From Haliovirga abyssi (GTDB lineage: Bacteria > Fusobacteriota > Fusobacteriia > Fusobacteriales > Haliovirgaceae), in NCBI RefSeq assembly GCF_030295325.1, contig NZ_AP027059.1, forward strand, positions 2,290,637-2,354,636: 64,000 bases of DNA. The letters run 5' to 3'. This document shows, piece by piece, positions 1 through 64,000 of the stretch (position 1 is the first letter of the stretch; every line of letters starts with the position of its first letter). The notes beneath the pieces were generated by a model. That model saw only the letters and a list, made by a program, of their open reading frames with translations. It did no database searches and was not told the DNA's origin. The position numbers and the translations under genes are program-made.

Positions 1-515
1 AGTGAAATTAATAATTTTGATCGTTTGATTTTCTTTTTCGAAACAATTCTAATTTTTATACCCTAATTCAGTGAAAAGGTTTTCTTAGAATTTTAAAAAA
101 ATTTTTCTGCTCCTCCTTTCTCATCAAAACAAGAAAATAAACGTTAAAGAACATTTAAAAAATAAGTCTTTCATATTTTGTTAAAAAAACGCTTAAATCA
201 TTGCATATTTTAAAACAAAATAGATATATTACTTTTAAGCTGTTCCTATGTAAAATTAATTTTCACTTCCAGTTAATCTTAGTACTAAATATAGTACCAC
301 CTTTCGAGCAAAAAATCAACCCATTTTGAGCACTTTTTTACCCATAGTACACTCTGAACTATAAAAAGCTTTCTAACATATACTACTCCCTAAAATAAAA
401 ATACCGCACTAGGACAATAACACTGCTTTTTTAGGAATTTTTTTTTACTTGAAAGTGTCTTTAATCACACATTATATACATTTTTTGACGAAAATATATA
501 TAGGAGGTGGTTAAT
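1..515. other. AT-rich intergenic start of window
   Basis: No coding region is convincing here. The stretch holds one copy of the MITE-like repeat (148-248) and an AGGAGG ribosome binding site at 502-507 for the next gene. Nothing else is recognised. Confidence 0.6.
148..248 (-). repeat. MITE family 1, copy A
   Basis: The ends are AGAACATTTAAAAAATAAG on the left and CTTTTAAGCTGTTCCTA on the right. They are imperfect inverted repeats matching the termini of the copies at 1289, 11729 and 44812. The interior, read on the minus strand, shares TTTTGTTTTAAAATATGCAA and TGATTTAAGC with the copy at 1289. No coding capacity. A degraded non-autonomous element is the best reading. Confidence 0.6.
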
Positions 516-1181
516 ATGTTTAAAACAGTTTTTTTATTATTATTCTTTTTATCTTTCAGCTATATATCAAATGCAGAAAATTTTACCAAAGGAGATATAA
601 TTGAAATCTCTATAAATAACAATAATATAAATATAGTAAAAAACTTAATAAAAAATAGTTCTGATGCAAATTTAACAAATAAAAGCGGGCAAAATATGAC
701 AACTATTGCATTTTTAAGCAGAAGAACCGAAATATTTAAGTATTTAATAGAGAAAGGCGGTAAGTTAAATTATAGAGACAAACAAGGAAGGGATATTTTA
801 GAGTTAGCTCTATATTCAGATTATGAAGAAATTTTAAATTATCTTTTATTATTTCAAAAAGATATTGATTCTCCAGATAAAAATGGAGAAACTCCTCTTA
901 TTATTGCAGCTAAAAAAGGATATTTTAAAGTTGTTCAAACTCTCATAAAAAGAGGAGCCTCTATTAAAAAAATTGATAATAAAGGAAATAGCGCAATTTA
1001 TTATGCAGTTTATAATTCAAACATTAAAATATCTAAATTTTTATTAAGCAAAATTAACTTCGTAGATGATAAAGAGATGAAAAAAATAATTAAAGCAGCT
1101 ATTTTTAATGGAGATAATGATTTTGCAGAAGAACTTACACGAATTAATAACAGAAACTCAAAATATGCTTTCATGAAGTAA
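516..1181 (+). CDS. Exported ankyrin-repeat protein
   Basis: A 221-residue protein starting with a cleavable signal peptide: a basic start, a hydrophobic Leu/Phe core, then SNA before the mature AENF. The rest is ankyrin-like: degenerate helix-loop units from about residue 25 onward, the clearest being GETPLIIAAKKGYFKVVQ followed by LIKRGA near the middle. The likely place of action is the periplasm or surface, and the likely role is protein binding; the partner is unknown. A GTG in frame at 507 lies inside the AGGAGG at 502-507, so ATG 516, with 8 bases of spacing, is the better start. The gene stands alone between repeats. Function beyond a repeat scaffold cannot be told from sequence. Confidence 0.8.
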   Translation: MFKTVFLLLFFLSFSYISNAENFTKGDIIEISINNNNINIVKNLIKNSSDANLTNKSGQNMTTIAFLSRRTEIFKYLIEKGGKLNYRDKQGRDILELALYSDYEEILNYLLLFQKDIDSPDKNGETPLIIAAKKGYFKVVQTLIKRGASIKKIDNKGNSAIYYAVYNSNIKISKFLLSKINFVDDKEMKKIIKAAIFNGDNDFAEELTRINNRNSKYAFMK

Positions 1182-1211
1182 ATAGAAAATTAAAATCTAA
1201 TACGAAAGGAG

Positions 1212-1289
1212 GTGGGAAAAACGGAACATAAAACAACAGAAGAGGAAAGCTTATTGTATTTATTAGAACTATTAGAAGAAGTTCTTTAG
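1212..1289 (+). CDS. Possible 25-residue leucine/glutamate-rich peptide
   Basis: A GTG-started frame reads GKTEHKTTEEESLLYLLELL then EEVL and stops at TAG 1287-1289. AAAGGAGG lies directly upstream but overlaps the GTG, so the spacing is poor. The stop codon coincides with the left edge of MITE copy B, so this may be the front of a longer gene cut off by the insertion. No family recognised. Confidence 0.2.
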   Translation: MGKTEHKTTEEESLLYLLELLEEVL

Positions 1290-1434
1290 GAACAGATTAA
1301 AAACGACCTTATTATTTTGTTTTAAAATACGCAACGATTTAAGCTTTTTTAGATCAAAATATAACAAAATATTTTTAAATGTTCTTTAAGCTTTTTTAGA
1401 TCAAAATATGAAAAATTTATTTTTTAAACGTTTT
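1289..1434 (+). repeat. MITE family 1, copy B
   Basis: The element begins GGAACAGATTAAAAAC and ends TTTATTTTTTAAACGTTTT. It is flanked on both sides by TTA (1286-1288 and 1435-1437), matching a 3-bp target duplication. Internally it has two near copies of TTTAAGCTTTTTTAGATCA (around 1339 and 1386), so it has grown by internal duplication compared with the 99-bp copy at 11729. Confidence 0.65.
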
Positions 1435-1481
1435 TTAGGGCATTTTGAGGCGAGGATATAAGTGAAATATATGAAGGGAAT

Positions 1482-1525
1482 TTGACAAAACAGTATTTTT
1501 AAGGTACAATATATTGTACCTTAAA
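1482..1525 (+). promoter_or_regulatory. Promoter and operator of the yefM-yoeB operon
   Basis: TTGACA at 1482-1487 and TACAAT at 1505-1510 are separated by exactly 17 bases. The -10 box lies inside a perfect 28-bp palindrome at 1498-1525 whose half-site is TTTAAGGTACAATA. Binding there by the antitoxin or toxin-antitoxin complex would block RNA polymerase, the usual autoregulation in this family. The ribosome binding site AAAGGAGG follows immediately. Confidence 0.85.
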
Positions 1526-1538
1526 GGAGGCGATTATA

Positions 1539-1805
1539 ATGGAAGCTATAAACTATTCAGATTTTAGAGCCAATATGAAAAGCTATATGGACAACGCTTA
1601 TGAAAATCACGAAACTATGATAATAACTAGAAAAAAAATGAAAAATATTGTAATTATGTCTATTGAAGATTACAACTCTTTAATGACTACAAACTATTTA
1701 CTTGCCAATCCTAACAATTCCAAGCATTTGTTAGAATCTATCGAACAAGCTAAAGAAGGAAGAACTGTTTCAAAAACAGTTGAAGAGCTAGAACTATGCG
1801 AATAA
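1539..1805 (+). CDS. yefM: Antitoxin, Phd/YefM family
   Basis: An 88-residue YefM-type antitoxin. The N-terminus (INYSDFRANMKSYMDNAYEN) and the central MIITRK and MSIEDYNSL segments follow the Phd/YefM DNA-binding fold. The acidic C-terminal part would wrap the toxin. It is expected to neutralise the downstream YoeB-like RNase and repress its own promoter at the palindrome just upstream. RBS AAAGGAGG lies 8 to 10 bases before ATG. The gene overlaps the toxin start by 10 bases, so translation is probably coupled. Full length for the family. Confidence 0.93.
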   Translation: MEAINYSDFRANMKSYMDNAYENHETMIITRKKMKNIVIMSIEDYNSLMTTNYLLANPNNSKHLLESIEQAKEGRTVSKTVEELELCE

Positions 1806-2050
1806 GTTTTACAGAAAACGCTTGGAAGGATTATACTCTGTGGCAAAAAGAAGATAAAAAAACTTTAAAAAGAATTAATGATTTAATAAAAGATACCATT
1901 CGTAATCCATTTTCAGGAATAGGAAAACCAGAGCCTTTAAAAAGCAACTTATCTGGTTACTGGTCTAGAAGAATTGATAAAAAAAATAGATTAGTATATG
2001 AAATGTTGGAATATGAGATAATAATTATATCTTGTAAATATCATTATTAA
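1796..2050 (+). CDS. yoeB: Toxin, YoeB/Txe family mRNA interferase
   Basis: An 84-residue YoeB homologue of canonical length. The conserved signature GKPEPLK, then LSGYWSRRI and a C-terminal KYHY, are present. The catalytic residues known for E. coli YoeB (Glu46, Arg65, His83, Tyr84) occur at the same positions. It would cleave mRNA on the ribosome when not bound by the antitoxin encoded upstream. The ATG overlaps the antitoxin stop region, so both come from one message. The gene looks intact, with no frameshift or missing active-site residue. Confidence 0.95.
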   Translation: MRISFTENAWKDYTLWQKEDKKTLKRINDLIKDTIRNPFSGIGKPEPLKSNLSGYWSRRIDKKNRLVYEMLEYEIIIISCKYHY

Positions 2051-2054
2051 AAAA

Positions 2055-2193
2055 AATAAGCTACGCTTCACCTTGTAAAGCATAATTTTTTTCTAAATTT
2101 TTGGCTTTTGAAAAATTTTACTTTGAAAAATCACATATTTCAAAAAAAACGGCGTAGCTTATTTTATGAATAAATTTATATTTTCCTAGTAAT
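2055..2193. repeat. Modular repeat family 2, copy A
   Basis: A 12-bp perfect inverted repeat, AATAAGCTACGC (2055-2066) and GCGTAGCTTATT (2152-2163), bounds a core containing TTTTTCTAAATTTTTGGCTT and TCACATATTTCAAA. It is followed by a tail ATGAATAAATTTATATTTTC then CTAGTAATTAAA. The core and tail recur at 35381 and 46522; the tail alone recurs at 5668, 44872 and 58385. It starts five bases after the yoeB stop. Confidence 0.75.
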
Positions 2194-2308
2194 TAAAAAA
2201 ATATAGGTAGCGTAATTGGAAGATAAGATACAGTTCTAAAACTCTATTCAATTATACCTTAATTTTAGATCTAACTAAATTATGAACTTTTAAATCAACC
2301 ACAACCAC

Positions 2309-2333
2309 AAAAAGACGATCCATAAGATCGCCT
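2309..2333 (-). terminator. Terminator of the glycerol operon
   Basis: Read on the minus strand, the hairpin AGGCGATC-TTATG-GATCGTCT is followed by a T run. It lies about 30 bases after the stop of the DUF1667 gene, the last gene of the operon. Confidence 0.75.
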
Positions 2334-2362
2334 CTCCAAAATATATACCCTAAACTTCTAAA

Positions 2363-2731
2363 TCAAACTCTTTCCATGCTCCTTGTCGCAACTATATTTA
2401 CTCCAGTTCCCAGCACATCTGCATAAACTACATCTCCCACTTTTACAGGAGCTTCTAATTCTATTTCATTTATTATATCCATACATTTATAATTGAAATC
2501 TTTAGGGATCCCGCCATCTGTTTTCACAGGTATTCTTTCTAATATTCCTCCTTTTATTTTAACAGTTGAGGTGATAACTCTTGTAGGATTTGTAACTTCT
2601 TTTATTGCATAATCCTCTCCTCTTTTACAACTATTTCCTGTTACTTTATATCCTTTTTCTGCAGTTTTATCACTTTCTATTGTTAATCTACACCCCATTG
2701 GACAAGTAATACATATCAATTCCCTTTTCAT
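2363..2731 (-). CDS. DUF1667 protein of the glycerol oxidoreductase operon
   Basis: A 122-residue protein of the DUF1667 family. Cysteines at residues 7, 10, 14 and 35 (CITCPMGC, then NSCKRGEDYA) form a metal or Fe-S cluster-like set. In Fusobacteria and Firmicutes this gene commonly follows the two FAD oxidoreductases annotated as an anaerobic glycerol-3-phosphate dehydrogenase, so it may be the electron-transfer subunit; that role is inference. A roughly 100-bp gap with a degenerate REP palindrome separates it from the FAD gene upstream. Length is normal for the family. Confidence 0.88.
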   Translation of the reverse strand: MKRELICITCPMGCRLTIESDKTAEKGYKVTGNSCKRGEDYAIKEVTNPTRVITSTVKIKGGILERIPVKTDGGIPKDFNYKCMDIINEIELEAPVKVGDVVYADVLGTGVNIVATRSMERV

Positions 2732-2791
2732 TTTATACCTCCTAACATTTTCTAATATTTATCTTTATTCGACTTTGTCTGTTTCAATATT

Positions 2792-2815
2792 GAGCCAACA
2801 CATAGGTTAGCCCCA
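2792..2815. repeat. Degenerate REP-like palindrome inside the glp operon
   Basis: GAGCCAAC-ACATA-GGTTAGCCCC is a mutated form of the GGGCGAAC-ACATA-GGTTCGCCC palindrome found at 6016. It sits between two co-directional operon genes, where a transcribed hairpin could act on mRNA processing or attenuation. Confidence 0.5.
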
Positions 2816-2830
2816 CATTAGCGACAAATT

Positions 2831-4084
2831 CTATTCTACAGACACACTTAATTCTCTAAATTTTTCTTTTGTAAGGTACCCAATTGGCAAGCTTATTTTC
2901 TCCATTTCACCAGGAGCTAAATGTCTTTTTTTTATTCTTTTTATCTCTTCATTTCCATATCTAATTACCAACTCTTTATCTTTATATACTTTTCTAACTC
3001 TCATAAATAGTTCTAATTTATCCTCTACATTTTCCACTCTAATTTTATGCGGCACTATATAGCCTATCCCTTCTCCAGATTTTGTTTTTATTTGATTTAC
3101 ATCTTTTTTTAATCTATTTTGAATATATTTAGCTGCATTTTTTCCAGCTCTCCTACTTTCTTCCGTTACAAAATCCACCAAATCATGCACATGCACTACA
3201 TTCCCACAAGCAAAAACTCCTTCAAGTGAAGTTTCCATAGATTCATTCACTACTGGTCCTGATGTTTTTATATCTATCTCTAATCCTGCATTTCTAGAAA
3301 GTTCATTTTCTGGAATTAATCCTACAGAAAGAAGCAAAGTATCACATTCATAAAGTTTTTCTGTTCCTTTTATAGGTTTCATATTTTCATCTACTTTAGC
3401 TACCACTACCCCTTCAACTCTATCTTTTCCTTTTATCTCCAATATTGTATGACTTAACATTAATGGTATATCATAATCATCTAAGCATTGTACTATATTT
3501 CTTGTAAGTCCTCCTGAAAATGGCATTAATTCTGCCACTAGCTCCACTTTTGCCCCTTCCAAACTCATTCGCCTAGCCATTATAAGCCCTATATCTCCTG
3601 AGCCTAAAATCACAACTTTTTTCCCTACCATATACCCTTCCATATTTATAAACCTTTGAGCTGCTCCAGCTGTAAAAACTCCCGCTGGTCTAAATCCAGG
3701 TATTGCAATTGCCCCTCTTGTTCTTTCTCTGCATCCCATTGCTAAAATTATAGCTTTACTTTTTGCTCTACTGAATCCATCTTCACTATTTATGAAACTC
3801 ACAATTTTATCTTGTGAAATATCCAGAACCATACTATCTAATTTATATTCTATCTTCATACTTTTTAATTCTTCTGTAAATCTCTCTGCATATTCAGGCC
3901 CTGTTAATTCAGTTTTAAAAATATGTAATCCAAAACCATTATGAATACATTGTTGTAATATTCCACCAAGTTCTTTATCTCTTTCTATTACCAATATATT
4001 TTCAGCACCATTTTTCTTTGCTTCAATTGCAGCTGCTAATCCTGCTGGTCCGCCCCCCACTACTACTATATCATATTCTTTCAT
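2831..4084 (-). CDS. FAD-dependent pyridine nucleotide-disulfide oxidoreductase
   Basis: A 417-residue flavoprotein. The N-terminal dinucleotide motif VVGGGPAGLAAA binds FAD, and a second Rossmann motif VVILGSGDIGLIMARR near residue 155 suits NAD(P)H. GCRERTRGA and a C-terminal FACGNVVHVHDLVDFV are typical of the oxidoreductase paired with GlpA-like proteins. It starts directly after the stop of the GlpA-like gene, so the two are likely made together as a complex. The probable role is passing electrons from glycerol-3-phosphate oxidation onward; the acceptor is not visible here. Not a classical GlpB, so no symbol is given. Confidence 0.85.
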   Translation of the reverse strand: MKEYDIVVVGGGPAGLAAAIEAKKNGAENILVIERDKELGGILQQCIHNGFGLHIFKTELTGPEYAERFTEELKSMKIEYKLDSMVLDISQDKIVSFINSEDGFSRAKSKAIILAMGCRERTRGAIAIPGFRPAGVFTAGAAQRFINMEGYMVGKKVVILGSGDIGLIMARRMSLEGAKVELVAELMPFSGGLTRNIVQCLDDYDIPLMLSHTILEIKGKDRVEGVVVAKVDENMKPIKGTEKLYECDTLLLSVGLIPENELSRNAGLEIDIKTSGPVVNESMETSLEGVFACGNVVHVHDLVDFVTEESRRAGKNAAKYIQNRLKKDVNQIKTKSGEGIGYIVPHKIRVENVEDKLELFMRVRKVYKDKELVIRYGNEEIKRIKKRHLAPGEMEKISLPIGYLTKEKFRELSVSVE

Positions 4085-5521
4085 TTATTCTGCCTCCTTC
4101 CCTTTTGTTCTCCCTATCAAAACATACGATTTAGGATTATCTTTCACTATATCTTTCATATCTTTTTTCTTTTCTCTTGCTAAAATTTCCTGAACTCTAG
4201 GTCCACAAAATCCTCCTTGACACCTTCCCATTCCTGGCCTACATCTCTTCTTCACTCCATCAACTGTATCTGCCCCAGCTTTTATCGCTGCAACTATTTC
4301 TCCTTCAGTTATATTTTCACATCTACATATTATTTTCCCATATTTATTATCTTTTTTTATCAGAACTGCCTTTTCTTCGTCACTCAAATCCATAAATATA
4401 ATCTGTTTTCTATTTGCTATAAAATTTTTATTCTCTTCTAATCCACCATTTATATCTTTTAATAATTCAACCACATATTCTGCTATTGCAGGTGCAGAAG
4501 ACAATCCAGGAGATTTTATTCCAGCCACATTTATAAATCCTTTTGCATCTTTAGATTCTTCAATTACAAAATCCTTCGTACTTGACTCTGCACGTAATCC
4601 TGAGAAATTTGTTATCACTTCTCTAAATGGTAATTCAGGAATAGTTTTTTTAGCTGTTTCCCAAACGTAATTTAATCCATCTCTTGTTGTTTCTACATCA
4701 TCTCTTTCCATATAATCTTCTGCATTTGGCCCCACTATAACATTTCCATGAACCGTTGGAGCTACCAATACACCTTTCCCCATATTATTAGGGCATTGAA
4801 ATAAAACTTTATTAACTTTATTCCCAAAATTTTTATCCATAATGAAATATTGCCCTCTTCTTGGATTTATACTAAAAGCTGGAGAAGCCACCATATTATT
4901 AATTTTATCTGCATATACTCCACTTGCATTTATTATATATTTTGTTTTATATCTGCCTTTATCAGTAGTAATTTCATACCCATTTTCTATTTTTATTATA
5001 CTTTTCACTTCGTTATTTAGCTTTAATTCTACTCCATTTTTTATTGCATTTTCAGAAAGAGCAATTGCCAGTTCCCACGGACCAACTATTCCTGCAGTTT
5101 CTGCATATAGTCCCCCAACTACATCCTTGCTGATATTTGGTTCCATTTTTCTTATCTCTTTTCCTGTTAATATTTGCATTTTAGGAATATTATTTTTTAT
5201 TCCTCTTTCATATAGTTCTCCTATTGCAGGCATCTCATCTTTTGAAAAAGCCAATACAAAAGAGCCTACTCTTTTAAATGGTACATCTAATTCTTCACAT
5301 AATTTATCAAACATAGGATTCCCCAAAGTGTTAAATTTAGCCATCAAACTATTAGGTCTTGCATCATATCCTGCATGAATTATTGCACTATTTGCTTTAG
5401 TTGTGCCATTTGCAACGTCTGATTCCTTTTCAATAATCAGTGTTTTTAATTTGTATTTCGAAAGCTCCCTCCCTATTGAAGTTCCTATTATTCCTGCTCC
5501 TATTATCACTACATCATACAT
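4085..5521 (-). CDS. GlpA-like FAD oxidoreductase with BFD-type [2Fe-2S] domain
   Basis: A 478-residue protein. It starts with the FAD motif VVIIGAGIIGTSIGREL and carries a DAO-type oxidase fold to about residue 370. A BFD-like iron-sulfur domain then follows, with cysteines in ICRCEN and CRPGMGRCQGGFC. This architecture is that of anaerobic glycerol-3-phosphate dehydrogenase GlpA and related proteins annotated as LhgO-like. The location directly after glpK supports oxidation of glycerol-3-phosphate to dihydroxyacetone phosphate. A related 2-hydroxyacid substrate cannot be excluded from sequence. RBS AGGAGG lies just before ATG. Confidence 0.85.
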   Translation of the reverse strand: MYDVVIIGAGIIGTSIGRELSKYKLKTLIIEKESDVANGTTKANSAIIHAGYDARPNSLMAKFNTLGNPMFDKLCEELDVPFKRVGSFVLAFSKDEMPAIGELYERGIKNNIPKMQILTGKEIRKMEPNISKDVVGGLYAETAGIVGPWELAIALSENAIKNGVELKLNNEVKSIIKIENGYEITTDKGRYKTKYIINASGVYADKINNMVASPAFSINPRRGQYFIMDKNFGNKVNKVLFQCPNNMGKGVLVAPTVHGNVIVGPNAEDYMERDDVETTRDGLNYVWETAKKTIPELPFREVITNFSGLRAESSTKDFVIEESKDAKGFINVAGIKSPGLSSAPAIAEYVVELLKDINGGLEENKNFIANRKQIIFMDLSDEEKAVLIKKDNKYGKIICRCENITEGEIVAAIKAGADTVDGVKKRCRPGMGRCQGGFCGPRVQEILAREKKKDMKDIVKDNPKSYVLIGRTKGKEAE

Positions 5522-5667
5522 TTTTAACTCCTCCTATCTAGGAACTTTAAAAAAATTAACAAGTCATCTGTTTAAAAAACATAACTGTATATACAAATTT
5601 TTTCAAACAATTTTGACAAATTTATTTTTTTAATGTATCCTGTAATTTATTTTTTATATACTCATAT

Positions 5668-5708
5668 GATTTTCTGAATAAATTTACGCTTTCCTAGTAA
5701 ATAAAATG
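5668..5708 (+). repeat. Family 2 tail fragment
   Basis: GATTTTCTGAATAAATTTAC then GCTTTCCTAGTAAATAAAAT matches the right-hand module of repeat family 2 (compare 46623-46659 and 58391-58430). The core module is absent. Confidence 0.6.
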
Positions 5709-5730
5709 TTTTTATTTTAATTCATTCACT

Positions 5731-5757
5731 GTAGGAGCGAACCTATGTGTTCACCCT
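5731..5757. repeat. REP-like palindrome
   Basis: GTAGGAGCGAAC-CTATGT-GTTCACCCTTAT is an imperfect copy of the GGGCGAAC/GTTCGCCC palindrome family, here in the opposite spacer orientation (CTATGT rather than ACATAG). Confidence 0.6.
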
Positions 5758-5831
5758 TATTTTAAATTCCCAATATCAGAACTTACACAGAAGTCAGCCT
5801 ACATCTTAAGAAAATCATATTATTACACAAA

Positions 5832-5915
5832 AAGAGTCCATCAAAGAATCTTTGATATGCAATGTAAGTTTTCAAAAAAATTGCATTACAAAACAAATCA
5901 TTCTTTGACGACTCT
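5832..5915 (-). terminator. Long-stem hairpin with T run downstream of glpK
   Basis: On the minus strand AGAGTC and TCAAAGAAT (from 5915 to 5900) pair with ATTCTTTGA and GACTCT (5849 to 5833), followed by TTTTTG. The intervening 50 bases contain a second small inverted pair, TGCAAT/ATTGCA. The position after glpK and before the oxidoreductase genes fits a terminator or attenuator; the long loop is unusual. Confidence 0.55.
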
Positions 5916-6013
5916 CTAATCTCTCTTGTCGTTAATTATTTAATCTTCTTCACTATTCTAATCTAATCTATTCATTAACTATCATTATTTTTAACAATTT
6001 CATCTTTTTGTAC

Positions 6014-6041
6014 AAGGGCGAACACATAGGTTCGCCCCTAC
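6014..6041. repeat. REP-like palindrome
   Basis: GGGCGAAC-ACATAG-GTTCGCCC at 6016-6037, followed by CTAC, is a near-perfect member of the family. Related copies lie at 42575, 42620, 47007 and 63402. Confidence 0.75.
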
Positions 6042-6079
6042 ATGCCATAAATTATACTAAGATATAATTTATATCGTAA

Positions 6080-6099
6080 GGGCAATTCACGAATTGCCC
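6080..6099. repeat. Short GC-rich palindrome
   Basis: GGGCAATTC-AC-GAATTGCCC is a perfect stem with a 2-base loop. On the plus strand CCTCTCTTTTTT follows, so it could terminate plus-strand transcription, but no plus-strand gene precedes it. It probably belongs to the REP-like set. Confidence 0.55.
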
Positions 6100-6130
6100 C
6101 TCTCTTTTTTAAACATTCTCTATCCAGCTC

Positions 6131-7730
<1,600 letters not shown>

Positions 7731-7780
7731 AATTATTTTAATTTTTACAGTTCCATCCAATAAATTTATACAAAAAAATA

Positions 7781-7819
7781 CCACATAAAAAACACCTATT
7801 AATTAGGTTTTTTATGTGG
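7781..7819 (-). terminator. Leader terminator between glpP and glpK
   Basis: CCACATAAAAAAC-CTAATTAATAG-GTGTTTTTTATGTGG (minus strand) is a strong hairpin followed by a run of T. It lies 30 bases after the glpP stop and 150 bases before glpK. In Bacillus, GlpP with glycerol-3-phosphate suppresses such a leader terminator of glpD. By position this hairpin is the best candidate target of the GlpP encoded next door, but it may simply end the glpP transcript. Confidence 0.65.
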
Positions 7820-7849
7820 CTCTCTTCATCTCTCGCCATTATTTAATTT

Positions 7850-8416
7850 TCACATATACCAAAGTTCTTTATTTGTTGTAGAAACTCCATCTGCTCCACT
7901 TTTTAAATTTTCTACTATATCTTCTTTTGTATTAACAAGTCCACCTGTAATAAGTGGTGTATTTGTATTTTTTGCAACCTGCTTTACTACACTAGGTATT
8001 ATCCCTGGAAGCATCTCAATTGCATTCGGTTTTACATTTTTTATTATTTCATAACTTTTTTTTAATGATAATGAATCAACTATAAAAAAACGTTGAATTG
8101 TAAAAAAGCCTAAATCTTTTGCAGCTTTTATCAAACTACTTTTTGTTGTAATTATTCCATCTGGATTTATCTCATCTTTTATATATTTTAAAGCTGCTAC
8201 ACTTTTTGATAAACCATCAATTAAATCAATATGGACATATACAAGTTTTTTTGCATCTTTTATTTTTTTTACAGTTTCTTTAAGAGTGAACAATTCTCCA
8301 TTTAATAAAAATATAATTTCTACAGGAGATTTCAAAACGTCTTCTAACATATTTTGATTTTTTATTGCTGCAATAATTGGATTGTCCTGAATTACCTCGT
8401 AGAATTTATTGCTCAT
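7850..8416 (-). CDS. glpP: Glycerol-3-phosphate-responsive antiterminator GlpP
   Basis: A 188-residue TIM-barrel-like protein of the GlpP family. Recognisable stretches are PIIAAIKN near the start, VYVHIDLIDGLSKS, PDGIITTKSSLIKAAK, EMLPGIIP and TPLITGGLV with the glycine-rich phosphate-binding end. It binds glycerol-3-phosphate and leader mRNA and lets RNA polymerase read through a terminator. It has its own promoter (8488-8516) and precedes glpK, with a terminator-like hairpin between. AAGGAAC serves as ribosome binding site. Length is normal. Confidence 0.93.
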   Translation of the reverse strand: MSNKFYEVIQDNPIIAAIKNQNMLEDVLKSPVEIIFLLNGELFTLKETVKKIKDAKKLVYVHIDLIDGLSKSVAALKYIKDEINPDGIITTKSSLIKAAKDLGFFTIQRFFIVDSLSLKKSYEIIKNVKPNAIEMLPGIIPSVVKQVAKNTNTPLITGGLVNTKEDIVENLKSGADGVSTTNKELWYM

Positions 8417-8487
8417 ATGTAGTTCCTTTCTTAGAAATAGTTTTAAAATAAATTATTTTCAAACTGTTTCTTAGCGTTGATATTTAA

Positions 8488-8516
8488 GTTATACCACACA
8501 CTTTTACGTTTGTCAA
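8488..8516 (-). promoter_or_regulatory. Promoter of glpP
   Basis: On the minus strand TTGACA (8516-8511) and TATAAC (8493-8488) are separated by 17 bases, about 70 bases upstream of the glpP start codon. Confidence 0.75.
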
Positions 8517-8709
8517 CTTAATTTCGATTATTTTTTTGTCTGCCGCGGTTTATTTTTGAACTTTTTCTCTTAAAATTTTGTGGATAATGTAATTTATGTT
8601 AATCTAACACCTGAAAAATAAAATGACTTTAGTTTCGCAATAGATTCAATTCGGACATATTTCTCATATTAAAAAATTATGTAATTTTTTATTTTTTCAA
8701 GTATAAAAT

Positions 8710-8795
8710 ATGGATAGTGTTAAGTTTTTGTAGAAAAAATAATTTCAGCACAAAGAAAGAAGAACACAAAGGAAAGCCCTTTTTGAAACCACGGG
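8710..8795. repeat. CTTCGTG/ACCACG-type repeat, inverted copy
   Basis: TTTGTAGAAAAAATAATTTC, AGCACAAAGAAAGAAGAACA and CAAAGGAAAGCCC, then GAAACCACGGGATAAAAAC, is the reverse orientation of the repeats at 7653 and 10845. No coding potential. Confidence 0.5.
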
Positions 8796-8811
8796 ATAAA
8801 AACAGATTAAC

Positions 8812-8920
8812 ACCATTATTATATTTGAAGGTGTCCGCTAAGTTTATCCCATTCATACACAAGTAAAAATGATTTTGACATGGTCTCAGAATTTTCAATA
8901 CCTCTTTATTGGGTTCACTT
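8812..8920 (-). mobile_element. Fragment of a group II intron, domain I region
   Basis: The 90 bases 8831-8920 align without gaps to 15251-15340 of the ORF-less intron, with about 15 mismatches by hand count. They include the identical blocks AGTTTATCCCATTCATACA and GGGTTCACTT. The adjoining CCATTATTATATTTGAA (8812-8828) matches 15020-15036 of the same intron, so the fragment also carries an internal deletion. No domain V is seen here, so this is an inactive relic. Confidence 0.7.
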
Positions 8921-8970
8921 GTGCCCCTTTCGCGTTCTCTTTTCTTCGTGCTGAATCTTTTTCTTTATTA
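8921..8970. repeat. CTTCGTG-type repeat
   Basis: CCCCTTTCGCGTTCTCTTTT then CTTCGTGCTGAATCTTTTTC closely resembles the copy at 10850-10895. It abuts the end of the AAA-ATPase gene. Confidence 0.55.
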
Positions 8971-8982
8971 TTTATCTTTAAT

Positions 8983-10689
8983 CTAAATATCTTCTATCCT
9001 CTTACACTCCCATCCTACAAATACAACTATCCACTTCTTAACTTTCCCCAATTCCTCTAATTGTTTTACCTCTTCACTTTCTTCATATTTTTTTAATTGC
9101 TCTTTTCCTTCTCCTAACTTCTCTTCTATTAATTTATCTCCATATTTTTCATAATCACTTTTCTTTATATATTTTAATTCTATTATCCCATAATATCTCG
9201 GTTTTCCCATTACACCTTTTTTCAATATTATATCTATATATCCCTTTTCTACCTCTTCTTCTGTCTTTACATAATATATATTACTTCTATATAAAAACAT
9301 TAGCATTATTATCTTTATATACTTCTCATCAAATTTTATAAAATCTCTATTGGATAATTTAAGTAATACTTCTTCTGTTAATTTTGTTAATTTATCTATC
9401 TTTCCATCTAATCCTATTTCTACTATTGCATCCTCTATATCATTATATTCTATCTCATATCCTAAGCTCTCATTTATTAGCTCTTGAAAATATTCAAAAT
9501 ATAGTTCTTTTATAACATAATTTGGTACTTTTACATATATCCTGCCTAATATATCAACTTTGCTTATTGATAAAAATCCCATATAAAATAATAATGATTT
9601 AAAATCTTCTATATTAAATTTACCACTTAAATTATATACTCTTGTTAAATTTAAAGATTGCTCCTCACCATTTATAAGTTTTTCTAGCACTTTTCTTCTA
9701 TCTTCTGTTAGCTCTCCTCCAATTCTAAATAAATTCGCCATCTTTTTATAATCGCTCACTACATTGGAATCTACTAACTCTTCTTCTTCTCCTTTTCTTT
9801 GATAATTACTCACATAATACATTATCATTGTACTGTTGTATATATATTCTTTAGCTTTTCTATTAAATTTATATCCATCATAATAATTTTTTAATTTCTC
9901 CATATTTTGCTCTATATCATATTCTGGTAAAATATCTTCAAATAATTTCTTTACCTCACTTTTTGTGAAACCTAACATATTATTAAATTCTGATTCTACT
10001 GTTATATTTGTCGCTATATTAAAGCCACTTGTTAAACTATCTAATGTTATTGGCGTTACTCCTGTTATAAATATTCTATCCACTATTCCTGAGGCTGTTC
10101 TATCTTTTATCTCTTCATAAAATTTCCTTACAAATCCATTTTTACTTACTGCTTCTGAAAAAAAGTTATAATTAAATCCTAATATTTCGTTTGCAAAATG
10201 ATCATATTCATCTATCAACAAATATATTTTTTTATCTAATATATCCTCCATATCTGTTAAAAATCTTTTTAATATTTCTGCTGATTTTCCTCCTTCTATT
10301 TTATGTTTTACTTTATATTTATTACAAAATTTTATTATACCATCTTTTACATTTTCTACAAATCCTATCTCCGTACTCTTTTCATCTCGTGTATCTATTC
10401 CTGAAAAACTAAATTTTAATATATAATAGCTATTCTTTAATCTTGTTGGATTTTCCCCTATATATAAATCTCTAAACAAATCCTCTTTATCCTTATTATT
10501 TATATCATAATAATTCTCTAATATTGATATTAATAGACTCTTCCCAAATCTTCTTGGCCTTAAAAATATCAAATAAGGTTCATTCATATTTTCTAATAGC
10601 TCTATATATTTTGTTTTGTCCACAAAATAATAATCTTCTTTTACTAATTTTTCAAAATTACTTATACCATATGGTATTCTCTTCCTCAT
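8983..10689 (-). CDS. AAA-ATPase-like protein with PD-(D/E)XK nuclease-like C-terminus
   Basis: A 568-residue protein of the AAA-ATPase_like (PF09820) plus DUF1703-type family. It begins with the diagnostic IPYGISNFEKLV and YYFVDKT. A Walker A-like RPRRFGKSLLIS lies at about residue 47 and a Walker B-like IYLLIDEYDHF at about 155. The C-terminal third contains GYIDIILKK and YYGIIELKYIKK, matching the D...ExK core of PD-(D/E)XK nuclease folds. These genes are multi-copy in many anaerobes and their biological role is not established. A second, differently built ATPase of similar logic lies at 47103. Flanked by repeats on both sides. Confidence 0.88.
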   Translation of the reverse strand: MRKRIPYGISNFEKLVKEDYYFVDKTKYIELLENMNEPYLIFLRPRRFGKSLLISILENYYDINNKDKEDLFRDLYIGENPTRLKNSYYILKFSFSGIDTRDEKSTEIGFVENVKDGIIKFCNKYKVKHKIEGGKSAEILKRFLTDMEDILDKKIYLLIDEYDHFANEILGFNYNFFSEAVSKNGFVRKFYEEIKDRTASGIVDRIFITGVTPITLDSLTSGFNIATNITVESEFNNMLGFTKSEVKKLFEDILPEYDIEQNMEKLKNYYDGYKFNRKAKEYIYNSTMIMYYVSNYQRKGEEEELVDSNVVSDYKKMANLFRIGGELTEDRRKVLEKLINGEEQSLNLTRVYNLSGKFNIEDFKSLLFYMGFLSISKVDILGRIYVKVPNYVIKELYFEYFQELINESLGYEIEYNDIEDAIVEIGLDGKIDKLTKLTEEVLLKLSNRDFIKFDEKYIKIIMLMFLYRSNIYYVKTEEEVEKGYIDIILKKGVMGKPRYYGIIELKYIKKSDYEKYGDKLIEEKLGEGKEQLKKYEESEEVKQLEELGKVKKWIVVFVGWECKRIEDI

Positions 10690-10844
10690 CTCTTTTCGCC
10701 ACCCTTTTAAAAAAATTGATAATTTAAAAAATATATATTGATAATTTTTTATCTTTTTAATTCAATATTCTTTAATTTTTCCCCACTAAGACTCTAAGCT
10801 CTCTAAGATACACTAAGAAATATTTTTTTTATCTTTATCTTTTC

Positions 10845-10897
10845 TTTGTGACCCCTTTGTGTTCTTCTTTCTTCGTGCTGAATCTTTTCCTTTTTAT
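10845..10897. repeat. CTTCGTG-type repeat
   Basis: CTTTGTGACCCCTTTGTGTT then CTTCTTTCTTCGTGCTGAAT and CTTTTCC form a short-period repeat very close to the one at 8921. Confidence 0.55.
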
Positions 10898-10913
10898 CTT
10901 ATATTCATATTTT

Positions 10914-11206
10914 CTAATCTCTAAAATACAAATCTCGAGTATAAACTTTCCCTTCTACATCCTTTAATTCTTCATTCATTCTATTTACAACTATCACATC
11001 TGATATTTTTTTAAATTCTTCTAATTCTTTTATTACTTTTGAATAAAAAAATTCATTTTTCTTTAATGCTGGCTCATAAACAACAACTTCTATTCCTTTA
11101 GCCTTTATTCTCTTCATTATCCCTTGTATTGCCGAAGCTCTAAAATTATCTGAATTACTTTTCATGGTAAGTCTATATATCCTGTTCCTGCTATTCTTCT
11201 TTTCAT
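10914..11206 (-). pseudogene. UDP-glucose 6-dehydrogenase remnant (internal deletion)
   Basis: The minus-strand ATG at 11206 reads [12 protein letters not shown], matching the N-terminal NAD-binding strand of UDP-glucose dehydrogenases (usually xxIAGTGYVGLS). After 13 codons the frame runs into a stop. From 11165 another frame encodes the C-terminal UDP-binding domain ([20 protein letters not shown] and onward to RDLYFRD). About 300 codons in the middle are missing. It is therefore a collapsed ugd gene and not a small protein. It sits in a debris zone downstream of the polysaccharide locus, to which it may once have belonged. Confidence 0.8.
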
Positions 11207-11240
11207 TTTTTATTTGTGTGAATCAATACTATTTTTTTAT

Positions 11241-11549
11241 CTATTTTTTATATTTATACAAGGCAATTCCAACTCTATCAATATGTTCTAATAAATCTAT
11301 ATTTTTTATTTTATCATAAATTATAATATCTATTTCGTAAGGTAGATCTAATTCATCTATTTTTAATAATAGTTTATTTAAATCAACTAAATTTAAATTT
11401 TTTCCTTTTATTGCTAAATCAATATCTGATCCATTTTTAAAATTTCCTTTTGCTCTTGATCCAAAAAGTATGACTTCTTTTATTTTATCATTTTCTTGAA
11501 ATATTTCAAATAACTCTTCTATAATTTTTTCTCTTAATCCATACTTCAT
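11241..11549 (-). CDS. Minimal nucleotidyltransferase, MNT/MntA-like
   Basis: A 102-residue protein with the nucleotidyltransferase fold. VILFGSRAKGNFKNGSDIDL holds the GS motif and the DxD metal-binding pair. Such proteins pair with HEPN or HI0074-type partners; in MNT-HEPN systems the MNT inactivates the toxin by AMP transfer. Here the partner gene lies 9 bases upstream and belongs to the HI0074 substrate-binding type. The partner is broken by a MITE, so the pair is probably no longer functional as a unit, although this gene itself looks intact. Confidence 0.85.
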   Translation of the reverse strand: MKYGLREKIIEELFEIFQENDKIKEVILFGSRAKGNFKNGSDIDLAIKGKNLNLVDLNKLLLKIDELDLPYEIDIIIYDKIKNIDLLEHIDRVGIALYKYKK

Positions 11550-11557
11550 AATTGCTC

Positions 11558-12079
11558 CTATTCTTCTCTTTCTAATTCTGTCATTTTATTTAAAAACAAA
11601 TTGAATTCATTAAAATAACTAGATTTTATTACTTCAACAATATCATCTGCTCTAGTTTCATCATAAGTGTGACTGCTTAAATTTCTACTTTTTATCATCT
11701 GCATCCAAACTTCTCCATTTTCTATTAAGGAATGGCTTAAAAATAACATTCCCATTTTGTTATAAAATACGCAATATTTTAAGCATTTTTATAACAAAAT
11801 ATGAGAACATTATTTTTTAAACGTTCCTAAATTAAATTTAAAAGCTTCTTTTACAGCATCCCTTGAACCATAAATATTTTGATTTCCTTTTGATTCTAAA
11901 AAATCTTTAAGAACTTTCCAAGATAATTCGTGTGTATATTCAAAAGCTTGAATTAAACCTTGTTTTTCTAAATTTGATAATTCTCTTTTTTTTGTTAACT
12001 CTACTGCATCTTTTAATTGTTCAAAAGCTCTTTTGAAATTAGAAAATCTTTGAATCCATCTTATATCTTTATTTTCCAT
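11558..12079 (-). pseudogene. HI0074-family nucleotidyltransferase partner, disrupted by MITE
   Basis: The first part (RWIQRFSNFKRAFEQLKDAV ... SRDAVKEAFKFNL) and the second part (LIENGEVWMQMIKSR ... SHTYDE) are two halves of one HI0074-family four-helix protein. MITE copy C at 11729-11827 splits them. Removing the 99-bp element plus one 3-bp TAA copy joins KFNL directly to IENGE in frame and gives 139 residues, the usual size. As it stands the N-terminal piece ends after ten element-derived bases to LGTFKK. The family binds substrate for, or is modified by, the MNT protein encoded 9 bases downstream. Confidence 0.88.
11729..11827 (+). repeat. MITE family 1, copy C (clean insertion)
   Basis: Terminal inverted repeats are GGAATGGCTTAAAAATAAC and, at the far end, ATTATTTTTTAAACGTTCC. 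A TAA target duplication stands at 11726-11728 and 11828-11830. The interior contains TTTTGTTATAAAATACGCAA. At 99 bp it cannot encode a transposase. A TNA-type duplication with short A-rich termini would suit mobilisation by an IS5-type (or other TNA-targeting) transposase; no such gene is in the window. Confidence 0.85.
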
Positions 12080-12171
12080 AAATTACACCCCATCTGTTTA
12101 TACTTTTTAATATAATTGCCAACTTATAAGCTAGTTTAATTTTACTATTATTTTATATTTTTTTATATTTC

Positions 12172-12210
12172 TTTCCTTTATTCGTGTCCTATTTATAAAT
12201 ATTCGTGGCT
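12172..12210. repeat. ATTCGTG-type repeat
   Basis: CTTTATTCGTGTCCTATTTA then TAAATATTCGTGGCTA is a member of the AACCACGAAT...CACGAAT repeat type also seen at 33718 and 35850. It abuts the end of rfbC. Confidence 0.5.
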
Positions 12211-12787
12211 AAAATTCTACTCCACTTTCAACAAACTCTCTAAATGTTTGTAATTTCATATCTTTTTCTGACAAACTTAGTTCTTCTTCTTTTATTCCAT
12301 ACTTCTCTAATTCCCAATCTATTCCTACCTCTTTATCATTCCATACTATTCCACTATCATATTCCGGTGCATAATAATCTGTACATTTATATTGAAATTC
12401 TGTATTATCTTCTAATGTTATAAATCCATGAGCGAATCCCTCTGGTACATAAAACATCCTTTTATTTCCTGCTGTTAATAATACACTATCCCATTTCCCA
12501 AATGTTTCACTATCTCTTCTTAAGTCTACTGCTACATCTAATACACTTCCTGCTATTACTCTTACTAATTTCCCTTGTGTATGTTTTGTCTGAAAATGTA
12601 ATCCTCTCAATACTCCTTTTTTAGATTTAGAATGATTATCCTGTACAAATTCCATTGTTAAACCTATTTCTTCAAAATCTCTTTTACTATAACTTTCCAT
12701 AAAAAAACCTCTACTATCTCCAAATATTGTAGATTCAATTATTACTAATCCATCTATCCCTGTTTCTATTTTTTTAAATTTATTCAT
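12209..12787 (-). CDS. rfbC: dTDP-4-dehydrorhamnose 3,5-epimerase
   Basis: A 192-residue cupin-fold RfbC. It epimerises dTDP-4-keto-6-deoxyglucose at C3 and C5, the third step of dTDP-L-rhamnose synthesis. DSRGFFMESYSKRDFEEIG, VQDNHSKSKKGVLRGLHFQ with the catalytic-region histidine, and YVPEGFAHGF are all conserved. A GTG 12 bases upstream lies in the GGAGG ribosome binding site, so ATG 12787 is the likely start. Its expected partner rfbA lies 3 kb upstream beyond two group II introns. rfbB and rfbD are not adjacent. Confidence 0.93.
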   Translation of the reverse strand: MNKFKKIETGIDGLVIIESTIFGDSRGFFMESYSKRDFEEIGLTMEFVQDNHSKSKKGVLRGLHFQTKHTQGKLVRVIAGSVLDVAVDLRRDSETFGKWDSVLLTAGNKRMFYVPEGFAHGFITLEDNTEFQYKCTDYYAPEYDSGIVWNDKEVGIDWELEKYGIKEEELSLSEKDMKLQTFREFVESGVEF

Positions 12788-12844
12788 AAAAACCTCCACT
12801 TGTAATTAAAAATAAAATCTTTTAAAACTTTCAACGCAGAGCCA

Positions 12845-14753
12845 GTAGAGTAAAAGCTGGTAACTGATAACAATTACCAGACAGTCCTCATCAAACCGTA
12901 CGTGAGGTTTTCCCTCATACGGCTTTCCTATAGATTTCATCTCAAGCATTCACAAGTTGTCATTAATAAGCTGTTGGTTCTATTAGTCCATATTTATTCA
13001 CTAATATTTTATATGCTCCTTTGCTATAGAGCTTGCTTGCCCTCTGACTTTTCCTTTTATAGTATCTACTTAACTTTTGAAATAAGTACCACCTTAGATT
13101 TCTCTTTGCTTTATTGGGGTAACTTATCCCTTCTATTGTATGATAATTTATCCAGCCTCTTACCTTCATATTTATATCTATCGATACTATTTCTGGCGGT
13201 AAATGGCCATTGTTTTTCAAATACTCATCTATTTTTTCTCTGATTTTCTTTTCTGATTTTTTACTCGGCACTATATTTAAATATTTTTCTTGTGAATTGT
13301 ATAAACTTTTATCTCTTCTAAATGTAAATCCTAAAAAATCAAAACTTTCATCTCTTATATTCACTTTGTGCGTTTTATCTGTATTTAATTTTAACTCCAT
13401 CTTCTCCAGTATTTCTTTTAATTCCTTTGTTACATCCTCTGGTATTTTCTTCCCCATTAATACAAAGTCATCTGCATATCTTACTATTTTTATTCCATAA
13501 TTCTTAAACTGTTCCAACACTTTTACCATTTTATCTAACATATCTAAATATATATTTGCTAATAATGGCGATATTACTCCTCCTTGTGGGGTTCCTACTT
13601 TGTTTTTCTTACCTCCACTTAAATTATTATCTTCATCTTTTACAGGAGCTTTTAAAAATTTCTTTATTAGTCTTAAAACGTGTTTATCACTTATTCGTCT
13701 TCCTACTAATTTCATCAATTTTGTGTGTGGTATTGTATCAAAATATGAACTTAGGTCTGCATCCAATATCTCCTGCTTTCCTTCTTTTATATTCTTTCTT
13801 ATCTCTTTTATTGCTCCAGAAGCTCCTCTCTTTGGTCTAACTCCATATGAACTCCCTTCAAAATCTGCTTCAAATATTGGCTCTATTACTATTTTACAAG
13901 ACATTTGTACTACTCTATCTCTTATCGTTGGTATTCCCAGTGGTCTAGTCTTTCCATTCCATTTAGGTATATTTACTCTTAATACTGGTGATGGTATATA
14001 GCTCTTTCTTTTTAGGTCATTATGCAGTTCGTCTATAAATTCATTTATTCCTTTAGACTCTATTATTTCAAATGTTTCTCCATCTATTCCAGGACTTCCT
14101 TTTTTCTGTTTCACTCTTATATAGGCTTCATATAGAAATCTCTTTGACATTATTTTATCATACAATATGTAGAATCTATATTCCTTCTCTTGTTTGGCTT
14201 TTTGATATATCTTCTTCTGAAAGTCTCGTATTCTTTTCTCATCTCGCTGTAGCACGCTACTTGAAATAGGTTGCTTTTCTAGGTTATTTTCCAATTTGCA
14301 AATACTCCTTCCTTCTAAAGTTTTTTCTATAGCAATGTTCCTTCGCTTCTCCTGAGTTATGTTGTCTCAGGTATCATCACTACTATGAACATCTCCGACT
14401 TCTTGTTATTCCAATATATCTTTCCAAATTATTCGTTATAATATATTGTTTAGGTAGCTATCCTTAATTAACAAGACCTCTCAAGTTCCCATATTATCCT
14501 TTTATATCCACGCCATTCCTTTTAACCCCGACAGTTCCGCTTTGTTTTGCCATTTATTTTCCAAAGCTGGTGGCAGGTTTCACCCACTCCGAGAGGCTGA
14601 CCAACTGTTACCTTACGGCTTAGATACCTGCTTCTATAGGCTTCATAAATAATGTCGCCATTATTTATGCTATATCTGCTTCTACCTGAAATGGCATAAA
14701 TTAGGTAGGTTGGACTTTCACCAACTAGATAATACAGATTTAGCTTGACGCTC
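12845..14753 (-). mobile_element. Group II intron 1, with maturase gene
   Basis: The element is 1,909 nt. The 5' end reads GAGCGTCAAGC, a variant of GUGYG. Near it, AGTTGGTGAAAGTCCAACC forms a typical domain I hairpin. The 3' end shows domain V (GAAAGCCGTATGAGGG-AAAA-CCTCACGTACGGTTT, with the catalytic AGC), then a domain VI hairpin CTGGTAA/TTACCAG, the likely branch A seven bases from the end, and CTCTAC. The exons join as TTTCTCTGATTCCTCTG plus TGGCTCTGCGTTGA, an uninterrupted CTCTG-type repeat. This supports both boundaries. Confidence 0.85.
12963..14294 (-). CDS. ltrA: Group II intron reverse transcriptase/maturase
   Basis: A 443-residue intron-encoded protein. It contains reverse transcriptase blocks including KWNGKTRPLGIPTIRDRVVQ, the GTPQGGVISPLLANIYLD block and the catalytic YADDFVLM. 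A maturase (X) domain follows, with VRGWINYHTI and a basic C-terminus. No HNH endonuclease domain follows the X domain, so the intron would rely on an endonuclease-independent insertion route. The frame is intact from start to stop. It lies inside domain IV of intron 1 and would promote splicing and mobility. It is not a defence-type RT, since flanking domain I and V/VI structures are present. Confidence 0.95.
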   Translation of the reverse strand: MENNLEKQPISSSVLQRDEKRIRDFQKKIYQKAKQEKEYRFYILYDKIMSKRFLYEAYIRVKQKKGSPGIDGETFEIIESKGINEFIDELHNDLKRKSYIPSPVLRVNIPKWNGKTRPLGIPTIRDRVVQMSCKIVIEPIFEADFEGSSYGVRPKRGASGAIKEIRKNIKEGKQEILDADLSSYFDTIPHTKLMKLVGRRISDKHVLRLIKKFLKAPVKDEDNNLSGGKKNKVGTPQGGVISPLLANIYLDMLDKMVKVLEQFKNYGIKIVRYADDFVLMGKKIPEDVTKELKEILEKMELKLNTDKTHKVNIRDESFDFLGFTFRRDKSLYNSQEKYLNIVPSKKSEKKIREKIDEYLKNNGHLPPEIVSIDINMKVRGWINYHTIEGISYPNKAKRNLRWYLFQKLSRYYKRKSQRASKLYSKGAYKILVNKYGLIEPTAY

Positions 14754-14882
14754 CAGAGGAATCAGAGAAAACCTTTTTCATTAACTCTACTCTTATATCC
14801 TTTATTTTTTCCCTTCCTCTGCGTTCCTCTGATATCTCCGCGACTCTGCGTTGAATCTTTTATATTTTATCTTTACTTTTAT
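14754..14882. repeat. Inverted pair of CTCTGCG-type repeats (intron 1 host site)
   Basis: AGAGGAATCAGAGAAAACC at 14755-14773 is the 5' exon half of the copy split by intron 1. The opposite arm at 14811-14873 (CTTCCTCTGCGTTCCTCTGA, TATCTCCGCGACTCTGCGTT, GAATC) is uninterrupted. The arms face each other, and about 40 AT-rich bases lie between them. Confidence 0.65.
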
Positions 14883-15663
14883 GTCAAGTAGGTAAGAGGA
14901 ATTTCACCTCGAACCTCTCACGGAACCGTACTTGATACTCTCGCATCATACGGATCTTCATATCCTTAAATTCTCACGAATTTTAATATCGTCCTTTCGT
15001 TCCTCTCTTGCGATTGACTCCATTATTATATTTGAATATGTTAGCCCCTTCGCTCCATTATCATTACAATAACTTCTTCACTACTACGAACTAATCCGCC
15101 CCAGATAGAATCATCGCTACTTTCGACCTCGTGGGGTCTCCACTTGTATCTTTTCACTTAGCATTTCCTATCTGGTTCACAAGTTCCATTGAAAAGCCTA
15201 AATTAAAGTCTTGCCCCCTATATACCGTATGCCACTTAGCCAATAAACAGGTGTTCGCTAAGTTTATCCCATTCATACAAAGGTGAGAATGGTTTTGACA
15301 TAATCTCAAAAGTTTCGATACCTCATCGGTGGGTTCACTTCCGTTCAACTCTTTAATTCTTACCTGACATACTTTTGTATGCCTTTTCCCTAACCGTTCA
15401 ACACCATATCCCTTAGAATACAGCACCGTAGGGCGGTTTGAAACCTCCTCCTGTAAAGCGATTTCGGTAGACCTACTACCATCTTTTCAACAGCATTTAC
15501 TCAAAGTTTTCCCTCTTTCTTGTTATCAATTTTAGGTTCAAAGTTCGCTCATCGCTCCTTTGAATAGTATTTTACTATCTTTTCCAATATCAAACTTCTT
15601 GGTAACTTCATTTTATACTCAAGATTTTAGAAAGAAGTTTCACTTCTTTCATTCTTGTCACAC
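14883..15663 (-). mobile_element. Group II intron 2, ORF-less and probably inactive
   Basis: The 781-nt element starts GTGTGACAAGAATG (minus strand) and ends with a domain VI-like GAGGTGAAATTCCTCTTACC, branch A, then CTTGAC. Domain V is clear: GATCCGTATGATGC-GAGA-GTATCAAGTACGGTTC. The canonical catalytic AGC triad reads ATC because of one base (14954), leaving a U-U mismatch where a G-U wobble is normal. Domain IV carries no maturase gene, only about 60 bases. A frame at 15154-15426 is intron RNA, not a protein gene. Confidence 0.82.
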
Positions 15664-15753
15664 CTTTGACTCTTCTTTTCTTTCTTTTTCCTTTGCCATA
15701 ATTATATATATATCTTGTTTTCCTCTTTAAATGGTTTTCAAAATCTTTTTCTT

Positions 15754-15815
15754 GCCTTCCTCTGCGTTCCTCCGATATCTCTGCGACTCTGCGTTGAATC
15801 TTTTATATTTCATTT
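15754..15815. repeat. Direct repeat of the 14811-14873 segment
   Basis: CTTCCTCTGCGTTCCTCCGA, TATCTCTGCGACTCTGCGTT and GAATCTTTTATATTTC differ from 14813-14872 at only a few positions. The two copies are in the same orientation and bracket intron 2. Confidence 0.7.
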
Positions 15816-15839
15816 CCCTATTTTTAAAATTTAACGCAT

Positions 15840-16703
15840 CTACTTTACCAACTCCATTAAATACTTCCCATAATGCGTCTTCATTAGCGATTCAGCTAAT
15901 TCCTCTACTTTTTCTTTACTTATCCATCCATTATTATATGCTATCTCTTCTGGACAAGCTACCATTACTCCTTGCCTTTTCTGTACTGTACTTACAAAGT
16001 TTGCTGCATCTAATAATCCGTCATGTGTTCCCGTATCTAGCCATGCCATTCCACGTCCAAAGCTTATTACATTTAATGTTTCTTCTTTTAAATACATTTC
16101 ATTAAGAGTTGTTATTTCTAATTCTCCTCTTACACTTGGTTTTACTTGTTTTGCTTTTTCTACTACTGTATTATCATAAAAATATAATCCTGGTATTGCA
16201 AAATTTGATTTTGGATTTTCTGGTTTTTCTTCTAATGAAATAGCTTTTCCGTTTTCATCAAATTCTACTACTCCAAAAGATTTTGGATTTTTTACAGGAT
16301 ATCCAAATATAGTAGCACCTTTTTCTCTTTTAGCTGCTTCTCTTACCATTCCTGTAAGCCCATGTCCATAAAATATATTATCTCCAAGTACTAATGCACA
16401 AGCATCATTACCAATGAACTTTTCTCCAATTAAAAATGCTTCTGCAAGACCATTCGGATGTTCTTGTACTTTATATTCAAAATGTACTCCAAAATCTTCT
16501 CCACTACCTAATAATTCCTCAAATACAGGTAAATCTCTAGGAGTAGATATAATTAAAATATCCTTTATCCCTGCAAGCATTAGCACAGATAAAGGATAAT
16601 ATATCATTGGTTTATCGTAAATAGGTGTTATTTGTTTTGATATTGCTTTAGTAACTGGATATAGGCGAGTACCGCTGCCTCCAGCTAAAATAATTCCCTT
16701 CAT
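15840..16703 (-). CDS. rfbA: Glucose-1-phosphate thymidylyltransferase
   Basis: A 287-residue RfbA. It makes dTDP-glucose from dTTP and glucose-1-phosphate, the first step toward dTDP-rhamnose. The nucleotide-binding [19 protein letters not shown], the metal-binding [13 protein letters not shown], and [14 protein letters not shown] are conserved. It has its own extended -10 promoter and is separated from the heptose genes by a terminator-like hairpin. The next gene in the pathway that is present, rfbC, lies beyond two introns. Whether the transcript reaches it depends on intron splicing or readthrough. Confidence 0.95.
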
Positions 16704-16744
16704 TTTTCAATAGTCTCCTTTATATTCTATTATTTTATCATTTA

Positions 16745-16753
16745 ATTATAGCA
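16745..16753 (-). promoter_or_regulatory. Extended -10 promoter of rfbA
   Basis: TGCTATAAT on the minus strand is a TGn-TATAAT extended -10 box about 45 bases upstream of the rfbA start. No good -35 hexamer is visible, as is common with extended -10 promoters. AAAGGAG serves as ribosome binding site further down. Confidence 0.6.
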
Positions 16754-16773
16754 CTTTTATTTTAAAATTTCAT

Positions 16774-16798
16774 TAAAAAAGACAGAACACCTATCTTT
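16774..16798 (-). terminator. Terminator after the GDP-heptose genes
   Basis: The minus strand reads AAAGATAG-GTGTT-CTGTCTTTTTT, an 8-bp stem with one G-T pair and a T run, starting at the gmhB stop. It separates the heptose operon from rfbA. Confidence 0.65.
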
Positions 16799-17334
16799 TA
16801 TTTATCAAATATTTCTAATAAGTTATTAATTAATATATATTTTTTTTTTAACCTTTCATTAATACTATGCCCTGTTGTTATTAAATAATTATTTAATATT
16901 CCAGCTCTTTCTCCAGCTATTATATCACTCTCTTTATCTCCAACTAATATCGAATTTTTTATATCTATATCAAATTCTTCTATCGCTTCTAAAATCATTC
17001 CCGGATTCGGCTTTCTTCTAATGCTATCACTTTTATATTTTCCAATTCCTTTATCAGGATGAGAAAACTCATAATATACTTTTGTTATTTCTATCTCATC
17101 TTTTTCTAATTCTTTCAACATCCAATCATTTAATAAAAAAAATTCTTCCGCTGTATAATAACCTCTTCCTACTCCTGCTTGATTTGTTATTATTATAATT
17201 ATATAGCCTTTATCTCTAAATTTTTTTATTCCTTCTTTTATTCCTTCTATAAATTTAAATTCTTCTATTTTATATAAATAATTAACTTCATTATTTATAA
17301 CTCCATCTCTATCTAAAAACAAAGCTTTTTTCAT
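16798..17334 (-). CDS. gmhB: D-glycero-D-manno-heptose 1,7-bisphosphate 7-phosphatase
   Basis: A 178-residue HAD-family phosphatase. The nucleophile motif [15 protein letters not shown], the motif [18 protein letters not shown], and the motif IV-type [15 protein letters not shown] are present. It removes the C7 phosphate in the heptose nucleotide pathway. The ATG overlaps the hddC stop by 4 bases, and hddA, gmhA and hddC precede it, so the anomer made is most likely the alpha form leading to GDP-heptose. Full length. Confidence 0.92.
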
Positions 17335-18023
17335 ATTTTCTGCTCCAATTCTTTTTGAGCTTTATTATAATCTTCAGGAATACCAATATCTATAAAATAT
17401 GTATCACTTTTATATGCTATAAAATTATCTTTATTAACGTTTTTTTCCATTATATCTTTTTCAAAAGAAAACACTTTTGGCAAATCTAAACTATTTATAT
17501 ATTCTTTATTAAGGATATATATTCCACCATTAATATTCCCTTTTTTACTTTTTTCTTTTTCAGTAAACTTCTCAATTTTATTATTATTATCTATTACTTT
17601 ACCATAACGTTCGAAATTTTTCATTGGTTTTACTGCTATAGTTAAATCTGCATTATTTTTTATATGAAACTGATACATCTCATTTAAATCTACATAAAAA
17701 AATGTATCTCCATTTATTATAAAGGATTCTTTTTCATCAATAAATTTAAATGCTTGATTTATCGCCCCACCTGTACCTAATTGTTCTTCTTCAATTGAAT
17801 ACTCGATATCTATTCCTAAATATTTATTTCCATATCTATGTTTTATTATTTCATTTTTATAACCTACTGCCAATATTACTTTTTTTATATTATTTTTTTT
17901 TAAATAAAAAAATATATAATCTAGAAATGGCTTATTTCCAATAGGTGCCATTGGTTTTGGTACATTATTTACTACACTTCTCAATCTTGTTCCTAATCCT
18001 CCAGCTAACACTATTGCTTCCAT
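17331..18023 (-). CDS. hddC: D-glycero-alpha-D-manno-heptose 1-phosphate guanylyltransferase
   Basis: A 230-residue nucleotidyltransferase beginning with [20 protein letters not shown] and carrying [10 protein letters not shown] and [13 protein letters not shown]. In this gene neighbourhood it is expected to make GDP-D-glycero-alpha-D-manno-heptose, an activated sugar used for S-layer glycans and capsules. The assignment to GTP rather than another nucleotide rests on the hddA-gmhA-gmhB context, not on a motif. The start overlaps the gmhA stop as TAATG. Confidence 0.9.
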
Positions 18024-18610
18024 TACCCTTTCTCCTTTTTAAATATTTCTTTTTCAACTATAGCACATATAATATGTTCTATCATTAAATGACTTTCTTG
18101 TATTCTTGGTGTTTCTATAGAAGGAATTTTTATCATATACTCACATAAATCATCCATTTTACACTCTTTACTTCCTGTTAATCCTATTGAAATAATTCCT
18201 TTTTCTTTACATACTTTTAAAGCTTCTATTATATTTTTTGAATTTCCTGATGTTGAAATTGCAAAAAATATATCTCCTTTATTTCCATTCGCTTCTAATT
18301 GTCTTGCAAATACCCTCTCATATCCATAATCATTTCCTATTGCTGTTAATATAGATGTGTCTGTTGTTAATGCTAAAGACGCTAAACCTGGTCTATCAAA
18401 ATAAAACCTACTTACAAATTCTCCAGCCATATGTTGAGCATCTGCTGCACTTCCTCCATTTCCAGCAATAATTGTTTTTTTCCCCTTTCGATATGCTTCT
18501 ACTGTTAAATTTGAAACTTCTATTATTTTATTTAATATCTCTTTATTTTCTAATATATATTTTTTTACTTCTATTGAATTATAAATTTGTTTTTCTATAT
18601 AATTATACAT
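18023..18610 (-). CDS. gmhA: Sedoheptulose 7-phosphate isomerase
   Basis: A SIS-domain isomerase of about 195 residues. It converts sedoheptulose 7-phosphate to D-glycero-D-manno-heptose 7-phosphate. AGNGGSAADAQHMAGEFVSR is the family signature, and ISTSGNSKNIIEALK is the sugar-phosphate SIS motif. A frame extends upstream to 18637, overlapping hddA. RBS AGGAGG (18619-18624) with ATG codons at 18613 and 18610 places the real start there; 18610 has the better spacing. Confidence 0.93.
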   Translation of the reverse strand: MYNYIEKQIYNSIEVKKYILENKEILNKIIEVSNLTVEAYRKGKKTIIAGNGGSAADAQHMAGEFVSRFYFDRPGLASLALTTDTSILTAIGNDYGYERVFARQLEANGNKGDIFFAISTSGNSKNIIEALKVCKEKGIISIGLTGSKECKMDDLCEYMIKIPSIETPRIQESHLMIEHIICAIVEKEIFKKEKG

Positions 18611-18621
18611 CATTTTTCCTC

Positions 18622-19647
18622 CTATTTTATAGTCCATGCCATGGTTCCTTCTTCTACAAAATTTGGATCAAATACTTTTCCTTCTTTTTTTTCAAAAGCC
18701 TCTATTAGCTGAAGTTTATCTTCGGGATTTACTATAAACATAAAAAATCCTCCTCCTCCTGCTCCTGATATTTTCCCAGAAATTGCACCATTTTGCATAG
18801 CATATTCATATATTTCATCTAAATTATTATTAGAAATTACCTTTGCCATTTTTTTCTTCTCTAACCACGAATCTCTTAATATTTGTGCAAACCAAGATAT
18901 ATCTCCTTTTAAAATTGATTCTTTCATTTCAAGTGCTTTTTCTTTTAATTTAAACATAGCATCCAAGCTTATACTCTTTTTTTTATTTGTATTTTTTATT
19001 TGTTCATCTATAATATTTGCAGAATCTCTTGATTGCCCTGTATAATACAATACCATTGAAGCTTGTAATTCATTTTTTATCCATCTTTTTATTCTTAATG
19101 GATTAACTATTACTTTTTCTTTATAAAATTCCATAAAATTAAATCCACCAAATGTAGCTGCATACTGATCTTGTTTTCCTCCACTTAACCCAATATCTTC
19201 TCTTTCTATCTCATAAGCAAGATGAGCAATATCATATTCTCCTAATGGTAAATTTAACCATTCTACAAATGCTTTTATTATTGCAACTACCATTGTTGAA
19301 GAAGATCCTAATCCAGAACCAGCTGGAGCATCTGAAAATGTAATTAATCTACAACTTAGAGATTTCCCATTATTAAAATCTTTAATTATTCTATTATATA
19401 CACCTTTATGTAAATCTAATGTTCCATTTAATGCTATTATATTTACTTCATTAATAGTAAAAATTTCATTTCTATCCTTTGCTATAAATTCAATTTTCCC
19501 ATTTTGAAGTGGTTCTAAAATACAATAAGCATACATATCGATAGTAGCATTTAATACATAACCTCCATAAGTATCGCTAAAAGGAGATACATCCGTTCCT
19601 CCTCCTGCTAATCCTAATCTTAATGGTGCCTTTGATCTAATTTTCAT
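18622..19647 (-). CDS. hddA: D-glycero-alpha-D-manno-heptose 7-phosphate kinase
   Basis: A 341-residue GHMP kinase. The substrate-binding N-terminus [18 protein letters not shown], the ATP-binding [15 protein letters not shown] and the C-terminal [14 protein letters not shown] are all present. It phosphorylates heptose-7-phosphate at C1. It is the first gene of the four-gene GDP-heptose block, with gmhA, hddC and gmhB following with overlaps. It is distinct from HldE, the bifunctional enzyme of the ADP-heptose route, which is not seen here. Confidence 0.94.
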
Positions 19648-19661
19648 ACTCTCCCCCCCTT

Positions 19662-20849
19662 TTAAAAAATAGCTTCTATTTCTTTTTCTAATAATTTTAA
19701 ATCAAATAAATTTGATAATTCATATGATTTTTTTGCATAACTATTCGCTAATTCAAAATTTGAAATAATTTTATTTAATATTTTTATAAATTCAGAAGAA
19801 TTTTTATATGTTATTATTTCATTAATCATCTCTTTATTATATTTTTCTTTTATAAATACTTTATATGGATATGCAGAAAATTCAGAAGAAATTGCTGGTC
19901 TTCCATTTACAAAAGCATCTAAAATTTTATTTTGCATACCTGCTCCAACATTAACTGGACAAAGCACTCCATAAGAGTCTATCATTTCCTTATTACAATT
20001 ATCTACAAATCCTAAATAATTTATATTTTTTAATTTTTCTATCTCATCAATATATTTTTTATCTAAACTTCCACCTATTATATCTATAGAAAAGTTACTC
20101 TCTTCTATTCCTTTTTTATTTTCAAGAATATACTCTATTGCTCTTACATTAGGAAAATAACTATACTTTCCAATTAATATAAATCTTTTTTTTGTATTTT
20201 CATCTATTGAAATAAATTTTTCTAATTTAGGTTTTAAAATTGGTATTGTTATACAATTATTAATACTTAAATATTCAACATCTATTGTGTTATGAAAAAT
20301 ACCTTTATAAATATTTTTTGATAATTCTTTTTCATATTTTTTTATTAATGGAAATTCTATTGTAAACAATATTTTTTTTAAATTTCCTACATAATCTTTT
20401 GATTTTTCATAATTTCTTGCTATTGAATCAGCATATAAAACAATAGATTTTTTCAAATACTCTTTTGGTAATAATCCTGTTAATCTTATTGTATGTACAA
20501 ATATTTTATCGTAATTTTCAAATCTTATACTTTTATTTAAAGTCCTTTTGATAAAGATATTTGAAAAATATCCTAATTGCATTGGTTTTAACTGCAATAA
20601 TGTAATTAATGAACCAATTATTCTATGAATTTTATCTACTTTTATTATTTCTATATTTTTTATATTCATAAATTGTTTTTTTATATCTTTTATTTTCTCT
20701 TTATAATTCCCTAACAATTCATCATCAAAGCATATTAGATCTATTTCATATCCTAATTTATTCATTGTTTTTAAATAATTATACATTGTTATTTTTTCTC
20801 CTCCATTTGCTGGAAATGGTATTCTCATTGATAAAACAAGTATTCTCAT
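19662..20849 (-). CDS. Glycosyltransferase, GT4-like
   Basis: A 395-residue GT-B glycosyltransferase. The N-terminus [19 protein letters not shown] matches the family that transfers from nucleotide sugars with a loop for the acceptor. The C-terminal donor domain has [20 protein letters not shown] and [20 protein letters not shown], the glycine/aspartate-rich donor site. It is soluble or peripheral at the inner face of the inner membrane. Donor and acceptor are unknown; it lies next to the heptose genes, so heptosyl transfer is possible but unproven. Confidence 0.85.
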
Positions 20850-20861
20850 AAAAAATGTCTC

Positions 20862-21701
20862 CTATCTTTTTATTTTTAATATTAATTTTTTTATATAATT
20901 TTTATAATAAACTGAAAATATCAATATATTTTCTAGCATTTTACTTATCTTAAATAAATTACAAATTTCTTTTAAACTTTCTATATAATATTTATCATAC
21001 GTCTTACTCTCTTTTCTAGGAGGATGGTAATGTAATACATTTATACTATTATCAAAATAAATATCCCACTTATTTTTTTCCGCTATTAAGCCAAATATTA
21101 ATTCTTCTCCATATAAAAATATATTATTAAAATAATTTTCTAAAGATATATATTTTTTTGCATCTACCATATAAGCAGAACCTTCTACTGTAAATACTTT
21201 TCCACTTTTTTTAGCTAATTTAGTTTGTTTCTTTCTTAAAAAAATATAGCTAATTGGAAATAAAAAATTATATATTATTTCTTTATAAAAACTAAATTTA
21301 GGTTTTGGACTAGATACATCCTTATAACCTGGAATTTTTATTTTAGGTCCGACTATAAAATCTTTTTCTGTTTTAAAATAACATAATAATTTTTCTATTA
21401 TTTTATTCCAAGCATTAGAACCTACATCTGGATTTAAAATCAAAATGTTATTTATATTATGATTGTTAAATAAATATTTTACTCCAACTAAATTCCCTTT
21501 GTAATAACCTAGGTTCATATTATTAAAAATATATTTTATTTTATCTCTATTTTTTTCTTCTAATTTTAATAAATTACCATCCATTTTCTCAGAATTATCT
21601 AAAATAACTATAAAAATTTCTTCTATATTATACAATTCTTCAACCAATTTTAAAATATCTTCACTACTATTATAATTAAGTAATACAACACCTATTTTCA
21701 A
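20862..21701 (-). CDS. Glycosyltransferase, GT2 family
   Basis: A 279-residue GT-A enzyme. VVLLNYNSSEDILKLVEEL is the N-terminal nucleotide-sugar fold, ILNPDVG carries the DxD-like metal site, and GSAYMVDAKKY and FLYGEELIFGLIAEK are typical of the rhamnosyl/other GT2 proteins in O-antigen loci. The C-terminus is hydrophobic and basic, suited to membrane association. The start is 5 bases after the preceding stop in the operon. Sugar specificity is unknown. Confidence 0.87.
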   Translation of the reverse strand: MKIGVVLLNYNSSEDILKLVEELYNIEEIFIVILDNSEKMDGNLLKLEEKNRDKIKYIFNNMNLGYYKGNLVGVKYLFNNHNINNILILNPDVGSNAWNKIIEKLLCYFKTEKDFIVGPKIKIPGYKDVSSPKPKFSFYKEIIYNFLFPISYIFLRKKQTKLAKKSGKVFTVEGSAYMVDAKKYISLENYFNNIFLYGEELIFGLIAEKNKWDIYFDNSINVLHYHPPRKESKTYDKYYIESLKEICNLFKISKMLENILIFSVYYKNYIKKLILKIKR

Positions 21702-21705
21702 TTTT

Positions 21706-22947
21706 TCATCCCCTTTTAAACTGTAAGTAATTTACAACTAAAAACATACTTAAATTAATCATAATTAGAAATAACACATTAATTCTTCTAATTTTTTTCT
21801 CCTCTATCTTTCTCCCTAATGCAATTATGGTTCCCGTTATATACATTGGATATCTTAATCTTGGCTCTGCATTTCCTAAATATATTATTACATAGACTAA
21901 AACAAATGAAAATGAAAACAGAATTAATAAATATATTTCTTGATATCGTTTTCTATTAAAAGACATCACTATATTGTAAAAAATATTATACATAATTAAC
22001 CACCAGATACAACTTCCTGATATAGCTAATATCTTATATACAATTGCATCTTTAGAAAACAAAATTCCTATTGGAATCGGTAATAATATAAATCTAATAA
22101 TTCCTACAATTATCTTTTTATATAATGGAGCATTTATATATTGTAATACAATTGTACTCCCAAATTTTTCTGCATCATTTAATGCAGTCAAATTTGCTAC
22201 TCTAATTGTAGTATCTACTTGTTCTTTAAAAATAAAATAAAATACTCCTATAAATATAATACCTAAAATTATAAAATATTTTTCTTTTTTTATAATTTTG
22301 TTTGGATCAATTTTTTTTATTTGATTTTGTAATAATAACAAAAAAAACATTAAGTAAGTTGAATAAGGTCTAATATAATTCATAAATATTAATAATAGAA
22401 AAATAACTAAAAAATTTCCCCTTTTCTTATTTAGAAATTGATAATAAATTTCTAAAACTAGATAGAATAGAAGTACATCTTTTAAAATTCTAATGTTAGT
22501 ATATATTAAAAATCCATTTATGCTAAGCATAAACATAATTAAATTAATTCTACTATTTTTAAATTTAAATTCTTTCAATAGCCAATAAATAATATATAAA
22601 ATATTTAAATATATTGAAATATTTACAATTGAAATAATTAATGGTATTTTTATAAAACTTGTATACAAAATTAAAAAACAAAATACAATATAACCTCCTG
22701 CAAAACTATTTAATTGATGAAAGAAATCTTGTGGATTTTTTACTAAGTCTATTGCATTTTCAAAATAAAATAAATCATCACTTCCTAAAACACCATATAC
22801 ATTACCTGCTTTGCTATTAATAGTAAAAAATATTAAAAAAATACAGTTAATAATAAAACTAAAAATTAATGTATATATTATAGTTCTTTTTTTATCTTTC
22901 GACACTCTATAAAGTAATAATAATAAAAACCCAATAAATACAATCAT
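21706..22947 (-). CDS. Integral membrane protein, candidate Wzy oligosaccharide polymerase
   Basis: A 413-residue protein with roughly ten or more hydrophobic segments. Long loops lie after the second and in the middle (NSKAGNVYGVLGSD and the region near residue 250). Size, topology and position among glycosyltransferases with a Wzx flippase in the same locus suggest the repeat-unit polymerase. Wzy proteins have almost no conserved motifs, so this is a context call. It could instead be a membrane glycosyltransferase. Confidence 0.65.
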   Translation of the reverse strand: MIVFIGFLLLLLYRVSKDKKRTIIYTLIFSFIINCIFLIFFTINSKAGNVYGVLGSDDLFYFENAIDLVKNPQDFFHQLNSFAGGYIVFCFLILYTSFIKIPLIISIVNISIYLNILYIIYWLLKEFKFKNSRINLIMFMLSINGFLIYTNIRILKDVLLFYLVLEIYYQFLNKKRGNFLVIFLLLIFMNYIRPYSTYLMFFLLLLQNQIKKIDPNKIIKKEKYFIILGIIFIGVFYFIFKEQVDTTIRVANLTALNDAEKFGSTIVLQYINAPLYKKIIVGIIRFILLPIPIGILFSKDAIVYKILAISGSCIWWLIMYNIFYNIVMSFNRKRYQEIYLLILFSFSFVLVYVIIYLGNAEPRLRYPMYITGTIIALGRKIEEKKIRRINVLFLIMINLSMFLVVNYLQFKRG

Positions 22948-22958
22948 TTTCTACCCTT

Positions 22959-23763
22959 TCAAATATATTTTTTTATTTTTTCTAATTCTTTTTCACCATT
23001 AATACAACAAATTACATGTTTTTTTCTTCTATCATATTTTTTCCAATCTTCAAATGAATTTAAAATTATTATTTCTCCATTTTCAAAATCATTTTTTCTT
23101 AAATCATTTTTTTTTATAGCCTTTTTCAAATCATAATAATGTAAGTGATAAATTTTTATATCATCAACTATTTTATAATTAAATCTTATTAAAAAATTAA
23201 AAATTTTAGAACTTATTCTTTTAAGATTGTTTCCATTGAATCCTCCTAAAACTTTAAATCCTTTATAAGATAAATAATTGTGAAGTCCATTTATATCAGA
23301 ACTTTTAAATCTTATTTTTTTTATATTTTTTATTATCCTAAATTGTAATTCAGGAGTCCAAACTCTATCATCAAAAGTATTTACTCTAATATTATTACCC
23401 CAAAAATGAATTCTACTAGTAACTATTGCTTTTAATTTTTTCTTTAAAATCAATACTAATTCTTTCATCTGCATCAATATAAAGAATACAATCTGAAGTA
23501 CTCAAATCCATCATCAAATTTCTTCTATCTCTTTCTCGAAATCCTAGCTTATACTCTGAATTTCTAGGTTGTTTCCATCTAATTGCTCTAATATGTTCAT
23601 ATTCTTCTTCATATTCTTGCAATTTTTCATAAGTTCCATCTGTTGAACCGCCATCAAGAAATATTATTTCATCTACTTTCGCATCTAATAAATTTTTTAT
23701 TAATCCATCTATGTGTTTAATTTCATTTAAAACTAAAGTATTTGAAGAAATTGTAACTGACAT
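22959..23763 (-). pseudogene. GT2 glycosyltransferase split by a frameshift
   Basis: The N-terminal 115 codons (from 23763; SNTLVLNEIKHIDGLIKNLL, then FLDGGSTDGTYEKL and LYIDADERISIDFKEKI) are a GT2 catalytic start with the DxD motif DAD. The C-terminal part continues in another frame from about 23440 (VTSRIHFWGNNIRVNTFD to the stop at 22959). The change occurs at a run of six A on the coding strand (about 23430). The total of 805 bases is one base more than 268 codons. It may be a decayed gene, a phase-variable tract or a sequencing error in a homopolymer. Confidence 0.82.
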
Positions 23764-23773
23764 GTAATACCCC

Positions 23774-25018
23774 CTATAATTTTTTTATTATTTTTAAATA
23801 ATCTCTATTTTGAAATTCTCTAGAAAAAAGCTCTATTTCATTAATATTATTTTCTTTATTTTTAAAATCCAATATTTTTTTAAAGGCATTATAAATATCT
23901 ATTTCATCATTAGGTACAGCTATTCCAAGATTTTTTTCTCTAATTAATTTTGAAACTATTGATTTATCCGAAGAAATAGAAAATATCTTTTTCCCACTTC
24001 TCAAATAATCAAAAAATTTCCCTGCAATTAATAATTCTGATGATTTATCTTCTAATGTATGTATATTTAATAATATATCACTTTTTTTCATTTCCAACAT
24101 AGCATCTCTTGGGGGAATTTTTCCTATGAAATCTATCTCAGAATATTTTTTTATCAATTCTAATACCAGTGACGTTTTATTTACACCTATAAATCTAATT
24201 TTATACTTTTCCTTTTCTTTCTCTAACTTCTCATATGCTTTAAAAAAATTAGTAGTATCCCGAAATCCTCCTTGTTTAAAATCTATATTTCCTAAATAAG
24301 AAATAACTATTTTATCTGTTTTAATTTTATTTTCTTCAAATGAATTTATTTTTTCCCAATCTTCTTCACTGTATCCATTATAAATAGCATCAATTTTATC
24401 TATTCCTATTCCAAACTTCTTAATTTTTTCTTTCTTTGCATTATCTGTAGCAACTACAATTTTATCTACCTTTTTCAAGTGTTTTTTTTCTATATAGAGT
24501 GCTATTCCTTTATTTTCATTCCACGTATTCCAAGGATCTCTAAAATCTAAAATAATCTTAATATTACTATTTATTTTCTTTATATCATTAACTAAATAAT
24601 ATAAAGAAAAAGGGGGACCACTTATTATTATCTTATTGATTTTTTCTTTTTTTATATATTGAATAATATTTTTTTTATTTTTTATATACCATAAAAAACC
24701 TAATAATCCCATTCCAGGAAATGGATCATTAAAATAAATTTTGTCAAATTTTTTAAAAATATTTTTTATTAAATCTCTTGCTGTAATACTTTTTTTTGAT
24801 TTTTTATTTTTCTCATTATTTTCACTAGGAAAATACTCAATCTTAAAATTTATTTCCTTATTAAAATTATCTATATAATTTTTTTTTGAAGCTATCATAT
24901 GAACTTCCATATCACTTTTTTTATTTAAATACTCTCCTAAATAGTACATTCTCTGACAGTTTCCCCAAGCATTTGAATATGGTATCATATCATATGTTAT
25001 TATTAATAATTTATCCAT
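23774..25018 (-). CDS. Glycosyltransferase, GT4 family
   Basis: A 414-residue GT-B glycosyltransferase. LLIITYDMIPYSNAWGNCQR is the N-terminal acceptor-domain strand, IILDFRDPWNTW is characteristic of the GT4 subgroup with DFRDPW, and ISYLGNIDFKQGG begins the donor domain. SSELLIAGKFFDYLRSGK contains the conserved acidic and glycine residues of the nucleotide site. It follows wecC in the operon. Specificity is unknown. Confidence 0.87.
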   Translation of the reverse strand: MDKLLIITYDMIPYSNAWGNCQRMYYLGEYLNKKSDMEVHMIASKKNYIDNFNKEINFKIEYFPSENNEKNKKSKKSITARDLIKNIFKKFDKIYFNDPFPGMGLLGFLWYIKNKKNIIQYIKKEKINKIIISGPPFSLYYLVNDIKKINSNIKIILDFRDPWNTWNENKGIALYIEKKHLKKVDKIVVATDNAKKEKIKKFGIGIDKIDAIYNGYSEEDWEKINSFEENKIKTDKIVISYLGNIDFKQGGFRDTTNFFKAYEKLEKEKEKYKIRFIGVNKTSLVLELIKKYSEIDFIGKIPPRDAMLEMKKSDILLNIHTLEDKSSELLIAGKFFDYLRSGKKIFSISSDKSIVSKLIREKNLGIAVPNDEIDIYNAFKKILDFKNKENNINEIELFSREFQNRDYLKIIKKL

Positions 25019-25038
25019 TTATTACTCCTATTTTTTTA

Positions 25039-26268
25039 TTAAAATTTCTTTGTCAACCCTATACAATCAAAAATATAGCTTTTTCTTTTTATCTTATCTA
25101 TATTCTCAATAAATTCCTTATGAGCTAAAGTAATAACTATATAATCAACTTTATTCAAAAGATTTTCAAGTGACAAATTTTTTATTCCATTTATTTCATT
25201 TGAAATTATATTTGGTTCGCATGCATAAATATCATAATCTTTTTCTTTTAATGTTAATGCAATCTCCATTGAGGGACTTTCTCTTAAATCATCAATATCA
25301 GGTTTATATGCTAATCCCAATATACCTATTTTTTTATTCTTATTAAAATCTAATTCTTTTTCAACTTTATCAACTATCCATTGTGGTTTATAATCATTAA
25401 TTAATCTCGCTTCTCTTATTACATTTGCTTCTTGTTGAAATTGTTCTACTATAAACCAAGGATCTACAGCTAAACAATGTCCGCCAACACCTGCTCCAGG
25501 CGTAAGTATATTCACCCTAGGGTGTTTATTAGATAATTTAATAAGTTCAAATACATTTATTCCCAACTTATCACAAATCACTGATAATTCATTTGCAAAA
25601 GCAATATTAACATCCCTATATGTATTTTCTACAAGCTTAGCCATTTCTGCCGTTATATCATCAGTTATATATATTTCTCCTTTTTTCACAATTTCTTTAT
25701 ATATTTCTTTTGCTAAATTTCCTGCTTCTTTTTTTTCAGCTCCTATAATTCTATCATTATGTTCTAATTCATATAATATTTTACCTGGTAAAACTCTTTC
25801 TGGACAATGACATGTTAAAAATTTATCTCTAGATAATCCACTATTTTCCTCTAATATATCTGTCATAATTTTAGTCGTTTTTGGTGGAACTGTTGATTCT
25901 AATATCACTAAATTTCCTGGTTCTAAAACTTCAGCTACCATTTTAGAAGCTGATTCTACATATGATAAATCAGCTATTTTTTTATTTTCATTTTTCTTAA
26001 AAGGTGTTGGAACAGCAATTATATATACATCTGATTTTTCTAGTTTAGCCGTAACTTTTAAATTCCCACTCTGTAATGCTTCTTCATAAGCTTCTTGTAA
26101 GTCTGGTTCTACAATATGAATTTTTCCTAATTTTAAAGTTTCTATTACATTTTTATTAATATCAAATCCAACGACTTTAAATCCAGCTCTTGCAAAAGTA
26201 ATCCCAGTAGGTAGTCCAATATATCCCATGCCAATAATTGTAATTTTTAAACCTTTTATATTTTTCAT
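25039..26268 (-). CDS. wecC: UDP-N-acetyl-D-mannosamine dehydrogenase
   Basis: A 409-residue UDP-sugar dehydrogenase. IIGMGYIGLPTGITFARAGF is the NAD-binding motif. LESTVPPKTT, the invariant lysine region MAKLVENTYRDVNIAFANEL, and the catalytic-cysteine GVGGHCLAVDPWF follow. The last form, with HCLAVDPWF, is typical of WecC-type enzymes rather than Ugd. It oxidises UDP-ManNAc to UDP-ManNAcA. The gene follows wecB, whose product supplies the substrate. Intact, in contrast to the ugd remnant at 10914. Confidence 0.93.
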   Translation of the reverse strand: MKNIKGLKITIIGMGYIGLPTGITFARAGFKVVGFDINKNVIETLKLGKIHIVEPDLQEAYEEALQSGNLKVTAKLEKSDVYIIAVPTPFKKNENKKIADLSYVESASKMVAEVLEPGNLVILESTVPPKTTKIMTDILEENSGLSRDKFLTCHCPERVLPGKILYELEHNDRIIGAEKKEAGNLAKEIYKEIVKKGEIYITDDITAEMAKLVENTYRDVNIAFANELSVICDKLGINVFELIKLSNKHPRVNILTPGAGVGGHCLAVDPWFIVEQFQQEANVIREARLINDYKPQWIVDKVEKELDFNKNKKIGILGLAYKPDIDDLRESPSMEIALTLKEKDYDIYACEPNIISNEINGIKNLSLENLLNKVDYIVITLAHKEFIENIDKIKRKSYIFDCIGLTKKF

Positions 26269-26292
26269 ATTTCAATCACTCTCCATTATTTT

Positions 26293-27414
26293 TTATATAA
26301 ATTCAATTATTCTCTTACACGCATTTCCATCTCCATATGGATTATGTGCTTTTGACATTTTATCATATTCTTCTTTATTAGTTAATAATTCTTCTACTTC
26401 TTCTATAATTTTATTAAAATTTGTTCCTACTAATTTTACTGTTCCTACTTCTATAGCCTCTGGTCTTTCAGTTGTATTTCTCATTACAAGTACTGGCTTT
26501 CCAAGACTTGGAGCTTCTTCTTGTATTCCACCACTATCAGTTAAAATTAAATATGATTTATTCATTAAATAAATAAATGACTCATATTCTAATGGTTCTA
26601 TTAAGTAAACATTATCTATTTCTTTTAAAATTTCATTTACAGGTTTTCTAACATTTGGATTTAAATGCACCGGATAAACGATGTCAATATCTTTATTTTT
26701 ATCTGCTATTTCTTTTAACGCTTTACAAATATTTAAAAATCCCTCTCCAAAATTTTCTCTTCTATGTCCTGTTACTAATATCATTTTTCTATTTGATATT
26801 ATATAACCACTATTTTTTATAATGTTATTTAATTTTTCTTTTAACTCTCTATTTTTTTCAATTTTATCTAATACTAAATATAAAGCATCAATTACTGTAT
26901 TTCCTGTAACAAATATACTTTTTTCATTAATTCCTTCTTTTTTTAAATTATTTGCACTAGTTTCTGTTGGTGAAAAATGATATTCTGCAATACTTCCTAT
27001 AAGTTTTCTATTCATTTCTTCAGGAAAAGGAGAGTAAATATTTCCTGTTCTAAGCCCAGCTTCTACATGTCCGACTGGTATTTGCTTATAATATGCTGCT
27101 AAAGCACTTGCAAAACCTGTTGTAGTATCACCATGTACTAAAACTAAATCTGGTTTAAATTCATCTAATACAGGCTTTATCTCTAACAAAACTCTTGATG
27201 TAATATCATATAAATCTTGTCCTTGTTTCATAATATCTAAATCATAATCTGGCTTTATATCAAATATATTCAATACTTGATCTAACATTTCTCTATGTTG
27301 AGCTGTTACACATACTTTCATATCAAATTTATCTTTATTTTTTTGAAATCCTTTGACTAATGGAGCCATTTTTATCGCTTCTGGTCTAGTCCCAAATATA
27401 ATTAAAACTTTCAA
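26293..27414 (-). CDS. wecB: UDP-N-acetylglucosamine 2-epimerase (non-hydrolysing)
   Basis: A 373-residue epimerase interconverting UDP-GlcNAc and UDP-ManNAc. The N-terminus [18 protein letters not shown], the [17 protein letters not shown] and [19 protein letters not shown] motifs, [13 protein letters not shown], and [20 protein letters not shown] are all present. The product feeds WecC, encoded next. The start lies 5 bases after the stop of the upstream glycosyltransferase. Normal length. Confidence 0.95.
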
Positions 27415-27419
27415 TTTTT

Positions 27420-28544
27420 TTACCTCCCTAATTTCAATTCATTAAATAACTTCTCTCTTTGTTTCAATGGAGTATAAGTATACGAAATTTTTTTAGCTTT
27501 TTCAGTATACTTTTGGATTAGAGCCTTATCATCAAATAATTTAGTAACTATTCGAATTAAATCTTCAAAATTTTCATATACTAAAGCTATTTTTTCTATT
27601 TCCTTCATAACTTTAATCTCTTTAGGCAATATTACAGGTAATGAATATCTTATAGCTGCAAATGAAACTCCTGTTTCTTTAGTTATACCATATTCCTCTA
27701 AAACTCCATCCATTTCTATTTGTTTTATAATAGGGGCTAATAAAATATCAGCTTTTCTCATATATTCATCAAAAACTTCTTCAGAAACATATTCTTCAAA
27801 CAAAATAACTTCTTTAAACTTCTTAAATTTTTCTAATAATATTTCTTCCTCAAAATCTTTTTTTACTCTTCCTAATAAAATTAATTCAAATTTAAAATTT
27901 TTGATATTTTTTAACAAATTATAAATGTCATAATAATTTCTTCTTTTCAAATCAAAAGTTCCTGGAATAATAATCTTAATTTTGTTATTCATATCATTCA
28001 AACATTTAATATTTTCATATATCGAAAATGGAATTCCTGTAATAGGTTTATTAATATTTTTTTTCATCAAATATTTTTCTAAATATATTTTTAAATTTTC
28101 ACCATATACATTATATGAGTTAGCTCTATAAAATGCTATTCTCCTTATAATTGTTCTTAACAATCTCTTAATTTTTAATTTTCTACTGCATTTTATAAAA
28201 ATATTAATATTATGAAGTGTTAAATTTATTTTTATATTTTTATTAACAGTAATAAAAAAATAAAAATTTAGTAACCAATTTTCTTGAAGAGTATTAAAAA
28301 AAACATAATCATATTTCTTATTATTTAAAGTTTTTATTACTTTTTTATAGTATTTATATTTATTATCAAAATCATTTAATACTATCCAATTAAAATTACT
28401 ATTATTTAATACTCCTTCTTTTTCCATACTTTTTTTTAAAAATTTACTTACATAAAAATCAACTCTATCATTTTCAAAAATTTTACATTGCGAATATAAA
28501 TATGTATAGTGATAATTACTTATATCAAAAATTGCTATTTTCAT
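27420..28544 (-). CDS. Glycosyltransferase-like protein of the polysaccharide locus
   Basis: A protein of about 374 residues with a GT-B-like C-terminal domain. [19 protein letters not shown] and [13 protein letters not shown] resemble donor-domain strands, and [13 protein letters not shown] plus [19 protein letters not shown] occupies the usual nucleotide-sugar site. The N-terminal half is poorly conserved and Asn/Lys rich. The ORF could start with GTG 28553, but TTAGGTG then ATG at 28544 looks better. Its position between wecB and another transferase supports the role; the donor is unknown. Confidence 0.75.
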
Positions 28545-28549
28545 TCTAT

Positions 28550-29416
28550 TCACCTAACCAATCCTTTATATAATTTTAAAAAATACATAATCTCTTTAAT
28601 TTTGTATTTTAAATAACTTCTAATAGGAAGCTCTTTTTTATTTAAATAAATAGCCTCTTTATATTTTTCACTAAAACAATTAACTCTAAATTTTCTTCCG
28701 TTTTCTAAAATGTATAATTTTTCATATTCAATTTTTTTCATTCTATTCGCTGAATATCCACTTGGATATTTCCCAAATTGACTTGGATCTTTAAATGATT
28801 TTAAATTATTTTTTTTATATAATAAACTAAAAATAGATTGATCATGTCTATGTTCAATAAAGTCTTCTCTTTGTTCAATCCTTTTATCAAATTTATCAGT
28901 CAAATTTATTTCATTACAACTATATTCTAAAAATTTCTCAAAGAACTTTACACTAAAATCTGTTTTTTTTATTAACATAAAAGAAGCTAAAATTTGGTTA
29001 CTATTATAATATTTATCATTATCACAATCCATATTTATAAACAATTCTTTTTTTGTCCATTGGGATTCTATTAAAGGTAATTCAAACCCCATAATATCTT
29101 GATTTGAATTTTTAAGTTCTTCAATTAAAATATCAACCTTTTTTAAAAAAAATGCTCCCGCATCAGAATAAAATAAATAATCTCCATTATTTATTTTATT
29201 TAATGTTTTTAATATAAAATATGGCTTCCAAAGCCAATATCCACCACCTCTTTTTTGAGATAAAATATTTTTATTTTTATTGTAAAATTCATAATCTATA
29301 TCATTTGGGGTATAACCCATTATTTTATCAAAATTACCATTCATTTTTGCCATTATTAGTGCAAATTTTTTTTGTTTTAAAAATTTTTCATCTCCATAGG
29401 TTGTAAAAAATTTCAT
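28550..29416 (-). CDS. Putative glycosyltransferase of uncharacterised type
   Basis: A 288-residue protein. FFTTYGDEKFLKQKKFAL opens the sequence. GGGYWLWKPYFILKTLN, then DYLFYSDAGAFFL with a possible DxD-like site, and EHRHDQSIFSLLYKK stand out. Proteins with the GYWLWKPY and HRHDQS stretches occur in capsule loci and are thought to be glycosyltransferases. I cannot name the CAZy family with confidence. The ATG at 29416 overlaps the fucosyltransferase stop as ATGA, so a start further upstream is unlikely. Confidence 0.7.
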   Translation of the reverse strand: MKFFTTYGDEKFLKQKKFALIMAKMNGNFDKIMGYTPNDIDYEFYNKNKNILSQKRGGGYWLWKPYFILKTLNKINNGDYLFYSDAGAFFLKKVDILIEELKNSNQDIMGFELPLIESQWTKKELFINMDCDNDKYYNSNQILASFMLIKKTDFSVKFFEKFLEYSCNEINLTDKFDKRIEQREDFIEHRHDQSIFSLLYKKNNLKSFKDPSQFGKYPSGYSANRMKKIEYEKLYILENGRKFRVNCFSEKYKEAIYLNKKELPIRSYLKYKIKEIMYFLKLYKGLVR

Positions 29417-30303
29417 AACTTTACCCACCCTTCAGAAACAATATCTATTTTTTTATAATCATTAAACCATTTATTAGGAGCTATAACTATTTTGTCTGGA
29501 TTTTTATTTAGCCATGCTACCCACCAACTAAATGTACTATTAGCAATAATGTTGTTTTTACATTGACTCATTAAATACATATCTTTATAACTTTCAAAAC
29601 CTTTATTCCATTCAATAAAATAAATCTCTTTATTATTAAAATTTATATTCTCTTTTACCCAATTTATTTCATCAGAAAAAATAAAAAAAATGGGGTTTTC
29701 TATTTTTTTTGATATTATTTTAATTGCATTTTCATAATAATTTTTATCACAAATATTCCCAAGAATTCTTTTATATTTTGGATTACTATAATAATCTCCT
29801 CTTCTAATATGAATACTCACAGAATTAGAATTTTTTATTTTTATTAATACTTCATTATTTTTTATATCTCTACCATCTATTTTAGGAAATTCAAATTTGT
29901 TTCTAACAATATCCTCAATCCCCTCAAAATACTTTGAACTTTGCCATAATCCACTATAAAATAAAATTTCTTCTTTTTTCTCAGCTCTATATACATTTTC
30001 TTTATATAAAAAATCTTCTCCTTCATTAATATAACTTTTTTTCACTCCAAAAATTTTTCTTCTTATTTTTGAAAATATATTTTGTTCTCTGTCAATATAT
30101 TTTTTTACTTTTTCATTAGAAATCATAGATTCTTTTATTTTAAAGATTCTTTCTAATTCATATCCGTTATTATCTTTAACTTCTTTAAATCTGTCAAGAT
30201 ATAAAGCTACATTTTCACTTCCATATTTTTCTCTTAATGATAAATAAAAAGCATATTGAAACATTTGATTTCCTAGTCCACCTATTATTTCTACTACTTT
30301 CAT
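29413..30303 (-). CDS. Alpha-1,2-fucosyltransferase, GT11 family
   Basis: A 296-residue GT11 enzyme. The N-terminal IIGGLGNQMFQYAFYLSLRE is the family hallmark, the GDP-fucose-binding VSIHIRRGDYYSN is intact, and NSTFSWWVAWLN near the C-terminus is the third conserved motif. It would transfer fucose from GDP-L-fucose, whose synthesis genes fcl and gmd lie upstream in the same locus. This gives a clear donor-transferase link within the operon. Acceptor unknown. Confidence 0.93.
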   Translation of the reverse strand: MKVVEIIGGLGNQMFQYAFYLSLREKYGSENVALYLDRFKEVKDNNGYELERIFKIKESMISNEKVKKYIDREQNIFSKIRRKIFGVKKSYINEGEDFLYKENVYRAEKKEEILFYSGLWQSSKYFEGIEDIVRNKFEFPKIDGRDIKNNEVLIKIKNSNSVSIHIRRGDYYSNPKYKRILGNICDKNYYENAIKIISKKIENPIFFIFSDEINWVKENINFNNKEIYFIEWNKGFESYKDMYLMSQCKNNIIANSTFSWWVAWLNKNPDKIVIAPNKWFNDYKKIDIVSEGWVKL

Positions 30304-30341
30304 GTATTTTTCCCACTCCTTATTTTTCTAATTTTAGTCAG

Positions 30342-30458
30342 TTATAAAATTCTGCAAACCTTAATTTTATTATCTTCAAACTTTATAAATAATTCTATTA
30401 TCCCTACATCCCTTCAATGTGGCGGGAGTGTGTATTTTTTGACATTGCCATAAAACAT
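30342..30458 (-). pseudogene. Short degenerate reading frame
   Basis: The frame from ATG 30458 reads FYGNVKKYTLPPH, a TGA (30416-30414), then RDVGIIELFIKFEDNKIK and VCRIL before TAA. Changing the TGA to TGG would give 38 residues with a HWRDVG stretch. A ribosome binding site, AGAGGAG, lies upstream. It looks like the remains of a gene in the gap between wzx and the fucosyltransferase. No family is recognised. Confidence 0.3.
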
Positions 30459-30587
30459 ACTTAACACTCCTCTTTTTGTTTGGTTTTTCAAGGGTATTTT
30501 GCAACTATCTATTTCTAATTTAAACCAATGTATAAAATAAATTGTATCTCATATATTATAATTTAATAACTTTTTTTAATTATTCTT

Positions 30588-31991
30588 TTATTTTTTTAAA
30601 GCTAATTTTATAAAATTAAAAAAAGTAATCCTAAAATCTAAAAAAAACATAAAAGGCCACTTCCAATTATTGTAAACTAATTGTCCTATAAACTGACTTA
30701 ATATTAACCCTAATATTCCAATTGAAAAATATTTTAAAAATATAAAACTTAAAAAAATAATAAATATCCCTGTTAAAATACTTGATTTTACAATTGGAAC
30801 TGTATTATTTGTCATAATTAAACCTGCAAAAATAGAATGTTGTACTTCTAAAAAATACATTATAAAAATAATAATTAAATAACTTTCTTTTAATAATTCT
30901 TTATTTGAAATAAACATTATAATTTTGTTTCCAAATAAAATTATAAAAATCCCTTCAATACTATATAAAACCATAGAAATTATAAATAATTTTGAAGATA
31001 TTATTAAAAAATTTTGCATTGTTTTTTTTAACCTTAAATTATTTAATTTAGGAACATATACATTAAATAAAGTCATTGCTGTTGTCACTGCAATATTAAA
31101 AATTTGCATTGTTAGTGCAAACTCTCCAAACTCTTTTAATGATAAATACTTAGCTCCTATTAAATAATTAGCTTTTAAAGTCAAAAAAGCACCTAAAGAG
31201 GCTAATCCCATTTTTTTAGAATTATAAAATATAATAAGAAATAAATCTATTAATTCTTTTTTACTTATAAATTTATTTTTTCTTAGCTTTATTTTAGTTT
31301 CATTATCAAAAAAGTATTTATTAGATAGAATCCTATTAAATAATGCTCCTATTAAATTAGATATTGCTATTCCAAATAAACCATATCCTAAATTTAATAA
31401 TAAAAATGAAAAAAATATATAAATTAATTTTGAATAAACTAAAGACTTATTTGATTCTTTTATTAATCCTCGCCCTAATAAAAGTGGAGTATAATAATAA
31501 TAATAAAAGTTAATAGTAGCAGAAAATATATAAATATTCCAAACATAAATATAATAATTCGCCTTATCCAATCCTTTTACTATAGAATAAATATATACAT
31601 TCCCTAAAGTTATGAGTAAAAAAAATGCTATTATAGAAATAAAGAAATAAATTTTTTTTGACACAAAAATTAATTTCTTTAATAAATAATAATCAATTTC
31701 TTCAGAAAACAAAATATTTATTCCGTTTTTTTTCAATTCCTTTGCTCCACTATATACGTAAGAAACATTTCTTAAAATGCTAGTTTGAAATCCAAAATCT
31801 AATAAATTTACCAATGCTGTTACTGTTAAAAATATATACCAAATTCCTATTTCCTCATTAGTTAATTTTTTTAAAATTACTGGCAATAAAAATAATCCCG
31901 TTCCAATTTGTGTTATTCTCGCTAAATATCCCCAAATTATATCTTTTTTAGAGATTTTTATATCCATAATTAATTTCTCCTTTTTATACAC
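30588..31991 (-). CDS. wzx: Polysaccharide flippase, Wzx/MATE-like
   Basis: A 467-residue integral membrane protein with about 12 to 14 predicted helices. The N-terminal IIWGYLARITQIGTGLFLLP and NEEIGIWYIFLTVTALVNLL are typical of the polysaccharide transport family. It is expected to flip the lipid-linked repeat unit across the inner membrane for polymerisation by a Wzy, for which the 21706 gene is a candidate. The in-frame start 15 bases upstream of MDIKISKK cannot be excluded as the shorter choice. Substrate specificity is not readable. Confidence 0.85.
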   Translation of the reverse strand: MYKKEKLIMDIKISKKDIIWGYLARITQIGTGLFLLPVILKKLTNEEIGIWYIFLTVTALVNLLDFGFQTSILRNVSYVYSGAKELKKNGINILFSEEIDYYLLKKLIFVSKKIYFFISIIAFFLLITLGNVYIYSIVKGLDKANYYIYVWNIYIFSATINFYYYYYTPLLLGRGLIKESNKSLVYSKLIYIFFSFLLLNLGYGLFGIAISNLIGALFNRILSNKYFFDNETKIKLRKNKFISKKELIDLFLIIFYNSKKMGLASLGAFLTLKANYLIGAKYLSLKEFGEFALTMQIFNIAVTTAMTLFNVYVPKLNNLRLKKTMQNFLIISSKLFIISMVLYSIEGIFIILFGNKIIMFISNKELLKESYLIIIFIMYFLEVQHSIFAGLIMTNNTVPIVKSSILTGIFIIFLSFIFLKYFSIGILGLILSQFIGQLVYNNWKWPFMFFLDFRITFFNFIKLALKK

Positions 31992-32019
31992 AACTCATAT
32001 CAATAATTTCTATATTAAG

Positions 32020-32751
32020 TTATTTAACCTTTAATAATCCTAACTTATTATAAATCTTTAGCAAAAATACTTTAAAATCTTTTCTATATATTTCTCCTGT
32101 ACTTCCCGATTCTCCTTTAAATATTGGATATTGCTTAAAATAAGTTGTTTTTTTATTTTTTAATTGTGCATAAAAACAATGTTCTAAAAAATAAAAAGTT
32201 CTGTCATCTACATTTTCATATATATCAATTAATTCTGCTTTATAAAATTTTATAGATACTTTAAAAAAACGTGTATCTACACTTTTAGTCCTTGGATATT
32301 GTTTAAAAAAAGTATTTTTAGATTTTACTTTTAATAAAAAATTTAAATTTTCTATATATAATCTTCCCGTTAATTTAAAAAAACTATCATCTTCTTCATT
32401 CTCAATTTTTTTTAATATTTCGCTATTTAATATAGCATATTTTAAAATTTCACCTTCCCCATACCCCTTTCCTTTTTTTATAATCATATCTTCATTTCCT
32501 AAAAATGAAATTAATTCTATAAGTTTATTATTCTCTTTAGCTATCAGACGCAATCTTTTAAAACCTTCATCTAATTCAAAATTATAATTTGTATTTTCAC
32601 AAAAAATAATATTTTTTACTTCTTTTAACTTTAATATTTTCTCTAAATTTTCAATATATTGTTTTCGTCTTTTATCAGAATCAACCAAATTTAAATAAGG
32701 AGTATTTAAATTTGGTCTAATAGTTCCTGTTAATAATAAAGTAGCTAACAT
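32020..32751 (-). CDS. Uncharacterised protein of the polysaccharide locus
   Basis: A 243-residue protein I cannot assign. It begins LATLLLTGTIRPNLNTPYL and NLVDSDKRRKQYIENLEKIL, then KNIIFCENTNYNFEL, a pattern like the nucleotide-sugar side of GT-A folds. FFKLTGRLYIENLNFLL and TRFFKVSIKFYKAEL, then DRTFYFLEHCFY, follow. Such proteins are often annotated as hypothetical glycosyltransferases in O-antigen clusters. No signal peptide or membrane helix. GGAGAG provides the ribosome binding site. It lies between fcl and wzx. Confidence 0.6.
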   Translation of the reverse strand: MLATLLLTGTIRPNLNTPYLNLVDSDKRRKQYIENLEKILKLKEVKNIIFCENTNYNFELDEGFKRLRLIAKENNKLIELISFLGNEDMIIKKGKGYGEGEILKYAILNSEILKKIENEEDDSFFKLTGRLYIENLNFLLKVKSKNTFFKQYPRTKSVDTRFFKVSIKFYKAELIDIYENVDDRTFYFLEHCFYAQLKNKKTTYFKQYPIFKGESGSTGEIYRKDFKVFLLKIYNKLGLLKVK

Positions 32752-32777
32752 TTTTCTCTCCTAAACAATTTTATATT

Positions 32778-33704
32778 TTAATCTCTCTCCAAATACCACT
32801 CATAAACTTTTCTTATTCCATCCTCCAATTTCACTTTATGTTTCCACCCTGTTTTATGCAATCTATCAACATTTAATAACTTTCTTGGTGTCCCATCAGG
32901 TTTACTTATATCATTTACTATTTTCCCTTTGTATCCAACTACTTTTTTGATAATTTCAGCTAATTCTCTTATTTCTATATCTTCTCCAGTTCCCATATTT
33001 ACATGTATTTCATCACTATAATTATTCATAAGATGTATTAATGCATCTGCCAAATCATCTACATACATAAATTCTCTTCTTGGTTTACCTGTCCCCCACA
33101 TAACAACTTCTTTATCTCCATTTACTTTTGCATCATGAAATTTTCTAATAAGTGCGGGCATTACATGGCTTGTTTCAAGGTCAAAATTATCATTTATACC
33201 ATATAAATTTGTAGGCATAGCTGATATAAAATCTACTCCATATTGTCGCCTATAAAATTTACATAATTCTATACCACTTATCTTAGCTATTGCATATGCT
33301 TCATTTGTAGGTTCTAAATATCCACTTAATAACTCTTCCTCTACCATTGGTTGTTTCGCAAATTTTGGATATATACAAGAACTACCTAAAAATAGTAATT
33401 TTTTTACACCATATGTATAAGCACTATGAATTATATTTGTTTCTATCATTAAATTATCATATATAAATTCTGCTGGATATGTATTATTAGCATGTATTCC
33501 TCCAACTTTTGCTGCTGCTAAAAATACATAATCTGGTTTTTCCTCTCCAAAAAACTTTTCTACGTCTAATTGTCTTCTTAGATCAAGCTCTTTTGAAGTC
33601 CTATGTATTATATTGCTATAACCTAATTCATTAAGTCTCCTAATAATAGCAGAACCAACCATACCTCTATGTCCTGCTATATATATTTTAGCATTTTTAT
33701 CCAT
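32778..33704 (-). CDS. fcl: GDP-L-fucose synthase
   Basis: A 308-residue extended SDR. It epimerises and reduces GDP-4-keto-6-deoxymannose, made by Gmd, to GDP-L-fucose using [19 protein letters not shown] is the NADP motif, [10 protein letters not shown] holds the catalytic serine and cysteine region, and [14 protein letters not shown] carries Tyr-x3-Lys. [14 protein letters not shown] and [16 protein letters not shown] complete the signature. An IS3 element and a truncated gene now separate it from gmd. Confidence 0.95.
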
Positions 33705-33717
33705 TTTATCCCTCCTA

Positions 33718-33765
33718 AAAAGAAACCACGAATATTCTCGAATGAAAACGAATATTCTTGTTATA
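33718..33765. repeat. ACCACGAATATTC-type repeat
   Basis: AAACCACGAATATTCTCGAA then TGAAAACGAATATTCTTG is the forward form of a repeat whose inverse form occurs at 35850-35882 and 12172-12210. This copy and the 35850 copy face each other across the IS3 element. Confidence 0.5.
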
Positions 33766-33899
33766 AATATTTATAATATATAAATTTTATTTAAACACTA
33801 TTCTTTGATATTCTAATCTTTCATTTTTAAAGTTTATAATCATACCTAATTTTTTATTAGTTGCTTTCAAATAATAAAAAAATAATCTACACTTTAATC

Positions 33900-35375
33900 T
33901 GTACCCTTTGTCAAGTACATTTTAAAAAAAAGTAGTTAAGCTGATTTATTTTCTAAAAGATGATTTCTATATTTTATAGGAGTCATCTTTTTTAATCCCC
34001 ACTGACATCTATAATTATTATAATAATCCATATAATCATCAATCTCATTAATTAATTCTTCAAATGTATTACATTCTTTAATATTTGCTTCATCTTTAAA
34101 GTGGCCAAAAAATGATTCTTGAGGAGCATTGTCCCAGCAATTACCTCTTCTTGACATTGACTGATCTAAGCCACTATTTTTAACTAATTTTTGAAATGTT
34201 GGGCTTGTATAATGGACTCCTTGATCAGAATGTATTAATGCATCCTTATGAATTTTAAAGCTTTTGTTTTCCATAAGAGTTCTTATTGTTTCTGTTGCAA
34301 TTTCTAACTTAATATTTTTAGATAATACATATGCAGGTATTTCTCCTGTTGAACTATCCTTAATAGTTGATAAATACGCACGTTGACCATTACCATATGA
34401 TAGGTATGTTATATCTGTTAATAATATTTTCCCTGGTATTTCTTGTTTAAATTCCCTATTCAATTTATTTGGAATAGTTGTATGCTCTTTTGTAGCCTTT
34501 GCTATTCTCTTATAAGGATTTGCCTTTCTAATCGTACATACAATACTATATTTTTTCATAATTCTTCTGATTTTTTTCAGATTAAAAATTGTAGCAAATT
34601 CATTTTCTAAAGTCATTTTTATCTGTCTAGCTCCCTTTTGCCTACCTTTGAATTCATATGCTTTTATGATTAAATCTCTTGCTTTTTCATCTTCTAATTC
34701 TTGATTGCTTTTATTTGTTTTGGAAGTTTCAGACAAATAGTTATAATAACTTGTTCTAGAAATTTCTGCAACTTCACATAAATATTTTATAATATTTTTT
34801 ACACCACTTGTTTCTATTACATCTTTGATTATAACAAACTTTTCTGATGGCGATAATTCAATTAATTTACCGTTCACCTCTCTTTCTCGCACGTCTAGCT
34901 TTTTTAGCAAATCAATCTCCGCTTGAAGATAATCATTTTTTACTTGAAGCCTTTCATATTTCTCTTCTAAAGATAGCTCTCTTTCTAAAGGTCGTCCAGA
35001 GTTCTCTTTTCTTCTATCATCTAACCCTAATACTCCTTGCTCTTTATAGGCACGTCTCCATCTTGCTGCTGCTGATCGAATCCTTTTCATCCCTAATACT
35101 TGTACGTCAAATCCATATTTTTCAAATATTGCTCTAGGTAAAATTTTATCTTGACTTTCTGCAATAAAAATTCTTCTGAATTCTGATGTATATGTGATTG
35201 CCTTAGAACTTATAGTTTTGACATATTTATTTTTTGATAAAATTTCAATCTCTTTTTTTGTGAATATTTTGTTGCTCATGAAATCCTCCAATCTATTAAA
35301 TTAACATTATAGATATTATATAAAAATACCATATCTGATGCAACTTTTTTTTAAATGTCCATCTTATAGGGTACA
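33900..35375 (-). mobile_element. IS3-family insertion sequence
   Basis: The terminal inverted repeats begin TGTACCCTTTGTCAAGTACA at the left and, read inward from the right, TGTACCCTATAAGATGGACA; both continue into an A-rich ATTT(T)AAAAAAAAG. The element is 1,476 bp with TG...CA ends and one transposase gene. No clear target duplication is visible. The right end abuts the core of a family 2 repeat (35381), and the left flank may hold the other part of that repeat. Confidence 0.82.
33936..35279 (-). CDS. IS3-family transposase (single fused frame)
   Basis: A 447-residue transposase in one frame, with no OrfA/OrfB frameshift. The N-terminal half has helix-turn-helix segments (EFRRIFIAESQDKILPRAIF, RRAYKEQGVLGLDDRR) and a coiled coil around ERLQVKNDYLQAEIDLLKKL. 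The catalytic domain carries LLTDITYL, IHSDQGVHYTS and the GNCWDNAPQESFFGHFKDE block with the final Glu. GGAGGATTTC places the start at ATG 35279, not at the frame's upstream GTG. It appears intact. Confidence 0.92.
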   Translation of the reverse strand: MSNKIFTKKEIEILSKNKYVKTISSKAITYTSEFRRIFIAESQDKILPRAIFEKYGFDVQVLGMKRIRSAAARWRRAYKEQGVLGLDDRRKENSGRPLERELSLEEKYERLQVKNDYLQAEIDLLKKLDVREREVNGKLIELSPSEKFVIIKDVIETSGVKNIIKYLCEVAEISRTSYYNYLSETSKTNKSNQELEDEKARDLIIKAYEFKGRQKGARQIKMTLENEFATIFNLKKIRRIMKKYSIVCTIRKANPYKRIAKATKEHTTIPNKLNREFKQEIPGKILLTDITYLSYGNGQRAYLSTIKDSSTGEIPAYVLSKNIKLEIATETIRTLMENKSFKIHKDALIHSDQGVHYTSPTFQKLVKNSGLDQSMSRRGNCWDNAPQESFFGHFKDEANIKECNTFEELINEIDDYMDYYNNYRCQWGLKKMTPIKYRNHLLENKSA

Positions 35376-35380
35376 GTATA

Positions 35381-35513
35381 CTTCATCTGGTAAGATATAA
35401 ATGTTTTTCTAAATTTTTGGCTTCTGAAAAATTTTGTTTTGAAAAATCGCATATTTCAAAAAAACGGCGTAGCTTATTTTCTAAACAAATTTATACTTTC
35501 CTAACAAATTAAA
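35381..35513 (+). repeat. Modular repeat family 2, copy B
   Basis: CTTCATCTGGTAAGATATAA, TTTTTCTAAATTTTTGGCTT, AAAAATCGCATATTTCAAAA, GGCGTAGCTTATTTTCTAAA and ATTTATACTTTCCTAACAAA match the copy at 46522 block by block. It lies between the IS3 right end and the GxxExxY gene, whose C-terminus it replaces. Confidence 0.75.
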
Positions 35514-35795
35514 AAGTTGTGCTCTATGTATATCTTTAATTTTTTCAACTGTTTTTAATTCTAAAATTATTTTATTACCAACTAGAATATCTGCTATATA
35601 ACTTCCTATCTCTTTTCCGTGAAAAATTACTTTTATATTCTTTTGTTGTTCTGCATATATCCTTTTTTCATGAAAAAGAACCATCATTGCATTTTCATAT
35701 ACTTTTTCTAAAAAACCGTTCCCAAGCTCATTATGAACTTCCATTGCTATTCCTATTATTTTATAAGATGAATCTTTATATACAATCCCCTCCAC
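35481..35795 (-). pseudogene. GxxExxY protein truncated by a repeat
   Basis: The protein has the defining features of the GxxExxY family (PD-(D/E)XK-like): ELGNGFLEKVYENAMMVLF near the start, VGNKIILELKTVEKI with the ELK motif, and HRAQLFNLL. It usually ends with a further roughly 15-20 residues (LxxxGxxxGLLINF). Here the last codons (GKYKFV and stop) are encoded by the tail of repeat copy B at 35481-35513. The real C-terminus has been lost. Function of the family is unknown; it is common near surface-polysaccharide genes and in anaerobes. Confidence 0.78.
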
Positions 35796-35844
35796 ATCTA
35801 ATCCCCTTTTATAACCCTATCATTCATTACTAATTCCCATAAAT

Positions 35845-35884
35845 ATATTTATTCGTTACCATTCGTTTTATTCGTGGTTAATAT
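35845..35884. repeat. ATTCGT-type repeat
   Basis: TTTATTCGTTACCATTCGTT then TTATTCGTGGTTAATA is the inverse of the repeat at 33718. It directly abuts the end of gmd. Confidence 0.5.
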
Positions 35885-35887
35885 TTT

Positions 35888-36970
35888 TTAATCAAAAGAT
35901 TTTCTAATTCGTTCCTCTTTCGCTACCATTTTCATATCTGATTTAACCATTATCTTAACTAATTCTTTAAATGAAGTATTTGTTGGATTCCATCCTAATT
36001 TTTCTTTTGCCTTAGTTGGGTCTCCTAATAATTGTTCAACTTCTGTAGGTCTAAAGTATTTTGGATCTACTTCCACTAATACTTTTCCTGTAGATTTATC
36101 TACTCCTTTTTCATCTATTCCTGTTCCTTGCCATTCAAGTTCTATTCCTGCTTCTTTAAATGCTAAAGTTGTAAATTCTCTTACTGTGTGCATTTCTCCT
36201 GTAGCTATTACAAAATCTTCTGGTTTATCATATTGCAATATAAGCCACATACACTCTACATAATCTTTTGCATATCCCCAATCTCTTTTTGCATCCATAT
36301 TTCCTAAATATAATTTTTTTTGTTTCCCTGATTTTATTCTTGCTACTGCAAGAGTTATTTTTCTTGTTACAAATGTTTCTCCTCTTCGTTCTGACTCATG
36401 ATTAAACAGTATTCCATTTACAGCAAACATATCATATGCTTCTCTATAATTTTTAGTTATCCAAAATCCATACATTTTTGCTACTGCATAAGGACTTCTT
36501 GGATAAAATGGTGTCGTTTCGCTTTGTGGTACTTCTTGCACTTTTCCATATAATTCAGAAGTTGAAGCTTGATATATTTTTGTTTTTTTCTCAAATCCTA
36601 AAAATCTAACCGCTTCTAATAATCTTAAAGTTCCTATCCCATCAGTATCTGCTGTGTACTCTGGCACTTCAAAAGATACCTGTACATGTGATTGAGCAGC
36701 TAAATTATAAATTTCAGTTGGCTCTATTTCTCTTATTAATCTAATTAAATTTGTAGAATCTGTCATATCTCCATAATGCAATTTAACTTTTCTTTCTTTG
36801 TGCATATCTTGTATTAATTCATCTATATATAAATGTTCTATTCTTCCTGTATTAAAACTAGAACTTCTTCTTATAATTCCATGTACTTCATACCCTTTTT
36901 CTAATAATAATTCAGCAAGATAAGACCCATCTTGTCCTGTTATTCCTGTTATTAATGCTACTTTTGACAT
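35888..36970 (-). CDS. gmd: GDP-mannose 4,6-dehydratase
   Basis: A 360-residue SDR enzyme converting GDP-mannose to GDP-4-keto-6-deoxymannose. [20 protein letters not shown] is the NADP site, [20 protein letters not shown] holds conserved contacts, [14 protein letters not shown] and [13 protein letters not shown] carry the catalytic Thr/Ser, Glu and Tyr-x3-Lys. [15 protein letters not shown] is family specific. It is the first enzyme gene behind the promoter at 37230 and provides the substrate for Fcl. Confidence 0.97.
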
Positions 36971-37229
36971 TATATTGCCCCTCTCTATATTTATTTTTCA
37001 ATCTCAAATTAACTCAAATAATTAAATTAGCTCCAATTATTTATAAGTTAAATCTTTATATAATTTTTCTTCCGTAATTCCCTTTTCAAATCTATACCTT
37101 CTTTTTATCCTTCATCCGCTTTTATCCCGTGCATATCTCGTGGTTTCAAATTTTATTTTTTTTATCTTTTTTATTCATAATTTCATAATTCTACATATAA
37201 AATTAATTGTTTTTTATTTGAACAACACT
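36971..37229 (-). other. Long 5' leader of the polysaccharide operon
   Basis: About 260 bases lie between the gmd start and the promoter at 37230-37258. They hold a CCGTG/CGTGG-type repeat (37105-37150: TCATCCGCTTTTATCCCGTG, then CATATCTCGTGGTTTC) and AT-rich sequence. No JUMPstart/ops element or riboswitch was recognised. Confidence 0.5.
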
Positions 37230-37258
37230 ATAATACCATTTCAGCTTACTTTTGTCAA
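37207..37258 (-). promoter_or_regulatory. Promoter of the polysaccharide operon with shared operator motif
   Basis: On the minus strand TTGACA (37258-37253), a 17-base spacer and TATTAT (37235-37230) form a good sigma-70 promoter. Directly downstream lies TTGTTCAAATAAAAAACAA. The regulator gene's own promoter at 37895-37923 has TTGTTCAATAAAAAAACAAG in the same relative place. A shared +1-region motif suggests a common operator. Confidence 0.7.
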
Positions 37259-37366
37259 TAAGCAATCCACTTATTTTTAGACCAAATTTTACATTCCAAT
37301 TACCTTTTGATTTTTTTTAAATATGCTTCAAATATTAATATCCTTCGTGGTATTTTTAATCTTTTA

Positions 37367-37867
37367 TTATTTAGATATCAAATTAACAAATTCATTTTCT
37401 AATTCATTTTCCAATTCGATATCCCAAAGCAATACCAGTACATCTCCTTTTTTGATATCCTCTTTATTCAAAATATGCTCGTAAACCACTTTTTTGGAAT
37501 CCAATGTCATCTTTGCTATTTCAAATATTTCATCCTTTTCACCTAATAAATATATATTTTTATCTAATGAGTTCTCTATAATTATATTAATTTTATTTGA
37601 TAGCTTTATTATTTCATTATATGATTTTTTTATATATCTTAATGTCTTTTTTGTTTTTTCCTTTATCCCTTGTGGTGTCAAAATATATTTCATAGTTTTA
37701 GGAGTCATCTGTTCTGTTTTTAATAACCCTGTTTTGACACATTTTTTTATTAATGAATTTACCATTCCTAATGAAAATGATGTCCTCTTTGCTATTTCTC
37801 TTTGAGTCATTGTAGGATTATCTTCCAATACTTCCAAAATCTCTATTTCTTTTGTTATTTTTCTCAC
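37367..37867 (-). CDS. EPS-associated winged-helix transcriptional regulator
   Basis: A 166-residue protein. The N-terminal winged helix (ILEVLEDNPTMTQREIAKRT, then LGMVNSLIKKCVKTGLLK) resembles the MarR-like regulators that open exopolysaccharide operons in many bacteria. KYILTPQGIKEKTKKTLRY follows. The C-terminal 80 residues (NIYLLGEKDEIFEIAKMTLD and VLVLLWDIELENELE) form a second domain that could sense a ligand. It is the first gene upstream of gmd and has its own promoter, whose downstream motif recurs at the gmd promoter. The most likely target is this locus itself. Confidence 0.8.
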   Translation of the reverse strand: MRKITKEIEILEVLEDNPTMTQREIAKRTSFSLGMVNSLIKKCVKTGLLKTEQMTPKTMKYILTPQGIKEKTKKTLRYIKKSYNEIIKLSNKINIIIENSLDKNIYLLGEKDEIFEIAKMTLDSKKVVYEHILNKEDIKKGDVLVLLWDIELENELENEFVNLISK

Positions 37868-37871
37868 CGCC

Positions 37872-37923
37872 TTGTTTTTTTATTGAACAATATTATTGTA
37901 TCATTATATCCCTATTGTGTCAA
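37872..37923 (-). promoter_or_regulatory. Promoter of the EPS regulator gene
   Basis: TTGACA (37923-37918) and TACAAT (37900-37895) on the minus strand are 17 bases apart. AATATTGTTCAATAAAAAAA follows in the initiation region. ACAATA and TATTGT around 37888-37900 form a near-palindrome that may be the operator half-sites. Confidence 0.72.
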
Positions 37924-38024
37924 TTGACTTTTTTTATCATTTATAAAATAATTGTAAAATTTTAGCCACATATAACCGAATATAATTATTAATCAGTATT
38001 TATCTAAATTTACCTTATATCTTC

Positions 38025-38100
38025 AATTTTTTCTTCGTGTACCTTTGCGATCTTCGCATCTTTGCGCTGAAATTATTCTCTCTACAAAAACTCTCCCACT
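38025..38100. repeat. CTTCGTG-type repeat
   Basis: TTCTTCGTGTACCTTTGCGA, TCTTCGCATCTTTGCGCTGA and AATTATTCTCTCTACAAAAA make up a three-unit short-period repeat next to the end of the MFS gene. Confidence 0.55.
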
Positions 38101-38111
38101 CCTCATACCCA

Positions 38112-39257
38112 TCATCCCGCTACTCTTTTTTTCTCAACAAAATGCATATATATCAATATAAAAATCCCTATTAAAACAGATATACCCATTAATAAATAAC
38201 TTTTTCCTATTCCATATTTTTCATAAATAAACCCTGCTATAAATTGAAAAAACATCGCACTAAATCCACCTGTAGAAACTGAATATAATGCTAAAGCCAT
38301 TGTCCTTCTTTCTTTAGCTGTATTTTCTTTTATATAATTAATTGCAACCACTATATAAAGCCCTATTGAAAGACCTTGTAAAAAAAATGTAGCAATTATA
38401 ATAATAGGAGATGGCATCAAACTATAAACGATCCACCTTATAAAAAATGATGATGCAGCCAAAACTAAAGCTCCTTCACTCCCAATTCTTTTAATAATTT
38501 CATTACTCTTACTCATAAATGGAACTTCACTTAATGCAAATAATAAAAAAGCAAATCCAGTTCCAGCCACTTCTCCTCCAATTTTTTCATAAAATATTGA
38601 AAAATAAGTATTATTCGCATACATTGTCCCCATTATAAAAAAACTGCTTAATAAAAACAGTATATATTTTTTATTTTTCAATAACAATAATATATCATGA
38701 TAATCTATGTTATCTTGAGGCTTTGCTCCTTTTACATCTATTTTTCTCAAAATATAAAATGAAATAACATAAAACATCGGAAAAACAACAAATATAGCAT
38801 AAATATTAGTTAAATCTATCATAATTCCTGTAAAAAAAACACCTACTGCAAATCCAACTGAACCCCATAATCTCATTTTTCCATAATCATATTTTGCTGT
38901 TGATAATACAGTATCAAAAATCGGTCCCATTCCACAATTAAACAAATAAAAAATAAAAAACATTAACATAGCCATTTTAAAATCTTTAAATACCGATAAT
39001 GATATTTCTAAAAATGACAACATAACAATTAAAAACATAAGTATTTTTTTATATTCTCCAGTTTTATCAGACATATAGCCCCAGATAGGCTGTACAAATA
39101 TAGATATCAAAGCTCCAAGAGATATAATAATCCCTATTTCTGTACCTGTAAAATGTATACTATCTAAATATTTCCCTACATATGCAAAAAACGCTCCTCC
39201 ACCAAAAAAAATTGAAAAATTAAGGATTCTATAATTCAAGTATTCTTTTTTGTCCAT
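38112..39257 (-). CDS. MFS transporter
   Basis: A 381-residue, 12-helix major facilitator protein. LNFSIFFGGGAFFAYVGKYL opens helix 1. IWGYMSDKTGEYKKILMF is the conserved loop 2-3 signature, and FLYYI-type helices follow to the C-terminal FEKYGIGKSYLLMGISVLI region. The pattern resembles the LacY/3-phenylpropionate-permease-like group. Two GH13 amylase lipoproteins lie next in the same orientation, so uptake of released oligosaccharides is plausible. Substrate is inferred from context only. Confidence 0.85.
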   Translation of the reverse strand: MDKKEYLNYRILNFSIFFGGGAFFAYVGKYLDSIHFTGTEIGIIISLGALISIFVQPIWGYMSDKTGEYKKILMFLIVMLSFLEISLSVFKDFKMAMLMFFIFYLFNCGMGPIFDTVLSTAKYDYGKMRLWGSVGFAVGVFFTGIMIDLTNIYAIFVVFPMFYVISFYILRKIDVKGAKPQDNIDYHDILLLLKNKKYILFLLSSFFIMGTMYANNTYFSIFYEKIGGEVAGTGFAFLLFALSEVPFMSKSNEIIKRIGSEGALVLAASSFFIRWIVYSLMPSPIIIIATFFLQGLSIGLYIVVAINYIKENTAKERRTMALALYSVSTGGFSAMFFQFIAGFIYEKYGIGKSYLLMGISVLIGIFILIYMHFVEKKRVAG

Positions 39258-39858
39258 TTGTACTCTCCTAAAATTTTGTCTATGAATGACTTAAAAATCA
39301 CTTATTCATTTGGCAATAAAAAAATTGTTTTTTAAATATTCCATTGTGTCCTATTATAGTTTTTATAACGTTTTTTGTCAATAGTATTTAAATCGAAAAG
39401 ATTACATATTATTGCAGTTCAGATGTATATAAAAATTGAAATAATTAACCGTAGAGACGTAGCATGCTACGTCTCTACAACCACAAAAATAATATGTAGA
39501 AACACGATTTATCGTGTTTTTTTAATAAGATAATTTACCCACAAAAATGTATTTTTTAATTTTTTCAAAAATCAGCCTAATAGAAACAATGGTTTAAGCA
39601 ATAGTAATTTTAGGAAATTCATCATAAACATAGTTTTTGTGGTTGAACCATAAAATAAATTAAAAGATGATAAATAAAGACGTGCAAACATAGATATGAA
39701 AACAGGAGGCACGATAAATCGTGCCTCTACAATGGATGAAAAATTACAACATGGAAAATATATATTGAAAAAAGAATATATTCCAATGTTATCAAATTTT
39801 TTTCTTCGTGTAACTTTGCGTTCTTCGCGTATTTGTGCTGAATTTATTTCATCTTATA
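39258..39858. other. Gap with perfect palindromes and repeats
   Basis: No gene seen. It holds a perfect 28-bp palindrome at 39451-39478 (half-site GTAGAGACGTAGCA), smaller ones at 39500-39518 (ACACGAT-TT-ATCGTGT) and 39706-39727 (GAGGCACGATA/AATCGTGCCTC), and a CTTCGTG-type repeat at 39800-39855 adjoining the amylase stop. Confidence 0.6.
39451..39478. repeat. Perfect 28-bp palindrome
   Basis: The half-site GTAGAGACGTAGCA is followed directly by its reverse complement, with no loop. Related GTAGAGACG... palindromes occur in intergenic DNA of many bacteria, so a REP-like origin is likely; the two smaller hairpins nearby share the ACGAT/ATCGT core type. Confidence 0.7.
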
Positions 39859-42540
39859 TCATTTTATCTCTAACACAGGTATATCATCCATTATTTTCGG
39901 CGAATTTTCATCTCCGCCACCAAATATATAAGCTTTCCCCTCTGGTGTTATCCCTCTATAACTATTTTCCAATCCATCATAATCCCAAGTTGCAATATAT
40001 ACTTTTATCCCTTTTAATGTTTTTGGATTCCCTATTGAAGATCCTGAAATTGTAAAATTCATCTCCTTCTTTTCTGGAATAACATTTATTACAGGCGACG
40101 GACTCACTGGACTTCCCCAGCTTTTAGCCGAAGCATTTCTGCTTGAATATATAAAGTTTGTCCAGCCGCCTTCTAGTGTCATATAATTCCATTTTAATCC
40201 ATTTGGCATCTTAGCATTTTGGAATGGCAAATCTTCTATCCCTTCTTGTCCTGGCACTGATATAAATATATTTATTGATACATGGTCAAATTTATATTTA
40301 GGATTCCACATTGTTGATATATCTCCCGCCATTTCTAATGAAACTTTCAAATTTTTTCCTGCTGTATAAATTGTTGCTTTTTTTATATCCATTTGATTTG
40401 TAAATGTTTCTGCAGTTGGATATTTGTAATTTCCAGTAGGTCCATGGTCATCTCCAACTTTATCATTATATTCTGCTGCTTTTACAAATGGAATATCTAC
40501 TATAAATTTATATGTTTCAGATAATATATATTTTTTTCTATCTGCTGTTTTAGCATATGCCACTACTGTATGTTTTCCATTTGACATACTCTCCACAGGC
40601 ATCTCTCCTGTATAACTTCCATCTTCATTGGCTGTTATTTTCACTCCATTTTTTACAGCTCCATCAAATACAAGCAACAATTTTTTTGCTCCATTTACTT
40701 TTCCTGATATTGCATAGTTATTACTTAATTTCATTCCATTTTTTACTCCAATTAAACTTACGCTTTCACTATTATCCCCTATTTCCACTTTTTCATCTGT
40801 AGCCATATATAATAATCCAGCTCTTGGTGCTAATATTTTTGAGATTTTACCATCTTTCCCAACTACAATATCTTTATCCGCTCTTGATAATCCCTTTAAT
40901 AATTTTAATTTTGTTCCTTCTGCTAATCCTGTTTTTAGATTATCCAATAACATTGGGTTTTCAGAGGTATTAAATATTACCAAACCTGTTTTTCCTTTAT
41001 ATTCCATTTTATAAGAAAAAATTCCTGCTCCTGTATTTGTATCTTTTATTACTGATAATTTTCCTCTTCTAAACACAGCATTTTCTTTTCTTATTTTTAT
41101 AATGCTTTGTAAAAATTTATAAGCATCATTATTTTCATCAAAATGGTCTTTTCCTCCTGAACCAAATCCTTCTGCAAACATTGAACCTCTTGTTTCTGTA
41201 AATTGTTGTTCAGTTCCATAATATACAACAGGAATTCCTGGAGTTGTCATTATAAACATTAGACTTTGTTTTACCGCAATATAAGGAGCTGATGTTAATA
41301 ATCTATTCATATCATGATTATCTATAAAATTTAATAATCTATATGGCCTTTTATAATATTTATCTGAATTCCCTAATCTATAAGTTAATGTATCAGTTGC
41401 TTTCCCTTCACCAAAAACTTTTTGCAAAGTAATATGTAATGGAAAATCTAATACTGAACTAATTTCTGGTTTTTTATCTGTCCCTTGATAACTTGAAGCC
41501 GCTTCATCTCCAGAAGGGCTATAAGGATCTACATTTACCCAAGTTTCTCCAAATGTAAAAAAATCATCTTTTTTAAATTTCTTAGCAAATTCTTGAACTC
41601 CTAAATGTTCAGGTGATTTAGAATGTATAAAATCATTCCAAAAATCATGTTCCACATAAACAACTGTATCTATTCTAAATGCATCTACTCCTACATTTTC
41701 TATCCAATAATTATACGAATCTTTTAGCGCATCTCTAACTACAGGATTTTCAGTGTTCAAATCATCTAATCCACTCATTTGATAACTTTTTATCTGTTTT
41801 TGATCCTTAAAATTTGTTATATCTGGCGTAAAATGATATATTCCAGCTTTTCTATCTTCCTCTTTTCTTGGGTCATTTAAATTAAATGGAAATTGTGTCG
41901 GCTTTACTGTTGGCTTTGACTCTAAATTTGCTTCGTAATTTTCACTTAGATCATTTGGATTATATTTTCCTTTATATCTAAAGAAATTCCCAGTATGATT
42001 AGGCACAATATCTTGTATTAGATACATTCCATTTTTATGTAATGTAGCTGACAACTCTTTATAGTCATCTAATGTTCCCAAATGTTTATCTACTTCTTTA
42101 AAATTTTCTCCCCAATATCCATGATATCCAGAATAATTTACCCACGGATCCCACCATTGATTTGCTACTGGTGGTGTTATCCATACAGCAGTAACTCCCA
42201 AATCTTTAATATAATCTAATTTATCCGTTACTCCTTTTATATCTCCACCGCTATAATGAGAATTTTTAGTTGGATCATATTCTCCAGCTCCTTGATCATT
42301 ATTAGTTGGATCTCCATCATTAAATCTATCAGTCATAACAAAATAAATTATCTGATCTTTCCAACTAGGTGATGAAACTTGCAAATATTTTGAAACCTCA
42401 TCTTTTTTAACTGTTTTGATTGCTTTTTTTGTTGAACTTTTTTTTGCAGTAGCTGTTTTTGTTACAACTACTTTATCTTTCTTTTCGCAACCATAAATTG
42501 CCAATACTAATACTACTAACGCTAACAATACTCTCTTCAT
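39859..42540 (-). CDS. Alpha-amylase family GH13 lipoprotein with glucodextranase-type C-terminus
   Basis: An 893-residue protein with a lipoprotein signal ending LAIYGC. The GH13 barrel runs from about residue 55. GVTAVWITPPVANQWW and IQDIVPNHTGNFF give the first conserved region, DAFRIDTVVYVEH the nucleophile Asp, FFTFGETW the acid Glu and FIDNHDMNRLL the transition-state Asp. After a beta domain and a Big/CBM-like stretch, the last 180 residues (from KAAEYNDKVGDDHGPTGNYK) resemble the glucodextranase C-terminal (DOMON-like) domain. It would degrade alpha-glucans at the cell surface. Inner versus outer membrane sorting cannot be told. Confidence 0.92.
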   Translation of the reverse strand: MKRVLLALVVLVLAIYGCEKKDKVVVTKTATAKKSSTKKAIKTVKKDEVSKYLQVSSPSWKDQIIYFVMTDRFNDGDPTNNDQGAGEYDPTKNSHYSGGDIKGVTDKLDYIKDLGVTAVWITPPVANQWWDPWVNYSGYHGYWGENFKEVDKHLGTLDDYKELSATLHKNGMYLIQDIVPNHTGNFFRYKGKYNPNDLSENYEANLESKPTVKPTQFPFNLNDPRKEEDRKAGIYHFTPDITNFKDQKQIKSYQMSGLDDLNTENPVVRDALKDSYNYWIENVGVDAFRIDTVVYVEHDFWNDFIHSKSPEHLGVQEFAKKFKKDDFFTFGETWVNVDPYSPSGDEAASSYQGTDKKPEISSVLDFPLHITLQKVFGEGKATDTLTYRLGNSDKYYKRPYRLLNFIDNHDMNRLLTSAPYIAVKQSLMFIMTTPGIPVVYYGTEQQFTETRGSMFAEGFGSGGKDHFDENNDAYKFLQSIIKIRKENAVFRRGKLSVIKDTNTGAGIFSYKMEYKGKTGLVIFNTSENPMLLDNLKTGLAEGTKLKLLKGLSRADKDIVVGKDGKISKILAPRAGLLYMATDEKVEIGDNSESVSLIGVKNGMKLSNNYAISGKVNGAKKLLLVFDGAVKNGVKITANEDGSYTGEMPVESMSNGKHTVVAYAKTADRKKYILSETYKFIVDIPFVKAAEYNDKVGDDHGPTGNYKYPTAETFTNQMDIKKATIYTAGKNLKVSLEMAGDISTMWNPKYKFDHVSINIFISVPGQEGIEDLPFQNAKMPNGLKWNYMTLEGGWTNFIYSSRNASAKSWGSPVSPSPVINVIPEKKEMNFTISGSSIGNPKTLKGIKVYIATWDYDGLENSYRGITPEGKAYIFGGGDENSPKIMDDIPVLEIK

Positions 42541-43363
42541 TTAGATACCTCCAAAATTTAATTTTTTAATGTATGGGCGAACCTGTGTGTTCGCCCTTTG
42601 TTATATATTCAAATATTTAGGCAGACACATAGGTCTGCCCCTACACTGTTATATATTCTAAAATACCTTTTTATAGTCGAATTATTTTATGATTAACCTA
42701 CCAAAAGATGGTTTCCTAAAATCATATCCCTAGTGCAATGCAAATCCTTTTAGAATCTACATTGCAACAAGAATATTTCTTTAGTCCTCTTGGAAAATAC
42801 TGTTTTAGGTACATTAAAAAAATAGCTTAAACAATACGGACTTAAAATAATTAGCAAATTCATTTCAGTTATTTTGTTATTTTATCCCTATCTTTTCACT
42901 TTTTTTATACAGCATATGTGTAATTTATTTCTCTAGTGTATGTATTTTTATACACTCTTTTTGAATTAACCTTATACTTGTCTATCTATATCAAAAATTG
43001 AAATATAGTTCCACCTATACTTTACCTTATAAATTTATATTTTTCAATTTTTTTAATATATTTATAAAAAAAACTACCTTTAAGTCAAAACAGTTTCTAT
43101 TCAGGCTATATTTATGCTATTTCAAGACATATTTCTCTCATTTCAGGACAAAAACCCTACTTGACATTTACATCTTTATATTATAAAATGTCTCAAATGT
43201 TTTAAAAACAGTTTTTTTGTGTTTATATAGAATGCTTCAAATTTTATATTCTACAAAAGATAATACACTTTTTATTATCATTAATAGACATTAATATTCA
43301 TTCAGATTTCAAAAGTTGAATGAATTTGAATGAATAAAAAATATAAAATAGGGAGGAAGTTTA
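42541..43363. other. Gene-free stretch with REP-like palindromes
   Basis: Two REP-like palindromes lie at 42575-42596 (GGGCGAAC-CTGTGT-GTTCGCCC) and 42620-42643 (GGCAGACACATAGGTCTGCC, then CCTAC). The rest is AT-rich with no supported frame. Just before the next gene, ATTCATTCA and TGAATGAAT (43301-43325) form an inverted pair that could be regulatory. Confidence 0.55.
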
Positions 43364-44791
43364 ATGAAAAAGGTAAGTTTGTTAGTAGTTATGATGTTTT
43401 TAGTGTTGTTTACAGGGTGTTCTCTTACTCCACCTAAAACTCCACAAAATTTAGTTGCAAAGCCTATTGAAAAAGGTATCGAGCTTTATTGGGACGGAGT
43501 TAATGGCGCAAAGGAATATAAAGTATATTCTTCCAAATCAGAATCTGGAGAATACACAGAAATTGGGAATACAAATTCAAACAATTATAAAATCACTGAT
43601 TTAGATGCAGAAACAATTTATTTTTTTAAAGTTAATGCAAAAAACAATTTAGGAAGTAGTGATGATAGTGAAGTAGTTAGTGCATCTCCGAAGTTAGAAA
43701 AACCTAAAAATTTAAAATATGAATTCAAAGGATATTCTTTAAAACTAACATGGGATTCTGTAGAAAATGTCACTACATATCAAATTTTAAAATCTGAAGG
43801 AGATAATAAAAATTATTCTCTATTAAACACTACCGAAAAAAATTATTTTACCATCACAAATATTGTCAATGGAAAAAATTATTCTTTTGTTGTAAAATCT
43901 AAAAATACTCTAGGGGTAAGCGACGCATCTAATAAAATTTTCATCACAGTAAAATTGCCTCCTACACCACCACAAAATTTTACTGTATCTAGCGGAAATT
44001 CAACAGCTCTTTTAACTTGGGATAATGTAGAAAAAGCTGATTTTTATAACATCTATCAAAAAGACGCTGAAGGAGCCGAAACCTTAGTTGCTGGTAATAT
44101 CGAAAAAAATGAATATACTGTAGAAGGTTTACAAAATAAAACAAAATATTATTTTGCTGTAAGCTCCTCAAATAGCAATGGCGAAGGAGATAAAACAGAA
44201 TATAAATTAATAACACCTTATAACCCAGATGAAAAACCAGATGCCACAACAATATCAGTTTCCAAATCTAATGATAGCATAAAAATATCATGGAATAAAG
44301 TAATTGGAGCTACAAGCTATAAAATTTATTACAGCACAACACAAGGTGGAACATACCACAAATTAAAAGAAACAACAAATCTTTATTACTACGACTCATA
44401 CTTCGATTATGACACAACATATTATTATGTAGTTAAAAGTATAAATAAAGCAGGTGAAAGTGAATATTCCAATGAAGATTACATCACTATTCATAAATTA
44501 CAGCCACCTCTTGTCCCTACTAATTTTACGGCATATATTGACCACCCCTCAGGAGATGTAATTTTAACTTGGGATGCTTCATATACTGCAAAATATTATA
44601 AATTATATAAAATAAAATATTACGATACCCCTTATCAAGAAATTACAGTAGTTAACTCATCAATATATACAACCTCATATAATTTAGGGTATTTAGATTC
44701 TGGAGAATATATATATGCATTATCGGCTGTTAACGATGCTGGTACAAGTGAACAGTACAGTATTTATGGATTTACAGTTACTAGAAGATAA
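43364..44791 (+). CDS. Lipoprotein with five fibronectin type III repeats
   Basis: A 475-residue protein. The signal ends LFTGCSLTPP, a lipobox with Cys19. Five FN3 domains of about 90 residues follow, each with a PxNL/F start, a Trp in the B strand (LYWDGV, LTWDSV, LTWDNV, ISWNKV, LTWDAS) and a YYF/YFA-x-V-x-A-x-N-xxGxS end. No catalytic domain is attached. It is probably an envelope binding or adhesion scaffold. Two convergent amylase-type neighbours hint at a glucan-binding role, but that is speculation. RBS AGGGAGGAAG lies upstream of ATG. Confidence 0.9.
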   Translation: MKKVSLLVVMMFLVLFTGCSLTPPKTPQNLVAKPIEKGIELYWDGVNGAKEYKVYSSKSESGEYTEIGNTNSNNYKITDLDAETIYFFKVNAKNNLGSSDDSEVVSASPKLEKPKNLKYEFKGYSLKLTWDSVENVTTYQILKSEGDNKNYSLLNTTEKNYFTITNIVNGKNYSFVVKSKNTLGVSDASNKIFITVKLPPTPPQNFTVSSGNSTALLTWDNVEKADFYNIYQKDAEGAETLVAGNIEKNEYTVEGLQNKTKYYFAVSSSNSNGEGDKTEYKLITPYNPDEKPDATTISVSKSNDSIKISWNKVIGATSYKIYYSTTQGGTYHKLKETTNLYYYDSYFDYDTTYYYVVKSINKAGESEYSNEDYITIHKLQPPLVPTNFTAYIDHPSGDVILTWDASYTAKYYKLYKIKYYDTPYQEITVVNSSIYTTSYNLGYLDSGEYIYALSAVNDAGTSEQYSIYGFTVTRR

Positions 44792-44811
44792 AATCTTTTT
44801 TTAATAATTTA

Positions 44812-44944
44812 GGAACGGCTTAAAAATAAACTTATAATTTCGTTTTAAAATCGCATATTTTAAAAAATAGCGTAGCTTATTTTCTGAACAAATTTATACT
44901 TTCCTAACAAATAAAATATGAAAAACTTATTTTTTTAACGTTCC
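44812..44944 (+). repeat. MITE family 1, copy D, carrying a family 2 module
   Basis: It begins GGAACGGCTTAAAAATAAAC and ends AACTTATTTTTTTAACGTTCC, between TTA duplications at 44809-44811 and 44945-44947. Its interior is replaced by AATCGCATATTTTAAAAAAT, GCGTAGCTTATTTTCTGAAC and AAATTTATACTTTCCTAAC, the signature of repeat family 2. The two families therefore share parts. Confidence 0.8.
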
Positions 44945-44946
44945 TT

Positions 44947-44982
44947 AGGAGAAAACTATATTACAAATATTAGTTTTCTCCT
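44947..44982. terminator. Bidirectional terminator
   Basis: AGGAGAAAACTA (44947-44958) and TAGTTTTCTCCT (44971-44982) form a perfect 12-bp stem, with A/T-rich flanks. It stands between the convergent FN3 lipoprotein and DUF2721 genes. The MITE copy D has inserted at the foot of the stem. Confidence 0.75.
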
Positions 44983-45003
44983 AAATTTATATCTTTCAAT
45001 TTT

Positions 45004-45396
45004 TTATCTATTCCCAATCTCGCAATCACTCATCTCTAAAGTCAAAGCATCCACAGATATTCCAATCTCTTTAACTGAAAGAGCTAAAGAACCAAGCATT
45101 AATAATAAGCTTATTCCAAATATTACATCTCCTAAAAACTCTTGTGATATAAATAAAAATGTCATACTTAAAACACAAAAAAATAGACTTAATACCCCTA
45201 AAAACTGCATATCTCTTATTAACCTTATTCTTATTCTTAAATTCTCTATCTGTTTTACAATAATCCTATTTACACACGACTCTGGATGATCATGCAACCC
45301 CCTAACAAGTTGTGCTAATGTTAAAAATCTATTTGTATATCCCAATAATAAAAGGGATAATGCTGGAAATAGTAAAGCTGGTGTTGTTAATGTCAT
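45004..45396 (-). CDS. DUF2721 family membrane protein
   Basis: A 130-residue protein of the DUF2721 family. One helix lies near the N-terminus (TPALLFPALSLLLLGYTNRF). A charged middle (VNRIIVKQIENLRIRIRLIR) precedes two more helices (FLGVLSLFFCVLSMTFLFI, FGISLLLMLGSLALSV). The acidic SDCEIGNR tail is cytoplasmic or periplasmic. Function of the family is unknown. Normal length for the family; single-gene unit. Confidence 0.88.
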   Translation of the reverse strand: MTLTTPALLFPALSLLLLGYTNRFLTLAQLVRGLHDHPESCVNRIIVKQIENLRIRIRLIRDMQFLGVLSLFFCVLSMTFLFISQEFLGDVIFGISLLLMLGSLALSVKEIGISVDALTLEMSDCEIGNR

Positions 45397-45545
45397 AATT
45401 TTCTCCTCCTATTTTATTCCTAAAATTAATCTAATAACAAATTATACCATTCTTTATAGGAATAGTCAATAACCATAAAGGCTCTTCTTTAATAAAATTT
45501 CTTATCAAAATAATACAACCATAAATTTACACTTTATTAGTGGCT

Positions 45546-46367
45546 TTAAAAAAACTCATATCCTATTCCAATATTATACGTTAATCCAAACCCAAAATTT
45601 ATAACATCATTTTTAAATCCCTCACTTGTATAATCTTTAAAAAAAATAATTCCAGGAGATACACCAACCATTGTTTTTAATCCCGAATGGCTTAAATATT
45701 CCATTTCAACCCCTGTTTTTATTTCCGTCATCCCTATTCCATCTCCTGTTATTATTTCCCCTTCGTCATCCCATAACTCATTTTTATAAAACCAGCCTAC
45801 TTCTCCTCTATTTAATCCAACCTTAAATTTCAAAAACATATTTTTATTTATTTTTGCAATTACAGCTTTTATATTTCCACCAAAAGTTAATGATATTGGT
45901 GTTTTTATCTCATTTACATAACTAAAGTCATTTCTAAATTCAACTTTTCCCATACCAAGATACAATTCTAATTCAATTTGGGATTTTATTCCATCTTTTT
46001 TTAAAGCTTTATACGTATAAAAAATTTTATAATAATCAATATCTTTTATCTCATTACTATAAAATACTGTAGAATAATCAAATTTAAATCCTGAAATTTC
46101 TTTAAATCCTTTATTGCTCACATAATAATTTGTTTTACTTACATATACTCTATTATCAATAGTCTCTCTTTCAGGTTCAGTTATATAAAATTCATCTTTT
46201 GTTTTATAAACAGCTTTTTTTACTTTTCTATCTTCTTTTTTTACTTTTTCAGTTTTTTTAAGAGCACTACTTAATGTTTCTTGCCTAATTTTTTTAGAAG
46301 TAGATGAACATCCTAACATAAAAAATAATGACATTGTAATAATTGCTATTTGGTAATTTTTCTTCAT
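45546..46367 (-). CDS. Lipoprotein with outer-membrane-protein-like C-terminus
   Basis: A 273-residue protein. The signal ends SLFFMLGCSSTSKK, so it is a lipoprotein, followed by a Lys-rich linker. The rest alternates polar and hydrophobic residues in beta-strand-like stretches (SLTFGGNIKAVIAKINKNMF, LKFKVGLNRGEVGWFYKNE, MVGVSP-like turns). It ends YNIGIGYEFF, the terminal aromatic pattern of outer-membrane beta proteins. A lipid anchor combined with a barrel-like end is unusual. No family was recognised. Confidence 0.7.
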   Translation of the reverse strand: MKKNYQIAIITMSLFFMLGCSSTSKKIRQETLSSALKKTEKVKKEDRKVKKAVYKTKDEFYITEPERETIDNRVYVSKTNYYVSNKGFKEISGFKFDYSTVFYSNEIKDIDYYKIFYTYKALKKDGIKSQIELELYLGMGKVEFRNDFSYVNEIKTPISLTFGGNIKAVIAKINKNMFLKFKVGLNRGEVGWFYKNELWDDEGEIITGDGIGMTEIKTGVEMEYLSHSGLKTMVGVSPGIIFFKDYTSEGFKNDVINFGFGLTYNIGIGYEFF

Positions 46368-46521
46368 ATTTTTTCCTCCAAAATTTTATTTTTATTTTTA
46401 GAATTTTTTTAATCTTCATTTAGAATATTTTAACAGATTTATATTTTTCTATAAACTTAAAGTTTTTTTATTATTATAGATAGTTTATAATAGTTGCAGG
46501 AAAAAGATAATAAAAAAATAA

Positions 46522-46662
46522 GATATGCGTCATCTGGTAGAGTATAAATATTTTTCTAAATTTTTGGATTCTGAAAAATTTTGCTTTGAAAAATCGCATA
46601 TTTCAAAAAAATGGCGTAGCTTATTTTCTGAATAAATTTATACTTTCCTAACCAATAAAAAA
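46522..46662 (+). repeat. Modular repeat family 2, copy C
   Basis: GATATGCGTCATCTGGTAGA, TTTTTCTAAATTTTTGGATT, AAAAATCGCATATTTCAAAA, GGCGTAGCTTATTTTCTGAA and ATTTATACTTTCCTAACCAA are the same ordered blocks as in copy B. Confidence 0.75.
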
Positions 46663-46680
46663 GAGGGCAAACACAGTAGG

Positions 46681-46823
46681 TTGCCCCCAATGTCGTCAAG
46701 TTAACGATAATTTATAATTTTATATTGGGTTTACCAAAGGCAAAACCCCTACATTATAAAATAATACTGTAGGGGCTTGCCATTGGAAAGCCCAGTTCTT
46801 AGCTTGATGACATTGGGGGGTAA
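46681..46823. repeat. Large nested inverted repeat
   Basis: The outer arms CCCCCAATGTCGTCAAG (46684-46700) and CTTGATGACATTGGGGG (46803-46819) enclose inner arms TGGGTTTACCAAAGGCAAAA/CCCCTACA (46726-46753) and TGTAGGGGCTTGCCATTGG/AAAGCCCA (46768-46794). A cruciform or a long RNA hairpin could form. No coding potential. Confidence 0.75.
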
Positions 46824-47102
46824 ATACCAGTATCCGATTTAATACAACATTTGAAAACATTAACAAGTAAAATGTATAAAAATATAACAGATTTCGATTC
46901 TATATCTCTCCTATTTTTTAATTTAAAATATTATTCATTAGGCGGAAATGGATTCTATCACTACACATTCAATTATTTTTAGGGCTAAGAATTTAAAATT
47001 TGGAGTGGTAGACCTATGTGTCTACCCGAATGTAAACAATAATCAAAAGAGACCCCATCACCTCCAAGCATTAGCGTAGGTGGTAAAAGTCTTCCACTTT
47101 TC

Positions 47103-48656
47103 CTAAACAATTATCTCAAATATTTCTTTTCCTTCAACCATAATACTATCCTTCACATATTCTTTTCCCTTATTAAAATTATAAAATACCATATAACCTT
47201 TATCTAAATTTTGTGCCTCCAAATATTTACATAACTGTTCTCTTCCTTCTTGCTCATATTGTCCTCCACGCCATATTTTTAATTCTATTACAAATTTTTT
47301 CATATTATAGGTAACAACTATATCCATTCTATTTGATTCTCTTGTTTCCGATTCTACAAAATAAAATCCTGTTCCATTAATTATTGGCTTCAAAAAAGCT
47401 AAAAATAGTAGTCGTCCTTCTCGCTCTACAAATTTTTCATCTATTTTTCTATATTCAGCTTTCATCAATTCTTGAAACTTAGTCAATACCAATTCCATAT
47501 CCAAATTCCCATCATCCTCTATAAATTTCGTTCTAAATTCATAAGTTAAGACTACACCTTTTTTTATTTCTCTATTTGCTATCATATGATTATAAATCAA
47601 TATTTCAAATATTTTATTATCTATTTCTACTTTTTTATTCTTTTCTTTTATTATTCCATACATTTTCCCTATTGATACCATTTTATTTGTATGTACATAA
47701 TCGACTTTATCATTTCCTAATATAACTTTTTCTATAAAATCATAAAACTCTCTATTATTCTCTATATTTTTTATTATATCATCAAACAATGTATTGGGAT
47801 TTTCTAACGTAATTTTTATAGCTTCCTCTATCCCTTTTTTGGTAAAGTCTCTATTTAATTTTTCATCTATTACTTTACACAATTTACTTACTAAAAATGG
47901 ATAACCGTTTGTATACATATATATTTTTTCTGACATCTCTTTTATATTCATTCCTGTTTTAGCATCGGCTTCATAATCTATCAACATCGTTGCTATCTCA
48001 CGTGGATTAAAACTCATATCTATATCAAAGTCTACTGCTATATTCCACGGACTATTTAATGTTCTATTCTCATCTGGTCGCAGTTTCAACTTTAAATTCT
48101 TGACATCATGCACTCCTGCTAATATTACTGTATGAAATGTATTATCCAATCCTTCATTTCTACTTAAATATTTATCTCTAAGCATTCCTATAAAAGTTAA
48201 AAACAGTTGATTATTGCTACTTTTGTCTACCTCATCTATTATTAAAACTACTTTTTTATCTATTTTTTTAATTAATTTCGTTATTAATTTTGATAAATCT
48301 TTAAGTTTACCTATATTTTTTAACTCTAAATATAAATATTGACATATTTCTTTATTTTTATTTTCTATTTTATCCGCCATCATTTCTATAAAAGTTTTTG
48401 AAAAAATCTCTTCATTTTCAAAAGATTCATTTCCCATTCCTTCAAAACTCATCCTTATTAAAAAATAGTCTTTATTATTTTTCAATTTTTTCTCCAATAA
48501 ATACATCATTGTTGTTTTTCCATATTGTCTTGGTCTATTTATTGTAAAATACTTTCTTTTTTCTACAAATTTCATCATTTCATTTAATTTTAAAGACGTA
48601 TCTACCATATAATGCTCTTCTGGAATACAAGTTCCCGTTATATTAAATTCTTTCAT
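47103..48656 (-). CDS. AAA-like ATPase with PD-(D/E)XK-like C-terminus
   Basis: A 517-residue protein. FTINRPRQYGKTTMMYLLEK is the Walker A region and VVLIIDEVDKSSN the Walker B; the N-terminal part fits the AAA-like (PF14516-type) group. The C-terminus has NRMDIVVTYNMKKFVIELKIWRGG, the D...ExK core of a PD-(D/E)XK fold. Its role is unknown. It shares domain logic, not close sequence, with the protein at 8983-10689. GGAGGTAAAAATG puts the start at 48656; a longer frame to 48680 lacks such a site. Confidence 0.87.
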   Translation of the reverse strand: MKEFNITGTCIPEEHYMVDTSLKLNEMMKFVEKRKYFTINRPRQYGKTTMMYLLEKKLKNNKDYFLIRMSFEGMGNESFENEEIFSKTFIEMMADKIENKNKEICQYLYLELKNIGKLKDLSKLITKLIKKIDKKVVLIIDEVDKSSNNQLFLTFIGMLRDKYLSRNEGLDNTFHTVILAGVHDVKNLKLKLRPDENRTLNSPWNIAVDFDIDMSFNPREIATMLIDYEADAKTGMNIKEMSEKIYMYTNGYPFLVSKLCKVIDEKLNRDFTKKGIEEAIKITLENPNTLFDDIIKNIENNREFYDFIEKVILGNDKVDYVHTNKMVSIGKMYGIIKEKNKKVEIDNKIFEILIYNHMIANREIKKGVVLTYEFRTKFIEDDGNLDMELVLTKFQELMKAEYRKIDEKFVEREGRLLFLAFLKPIINGTGFYFVESETRESNRMDIVVTYNMKKFVIELKIWRGGQYEQEGREQLCKYLEAQNLDKGYMVFYNFNKGKEYVKDSIMVEGKEIFEIIV

Positions 48657-48796
48657 TTTTACCTCCGCTAGTGTGGTCAAGTAGTGTTAAAAAAAGTTGC
48701 CTCACTATACTTTATATTTATACGTTATCTTTAACTTATTCATCAAAATTTACATTGTAACTTTTATAAACTTTCGACACTACCTTAATATCGAAA

Positions 48797-48826
48797 GCCG
48801 TTACTGAGATTTCCTCAAATAACGGC
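48797..48826 (-). terminator. Terminator of the secretion-amylase operon
   Basis: GCCGTTATTTGAG-GAAAT-CTCAGTAACGGC on the minus strand, followed by TTTC, forms a 12-bp stem with one mismatch, about 10 bases after the amylase stop. Confidence 0.75.
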
Positions 48827-48834
48827 ATTTTCTA

Positions 48835-51027
48835 TTACTCCACTATATAAACTTTAGCACTAAACGCATCTAAATTCACCTTAAGCTTATTCCCATTTAA
48901 AACTAAATTCTCTCCACCATTCAATACCTCTTTATACTCCTCATTATAATTTTTATCAAATTTCAAACTATATTCTCCTGCTTTTCCAAAATTTAAAACT
49001 ACAAAAGCTTTTTTACCACCATTTTCTACAAAATAAGATAACACTCTTCTTGCTTTTTTCTCTTTTCCATTTTTCATTTCATAAGCTGTAATAAATTCTG
49101 CTTTCCCTGTTCCAAATATATCTATATATTTTTCCCTTACTTTTATTAATTTTTTATATTCATTTAATAAACTTCCTTTTACTCCATTTTCCTCTTCTAC
49201 TGATATTCCATCTACATTTTTATTATATACGCTTGTCCAAGATGTCATTCCAGCCCCTTTATTATTTTTATACCATTCCATTGGAGCTCTTCTGCCTTCA
49301 TCTCCATCTGAACCTTCTCCCTTTTGCCCAATCTCATCTCCATAATATAAAGTTGGCATACCGTTTAAAGTCATTAATAAAGCTGCATAAACTTTTAATT
49401 GATTTTTAGGTATATATGTTGGGAATCTATCTAAATCATGATTTGATAAAAATCTAGCCATTACTGCATTTTTGGGCAATACTTTTTCTTCACTTTTTAA
49501 TGTATCATCTACATCTTTAAATACTCCAGAAGTCATTGCTCCTTGCAATGAAAAATCAAATGCTGCATCAAATTCATTATCAAAATAAGGTGGTAATTTG
49601 TCCAAATCAGTCCAAATTTCTCCTAATAAAAGTGTTTTGCTATTTATTGCTTTTACTTTTTGTCTAAATAATTTCCAATAATTATGTGAAGGTCCTTTTG
49701 CATAATCCAATCTATATCCATCTGCACCATCATTCATATTTCCATCTTTATTTGGATCCATCCAAAATTTAGCAATTGACACTTGAAAATTTACAACATC
49801 TATATTATTTGTATTCCATGCTGGCATATGAGAATTTATAGTATCTCTTCTGTTATCGTCATCTCTAAAAAACCAATCATGATAAATTGTATTTTGTATA
49901 TTCGAAAAATAGAACCATTTATCATATTTAGAATTAGGATTATTATGTGCATCTCTAAAATGTGGTTCTTGATTAGAACAATGATTTAATACAAGGTCTA
50001 ACACTAATTTCATTCCTCTTTTATGCATCTCTTCTGCTAATTCTCTAAAATCTTCCACTGTTCCATAATCTTTATTTATTTTAAAATAATTTTTTATGTC
50101 ATATCCATGATAACTCGGCGAATCAAATATAGGTGTTAGCCATATTATATCCGCACCTAAACTTTTTATATAATCCAATTTTTTTATTAACCCTTGTATA
50201 TCGCCTATTCCATCTCCATTACTATCATAATAACTTCTCAAGAATATTTCATATATTACTTTACCTTCTGCCCATTTAGGAAATGGATATTTTTTTATAT
50301 CTCCAACTTTTAATTTTACATTTTCTCCTGTATCCAAAGCAGATGGATCGACTTCTAAAAAATCTAATTTCCAATCTTGATTAAATCTTCCGTATCCTTT
50401 TTCTTTAGAATATACAGGTATCATCTGTTTTATACCTTCAAACGCAATTAAATCATATTTTTTAAAATCATACTCTTTTAATGCAGTTCCACTATTTCCC
50501 ATTACTAATATCATACTATTGTTTAAATTATATAAATTAGGATAATAATAAGTTACTCCATAATTTTTTCCAACATACTCTTTTTTCCCAATTATAACTT
50601 TATCTCCATTTGCTTTTATAGTTAAATATTTATCCATTTGTTGTAATACTCTATTTGTTTTTGTATTCCCTATTAATATCAAATTATGAGAAGCTAACAT
50701 CTCTTTTGTAACCTCTGTATCTTTTACCATTTTAATTCTTTTTTTCATTTTATTTTTTCTTGAAATATCTGCTTGTATTCCTCTTCCTATAATATACCCA
50801 CCTCTATTTTTATCAGGATACACTATTAATAAATTCTTCCAAATATTTCCTTTATTTATATTACTGTACTCTGGTAATTTTGATGGAACATTAGAAAGGG
50901 TAATATCTGCTATTACTTTTTTCTCAACTTTTTTTACTACGTTTTTTGTTTCTTTTTTTACTTGTGGTGCTCCACACCCTCCTAACATTATTAATCCTAC
51001 TGTGAAAATTGCCATTATTTTTTTCAT
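48835..51027 (-). CDS. GH13 alpha-amylase lipoprotein coupled to the secretion cluster
   Basis: A 730-residue protein with lipobox LGGCGAPQ. The first 240 residues form a domain I do not recognise (LIVYPDKNRGGYIIGRG, MILVMGNSGTALKEYDF). The GH13 barrel then starts at VIYEIFLRSYYDSNGDGIGD, with LVLDLVLNHCSNQEPHF, DGYRLDYAKGPSH (nucleophile), LLGEIWTDLD (acid) and FLSNHDLDRF. The DSNGDGIGD loop suggests a calcium site. A beta domain closes the protein (VYIVE end). Its ATG overlaps the preceding stop as ATGA and it is last in a type II secretion-like operon, so it is a candidate exported cargo. Confidence 0.93.
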   Translation of the reverse strand: MKKIMAIFTVGLIMLGGCGAPQVKKETKNVVKKVEKKVIADITLSNVPSKLPEYSNINKGNIWKNLLIVYPDKNRGGYIIGRGIQADISRKNKMKKRIKMVKDTEVTKEMLASHNLILIGNTKTNRVLQQMDKYLTIKANGDKVIIGKKEYVGKNYGVTYYYPNLYNLNNSMILVMGNSGTALKEYDFKKYDLIAFEGIKQMIPVYSKEKGYGRFNQDWKLDFLEVDPSALDTGENVKLKVGDIKKYPFPKWAEGKVIYEIFLRSYYDSNGDGIGDIQGLIKKLDYIKSLGADIIWLTPIFDSPSYHGYDIKNYFKINKDYGTVEDFRELAEEMHKRGMKLVLDLVLNHCSNQEPHFRDAHNNPNSKYDKWFYFSNIQNTIYHDWFFRDDDNRRDTINSHMPAWNTNNIDVVNFQVSIAKFWMDPNKDGNMNDGADGYRLDYAKGPSHNYWKLFRQKVKAINSKTLLLGEIWTDLDKLPPYFDNEFDAAFDFSLQGAMTSGVFKDVDDTLKSEEKVLPKNAVMARFLSNHDLDRFPTYIPKNQLKVYAALLMTLNGMPTLYYGDEIGQKGEGSDGDEGRRAPMEWYKNNKGAGMTSWTSVYNKNVDGISVEEENGVKGSLLNEYKKLIKVREKYIDIFGTGKAEFITAYEMKNGKEKKARRVLSYFVENGGKKAFVVLNFGKAGEYSLKFDKNYNEEYKEVLNGGENLVLNGNKLKVNLDAFSAKVYIVE

Positions 51028-52760
51028 TCTACATTCCCCTCTTCTGATTTTATTTTGTTATATAGTCCAATTATTTTAGTATAACTTTTATATTTTTTAT
51101 AAATATGGTTTATATTTTTAAATGCTCTTTTTGTATCTCCAATATAATCATAATATTCTGCTAAATAAAAATATTCTGCATCTGTTTTATTTTCTTTGTT
51201 TTCTATTTTTTCTATATCATCTATATTGTAGTTTATAAAATTATCATTAAAATAGATATATTTAAAATTATTTATATCTGAAAATTTTAATTCAAACGGA
51301 TATTTCTTTGCTGCACTTTCTTTAAATTCTTCTTTCCCTAAATTTATAAGTTTATAATACTCTTCATAAGTTAAATTACCTTTATATTTTAATAACTTTC
51401 CATATTCTTTTTTATCCATAAAATATTTTATAGCATCATCACTATATTCTTTTGCTGTTTCTATGTTTTTTTCCTCACAATATTCTATTATATATTTTTT
51501 ATTATCTAATTTATCCAAAAAATCATATACCTCTTTATTATCATTGGATATTTTTTCATATTCATATATGAATTCTTCCTCTTCACTTTTATTAATTATA
51601 AAATTTTCCAACTCTTGTTTTGCTTTTTCTACATCTAATTTTTTTAATATATCTATCTTCTTTTCAAATAAATTTCTAGTGAACTCTTTTTCCAAAATTT
51701 TGTTTATTAATTCTAATCTTTTTTTATTTGTATCTGCTTTCATTAATTTCATTTTTAAAATATTTGTCATAAATTTTGAATCTGGATATTTTTCTTCGAA
51801 TTCTTTTGTTAATTTATCAAAATCATCACTATTTATATTCTCAAATATTAATTTATAAAAATAGAAATCATTTTCAAGTGCTAAATTATATATAATTTTA
51901 AATTGTTTTGTTATAGTATATAGCTCATACATACCTTCATAATTTTTAGTTTTTATATAATAATTTAATGTTTTATCTATCTCTTTTTGATATTCATCTG
52001 TTTTTCCTGTATATTTTAAATAATATATTTTTTCAATTATATTATGAAAACTTATTTCTATTCCTAACTCTTTTGCTTTCGAAAAATATTGGAAAAATCC
52101 TTCCTTATCGCTTACTGCTTCTATATTATTATAATAAAAGCTTAATTTTTCAAACTTATTAGATAATTCAAAAAATATCTCTTGTAATTGTTTTTTTCCT
52201 TTCATATCTACTATTTTTAATCTATTTTTTATAATTATTTTTTCGTTATCACTCCATCTGTTTTCTTTATAATAATCATAAAAATCTTTTTCATAATCTA
52301 ATAATGAAAATAGATAATCTATATTTGACACTTTATAACTGGTTTTATCTATATCCAACCCTTCATTTTCTATTAAATTATATATATAACTTTTTAATTT
52401 TAATTGTTTCCATAATGGCATATCTTTCATTAAATTATTTAATATCTCTATTTCATCTTTATATTCTCCTGCTTGAAATAATTTTTCTGCTAATTCTAAT
52501 GTAGGTTTTCCTTTTTTTGTATATTCTTTTAAAAATTTTAAACTTAACTCTTTATACCCCAATTTGTTATAAACTTCAAATAGTTTTAAATAGCTATCTA
52601 CAGAATCACTATTTAACATTGTTTCAATATATGTTGCAGTTTTTTGAGGAAATATTACTTCTTTCCCATTTATTTTAGTTACAACATACATATCTTTATC
52701 ATAATTAGCATATATCATTGCTGATATTATACACATTAATAATATTATTGTCTTTTTCAC
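51024..52760 (-). CDS. Exported helical-repeat (TPR-like) protein of the secretion operon
   Basis: A 578-residue protein with a signal peptide ending in SAMIYAN. The rest is Lys/Glu/Tyr-rich and helical, with TPR-like hairpins (SYLKLFEVYNKLGYKELSLK, LELAEKLFQAGEYKDEIEIL and, near the end, AEYFYLAEYYDYIGDTKRAF). It is predicted periplasmic. The gene overlaps both the secretin (ATGA) and the amylase (ATGA), which is strong evidence for a shared job. It may be a dedicated chaperone, pilotin-like or cargo-handling factor; that is inference. No homologue is recognised. Confidence 0.72.
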   Translation of the reverse strand: MKKTIILLMCIISAMIYANYDKDMYVVTKINGKEVIFPQKTATYIETMLNSDSVDSYLKLFEVYNKLGYKELSLKFLKEYTKKGKPTLELAEKLFQAGEYKDEIEILNNLMKDMPLWKQLKLKSYIYNLIENEGLDIDKTSYKVSNIDYLFSLLDYEKDFYDYYKENRWSDNEKIIIKNRLKIVDMKGKKQLQEIFFELSNKFEKLSFYYNNIEAVSDKEGFFQYFSKAKELGIEISFHNIIEKIYYLKYTGKTDEYQKEIDKTLNYYIKTKNYEGMYELYTITKQFKIIYNLALENDFYFYKLIFENINSDDFDKLTKEFEEKYPDSKFMTNILKMKLMKADTNKKRLELINKILEKEFTRNLFEKKIDILKKLDVEKAKQELENFIINKSEEEEFIYEYEKISNDNKEVYDFLDKLDNKKYIIEYCEEKNIETAKEYSDDAIKYFMDKKEYGKLLKYKGNLTYEEYYKLINLGKEEFKESAAKKYPFELKFSDINNFKYIYFNDNFINYNIDDIEKIENKENKTDAEYFYLAEYYDYIGDTKRAFKNINHIYKKYKSYTKIIGLYNKIKSEEGNVE

Positions 52761-54346
52761 TTTTCATCCCTCACTTCGCTTTTTTTTATTTCAATCTTTT
52801 TTATAAGTTTATCTTTAACTTTTTTCCTGTTTTCTGCATTAACTTCATTTAAATTAATATTATTCATAAAATTTCTAGTTTTTATTATTTTAGGTGTTAT
52901 AAAAATTATAAGATTCGTTTTATTATTATTTTTTATTTTACTTTTGAATAATTCTCCTAATATTGGAATATCTCCTAATATTGGAATTGAAGTAATTGTG
53001 GTAGTAACTCTATTTTTTATTAATCCGCCTATTACTAATGTTTGTCCATTATTAATTATAACATTAGTATCTGCACTTCTAGTCGAAATCATTGGTACAT
53101 TGTCAGGCGTATAACTACTTACACTACTAACTTCTGGAGTTATTGACATATTTATTTTCCCATCTTCTGTTATTACTGGCGTTACATTTAGTTTTATTCC
53201 TACATCTTCAAATTTATATGATGATACAGCTGTATCTCCAGTTCCACTTGTCTCCTTATATGGTACTTTGTCTCCTATATTTAAAGTTGCTTTTTTCCCA
53301 CTTATTGTAGTTATATTTGGGCTTGACAACAAATTTGTATTTGTATTTGTTAATAAATTTTTATATAACATTTGAAAATTATCTATATCTAACATTCCAA
53401 TTTTCAAAGCCAATCCATCACTTGCCCTATTAGCTGTAGTTGTATCTCCAACTCCTAATTCAAAGTTATTTCCACTAACTTTATCTTTTGGTAACACATA
53501 TGTCCAATTTAATCCTGCTGTTCCATCTTTTCCTTCTGCTACTTCTACAATTTTTGCTTCTATTGTAACTTGTAATGGAGGCACATCAAATTTTTCAAAC
53601 ACATTTTTAATATCTTTTACATCTTGTTTTGTTCCTTTTATAATTACACTATTTAATGTTTTATTCATTGTTATTTTTCCATTTATCTTTATATCCAAAT
53701 CTCTAATTATTCCTATTAAATCTTCTGCTTTTAAATATTTCGCATTAAATATTTCTGTTATTTTATCCTCTTTTACTTTCTCTTTTCCTACATCTAATTC
53801 ATTTATTACCATTTCTAAAGTTTTTATTTCATCTTCATCTACCCAAGCTAAAATTTTTGATTCATTCTCTTCTCCAATTATTTTATCATCTTTTTCTAAA
53901 ATTTCTTTTAATTTAGAGATAATATCATTAATATTCCCTTTATAAATTTTATAAACTTGATATATTTTAGTTTTTTTGACTATTTTAGCCTTTTCCACTT
54001 TTTTAGGATATAATTTTTCTGCTTCCTGATAAGATATTACTCTTATTATATCTCCTACTTTTACATAGGTATAACCGTTTATTTTTAATATTTCTTCAAA
54101 TGCATCATCCACTGGCACATTATTAAAACTAACTGTTACTTTTCCAGTTACATCATTGCCTGCTATTAAATTTAAGTTAAATTTTCTAGATATTATTCTA
54201 ATTACATCTAACAAATCTACATCTTTAAAATCTATTGTTATTTTCCTATCTTTAGCTATTAATTCCCCTCTATAAGTAGCTCCAAAACTTAAATATGTCA
54301 ATAATAAAAGCATTATTATTAATATAGGGTATCTTTTTTTATCCAT
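52757..54346 (-). CDS. gspD: Secretin, GspD/PilQ family
   Basis: A 529-residue outer-membrane secretin. After a signal peptide (to LSFGA) there is an STN domain (KITIDFKDVDLLDVIRIISR) with VTVSFNNVPVDDAFEEILKI. An N1-type domain follows (FNAKYLKAEDLIGIIRDLDI, SVIIKGTKQDVKDIKNVF). The secretin core contains VEAKIVEVAEG-like sequence, LSSPNITTISGKKATLNIGDKVPY, TPVITEDGKINMSI and VIGGLIKNRVTTTITSIPILGDIPILG. It forms the exit pore. Together with the I-J-K-L-M-C gene order, GspD is preferred over PilQ. Confidence 0.88.
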   Translation of the reverse strand: MDKKRYPILIIMLLLLTYLSFGATYRGELIAKDRKITIDFKDVDLLDVIRIISRKFNLNLIAGNDVTGKVTVSFNNVPVDDAFEEILKINGYTYVKVGDIIRVISYQEAEKLYPKKVEKAKIVKKTKIYQVYKIYKGNINDIISKLKEILEKDDKIIGEENESKILAWVDEDEIKTLEMVINELDVGKEKVKEDKITEIFNAKYLKAEDLIGIIRDLDIKINGKITMNKTLNSVIIKGTKQDVKDIKNVFEKFDVPPLQVTIEAKIVEVAEGKDGTAGLNWTYVLPKDKVSGNNFELGVGDTTTANRASDGLALKIGMLDIDNFQMLYKNLLTNTNTNLLSSPNITTISGKKATLNIGDKVPYKETSGTGDTAVSSYKFEDVGIKLNVTPVITEDGKINMSITPEVSSVSSYTPDNVPMISTRSADTNVIINNGQTLVIGGLIKNRVTTTITSIPILGDIPILGELFKSKIKNNNKTNLIIFITPKIIKTRNFMNNINLNEVNAENRKKVKDKLIKKIEIKKSEVRDEK

Positions 54347-54873
54347 TATTCACCCTCCCAGACATTTAATTTTATTATTTTTCCCAAACTATTTTTTACT
54401 ATTACTTCTGCTTTGTTTATTCTCACTATTTTAAAATTCCCCACTTTATCTCCCTCTTTTAAAATCATTCCATTATTTAATATTATAGATTTATTTCCTC
54501 TATCTGAAATTGCTATTCCCATCACTTTAAAGTTTAGTTCTTCTTTTATTTTTTCTTTTTGATTATTAACCTTTTCTTTTGTATATAAATATTTTGAATT
54601 AAATATATCTCTTACTATTATTCTTGTTTTTATTAACTCTTTTTTATTAATCGCATCTTTTTTTGTTGCCTTATTTTTCAAATCAACTTGTTTTTCTTCT
54701 TTGATATTCATAGCTTTATTATCTTTTTTATTTAATATTTTTTTTGTTATATTTTTATTTTGAACTGATTTATTCTTTTTAGTAGGGAAAAAATATATTA
54801 TTCCTGCTAATAATAAACTTACTAAAATCAATATAATATAAAAATTTTTTTTGTTATTAATTTTATTCCCCAT
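54346..54873 (-). CDS. GspC/PilP-like inner-membrane linker
   Basis: A 175-residue protein. One N-terminal helix (FYIILILVSLLLAGIIYFF) precedes a long Lys/Asn-rich linker and a C-terminal homology-region-like domain (FKVMGIAISDRGNKSIILNN, GMILKEGDKVGNFKIVRI). It has a membrane helix rather than a lipobox, which fits GspC better than PilP. It should contact the secretin N-domains. The start at ATG 54873 overlaps the GspM-like stop; the secretin start overlaps its own stop (TAATG). Confidence 0.75.
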   Translation of the reverse strand: MGNKINNKKNFYIILILVSLLLAGIIYFFPTKKNKSVQNKNITKKILNKKDNKAMNIKEEKQVDLKNKATKKDAINKKELIKTRIIVRDIFNSKYLYTKEKVNNQKEKIKEELNFKVMGIAISDRGNKSIILNNGMILKEGDKVGNFKIVRINKAEVIVKNSLGKIIKLNVWEGE

Positions 54874-55438
54874 TTTTATCACCCTTTTGCATTATAATAG
54901 TATGTATTGTTATTGTAGAATTTACTAATTTACTATTTTTCTTTACTATTATATTATCAATTATTAGTTTTTTACTTAAATTGTTTAAACTATTCAAATA
55001 ATTTAGCAAATTAGAATAACTAGAACTAATATTTAATTTTATTACAAATTTTTTATAAAATTTTCCATTTTCTTCCATAAAATCTACTGTTTTAAATTGA
55101 ATTTTCCAATCTTTTCCTTTTTGAATAATTTCATTTCTTAAAAATTGTTTTTCTGAAGAATTAATATATACCTTCTTTAAATTATTATACTCTTTCGTTT
55201 TATTTTCTATTTCTGCTTTTTTATCTTTTAATTTTGACATTTTCCCTACTGATTTTGCATATTCAAATTTATAATTTAACAACTTTTTTTTATTAATTGC
55301 AATATTTTCTATGTCATTTTTAAATATAAAATTATAAGAAAACGATATTAAAATCATATATCCAACTATAATTAAAGCTCCTTTTTCTTTGTCATCTTTT
55401 GAAAGTTTTGAAAATTTATTTTTTATTTTTTTTAACAT
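54863..55438 (-). CDS. GspM/PilO-like protein
   Basis: A 191-residue bitopic protein. GALIIVGYMILISFSYNFIF is the only membrane helix. A coiled-coil stretch (KLLNYKFEYAKSVGKMSKLK, DKKAEIENKTKEYNNLKKVY) follows, then a ferredoxin-like periplasmic domain (YSNLLNYLNSLNNLSKKLII, NSTITIHTIIM). This is the PilO/GspM layout. GGAGGTTG before ATG 55438 defines the start, within the end of the GspL-like gene. It would pair with the GspL-like protein. Confidence 0.8.
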   Translation of the reverse strand: MLKKIKNKFSKLSKDDKEKGALIIVGYMILISFSYNFIFKNDIENIAINKKKLLNYKFEYAKSVGKMSKLKDKKAEIENKTKEYNNLKKVYINSSEKQFLRNEIIQKGKDWKIQFKTVDFMEENGKFYKKFVIKLNISSSYSNLLNYLNSLNNLSKKLIIDNIIVKKNSKLVNSTITIHTIIMQKGDKNGE

Positions 55439-57017
55439 TTTCAACCTCCAAGTCTAACTTTATTGAAAATTCAGCTCCATTTTTTTTCTCAATTGTTGCT
55501 TTTTTCATCCAATTTAAAACTACATTTTTATATTCTTCTTCTAGTCTCCTAAAAAAATCATTTATATAAATTTCAGGAAATCCATCTTCTGATATACATT
55601 TTCCATTTAATACCACTGTCCCTTTATTATATTTTATTGAAGTAAAATATATTCTTTCCACAGCTATCTCATTTAATCTATAAAAAAAATCTATTATACT
55701 ATTATCCTTATTTAAATTTTTTATATTTTTTATATCTTCATCTAATTTTAAAGTTTTTCCATCTAATTTATCATACTCTTTTACTAGTGGCTGTAATTCT
55801 TTTGTCATCTTTTGAAATTTTACCAACTCTTTTTTTGATACAATATTTTCCCACATTATAGTTAAATATATTACCAAAACTGGCAAAATAAAAATTATAG
55901 CAAAAAAACTAATTTTTTTATATTTTTTTATATTTTCTATCTTTTTTTTATCTTCTTCCCTAACAAATTCCATTGGTGGTTTTGTCATTAAAATTGTTCC
56001 TAGCATATCTGAAAAAATCATACTTTTAGCTAAAAAATCTTCTGAATCTTCTATGTCTAATTCTGCAACCCCACTATAAGCTTCATGATTATACATTGAA
56101 AAATCTCTCATAAAAAAATCTTCCATTCTACTAACCTCAAAGATTTCTCCTGTTAAATATATTGTATTAATATCATGCCCTCTATTATTATTTTTGAAAT
56201 ATATTATTGAATTCTCTATCTTTCTCAACAAATTATTTCCTAAAGTTTCATATATAAAATTTATTTGTCTTATCTCATCTTCATTACTATTTTCATTTTT
56301 GTTTATTAATTCTTCTGCAATATCTTTATCTATGTAACCATATATTTTCATTTTTTTTAATGCTTCTTCTCTAGAAATTTGAAAATTATTCATTATACTT
56401 TTTACTATGCTATCCCATCCAATTGGAATTTCCCTATAGACTTCCAATATTTTTTCTTTATATATCATAATAATTGTATTAGATTTTGAAACATCTATTA
56501 AAACACTGTTTTCTTCTTCTTTAGTTCTTTTTTTAAAAATTCTGTCTAAAGAAAAAACTTCAAAATCTATTCCTGATAATTTCACATTTAATCTCTTAAA
56601 AAAATCTATATCATCCTTTGATAATAATATATAAAATATACTATAAAATCTTTTACCTTCTACTTCAATTTCTCCCAAATTTTGATATACCAAATTTGAT
56701 AAATCTCTATCAGGAAAAATTTTCCCGACTTCTCTTTTTACCACTTGTTTTAATTCATCTTCTGGCATAATTGGTATTTTAAGACCTCTACAAGGAATAT
56801 TTGGAAAATTATATTCTAAATATATACTGTTTTTTCCCAATTTTTTATCTTTAATTTTATTTTTTATAATATTTATTATATATGATTTCTTATCTTCTAC
56901 ATTATCATCTATTTCTATAATTTCATTATATAAAATTTTCATTCTTTTAGATTTATCTATTAATATAAATTTTATTCTATTTATTTCAATACTAATAATT
57001 AAACTTTTTTTCTTCAT
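55416..57017 (-). CDS. GspL-like protein (PilM-PilN type fusion)
   Basis: A 533-residue protein. The first 360 residues form an actin-like PilM/GspL cytoplasmic domain (KKSLIISIEINRIKFILIDK, KIPIMPEDELKQVVKREVGK, and IYLTGEIFEVSRMEDFF near the end). One helix (FFAIIFILPVLVIYLTIMW) follows, then a coiled coil and a periplasmic ferredoxin-like domain (DFFYRLNEIAVERIYFTSIK, DFFRRLEEEYKNVVL). In type IV pili these are two proteins; the fused form is that of GspL. RBS GAGGTGGGG precedes ATG 57017. Confidence 0.82.
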   Translation of the reverse strand: MKKKSLIISIEINRIKFILIDKSKRMKILYNEIIEIDDNVEDKKSYIINIIKNKIKDKKLGKNSIYLEYNFPNIPCRGLKIPIMPEDELKQVVKREVGKIFPDRDLSNLVYQNLGEIEVEGKRFYSIFYILLSKDDIDFFKRLNVKLSGIDFEVFSLDRIFKKRTKEEENSVLIDVSKSNTIIMIYKEKILEVYREIPIGWDSIVKSIMNNFQISREEALKKMKIYGYIDKDIAEELINKNENSNEDEIRQINFIYETLGNNLLRKIENSIIYFKNNNRGHDINTIYLTGEIFEVSRMEDFFMRDFSMYNHEAYSGVAELDIEDSEDFLAKSMIFSDMLGTILMTKPPMEFVREEDKKKIENIKKYKKISFFAIIFILPVLVIYLTIMWENIVSKKELVKFQKMTKELQPLVKEYDKLDGKTLKLDEDIKNIKNLNKDNSIIDFFYRLNEIAVERIYFTSIKYNKGTVVLNGKCISEDGFPEIYINDFFRRLEEEYKNVVLNWMKKATIEKKNGAEFSIKLDLEVENVKKNKK

Positions 57018-57027
57018 TTCCCCACCT

Positions 57028-57615
57028 CTATTCATAAAAAATTCTAATAATTACTTTATACACTTTATCTCTATTTGTTAGTTCCCCATTAAATCCTGAT
57101 TTTAATTTGATTTTATATTCTTTATTTAATTCCCCATTTTCTTGTGAAATATATGATTTTGTTAAAGTTTCCCCTGCTTTTGTATCATCTATTACTGTTA
57201 AACTTGATTCCTCCTTTTTTATATAGTCCAATTCCCAATTTGCATTTATATTTCTTTCTATAACTGTAATATATATTTTACTTATGTTCGTTATAGTCTC
57301 GCCAGGAATCTCTTTCATTTTAAAAGTAAACTCTTTTATTTTATTATTTACAAATATATATGTTTTTACTTTTGACATTTTATGTCCTGGATTATCTGTT
57401 AAATCTTGTGACCAATTATCATCTCCTGTGCTAATTTGTTCCTCCATTACAACATTTGAAATTCCATCTGCATTAGCATCATCTATATTTATTTGTTCTG
57501 TTGAAATTCCACTTTCTAATCCTTTATCAGCTATAGAGCTTATTCCAATACCTATTATTATTAATACTATCATAAAAAATATAACAATTATTACACTTGA
57601 ACCACTATTTTTCAT
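57028..57615 (-). CDS. GspK-like minor pseudopilin or PilX-like protein
   Basis: A 195-residue protein. Its N-terminus has one long helix (SGSSVIIVIFFMIVLIIIGI) starting after MKN-SG, without the Glu5 of other pilins; GspK also lacks Glu5. The remaining soluble part (TETGDDN-like acidic region, ITNISKIYITVIERNINANW) is short compared with typical GspK of about 300 residues. It lies directly after the GspJ-like gene with a 17-base gap, the expected position. The family call is by place and topology. Confidence 0.62.
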   Translation of the reverse strand: MKNSGSSVIIVIFFMIVLIIIGIGISSIADKGLESGISTEQINIDDANADGISNVVMEEQISTGDDNWSQDLTDNPGHKMSKVKTYIFVNNKIKEFTFKMKEIPGETITNISKIYITVIERNINANWELDYIKKEESSLTVIDDTKAGETLTKSYISQENGELNKEYKIKLKSGFNGELTNRDKVYKVIIRIFYE

Positions 57616-57632
57616 GAAAATTCACCCACTTT

Positions 57633-58250
57633 TTATTTGAATTTAAAACCAGTAGAAAATTTTAATTCAGGTGCTATTTTATTATCAGATATTGCTCCCT
57701 GCTCTTTTATAATTATTTTCATATAATCAGCATTAACTAAATCTCCTGTATTTGGATTTTCAATTACTGTAGTTACATCGCTATTGTTTGTTTTATAAAA
57801 TACAAATTTTACACTTGTTAATTTTACACTACTTTCTGCCCAATCTGTTCCTTTACTCCTAAATATTGGAATATTATCTCTATAAAAATTTTTGCCTTTT
57901 CCTAAATCACTGTTATCTTCTGTTGTATCTCTTGTGCCATTCCCATTTTCATCCCACCAGTACCAATAATAATTATTCTCTTTATCCTTTATTCTTACCC
58001 CTACTACATTTCCACTGTTGTCTTTTACTATATCATTTAGTTCTGGTGTTACTGTCAAATTACTTTCTATTAATTTATTCTCTATTCTCTTTAAAACTGG
58101 CTTTATCTTTGTTATTGAATCTGTTATTTCTACATTCATTGTATATGCTTTAGTTGCGAAAATAATTATTTTGCCAATTCCTGCCATTATAAATCCCATA
58201 ACAGCTATTGAAATCATTAATTCAATTAGTGTAAATCCTCTATTTTTCAT
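57633..58250 (-). CDS. GspJ/PilW-like pseudopilin
   Basis: A 205-residue prepilin. The N-terminal methylation motif KNRGFTLIELMISIAVMGFI is textbook, with cleavage after G and Glu at +5. The C-terminal domain (KIKPVLKRIENKLIESNLTV, SSVKLTSVKFVFYKTNNSDV) is globular and beta rich. It follows the GspI-like gene but is separated by a repeat-filled gap of 254 bases. Confidence 0.85.
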   Translation of the reverse strand: MKNRGFTLIELMISIAVMGFIMAGIGKIIIFATKAYTMNVEITDSITKIKPVLKRIENKLIESNLTVTPELNDIVKDNSGNVVGVRIKDKENNYYWYWWDENGNGTRDTTEDNSDLGKGKNFYRDNIPIFRSKGTDWAESSVKLTSVKFVFYKTNNSDVTTVIENPNTGDLVNADYMKIIIKEQGAISDNKIAPELKFSTGFKFK

Positions 58251-58504
58251 ATTACACCTCTATTTTTTTCTTGGTAGTGTCAAATAAAGTTAATCCAATT
58301 TTTTTGAACCACTAAGGAACAATTAAATACATCAACGCAGAGCCGCAGAGAAATCAGAGTTTACACAGAGAATAAGAAAATATCATAGCTTATTTTCTGA
58401 ATAAAATTTATACTTTCCTAGTAAATTAAAAAAATTAAAAAGTTTATTTTCTGTGTACGTTTTTCTCTGCGAGTTCTTTGCGAACTCTGCTCCTCTGCGT
58501 TATA
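58251..58504. repeat. Repeat block splitting the pseudopilin genes
   Basis: Two CTCTGCG-type arrays in inverted orientation, ACGCAGAGCCGCAGAGAAAT (58334) and TTTTTCTCTGCGAGTTCTTT, then GCGAACTCTGCTCCTCTGCG (to 58499), enclose a family 2 tail (TAGCTTATTTTCTGAATAAA then TTTATACTTTCCTAGTAAAT, 58388-58427). The block lies between gspI-like and gspJ-like genes of one operon. Confidence 0.7.
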
Positions 58505-59155
58505 CTATTTTTTCTTTAAATACCAAATCAAAACTACTCTATTTTTTGTATTATAATTATTATTGATATTATAAGAATCTTTGTAATAACATTCAACTTT
58601 CACTTTTTTAGTGTCTGTAGTAGTATCTATAGGTGCTGGTGTCAAGTCAGAATCATTTACATATATTACAGATACTTTTCTATAATAATTTTTATCTTCA
58701 GGCTCTTTATTTGAATCTAATCCATTAAAATCTAAAATCCCAATTCCAGATTCATTATATCCATTATAATCATCTATATCATCCCAATCATTCTCTGCTC
58801 TGTTTATAGAACTTTTGTCCTCATCATCTTCTCTTACTATAATTGCTGTTCCCGTCTCTACTCTACTCCACTGCCCTGCATTTGGAGTATCTCTTTTTTT
58901 CTTTTTCTCATCAAATCTCTTTAATTTTATCTCTTCTAATAATTCTTTTGCATAATGAGAAGCTACAAATTTTCTTTTCCCTTCAATTGTAACATTTGTA
59001 TTATTTGCTATTACCTGCAGAAAAGGAAATACTGCCAATGTTAATATTACTATAGCAATTAAAATTTCCACTAATGTAAATCCATTATCTTTTCTATTCC
59101 CTAATTTATCTTCTAGTTTCTTTCCCAATTTTCTTTTCATTTTGCAAATATTCAC
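58505..59155 (-). CDS. GspI/PilV-like pseudopilin
   Basis: A 216-residue prepilin with a long basic leader (KMKRKLGKKLEDKLGNRKDN) before GFTLVEILIAIVILTLAVFP. Cleavage would be after the Gly, and Glu at +5 is present. HYAKELLEEIKLKRFD is the usual pseudopilin helix end. The C-terminal domain is charged and beta rich. The frame begins 50 bases inside the aminotransferase gene. A start at the second methionine, still giving a basic leader, is possible. Confidence 0.82.
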   Translation of the reverse strand: MNICKMKRKLGKKLEDKLGNRKDNGFTLVEILIAIVILTLAVFPFLQVIANNTNVTIEGKRKFVASHYAKELLEEIKLKRFDEKKKKRDTPNAGQWSRVETGTAIIVREDDEDKSSINRAENDWDDIDDYNGYNESGIGILDFNGLDSNKEPEDKNYYRKVSVIYVNDSDLTPAPIDTTTDTKKVKVECYYKDSYNINNNYNTKNRVVLIWYLKKK

Positions 59156-60260
59156 CTAGCCTTTTTATTCCCTCTTCTAAATTCTCAATAGAAACAGCAT
59201 ATGATATTCTAATAAATCCCTCTAAATTAGTTCCAAAATCAATCCCTGGAGTTACTGCCACTCTAGCTTTTTCTAATGTTTTATATGCAAATATTAAAGA
59301 GTTATTTGTATATTCTCTAACATCTATAATTATATAATAAGCTCCCAAAGGATTTGCTGCTACTTTTAATCCCCATTTTTTTATTTCAGCAAGAGCAAAT
59401 AGCCTCCTTTTATTATACTCTTTTACCATATTATTAATTTGTTTATCTACATTTTCATTTGTCAATGCTTCTATTGCAGCATATTGAGATATTGTATTTG
59501 CTGAAATAAAGAGATTCTGCTCCAATTTTTGAGTTAACATAATATATCTATCTGGAATAATTAAATATCCCAATCTCCAACCAGTCATTGCAAACAGTTT
59601 AGAAAATCCATTTAATGCAATTGCATTCACTGTATAATTTAATATTGTATCATATTGTTTCCCCTCATATACCAGCCCTTGATAAATTTCATCAGATATT
59701 ATTGTTATTCCTAATTCTGCAAGCTCCATATAATCTTTTTTCTTTAATACTACACCAGTTGGATTCCCTGGACTGTTTATCAATATTGCTGCTGTTCTAT
59801 CTGTTATTTTTTCTTTTATCTTTTCTATATTTATACTAAATCCATCTTCAGAAGACAATTCATAATAAGATACTTTTCCATTTAAAAATTTTATGAAATT
59901 AGGATAACAAGCATATCCTGGATTTGAAACTAAAATTTCATTTTTTCCACTAAATTCCATTGCAGTATATACTGCCAGTAAAAGCGCAGGACTTGTTCCT
60001 GCTGACACAACCACATTTTTATATTTTAAATTAGTTCCATACTTTTTATTATAATACATTGCAATAGCTTCTCGCAACTCTTTTTTCCCCATACTATGCG
60101 TATATCCTATTTTTTCTTCTTTAATTGCTCTTATTCCTTCATTTTTTATCTCTATTGGCGTATCAAAATCTGGTTCCCCTATCTCTAGGTGGATAATATC
60201 TTCCATTTCGTTGGCTTTTTCTAATATATCCATAACTTTAAATGATTTTATTTCTGCCAT
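59106..60260 (-). CDS. Pyridoxal-phosphate aminotransferase, class I/II
   Basis: A 384-residue fold-type I aminotransferase. HLEIGEPDFDTP and YTHSMGKKELREAIAMYYNK are N-terminal conserved parts, LINSPGNPTGVVL holds the Asn of the active site, SDEIYQGLVYEG the Asp/Tyr, and LNGFSKLFAMTGWRLGYLII contains the PLP-binding Lys. FIRISYAVS has the substrate-carboxylate Arg. The substrate class (aspartate- or alanine-like) is not resolved. ATG 60260 follows GGGGTGATAA; a GTG three codons upstream is less likely. Confidence 0.93.
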   Translation of the reverse strand: MAEIKSFKVMDILEKANEMEDIIHLEIGEPDFDTPIEIKNEGIRAIKEEKIGYTHSMGKKELREAIAMYYNKKYGTNLKYKNVVVSAGTSPALLLAVYTAMEFSGKNEILVSNPGYACYPNFIKFLNGKVSYYELSSEDGFSINIEKIKEKITDRTAAILINSPGNPTGVVLKKKDYMELAELGITIISDEIYQGLVYEGKQYDTILNYTVNAIALNGFSKLFAMTGWRLGYLIIPDRYIMLTQKLEQNLFISANTISQYAAIEALTNENVDKQINNMVKEYNKRRLFALAEIKKWGLKVAANPLGAYYIIIDVREYTNNSLIFAYKTLEKARVAVTPGIDFGTNLEGFIRISYAVSIENLEEGIKRLGEYLQNEKKIGKETRR

Positions 60261-60420
60261 ATTTATCACCCCTATATTTTTGAAATAGAGTATATTAAAA
60301 AATCTAATTCAAAATTTTCGCCGAAAAATCGTTAAAACATTCGATATTTTCAGCTCGATTTTGAAAATATTTTCTACATATACTATAGTTAAAAGTAATT
60401 TGTTTGCCAATACAAATTCT

Positions 60421-61425
60421 CTAATCTAATTCTCTATTAGCAATTCCATTTAAATTTAATTTAGCCATCTCTATCCCTCTATATTTCACTTCATAATACG
60501 CTGCTGCTGCTATCATCGCCCCATTATCTGTACATAGTTTTAACGAGGGATAATATACTTCCATTCCATTTTTTTCTCCTGCTTCTTTCATCTCTTTTCT
60601 AAGCAATGAGTTCGCAGCTACTCCTCCTGCTAATAATATATTTTTCACATTTTTTTCTTTTGCCGCTTTTATTGTTTTTTCTACTAAAATATCTACAACT
60701 GTCTCTTGAAAACTTGCAGCTATATCTTCTATTATAACCTCTTTTTTTTGCATTTTCATTTTATTCAAATAATTTATTACAAATGTTTTTACTCCACTAA
60801 AACTAAAATCATATTCACCTGGAACTTTTGGTTTTGTTATTTTTAAAAATTTTGAATTCCCTTCATAATATAATTTATCTATTTTTGGTCCACCAGGATA
60901 TTGCAACCCTAATACTCTTGCTACTTTATCATAAGCTTCTCCCACTGCATCATCTATTGTTCCACCTAAAGATTCAAATTTATACTCTTCATCCATATAA
61001 ACTATATTTGTATGTCCACCTGAAACTACTAACACTATTGCTGGCAGCTCAATATCTTGCTCTATAAAATTTGAATAAATATGCCCTTTTATGTGATGTA
61101 CTGGTATTAATGGTATCCCACTCCCATAACTTAACCCTTTTGCCACAGAAACTCCTACTAAAAGAGCCCCTATAAGTCCAGGTGCATAAGTTACTGCCAA
61201 ATAATCCATATCCTTTAATTCAAAATTTGATTCATCCAACGCTTCTTTTAGTACCGCCATAATATTTTTTATGTGATGCCTAGAAGCTATTTCTGGCACA
61301 ACTCCGCCATATTCTTTATGTATATCTATTTGAGAAGATATTATATTTGAAAAAATCTTTTTCCCATCTTCTACTACTGCAATTGATGTCTCATCACAAG
61401 ACGTTTCTATACCTAGTATTCTCAT
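60421..61425 (-). CDS. tsaD: tRNA threonylcarbamoyladenosine transferase TsaD
   Basis: A 334-residue member of the Kae1/TsaD family, essential for the t6A base at position 37 of ANN-decoding tRNAs. GIETSCDETSIAVVEDGKKI is the N-terminal ATPase strand. HHIKGHIYSNF supplies the metal-binding His pair, VLVVSGGHTN and GLQYPGGPKID the nucleotide site, and KLCTDNGAMIA the C-terminal motif. The start overlaps the EamA stop as ATGA. No partner gene (tsaB, tsaE, tsaC) lies in the window. Confidence 0.97.
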   Translation of the reverse strand: MRILGIETSCDETSIAVVEDGKKIFSNIISSQIDIHKEYGGVVPEIASRHHIKNIMAVLKEALDESNFELKDMDYLAVTYAPGLIGALLVGVSVAKGLSYGSGIPLIPVHHIKGHIYSNFIEQDIELPAIVLVVSGGHTNIVYMDEEYKFESLGGTIDDAVGEAYDKVARVLGLQYPGGPKIDKLYYEGNSKFLKITKPKVPGEYDFSFSGVKTFVINYLNKMKMQKKEVIIEDIAASFQETVVDILVEKTIKAAKEKNVKNILLAGGVAANSLLRKEMKEAGEKNGMEVYYPSLKLCTDNGAMIAAAAYYEVKYRGIEMAKLNLNGIANRELD

Positions 61426-62303
61426 TTTGATTCTCCTTTATTTATGTTCTTTTTAAATAAAAATTTTCTTTCTGGAATTAAAATTATACTCATTCCAATT
61501 ATTATTAATATTATTCCTGTAAAAAAACTAACTTTAAAATTTTCTTTTAATATATAATACGCAAATATAGATGCCAAAACCGGCTTCAAATAAAACATTG
61601 AAGACCCTGCAGATACTGGAATTTTTCTTAAGCCATAAAAATAAAAAACATATGCAACTCCAGTTCCTAAAATTATAAGATATGCTATATAACCTATATT
61701 TTTTGAAAAATTTAAGATATTATAACTTTTTATAAATGGCAAATACCATAATGAACCTGTGAAAAATACAAAACCTGTTGTAAAAAACGGTCCATATAAT
61801 TTTATATATTTTTTAGCTAAAACTATATATGCTCCAAAAGATGTAGCAGAAATTAGCATTAAAAGAGGCCCTGTTAAACTCTTAAAATTAATTAAATCAA
61901 ATCCAAAACAAACTATATACGCTCCTATAAATCCAATAAAAATTCCTATTCCTATTTTTGTATTCATTTTTTCTTTTAATATTAGCCATGCAAATATTGT
62001 AGAAAAAATTGGATTTAAGCTAAATATAACAGCTCCTCTAGCTGCATCTATATATTTTAGACTCAAATGAAAAGCTCCAAGAGATATGGTTACACCTAAA
62101 ATCCCAAGTAATGTCAATTTTATAAAATCATTCTTTTTTATTTTCTTTATTTTTTTGAAATCAAATGAAATTAATACAATTCCACTTAAAAAAAATCTCA
62201 AAAAAGCTAAATATATAGGGTCTATGTCATTACCTATTATTTTCGACACAACTTCTATTGTACTGAAAAATAAAATTGTAAAAAATATTGCTAAATATCC
62301 CAT
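61422..62303 (-). CDS. EamA/DMT family transporter
   Basis: A 293-residue, ten-helix drug/metabolite transporter. Two EamA repeats are visible (FLRFFLSGIVLI to LINFKSLTGP, and GPLLMLISATSFGAYIVLAK to GIILIIIGMSIIL), with a Pro-containing PIFSTIFAWLILKEK at the end of the first repeat and the matching PVLASIFAYYILKEN in the second. The substrate is not predictable. A Lys-rich tail follows. It is upstream of, and overlaps, tsaD. Confidence 0.93.
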   Translation of the reverse strand: MGYLAIFFTILFFSTIEVVSKIIGNDIDPIYLAFLRFFLSGIVLISFDFKKIKKIKKNDFIKLTLLGILGVTISLGAFHLSLKYIDAARGAVIFSLNPIFSTIFAWLILKEKMNTKIGIGIFIGFIGAYIVCFGFDLINFKSLTGPLLMLISATSFGAYIVLAKKYIKLYGPFFTTGFVFFTGSLWYLPFIKSYNILNFSKNIGYIAYLIILGTGVAYVFYFYGLRKIPVSAGSSMFYLKPVLASIFAYYILKENFKVSFFTGIILIIIGMSIILIPERKFLFKKNINKGESK

Positions 62304-62536
62304 TTATATCCTCCTCTTTCTCAGAAAAAACATATTTTGTTTTATAAAATCTATTTTTTCTTAAAATTTTTAATTTTATCTATTATTTCTCTTATATAGT
62401 ATAACATATTTATTAGTTTTTTTTTAGTTTTTAACAATCTTTTATTTGCTTTTTCTTTATTATTATTGTAAACTTATAATATAAATATATAAGTCACTTA
62501 TTTTTTAAATATTATTGGCTTAAAGGAGATGAAACT

Positions 62537-63352
62537 ATGAATAAAACTATCTTTGTAACTGGCTCTTCTTCTGGTATAGGAAAAGAAACAGTTAAATATT
62601 TTCAAAAAAAAGGGTGGAATGTAGCTGCCACAATGAGAAGCCCTGAAAAAGAAAAAGAATTAAACAAATTAGAAAATGTAAAACTTTACAAACTTGATGT
62701 TACAGATAATGATTCTATTCTTAGTTCTATAACTTCTGCAATTAATGATTTTGGTAAAATTGATGTGTTACTAAATAACGCAGGATTTGGAACTAATGGA
62801 ATATTTGAAGCAGCTACAGATGAACAAATATATAGACAATTTAATGTAAATGTATTTGGTGTAATGAGAGTTATAAAAGGAATTTTGCCACATTTTAAAA
62901 ATAACAAAAGCGGAACTATTGTAAATATTTCATCAATGGGAGGATTGGTTACAATACCTTTATATTCGCTTTATCATTCTACAAAATTTGCAATTGAGGG
63001 ATTTATAGAATCTCTACAATTTGAATTAGCTACTTTTAATATTAAATTAAAATTAATAGAGCCAGGTGCAATAAAAACAGATTTTTATTCTCGTTCTAAA
63101 GAGGTTTTAATGAATGATAATCTTAGCGAATATAAAAATTATTTTGATAAAGTTACTAAAAATATAGATAATGCGGGTAATAATGGATTGCCTCCAATTG
63201 CTGTAGCTAAAAAAATATATAAAGCTGTTACTGATAATAGTAATAGATTAAGATATTCAATTGGAAAAGAAGCTCCATATTTGATTGCACTTAAAAGGTT
63301 TATTCCTAACTGGATAGTTTTTAAATTGACGAAATTTGTTATGGAGAAGTGA
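62537..63352 (+). CDS. Short-chain dehydrogenase/reductase
   Basis: A 271-residue classical SDR. TGSSSGIGKETVKYF is the NAD(P) glycine motif, LLNNAGFGTNG the structural NNAG, IVNISSMGG the catalytic Ser, and YSLYHSTKFAIEGF the Tyr-x3-Lys. The Arg in AATMRSPEKEK after strand 2 suggests NADPH. The substrate is unknown; retinol/ketosteroid-type annotation is common but uninformative. AAAGGAG lies 7 bases before ATG. A lone plus-strand gene. Confidence 0.92.
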   Translation: MNKTIFVTGSSSGIGKETVKYFQKKGWNVAATMRSPEKEKELNKLENVKLYKLDVTDNDSILSSITSAINDFGKIDVLLNNAGFGTNGIFEAATDEQIYRQFNVNVFGVMRVIKGILPHFKNNKSGTIVNISSMGGLVTIPLYSLYHSTKFAIEGFIESLQFELATFNIKLKLIEPGAIKTDFYSRSKEVLMNDNLSEYKNYFDKVTKNIDNAGNNGLPPIAVAKKIYKAVTDNSNRLRYSIGKEAPYLIALKRFIPNWIVFKLTKFVMEK

Positions 63353-63401
63353 AATTGAATTGTTTAAGATAAAAATTATTAGCCTTTTACATATTTTCAA
63401 C

Positions 63402-63431
63402 ATCAGGGCGAACAGATAGGTTCGCCCTGAT
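63402..63431. terminator. REP-like palindrome serving as shared terminator
   Basis: ATCAGGGCGAAC and GTTCGCCCTGAT flank a 6-base loop (AGATAG). It lies between convergent SDR and psuG genes, with AT-rich flanks. It belongs to the GGGCGAAC family by its core, and can terminate both transcripts. Confidence 0.65.
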
Positions 63432-63449
63432 ATAAAATTTTTCCCTCTT

Positions 63450-64000
63450 CTATCCTAATTCAGAATATTCTTTTGCTATTTTTGCTGCAACTTTTGCATT
63501 ATTATAAACTAATTTTATATTTGAAGCCAAACTATCTCCACCTGTTAAATCTTTTATTTTAGATAATAAAAATGGAGTGCTTTCTTTTCCTTTTATCCCT
63601 TTTTCTTTTGCTTCTTTTACTGCTTTGTCTATTGCTTCATTTATTGTGTAATACTCCATTTGATACTCTTCTGGAATTGGGTTTGCTATTATAAATCCAC
63701 CTTTTAATCCTAAATCCCATTTAGCTTTCATTGCTAATGCTACTTCTTTTTCCTCTTCTATTTTATAATCTACATTAAATCCGCTTTTTCTTGTATAAAA
63801 TGCAGGTAATTCATCTGTTCTTACTCCTACAACTGGCACCCCTTTAGTTTCTAAATATTCCAAAGTTAATCCAATATCCAATATTGATTTTACCCCTGCA
63901 CAAATTACTGCAACATCTGTATTAGCTAATTCTTCCAAATCTGCTGATATATCCATAGTTGTTTCTGCTCCTCTATGCACACCGCCTACTCCTCCTGTTG
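63450..64000 (-). CDS. psuG: Pseudouridine-5'-phosphate glycosidase (C-terminal part)
   Basis: This is a partial gene; its N-terminus lies beyond the window end. Reading enters at [12 protein letters not shown] and continues to the stop at 63450. [37 protein letters not shown] and [13 protein letters not shown] are typical PsuG (IndA) sequence, as is [11 protein letters not shown]. The enzyme splits pseudouridine-5'-phosphate to ribose-5-phosphate and uracil, with a lysine that lies outside this part. Reading frame is open to the edge. Confidence 0.92.

Follow-up and report, generated by a model that had tools for sequence, protein, structure and literature searches.

An ORF-less group II intron with an altered domain V triad in Haliovirga abyssi, probably a splicing-defective relic

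Introduction

An AGC or CGC triad in domain V is thought to be common to group II introns and the spliceosomal U6 snRNA, and a natural intron that is active without the middle G would, if genuine, speak directly to the requirements of the active site. Such a case is raised by intron 2 in the window (the whole stretch of 64,000 nucleotides from contig NZ_AP027059.1 of Haliovirga abyssi that was analysed here), which has ATC at the triad position and no maturase gene of its own. Does this RNA still splice, or is it a relic of an intron that once did?

In group II introns the triad is AGC, or CGC in some cases (PMC4424553). In Oceanobacillus, the triad, the domain V bulge and J2/3 together build the active-site triple helix (PMC7275048), and domain V mutants are used as splicing-dead controls (PMC4496777, PMC5037169). 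Bacterial introns that lack an ORF are described as rare and usually occur with a related maturase, C.te.I1 being the sole exception (PMC4424553); in Thermosynechococcus a driver maturase moves ORF-less introns (PMC2882425).

Position, class and ends of the intron

The ends of intron 2 are exact on the minus strand, with GTGTG at the 5′ end (15663) and ...CUUGAC at the 3′ end (14883). In the Rfam search, RF01999 (group-II-D1D4-2) matches 15362-15480 with 99.7 bits (E 2.8e-19; family cut-off 36 bits) and RF00029 matches domains V and VI (14883-14958) with 50.8 bits (cut-off 40). The intron has the termini of its kind (5′ GUGYG, 3′ AY) and a bulged A in domain VI, which lies 7 nt from the 3′ end in an otherwise normal domain. 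A candidate EBS1 is a perfect complement to the final six nucleotides of the 5′ exon (Table 1), but because EBS1-IBS1 pairings show no clear peak by position across the whole class, this pairing is only suggestive.

Table 1. Coordinates of intron 2, its parts and related features in the window
Feature	Position	Strand	Basis or remark
Intron 2, ORF-less group II intron, class RF01999	14883-15663	-	781 nt; RF01999 and RF00029 matches
Domain I-IV core of intron 2	15362-15480	-	RF01999 alignment; every model pair standard
Short domain IV, about 80 nt	14961-15041	-	Sequence around the lost start of the IEP is kept
Domain V hairpin, GATCCGTATGATGCGAGAGTATCAAGTACGGTTC	14923-14956	-	RF00029 match, fold
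Catalytic triad position, ATC not AGC	14953-14955	-	A14955, T14954, C14953
Two-nucleotide domain V bulge, AA not AY (AC/AU)	14932-14933	-	Second departure, overlooked in the earlier note
Domain VI	14883-14921	-	Fold and RF00029 alignment; bulged (branch) A at 14889
Candidate EBS1, CUUUGA	15501-15506	-	Complements the 5′ exon end; weak
Candidate IBS1, UCAAAG	15664-15669	-	5′ exon end; weak
Intron 1, class RF02003	12845-14750	-	RT/maturase ORF 12963-14294; 5′ end approximate; not cognate to intron 2
Relic of a sibling copy of intron 2	8805-8920	-	Intron positions 324-415 (84%) fused to 628-652 (92%)

Two special types of group II intron were considered and set aside. A circularly permuted intron (PMC8637638) is ruled out by the standard domain order. 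Membership of group IIC-attC was considered since relatives are located at CGTTRGG-like sites, but the triad is ATC and not CGC, and the intron has no attC-like flank.

Intron 2 lies between an rfbA-like ORF (15840-16703) and an rfbC-like ORF (12209-12799), both named from sequence motifs and on the same strand as the intron, so neither gene needs its excision. The source genome (2.73 Mb, two contigs, 100% complete) holds a single full copy of it, and the rearranged sibling relic is found 6 kb away. The window contains no empty target site for the intron. A 37-nt repeat (AACGCAGAGTCGCNGAGATATCNGAGGAACGCAGAGG) flanks intron 2 in two minus-strand copies (14816-14852 and 15759-15795). Similar GCAGAG-type sequence occurs on both sides of intron 1, near 12830 and 14750, which suggests that intron 1 was placed in a dispersed palindromic repeat.

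Domain V and the conservation of the fold

Segment by segment, domain V reads GATCCGTATG ATGC GAGA GTAT CAA GTACGGTTC. The earlier note had described a hairpin of standard shape whose triad is ATC instead of AGC, with loss of the G-U wobble, and both observations hold. The predicted fold and the RF00029 match give the standard shape (with domain VI, -26.5 kcal/mol, z -3.4), and T14954 faces a U, so that a U.U mismatch replaces the G.U wobble and appears as a 1x1 internal loop. With the AA bulge as a second departure, intron 2 has neither the AGC/CGC triad nor the AY bulge expected of a catalytically competent group II intron. No compensating change is present in J2/3 (GUAGUAGUGA), which is identical in the relatives of a four-way alignment.

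The rest of the RNA is well preserved. Despite about 30% divergence, 104 of the 106 well-supported base pairs (98%) in a class consensus structure that was derived without the sequence of intron 2 form in the intron. Compared with the Vibrio intron L024, 83 substitutions fall at paired sites and break 2 pairs, whereas their random placement would break 43.7 +/- 3.6. Selection has therefore acted on the RNA through most of its history, and its fold was maintained until recently, although a fold this close to perfect could be compatible with continuing function as well.

The missing reading frame and the search for a helper

That the intron lacks a maturase gene, as had been claimed, is borne out: its largest ORF (15154-15426, 90 aa) is the sole one of at least 80 aa and has no Pfam match. 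Domain I and domain V are 404 nt apart, compared with about 1610-1640 nt in ORF-bearing relatives. An alignment with ORF-less and ORF-bearing relatives places the domain IV remnant at GTCAATCG..GAGAGGAACGA, the counterpart of GTCAACC..GGGAGGAACTTATG in the introns that carry an IEP. In the absence of an IEP from domain IV, intron 2 resembles the ORF-less type that is mobilised in trans; it differs from that type in that its genome has no related IEP.

The whole genome has four RT loci, none of which encodes a maturase of the RF01999 class. Apart from intron 1, an intact intron protein is found at C1:75 kb (class RF02012), and the remaining two loci are degenerate; domains V and VI are of a different type in both, and one has an RF02003 core. 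The proteins of intron 1 and of the C1:75 kb locus are 33% and 31% identical, respectively, to a maturase of the RF01999 class, and intron 2 therefore has no cognate helper. By pointing to the intron 1 protein as the only local maturase, the earlier note had implied a helper role for it. This is not plausible given the different RNA class (RF02003) and the low identity, and the protein was ruled out as a helper on these grounds.

Relatives and the recurrent loss of the ORF

A search of 97 further genomes from the phylum found no RF01999 intron. Other relatives were collected with searches keyed on domain I, which are hence blind to the triad. Within the class that includes a Legionella MAG, 31 of 369 genomes had a match, as did 62 of 396 within the phylum of Galbibacter. 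Among the matches in which domain V was located, ORF-less copies (spacing of domains I and V about 380-460 nt) were common; in the alignment they account for 21 of 59 structured copies. Plasmid relatives with an RT are present in Megaera, Priestia, Enterococcus and Vibrio, and ORF-less ones in Methylomonas, Neochlamydia and Tenacibaculum; the latter retain the sequence around the lost RT start, after which domain V follows. A tree of 61 introns needs at least 11 changes on branches with good support to account for the ORF-less state, which means that the ORF was lost repeatedly in the class. What had seemed a local oddity is thus a feature found across RF01999, as both the tree and the domain spacings indicate.

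Intron 2 falls in a tree group of 17 rows (support 98/91) that otherwise comes mostly from Bacteroidota, which suggests horizontal acquisition from a Bacteroidota-like source. Several Bacteroidota members (L027, L201, L214, L223, L205, L215, L225) have CGTTRGG or CGTTGTA 7-9 nt past the intron in their 3′ flanks, similar to the R′ site of attC (GTTRRRY), and these may form a lineage that targets attC although it lies outside group IIC. Twintrons were also seen: the 5′ flanks of the RT-bearing introns L021-L024 and L171 show insertion into the RT genes of other group II introns, at the part that codes for YADD (GCAGATGAY).

Triad and bulge among the relatives

All 35 ORF-bearing relatives in the domain-I-keyed alignment have AGC, and none ATC; among the 21 ORF-less ones, 18 have AGC. 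The three exceptions are intron 2 itself (ATC), L028 (ATC) and L020 (AAT), where L028 had entered the alignment through its triad, and L020 and the other plasmid copies through sequence similarity. Departures of any kind, in the triad, its partners or the bulge, affect 12 of 21 ORF-less against 9 of 35 ORF-type copies (Fisher p = 0.025). A G.A pair at the position of the triad G (partners GAT/TAT) is found in 6 of the 35 ORF-type copies, and the RF01999 class seems to tolerate it in place of the canonical G.U. An A is indeed often opposite the triad G in both ORF-bearing and ORF-less introns (L019, L081, L092, L103, L129, L133, L167, L171, L197).

About 85,000 genomes were scanned for a domain V with a middle triad base other than G, which gave 33 stretches, most of them of the RF01999 class; chosen by the lesion, they are uninformative on its frequency. 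Viral contigs yielded no non-G triad of the searched form. The ATC triad also occurs in ORF-less relatives of other genomes (L027, L028, L039). A domain V with GATCC is seen in cyanobacterial introns of another class as well (L033, L034, L041, L048; Arthrospira, Anabaenopsis, Chrysosporum), and one Arthrospira genome has two different intron copies of this kind.

The earlier note had proposed a comparison of domain V with other copies of the family in the same genome. This genome has the rearranged fragment alone and no second intact copy, but other genomes supplied the comparison. In the Flavobacteriaceae MAG 5_8_m_bin18 (G470, which includes L027), three ORF-less copies have ATC, AGC and AGC, and in G472 and G481 one ATC copy stands beside one with AGC. 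The genomes with an ATC copy have just one each. AAC is found once beside AGC copies in G469, and twice with one AGC copy in G476. The presence of ATC beside AGC siblings in G470, G472 and G481 makes the G-to-T change look copy-specific, which favours decay. The AA bulge is different: it is found in all three copies of G470 and was thus inherited and tolerated, and it occurs in L025 of Tenacibaculum and in L075 too. That ATC is the inherited trait of one clade is unsupported by the best tree and less likely given the AGC siblings within genomes, although a constraint placing the four tested ATC introns in one clade is not rejected (AU p = 0.19).

An AAC family in a Legionella MAG

The Legionella MAG LH_M43 has at least seven intron copies of the RF01999 class. 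All seven detectable domains V have AAC with a G partner (A.G), and no AGC copy was found in this MAG. The interiors of these introns are collapsed in the assembly, so that the copies are known from their ends only (3′ ends L026, L032, L035, L038, L052, L054, L056; 5′ ends L066-L070). Their 3′ flanks differ, three of them starting with a common REP-like repeat and then diverging, and the sites of the five 5′ ends are all unrelated, each end following a REP-like hairpin that closes with ..GGCTA. A maturase-like C-terminus (FVHWAKGF...) is encoded ahead of domain V.

These ends are read most simply as those of an AAC-triad family that has multiplied, and for this the ribozyme would have to be active although the middle G is absent. 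The copies thus suggest that a mobile intron can tolerate variation at the middle base of the triad, and this family is a better lead for a non-canonical triad than intron 2.

Relic or active intron

The earlier note had taken intron 2 for an ORF-less intron with an altered triad that is probably dead, and this fits the evidence best: the triad is ATC, a cognate maturase is lacking, and siblings with AGC exist elsewhere. Intron 2 is thus probably an orphan, splicing-defective relic, an ORF-less derivative of RF01999 acquired from a Bacteroidota-like source. Its history may have started with a non-autonomous ORF-less derivative of the class that arrived by horizontal transfer, as its mostly Bacteroidota nearest relatives would indicate, and that duplicated at least once in this genome. 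Earlier, ORF-less copies could have spliced and retrohomed with a maturase supplied in trans. Now that a maturase of the RF01999 class is absent from the genome and the catalytic G of domain V has mutated to U, splicing in vivo has most likely been lost, and intron 2 would remain between rfbA and rfbC as a relic that does no harm.

Some observations speak against such decay. Copies with the AA bulge have multiplied in G470, so this bulge is not fatal, nor must a triad without the G be, to judge from the multiplication of AAC copies in the Legionella MAG. The note had itself left room for an intron still active with an unusual triad, a lesser alternative that we regard as unlikely. The class would tolerate a change of the middle base, U.U would keep the domain V helix and the geometry of the triple helix, and splicing would proceed independently of protein or with non-cognate help. 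The retention of 98% of the class base pairs is consistent with this, as are the ATC triads of ORF-less introns in other genomes, the related AAC (A.G) family with at least seven copies at distinct sites, the G.A pair in several relatives (ORF-bearing ones included) and a single ATC clade, which the AU test does not reject and which would make ATC an inherited functional state. However, ATC copies are single per genome and have AGC siblings, no ORF-bearing relative has ATC, and J2/3, unchanged in the aligned relatives, shows no compensating change. AGC/CGC is moreover held to be essential, triad mutants serving as splicing-dead controls (PMC4496777, PMC5037169). A wider claim, that the middle triad base is not strictly required in RF01999, joins mobile AAC families (at least seven LH_M43 copies) to an intron 2 able to splice with U.U, and we consider it improbable.

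Partial splicing (e.g. the first step or hydrolysis only), or slow splicing with the intron 1 protein acting in trans, is a decidedly weak candidate. Introns 1 and 2 share a strand in the rfb region, and relaxed ‘driver’ IEPs mobilise ORF-less introns in Thermosynechococcus (PMC2882425), but the known cases in trans concern related introns, whereas intron 1 belongs to another RNA class with an IEP of 33% identity, and the triad lesion hits chemistry, beyond folding. One base is decisive for all of this and is supported by the assembly alone, so ATC might be a sequencing or assembly error for a true G in an ordinary ORF-less copy. This is very improbable for a single-copy locus in a 100% complete assembly of two contigs, as other assemblies have ATC independently and the AA bulge is a further difference.

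Comparison with known systems

As a whole, the survey amounts to a natural mutant panel, with ATC, AAC and ACC triads, G.A pairs and the AA bulge on well-conserved scaffolds; for some of these, the genome also contains siblings with AGC, and for the Legionella AAC family there is evidence of proliferation. ORF-less forms are common and recurrent in RF01999 (21 of 59), beyond what the small earlier surveys in PMC4424553 suggest.

The RT-bearing RF01999 introns, e.g. that of the Vibrio plasmid pVPH2 (L024), share with intron 2 the order of domains I to VI, the architecture of domains V and VI and the domain IV region around the IEP start, and their domain I-III core is up to about 70% identical; intron 2 differs in having no IEP, ATC for AGC and an AA for an AC bulge. 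The introns of 5_8_m_bin18 are ORF-less like intron 2, have the same type of domain VI and, in one copy, ATC with a CAAG domain V core, but two of the three copies have AGC and their flanks are of the CGTTRGG type, a 3′ flank that intron 2 does not have. TeI3 of Thermosynechococcus elongatus (PMC2882425) is likewise non-autonomous, a domain IV deletion having removed the RT and left ORF remnants, but a related driver IEP is available to it, unlike in the genome of intron 2. C.te.I1 of Clostridium tetani (PMC4424553) is also ORF-less in a genome without a related IEP; it self-splices robustly, whereas intron 2 lacks the AGC triad. The inactivated RmInt1 copies of Sinorhizobium meliloti 1021 (PMC4496777) are full-length with single inactivating core substitutions, as intron 2 is, but keep the IEP and near-identical siblings. 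Most likely, intron 2 itself belongs to a known kind, and is better read as a decayed copy than as a new type of ribozyme.
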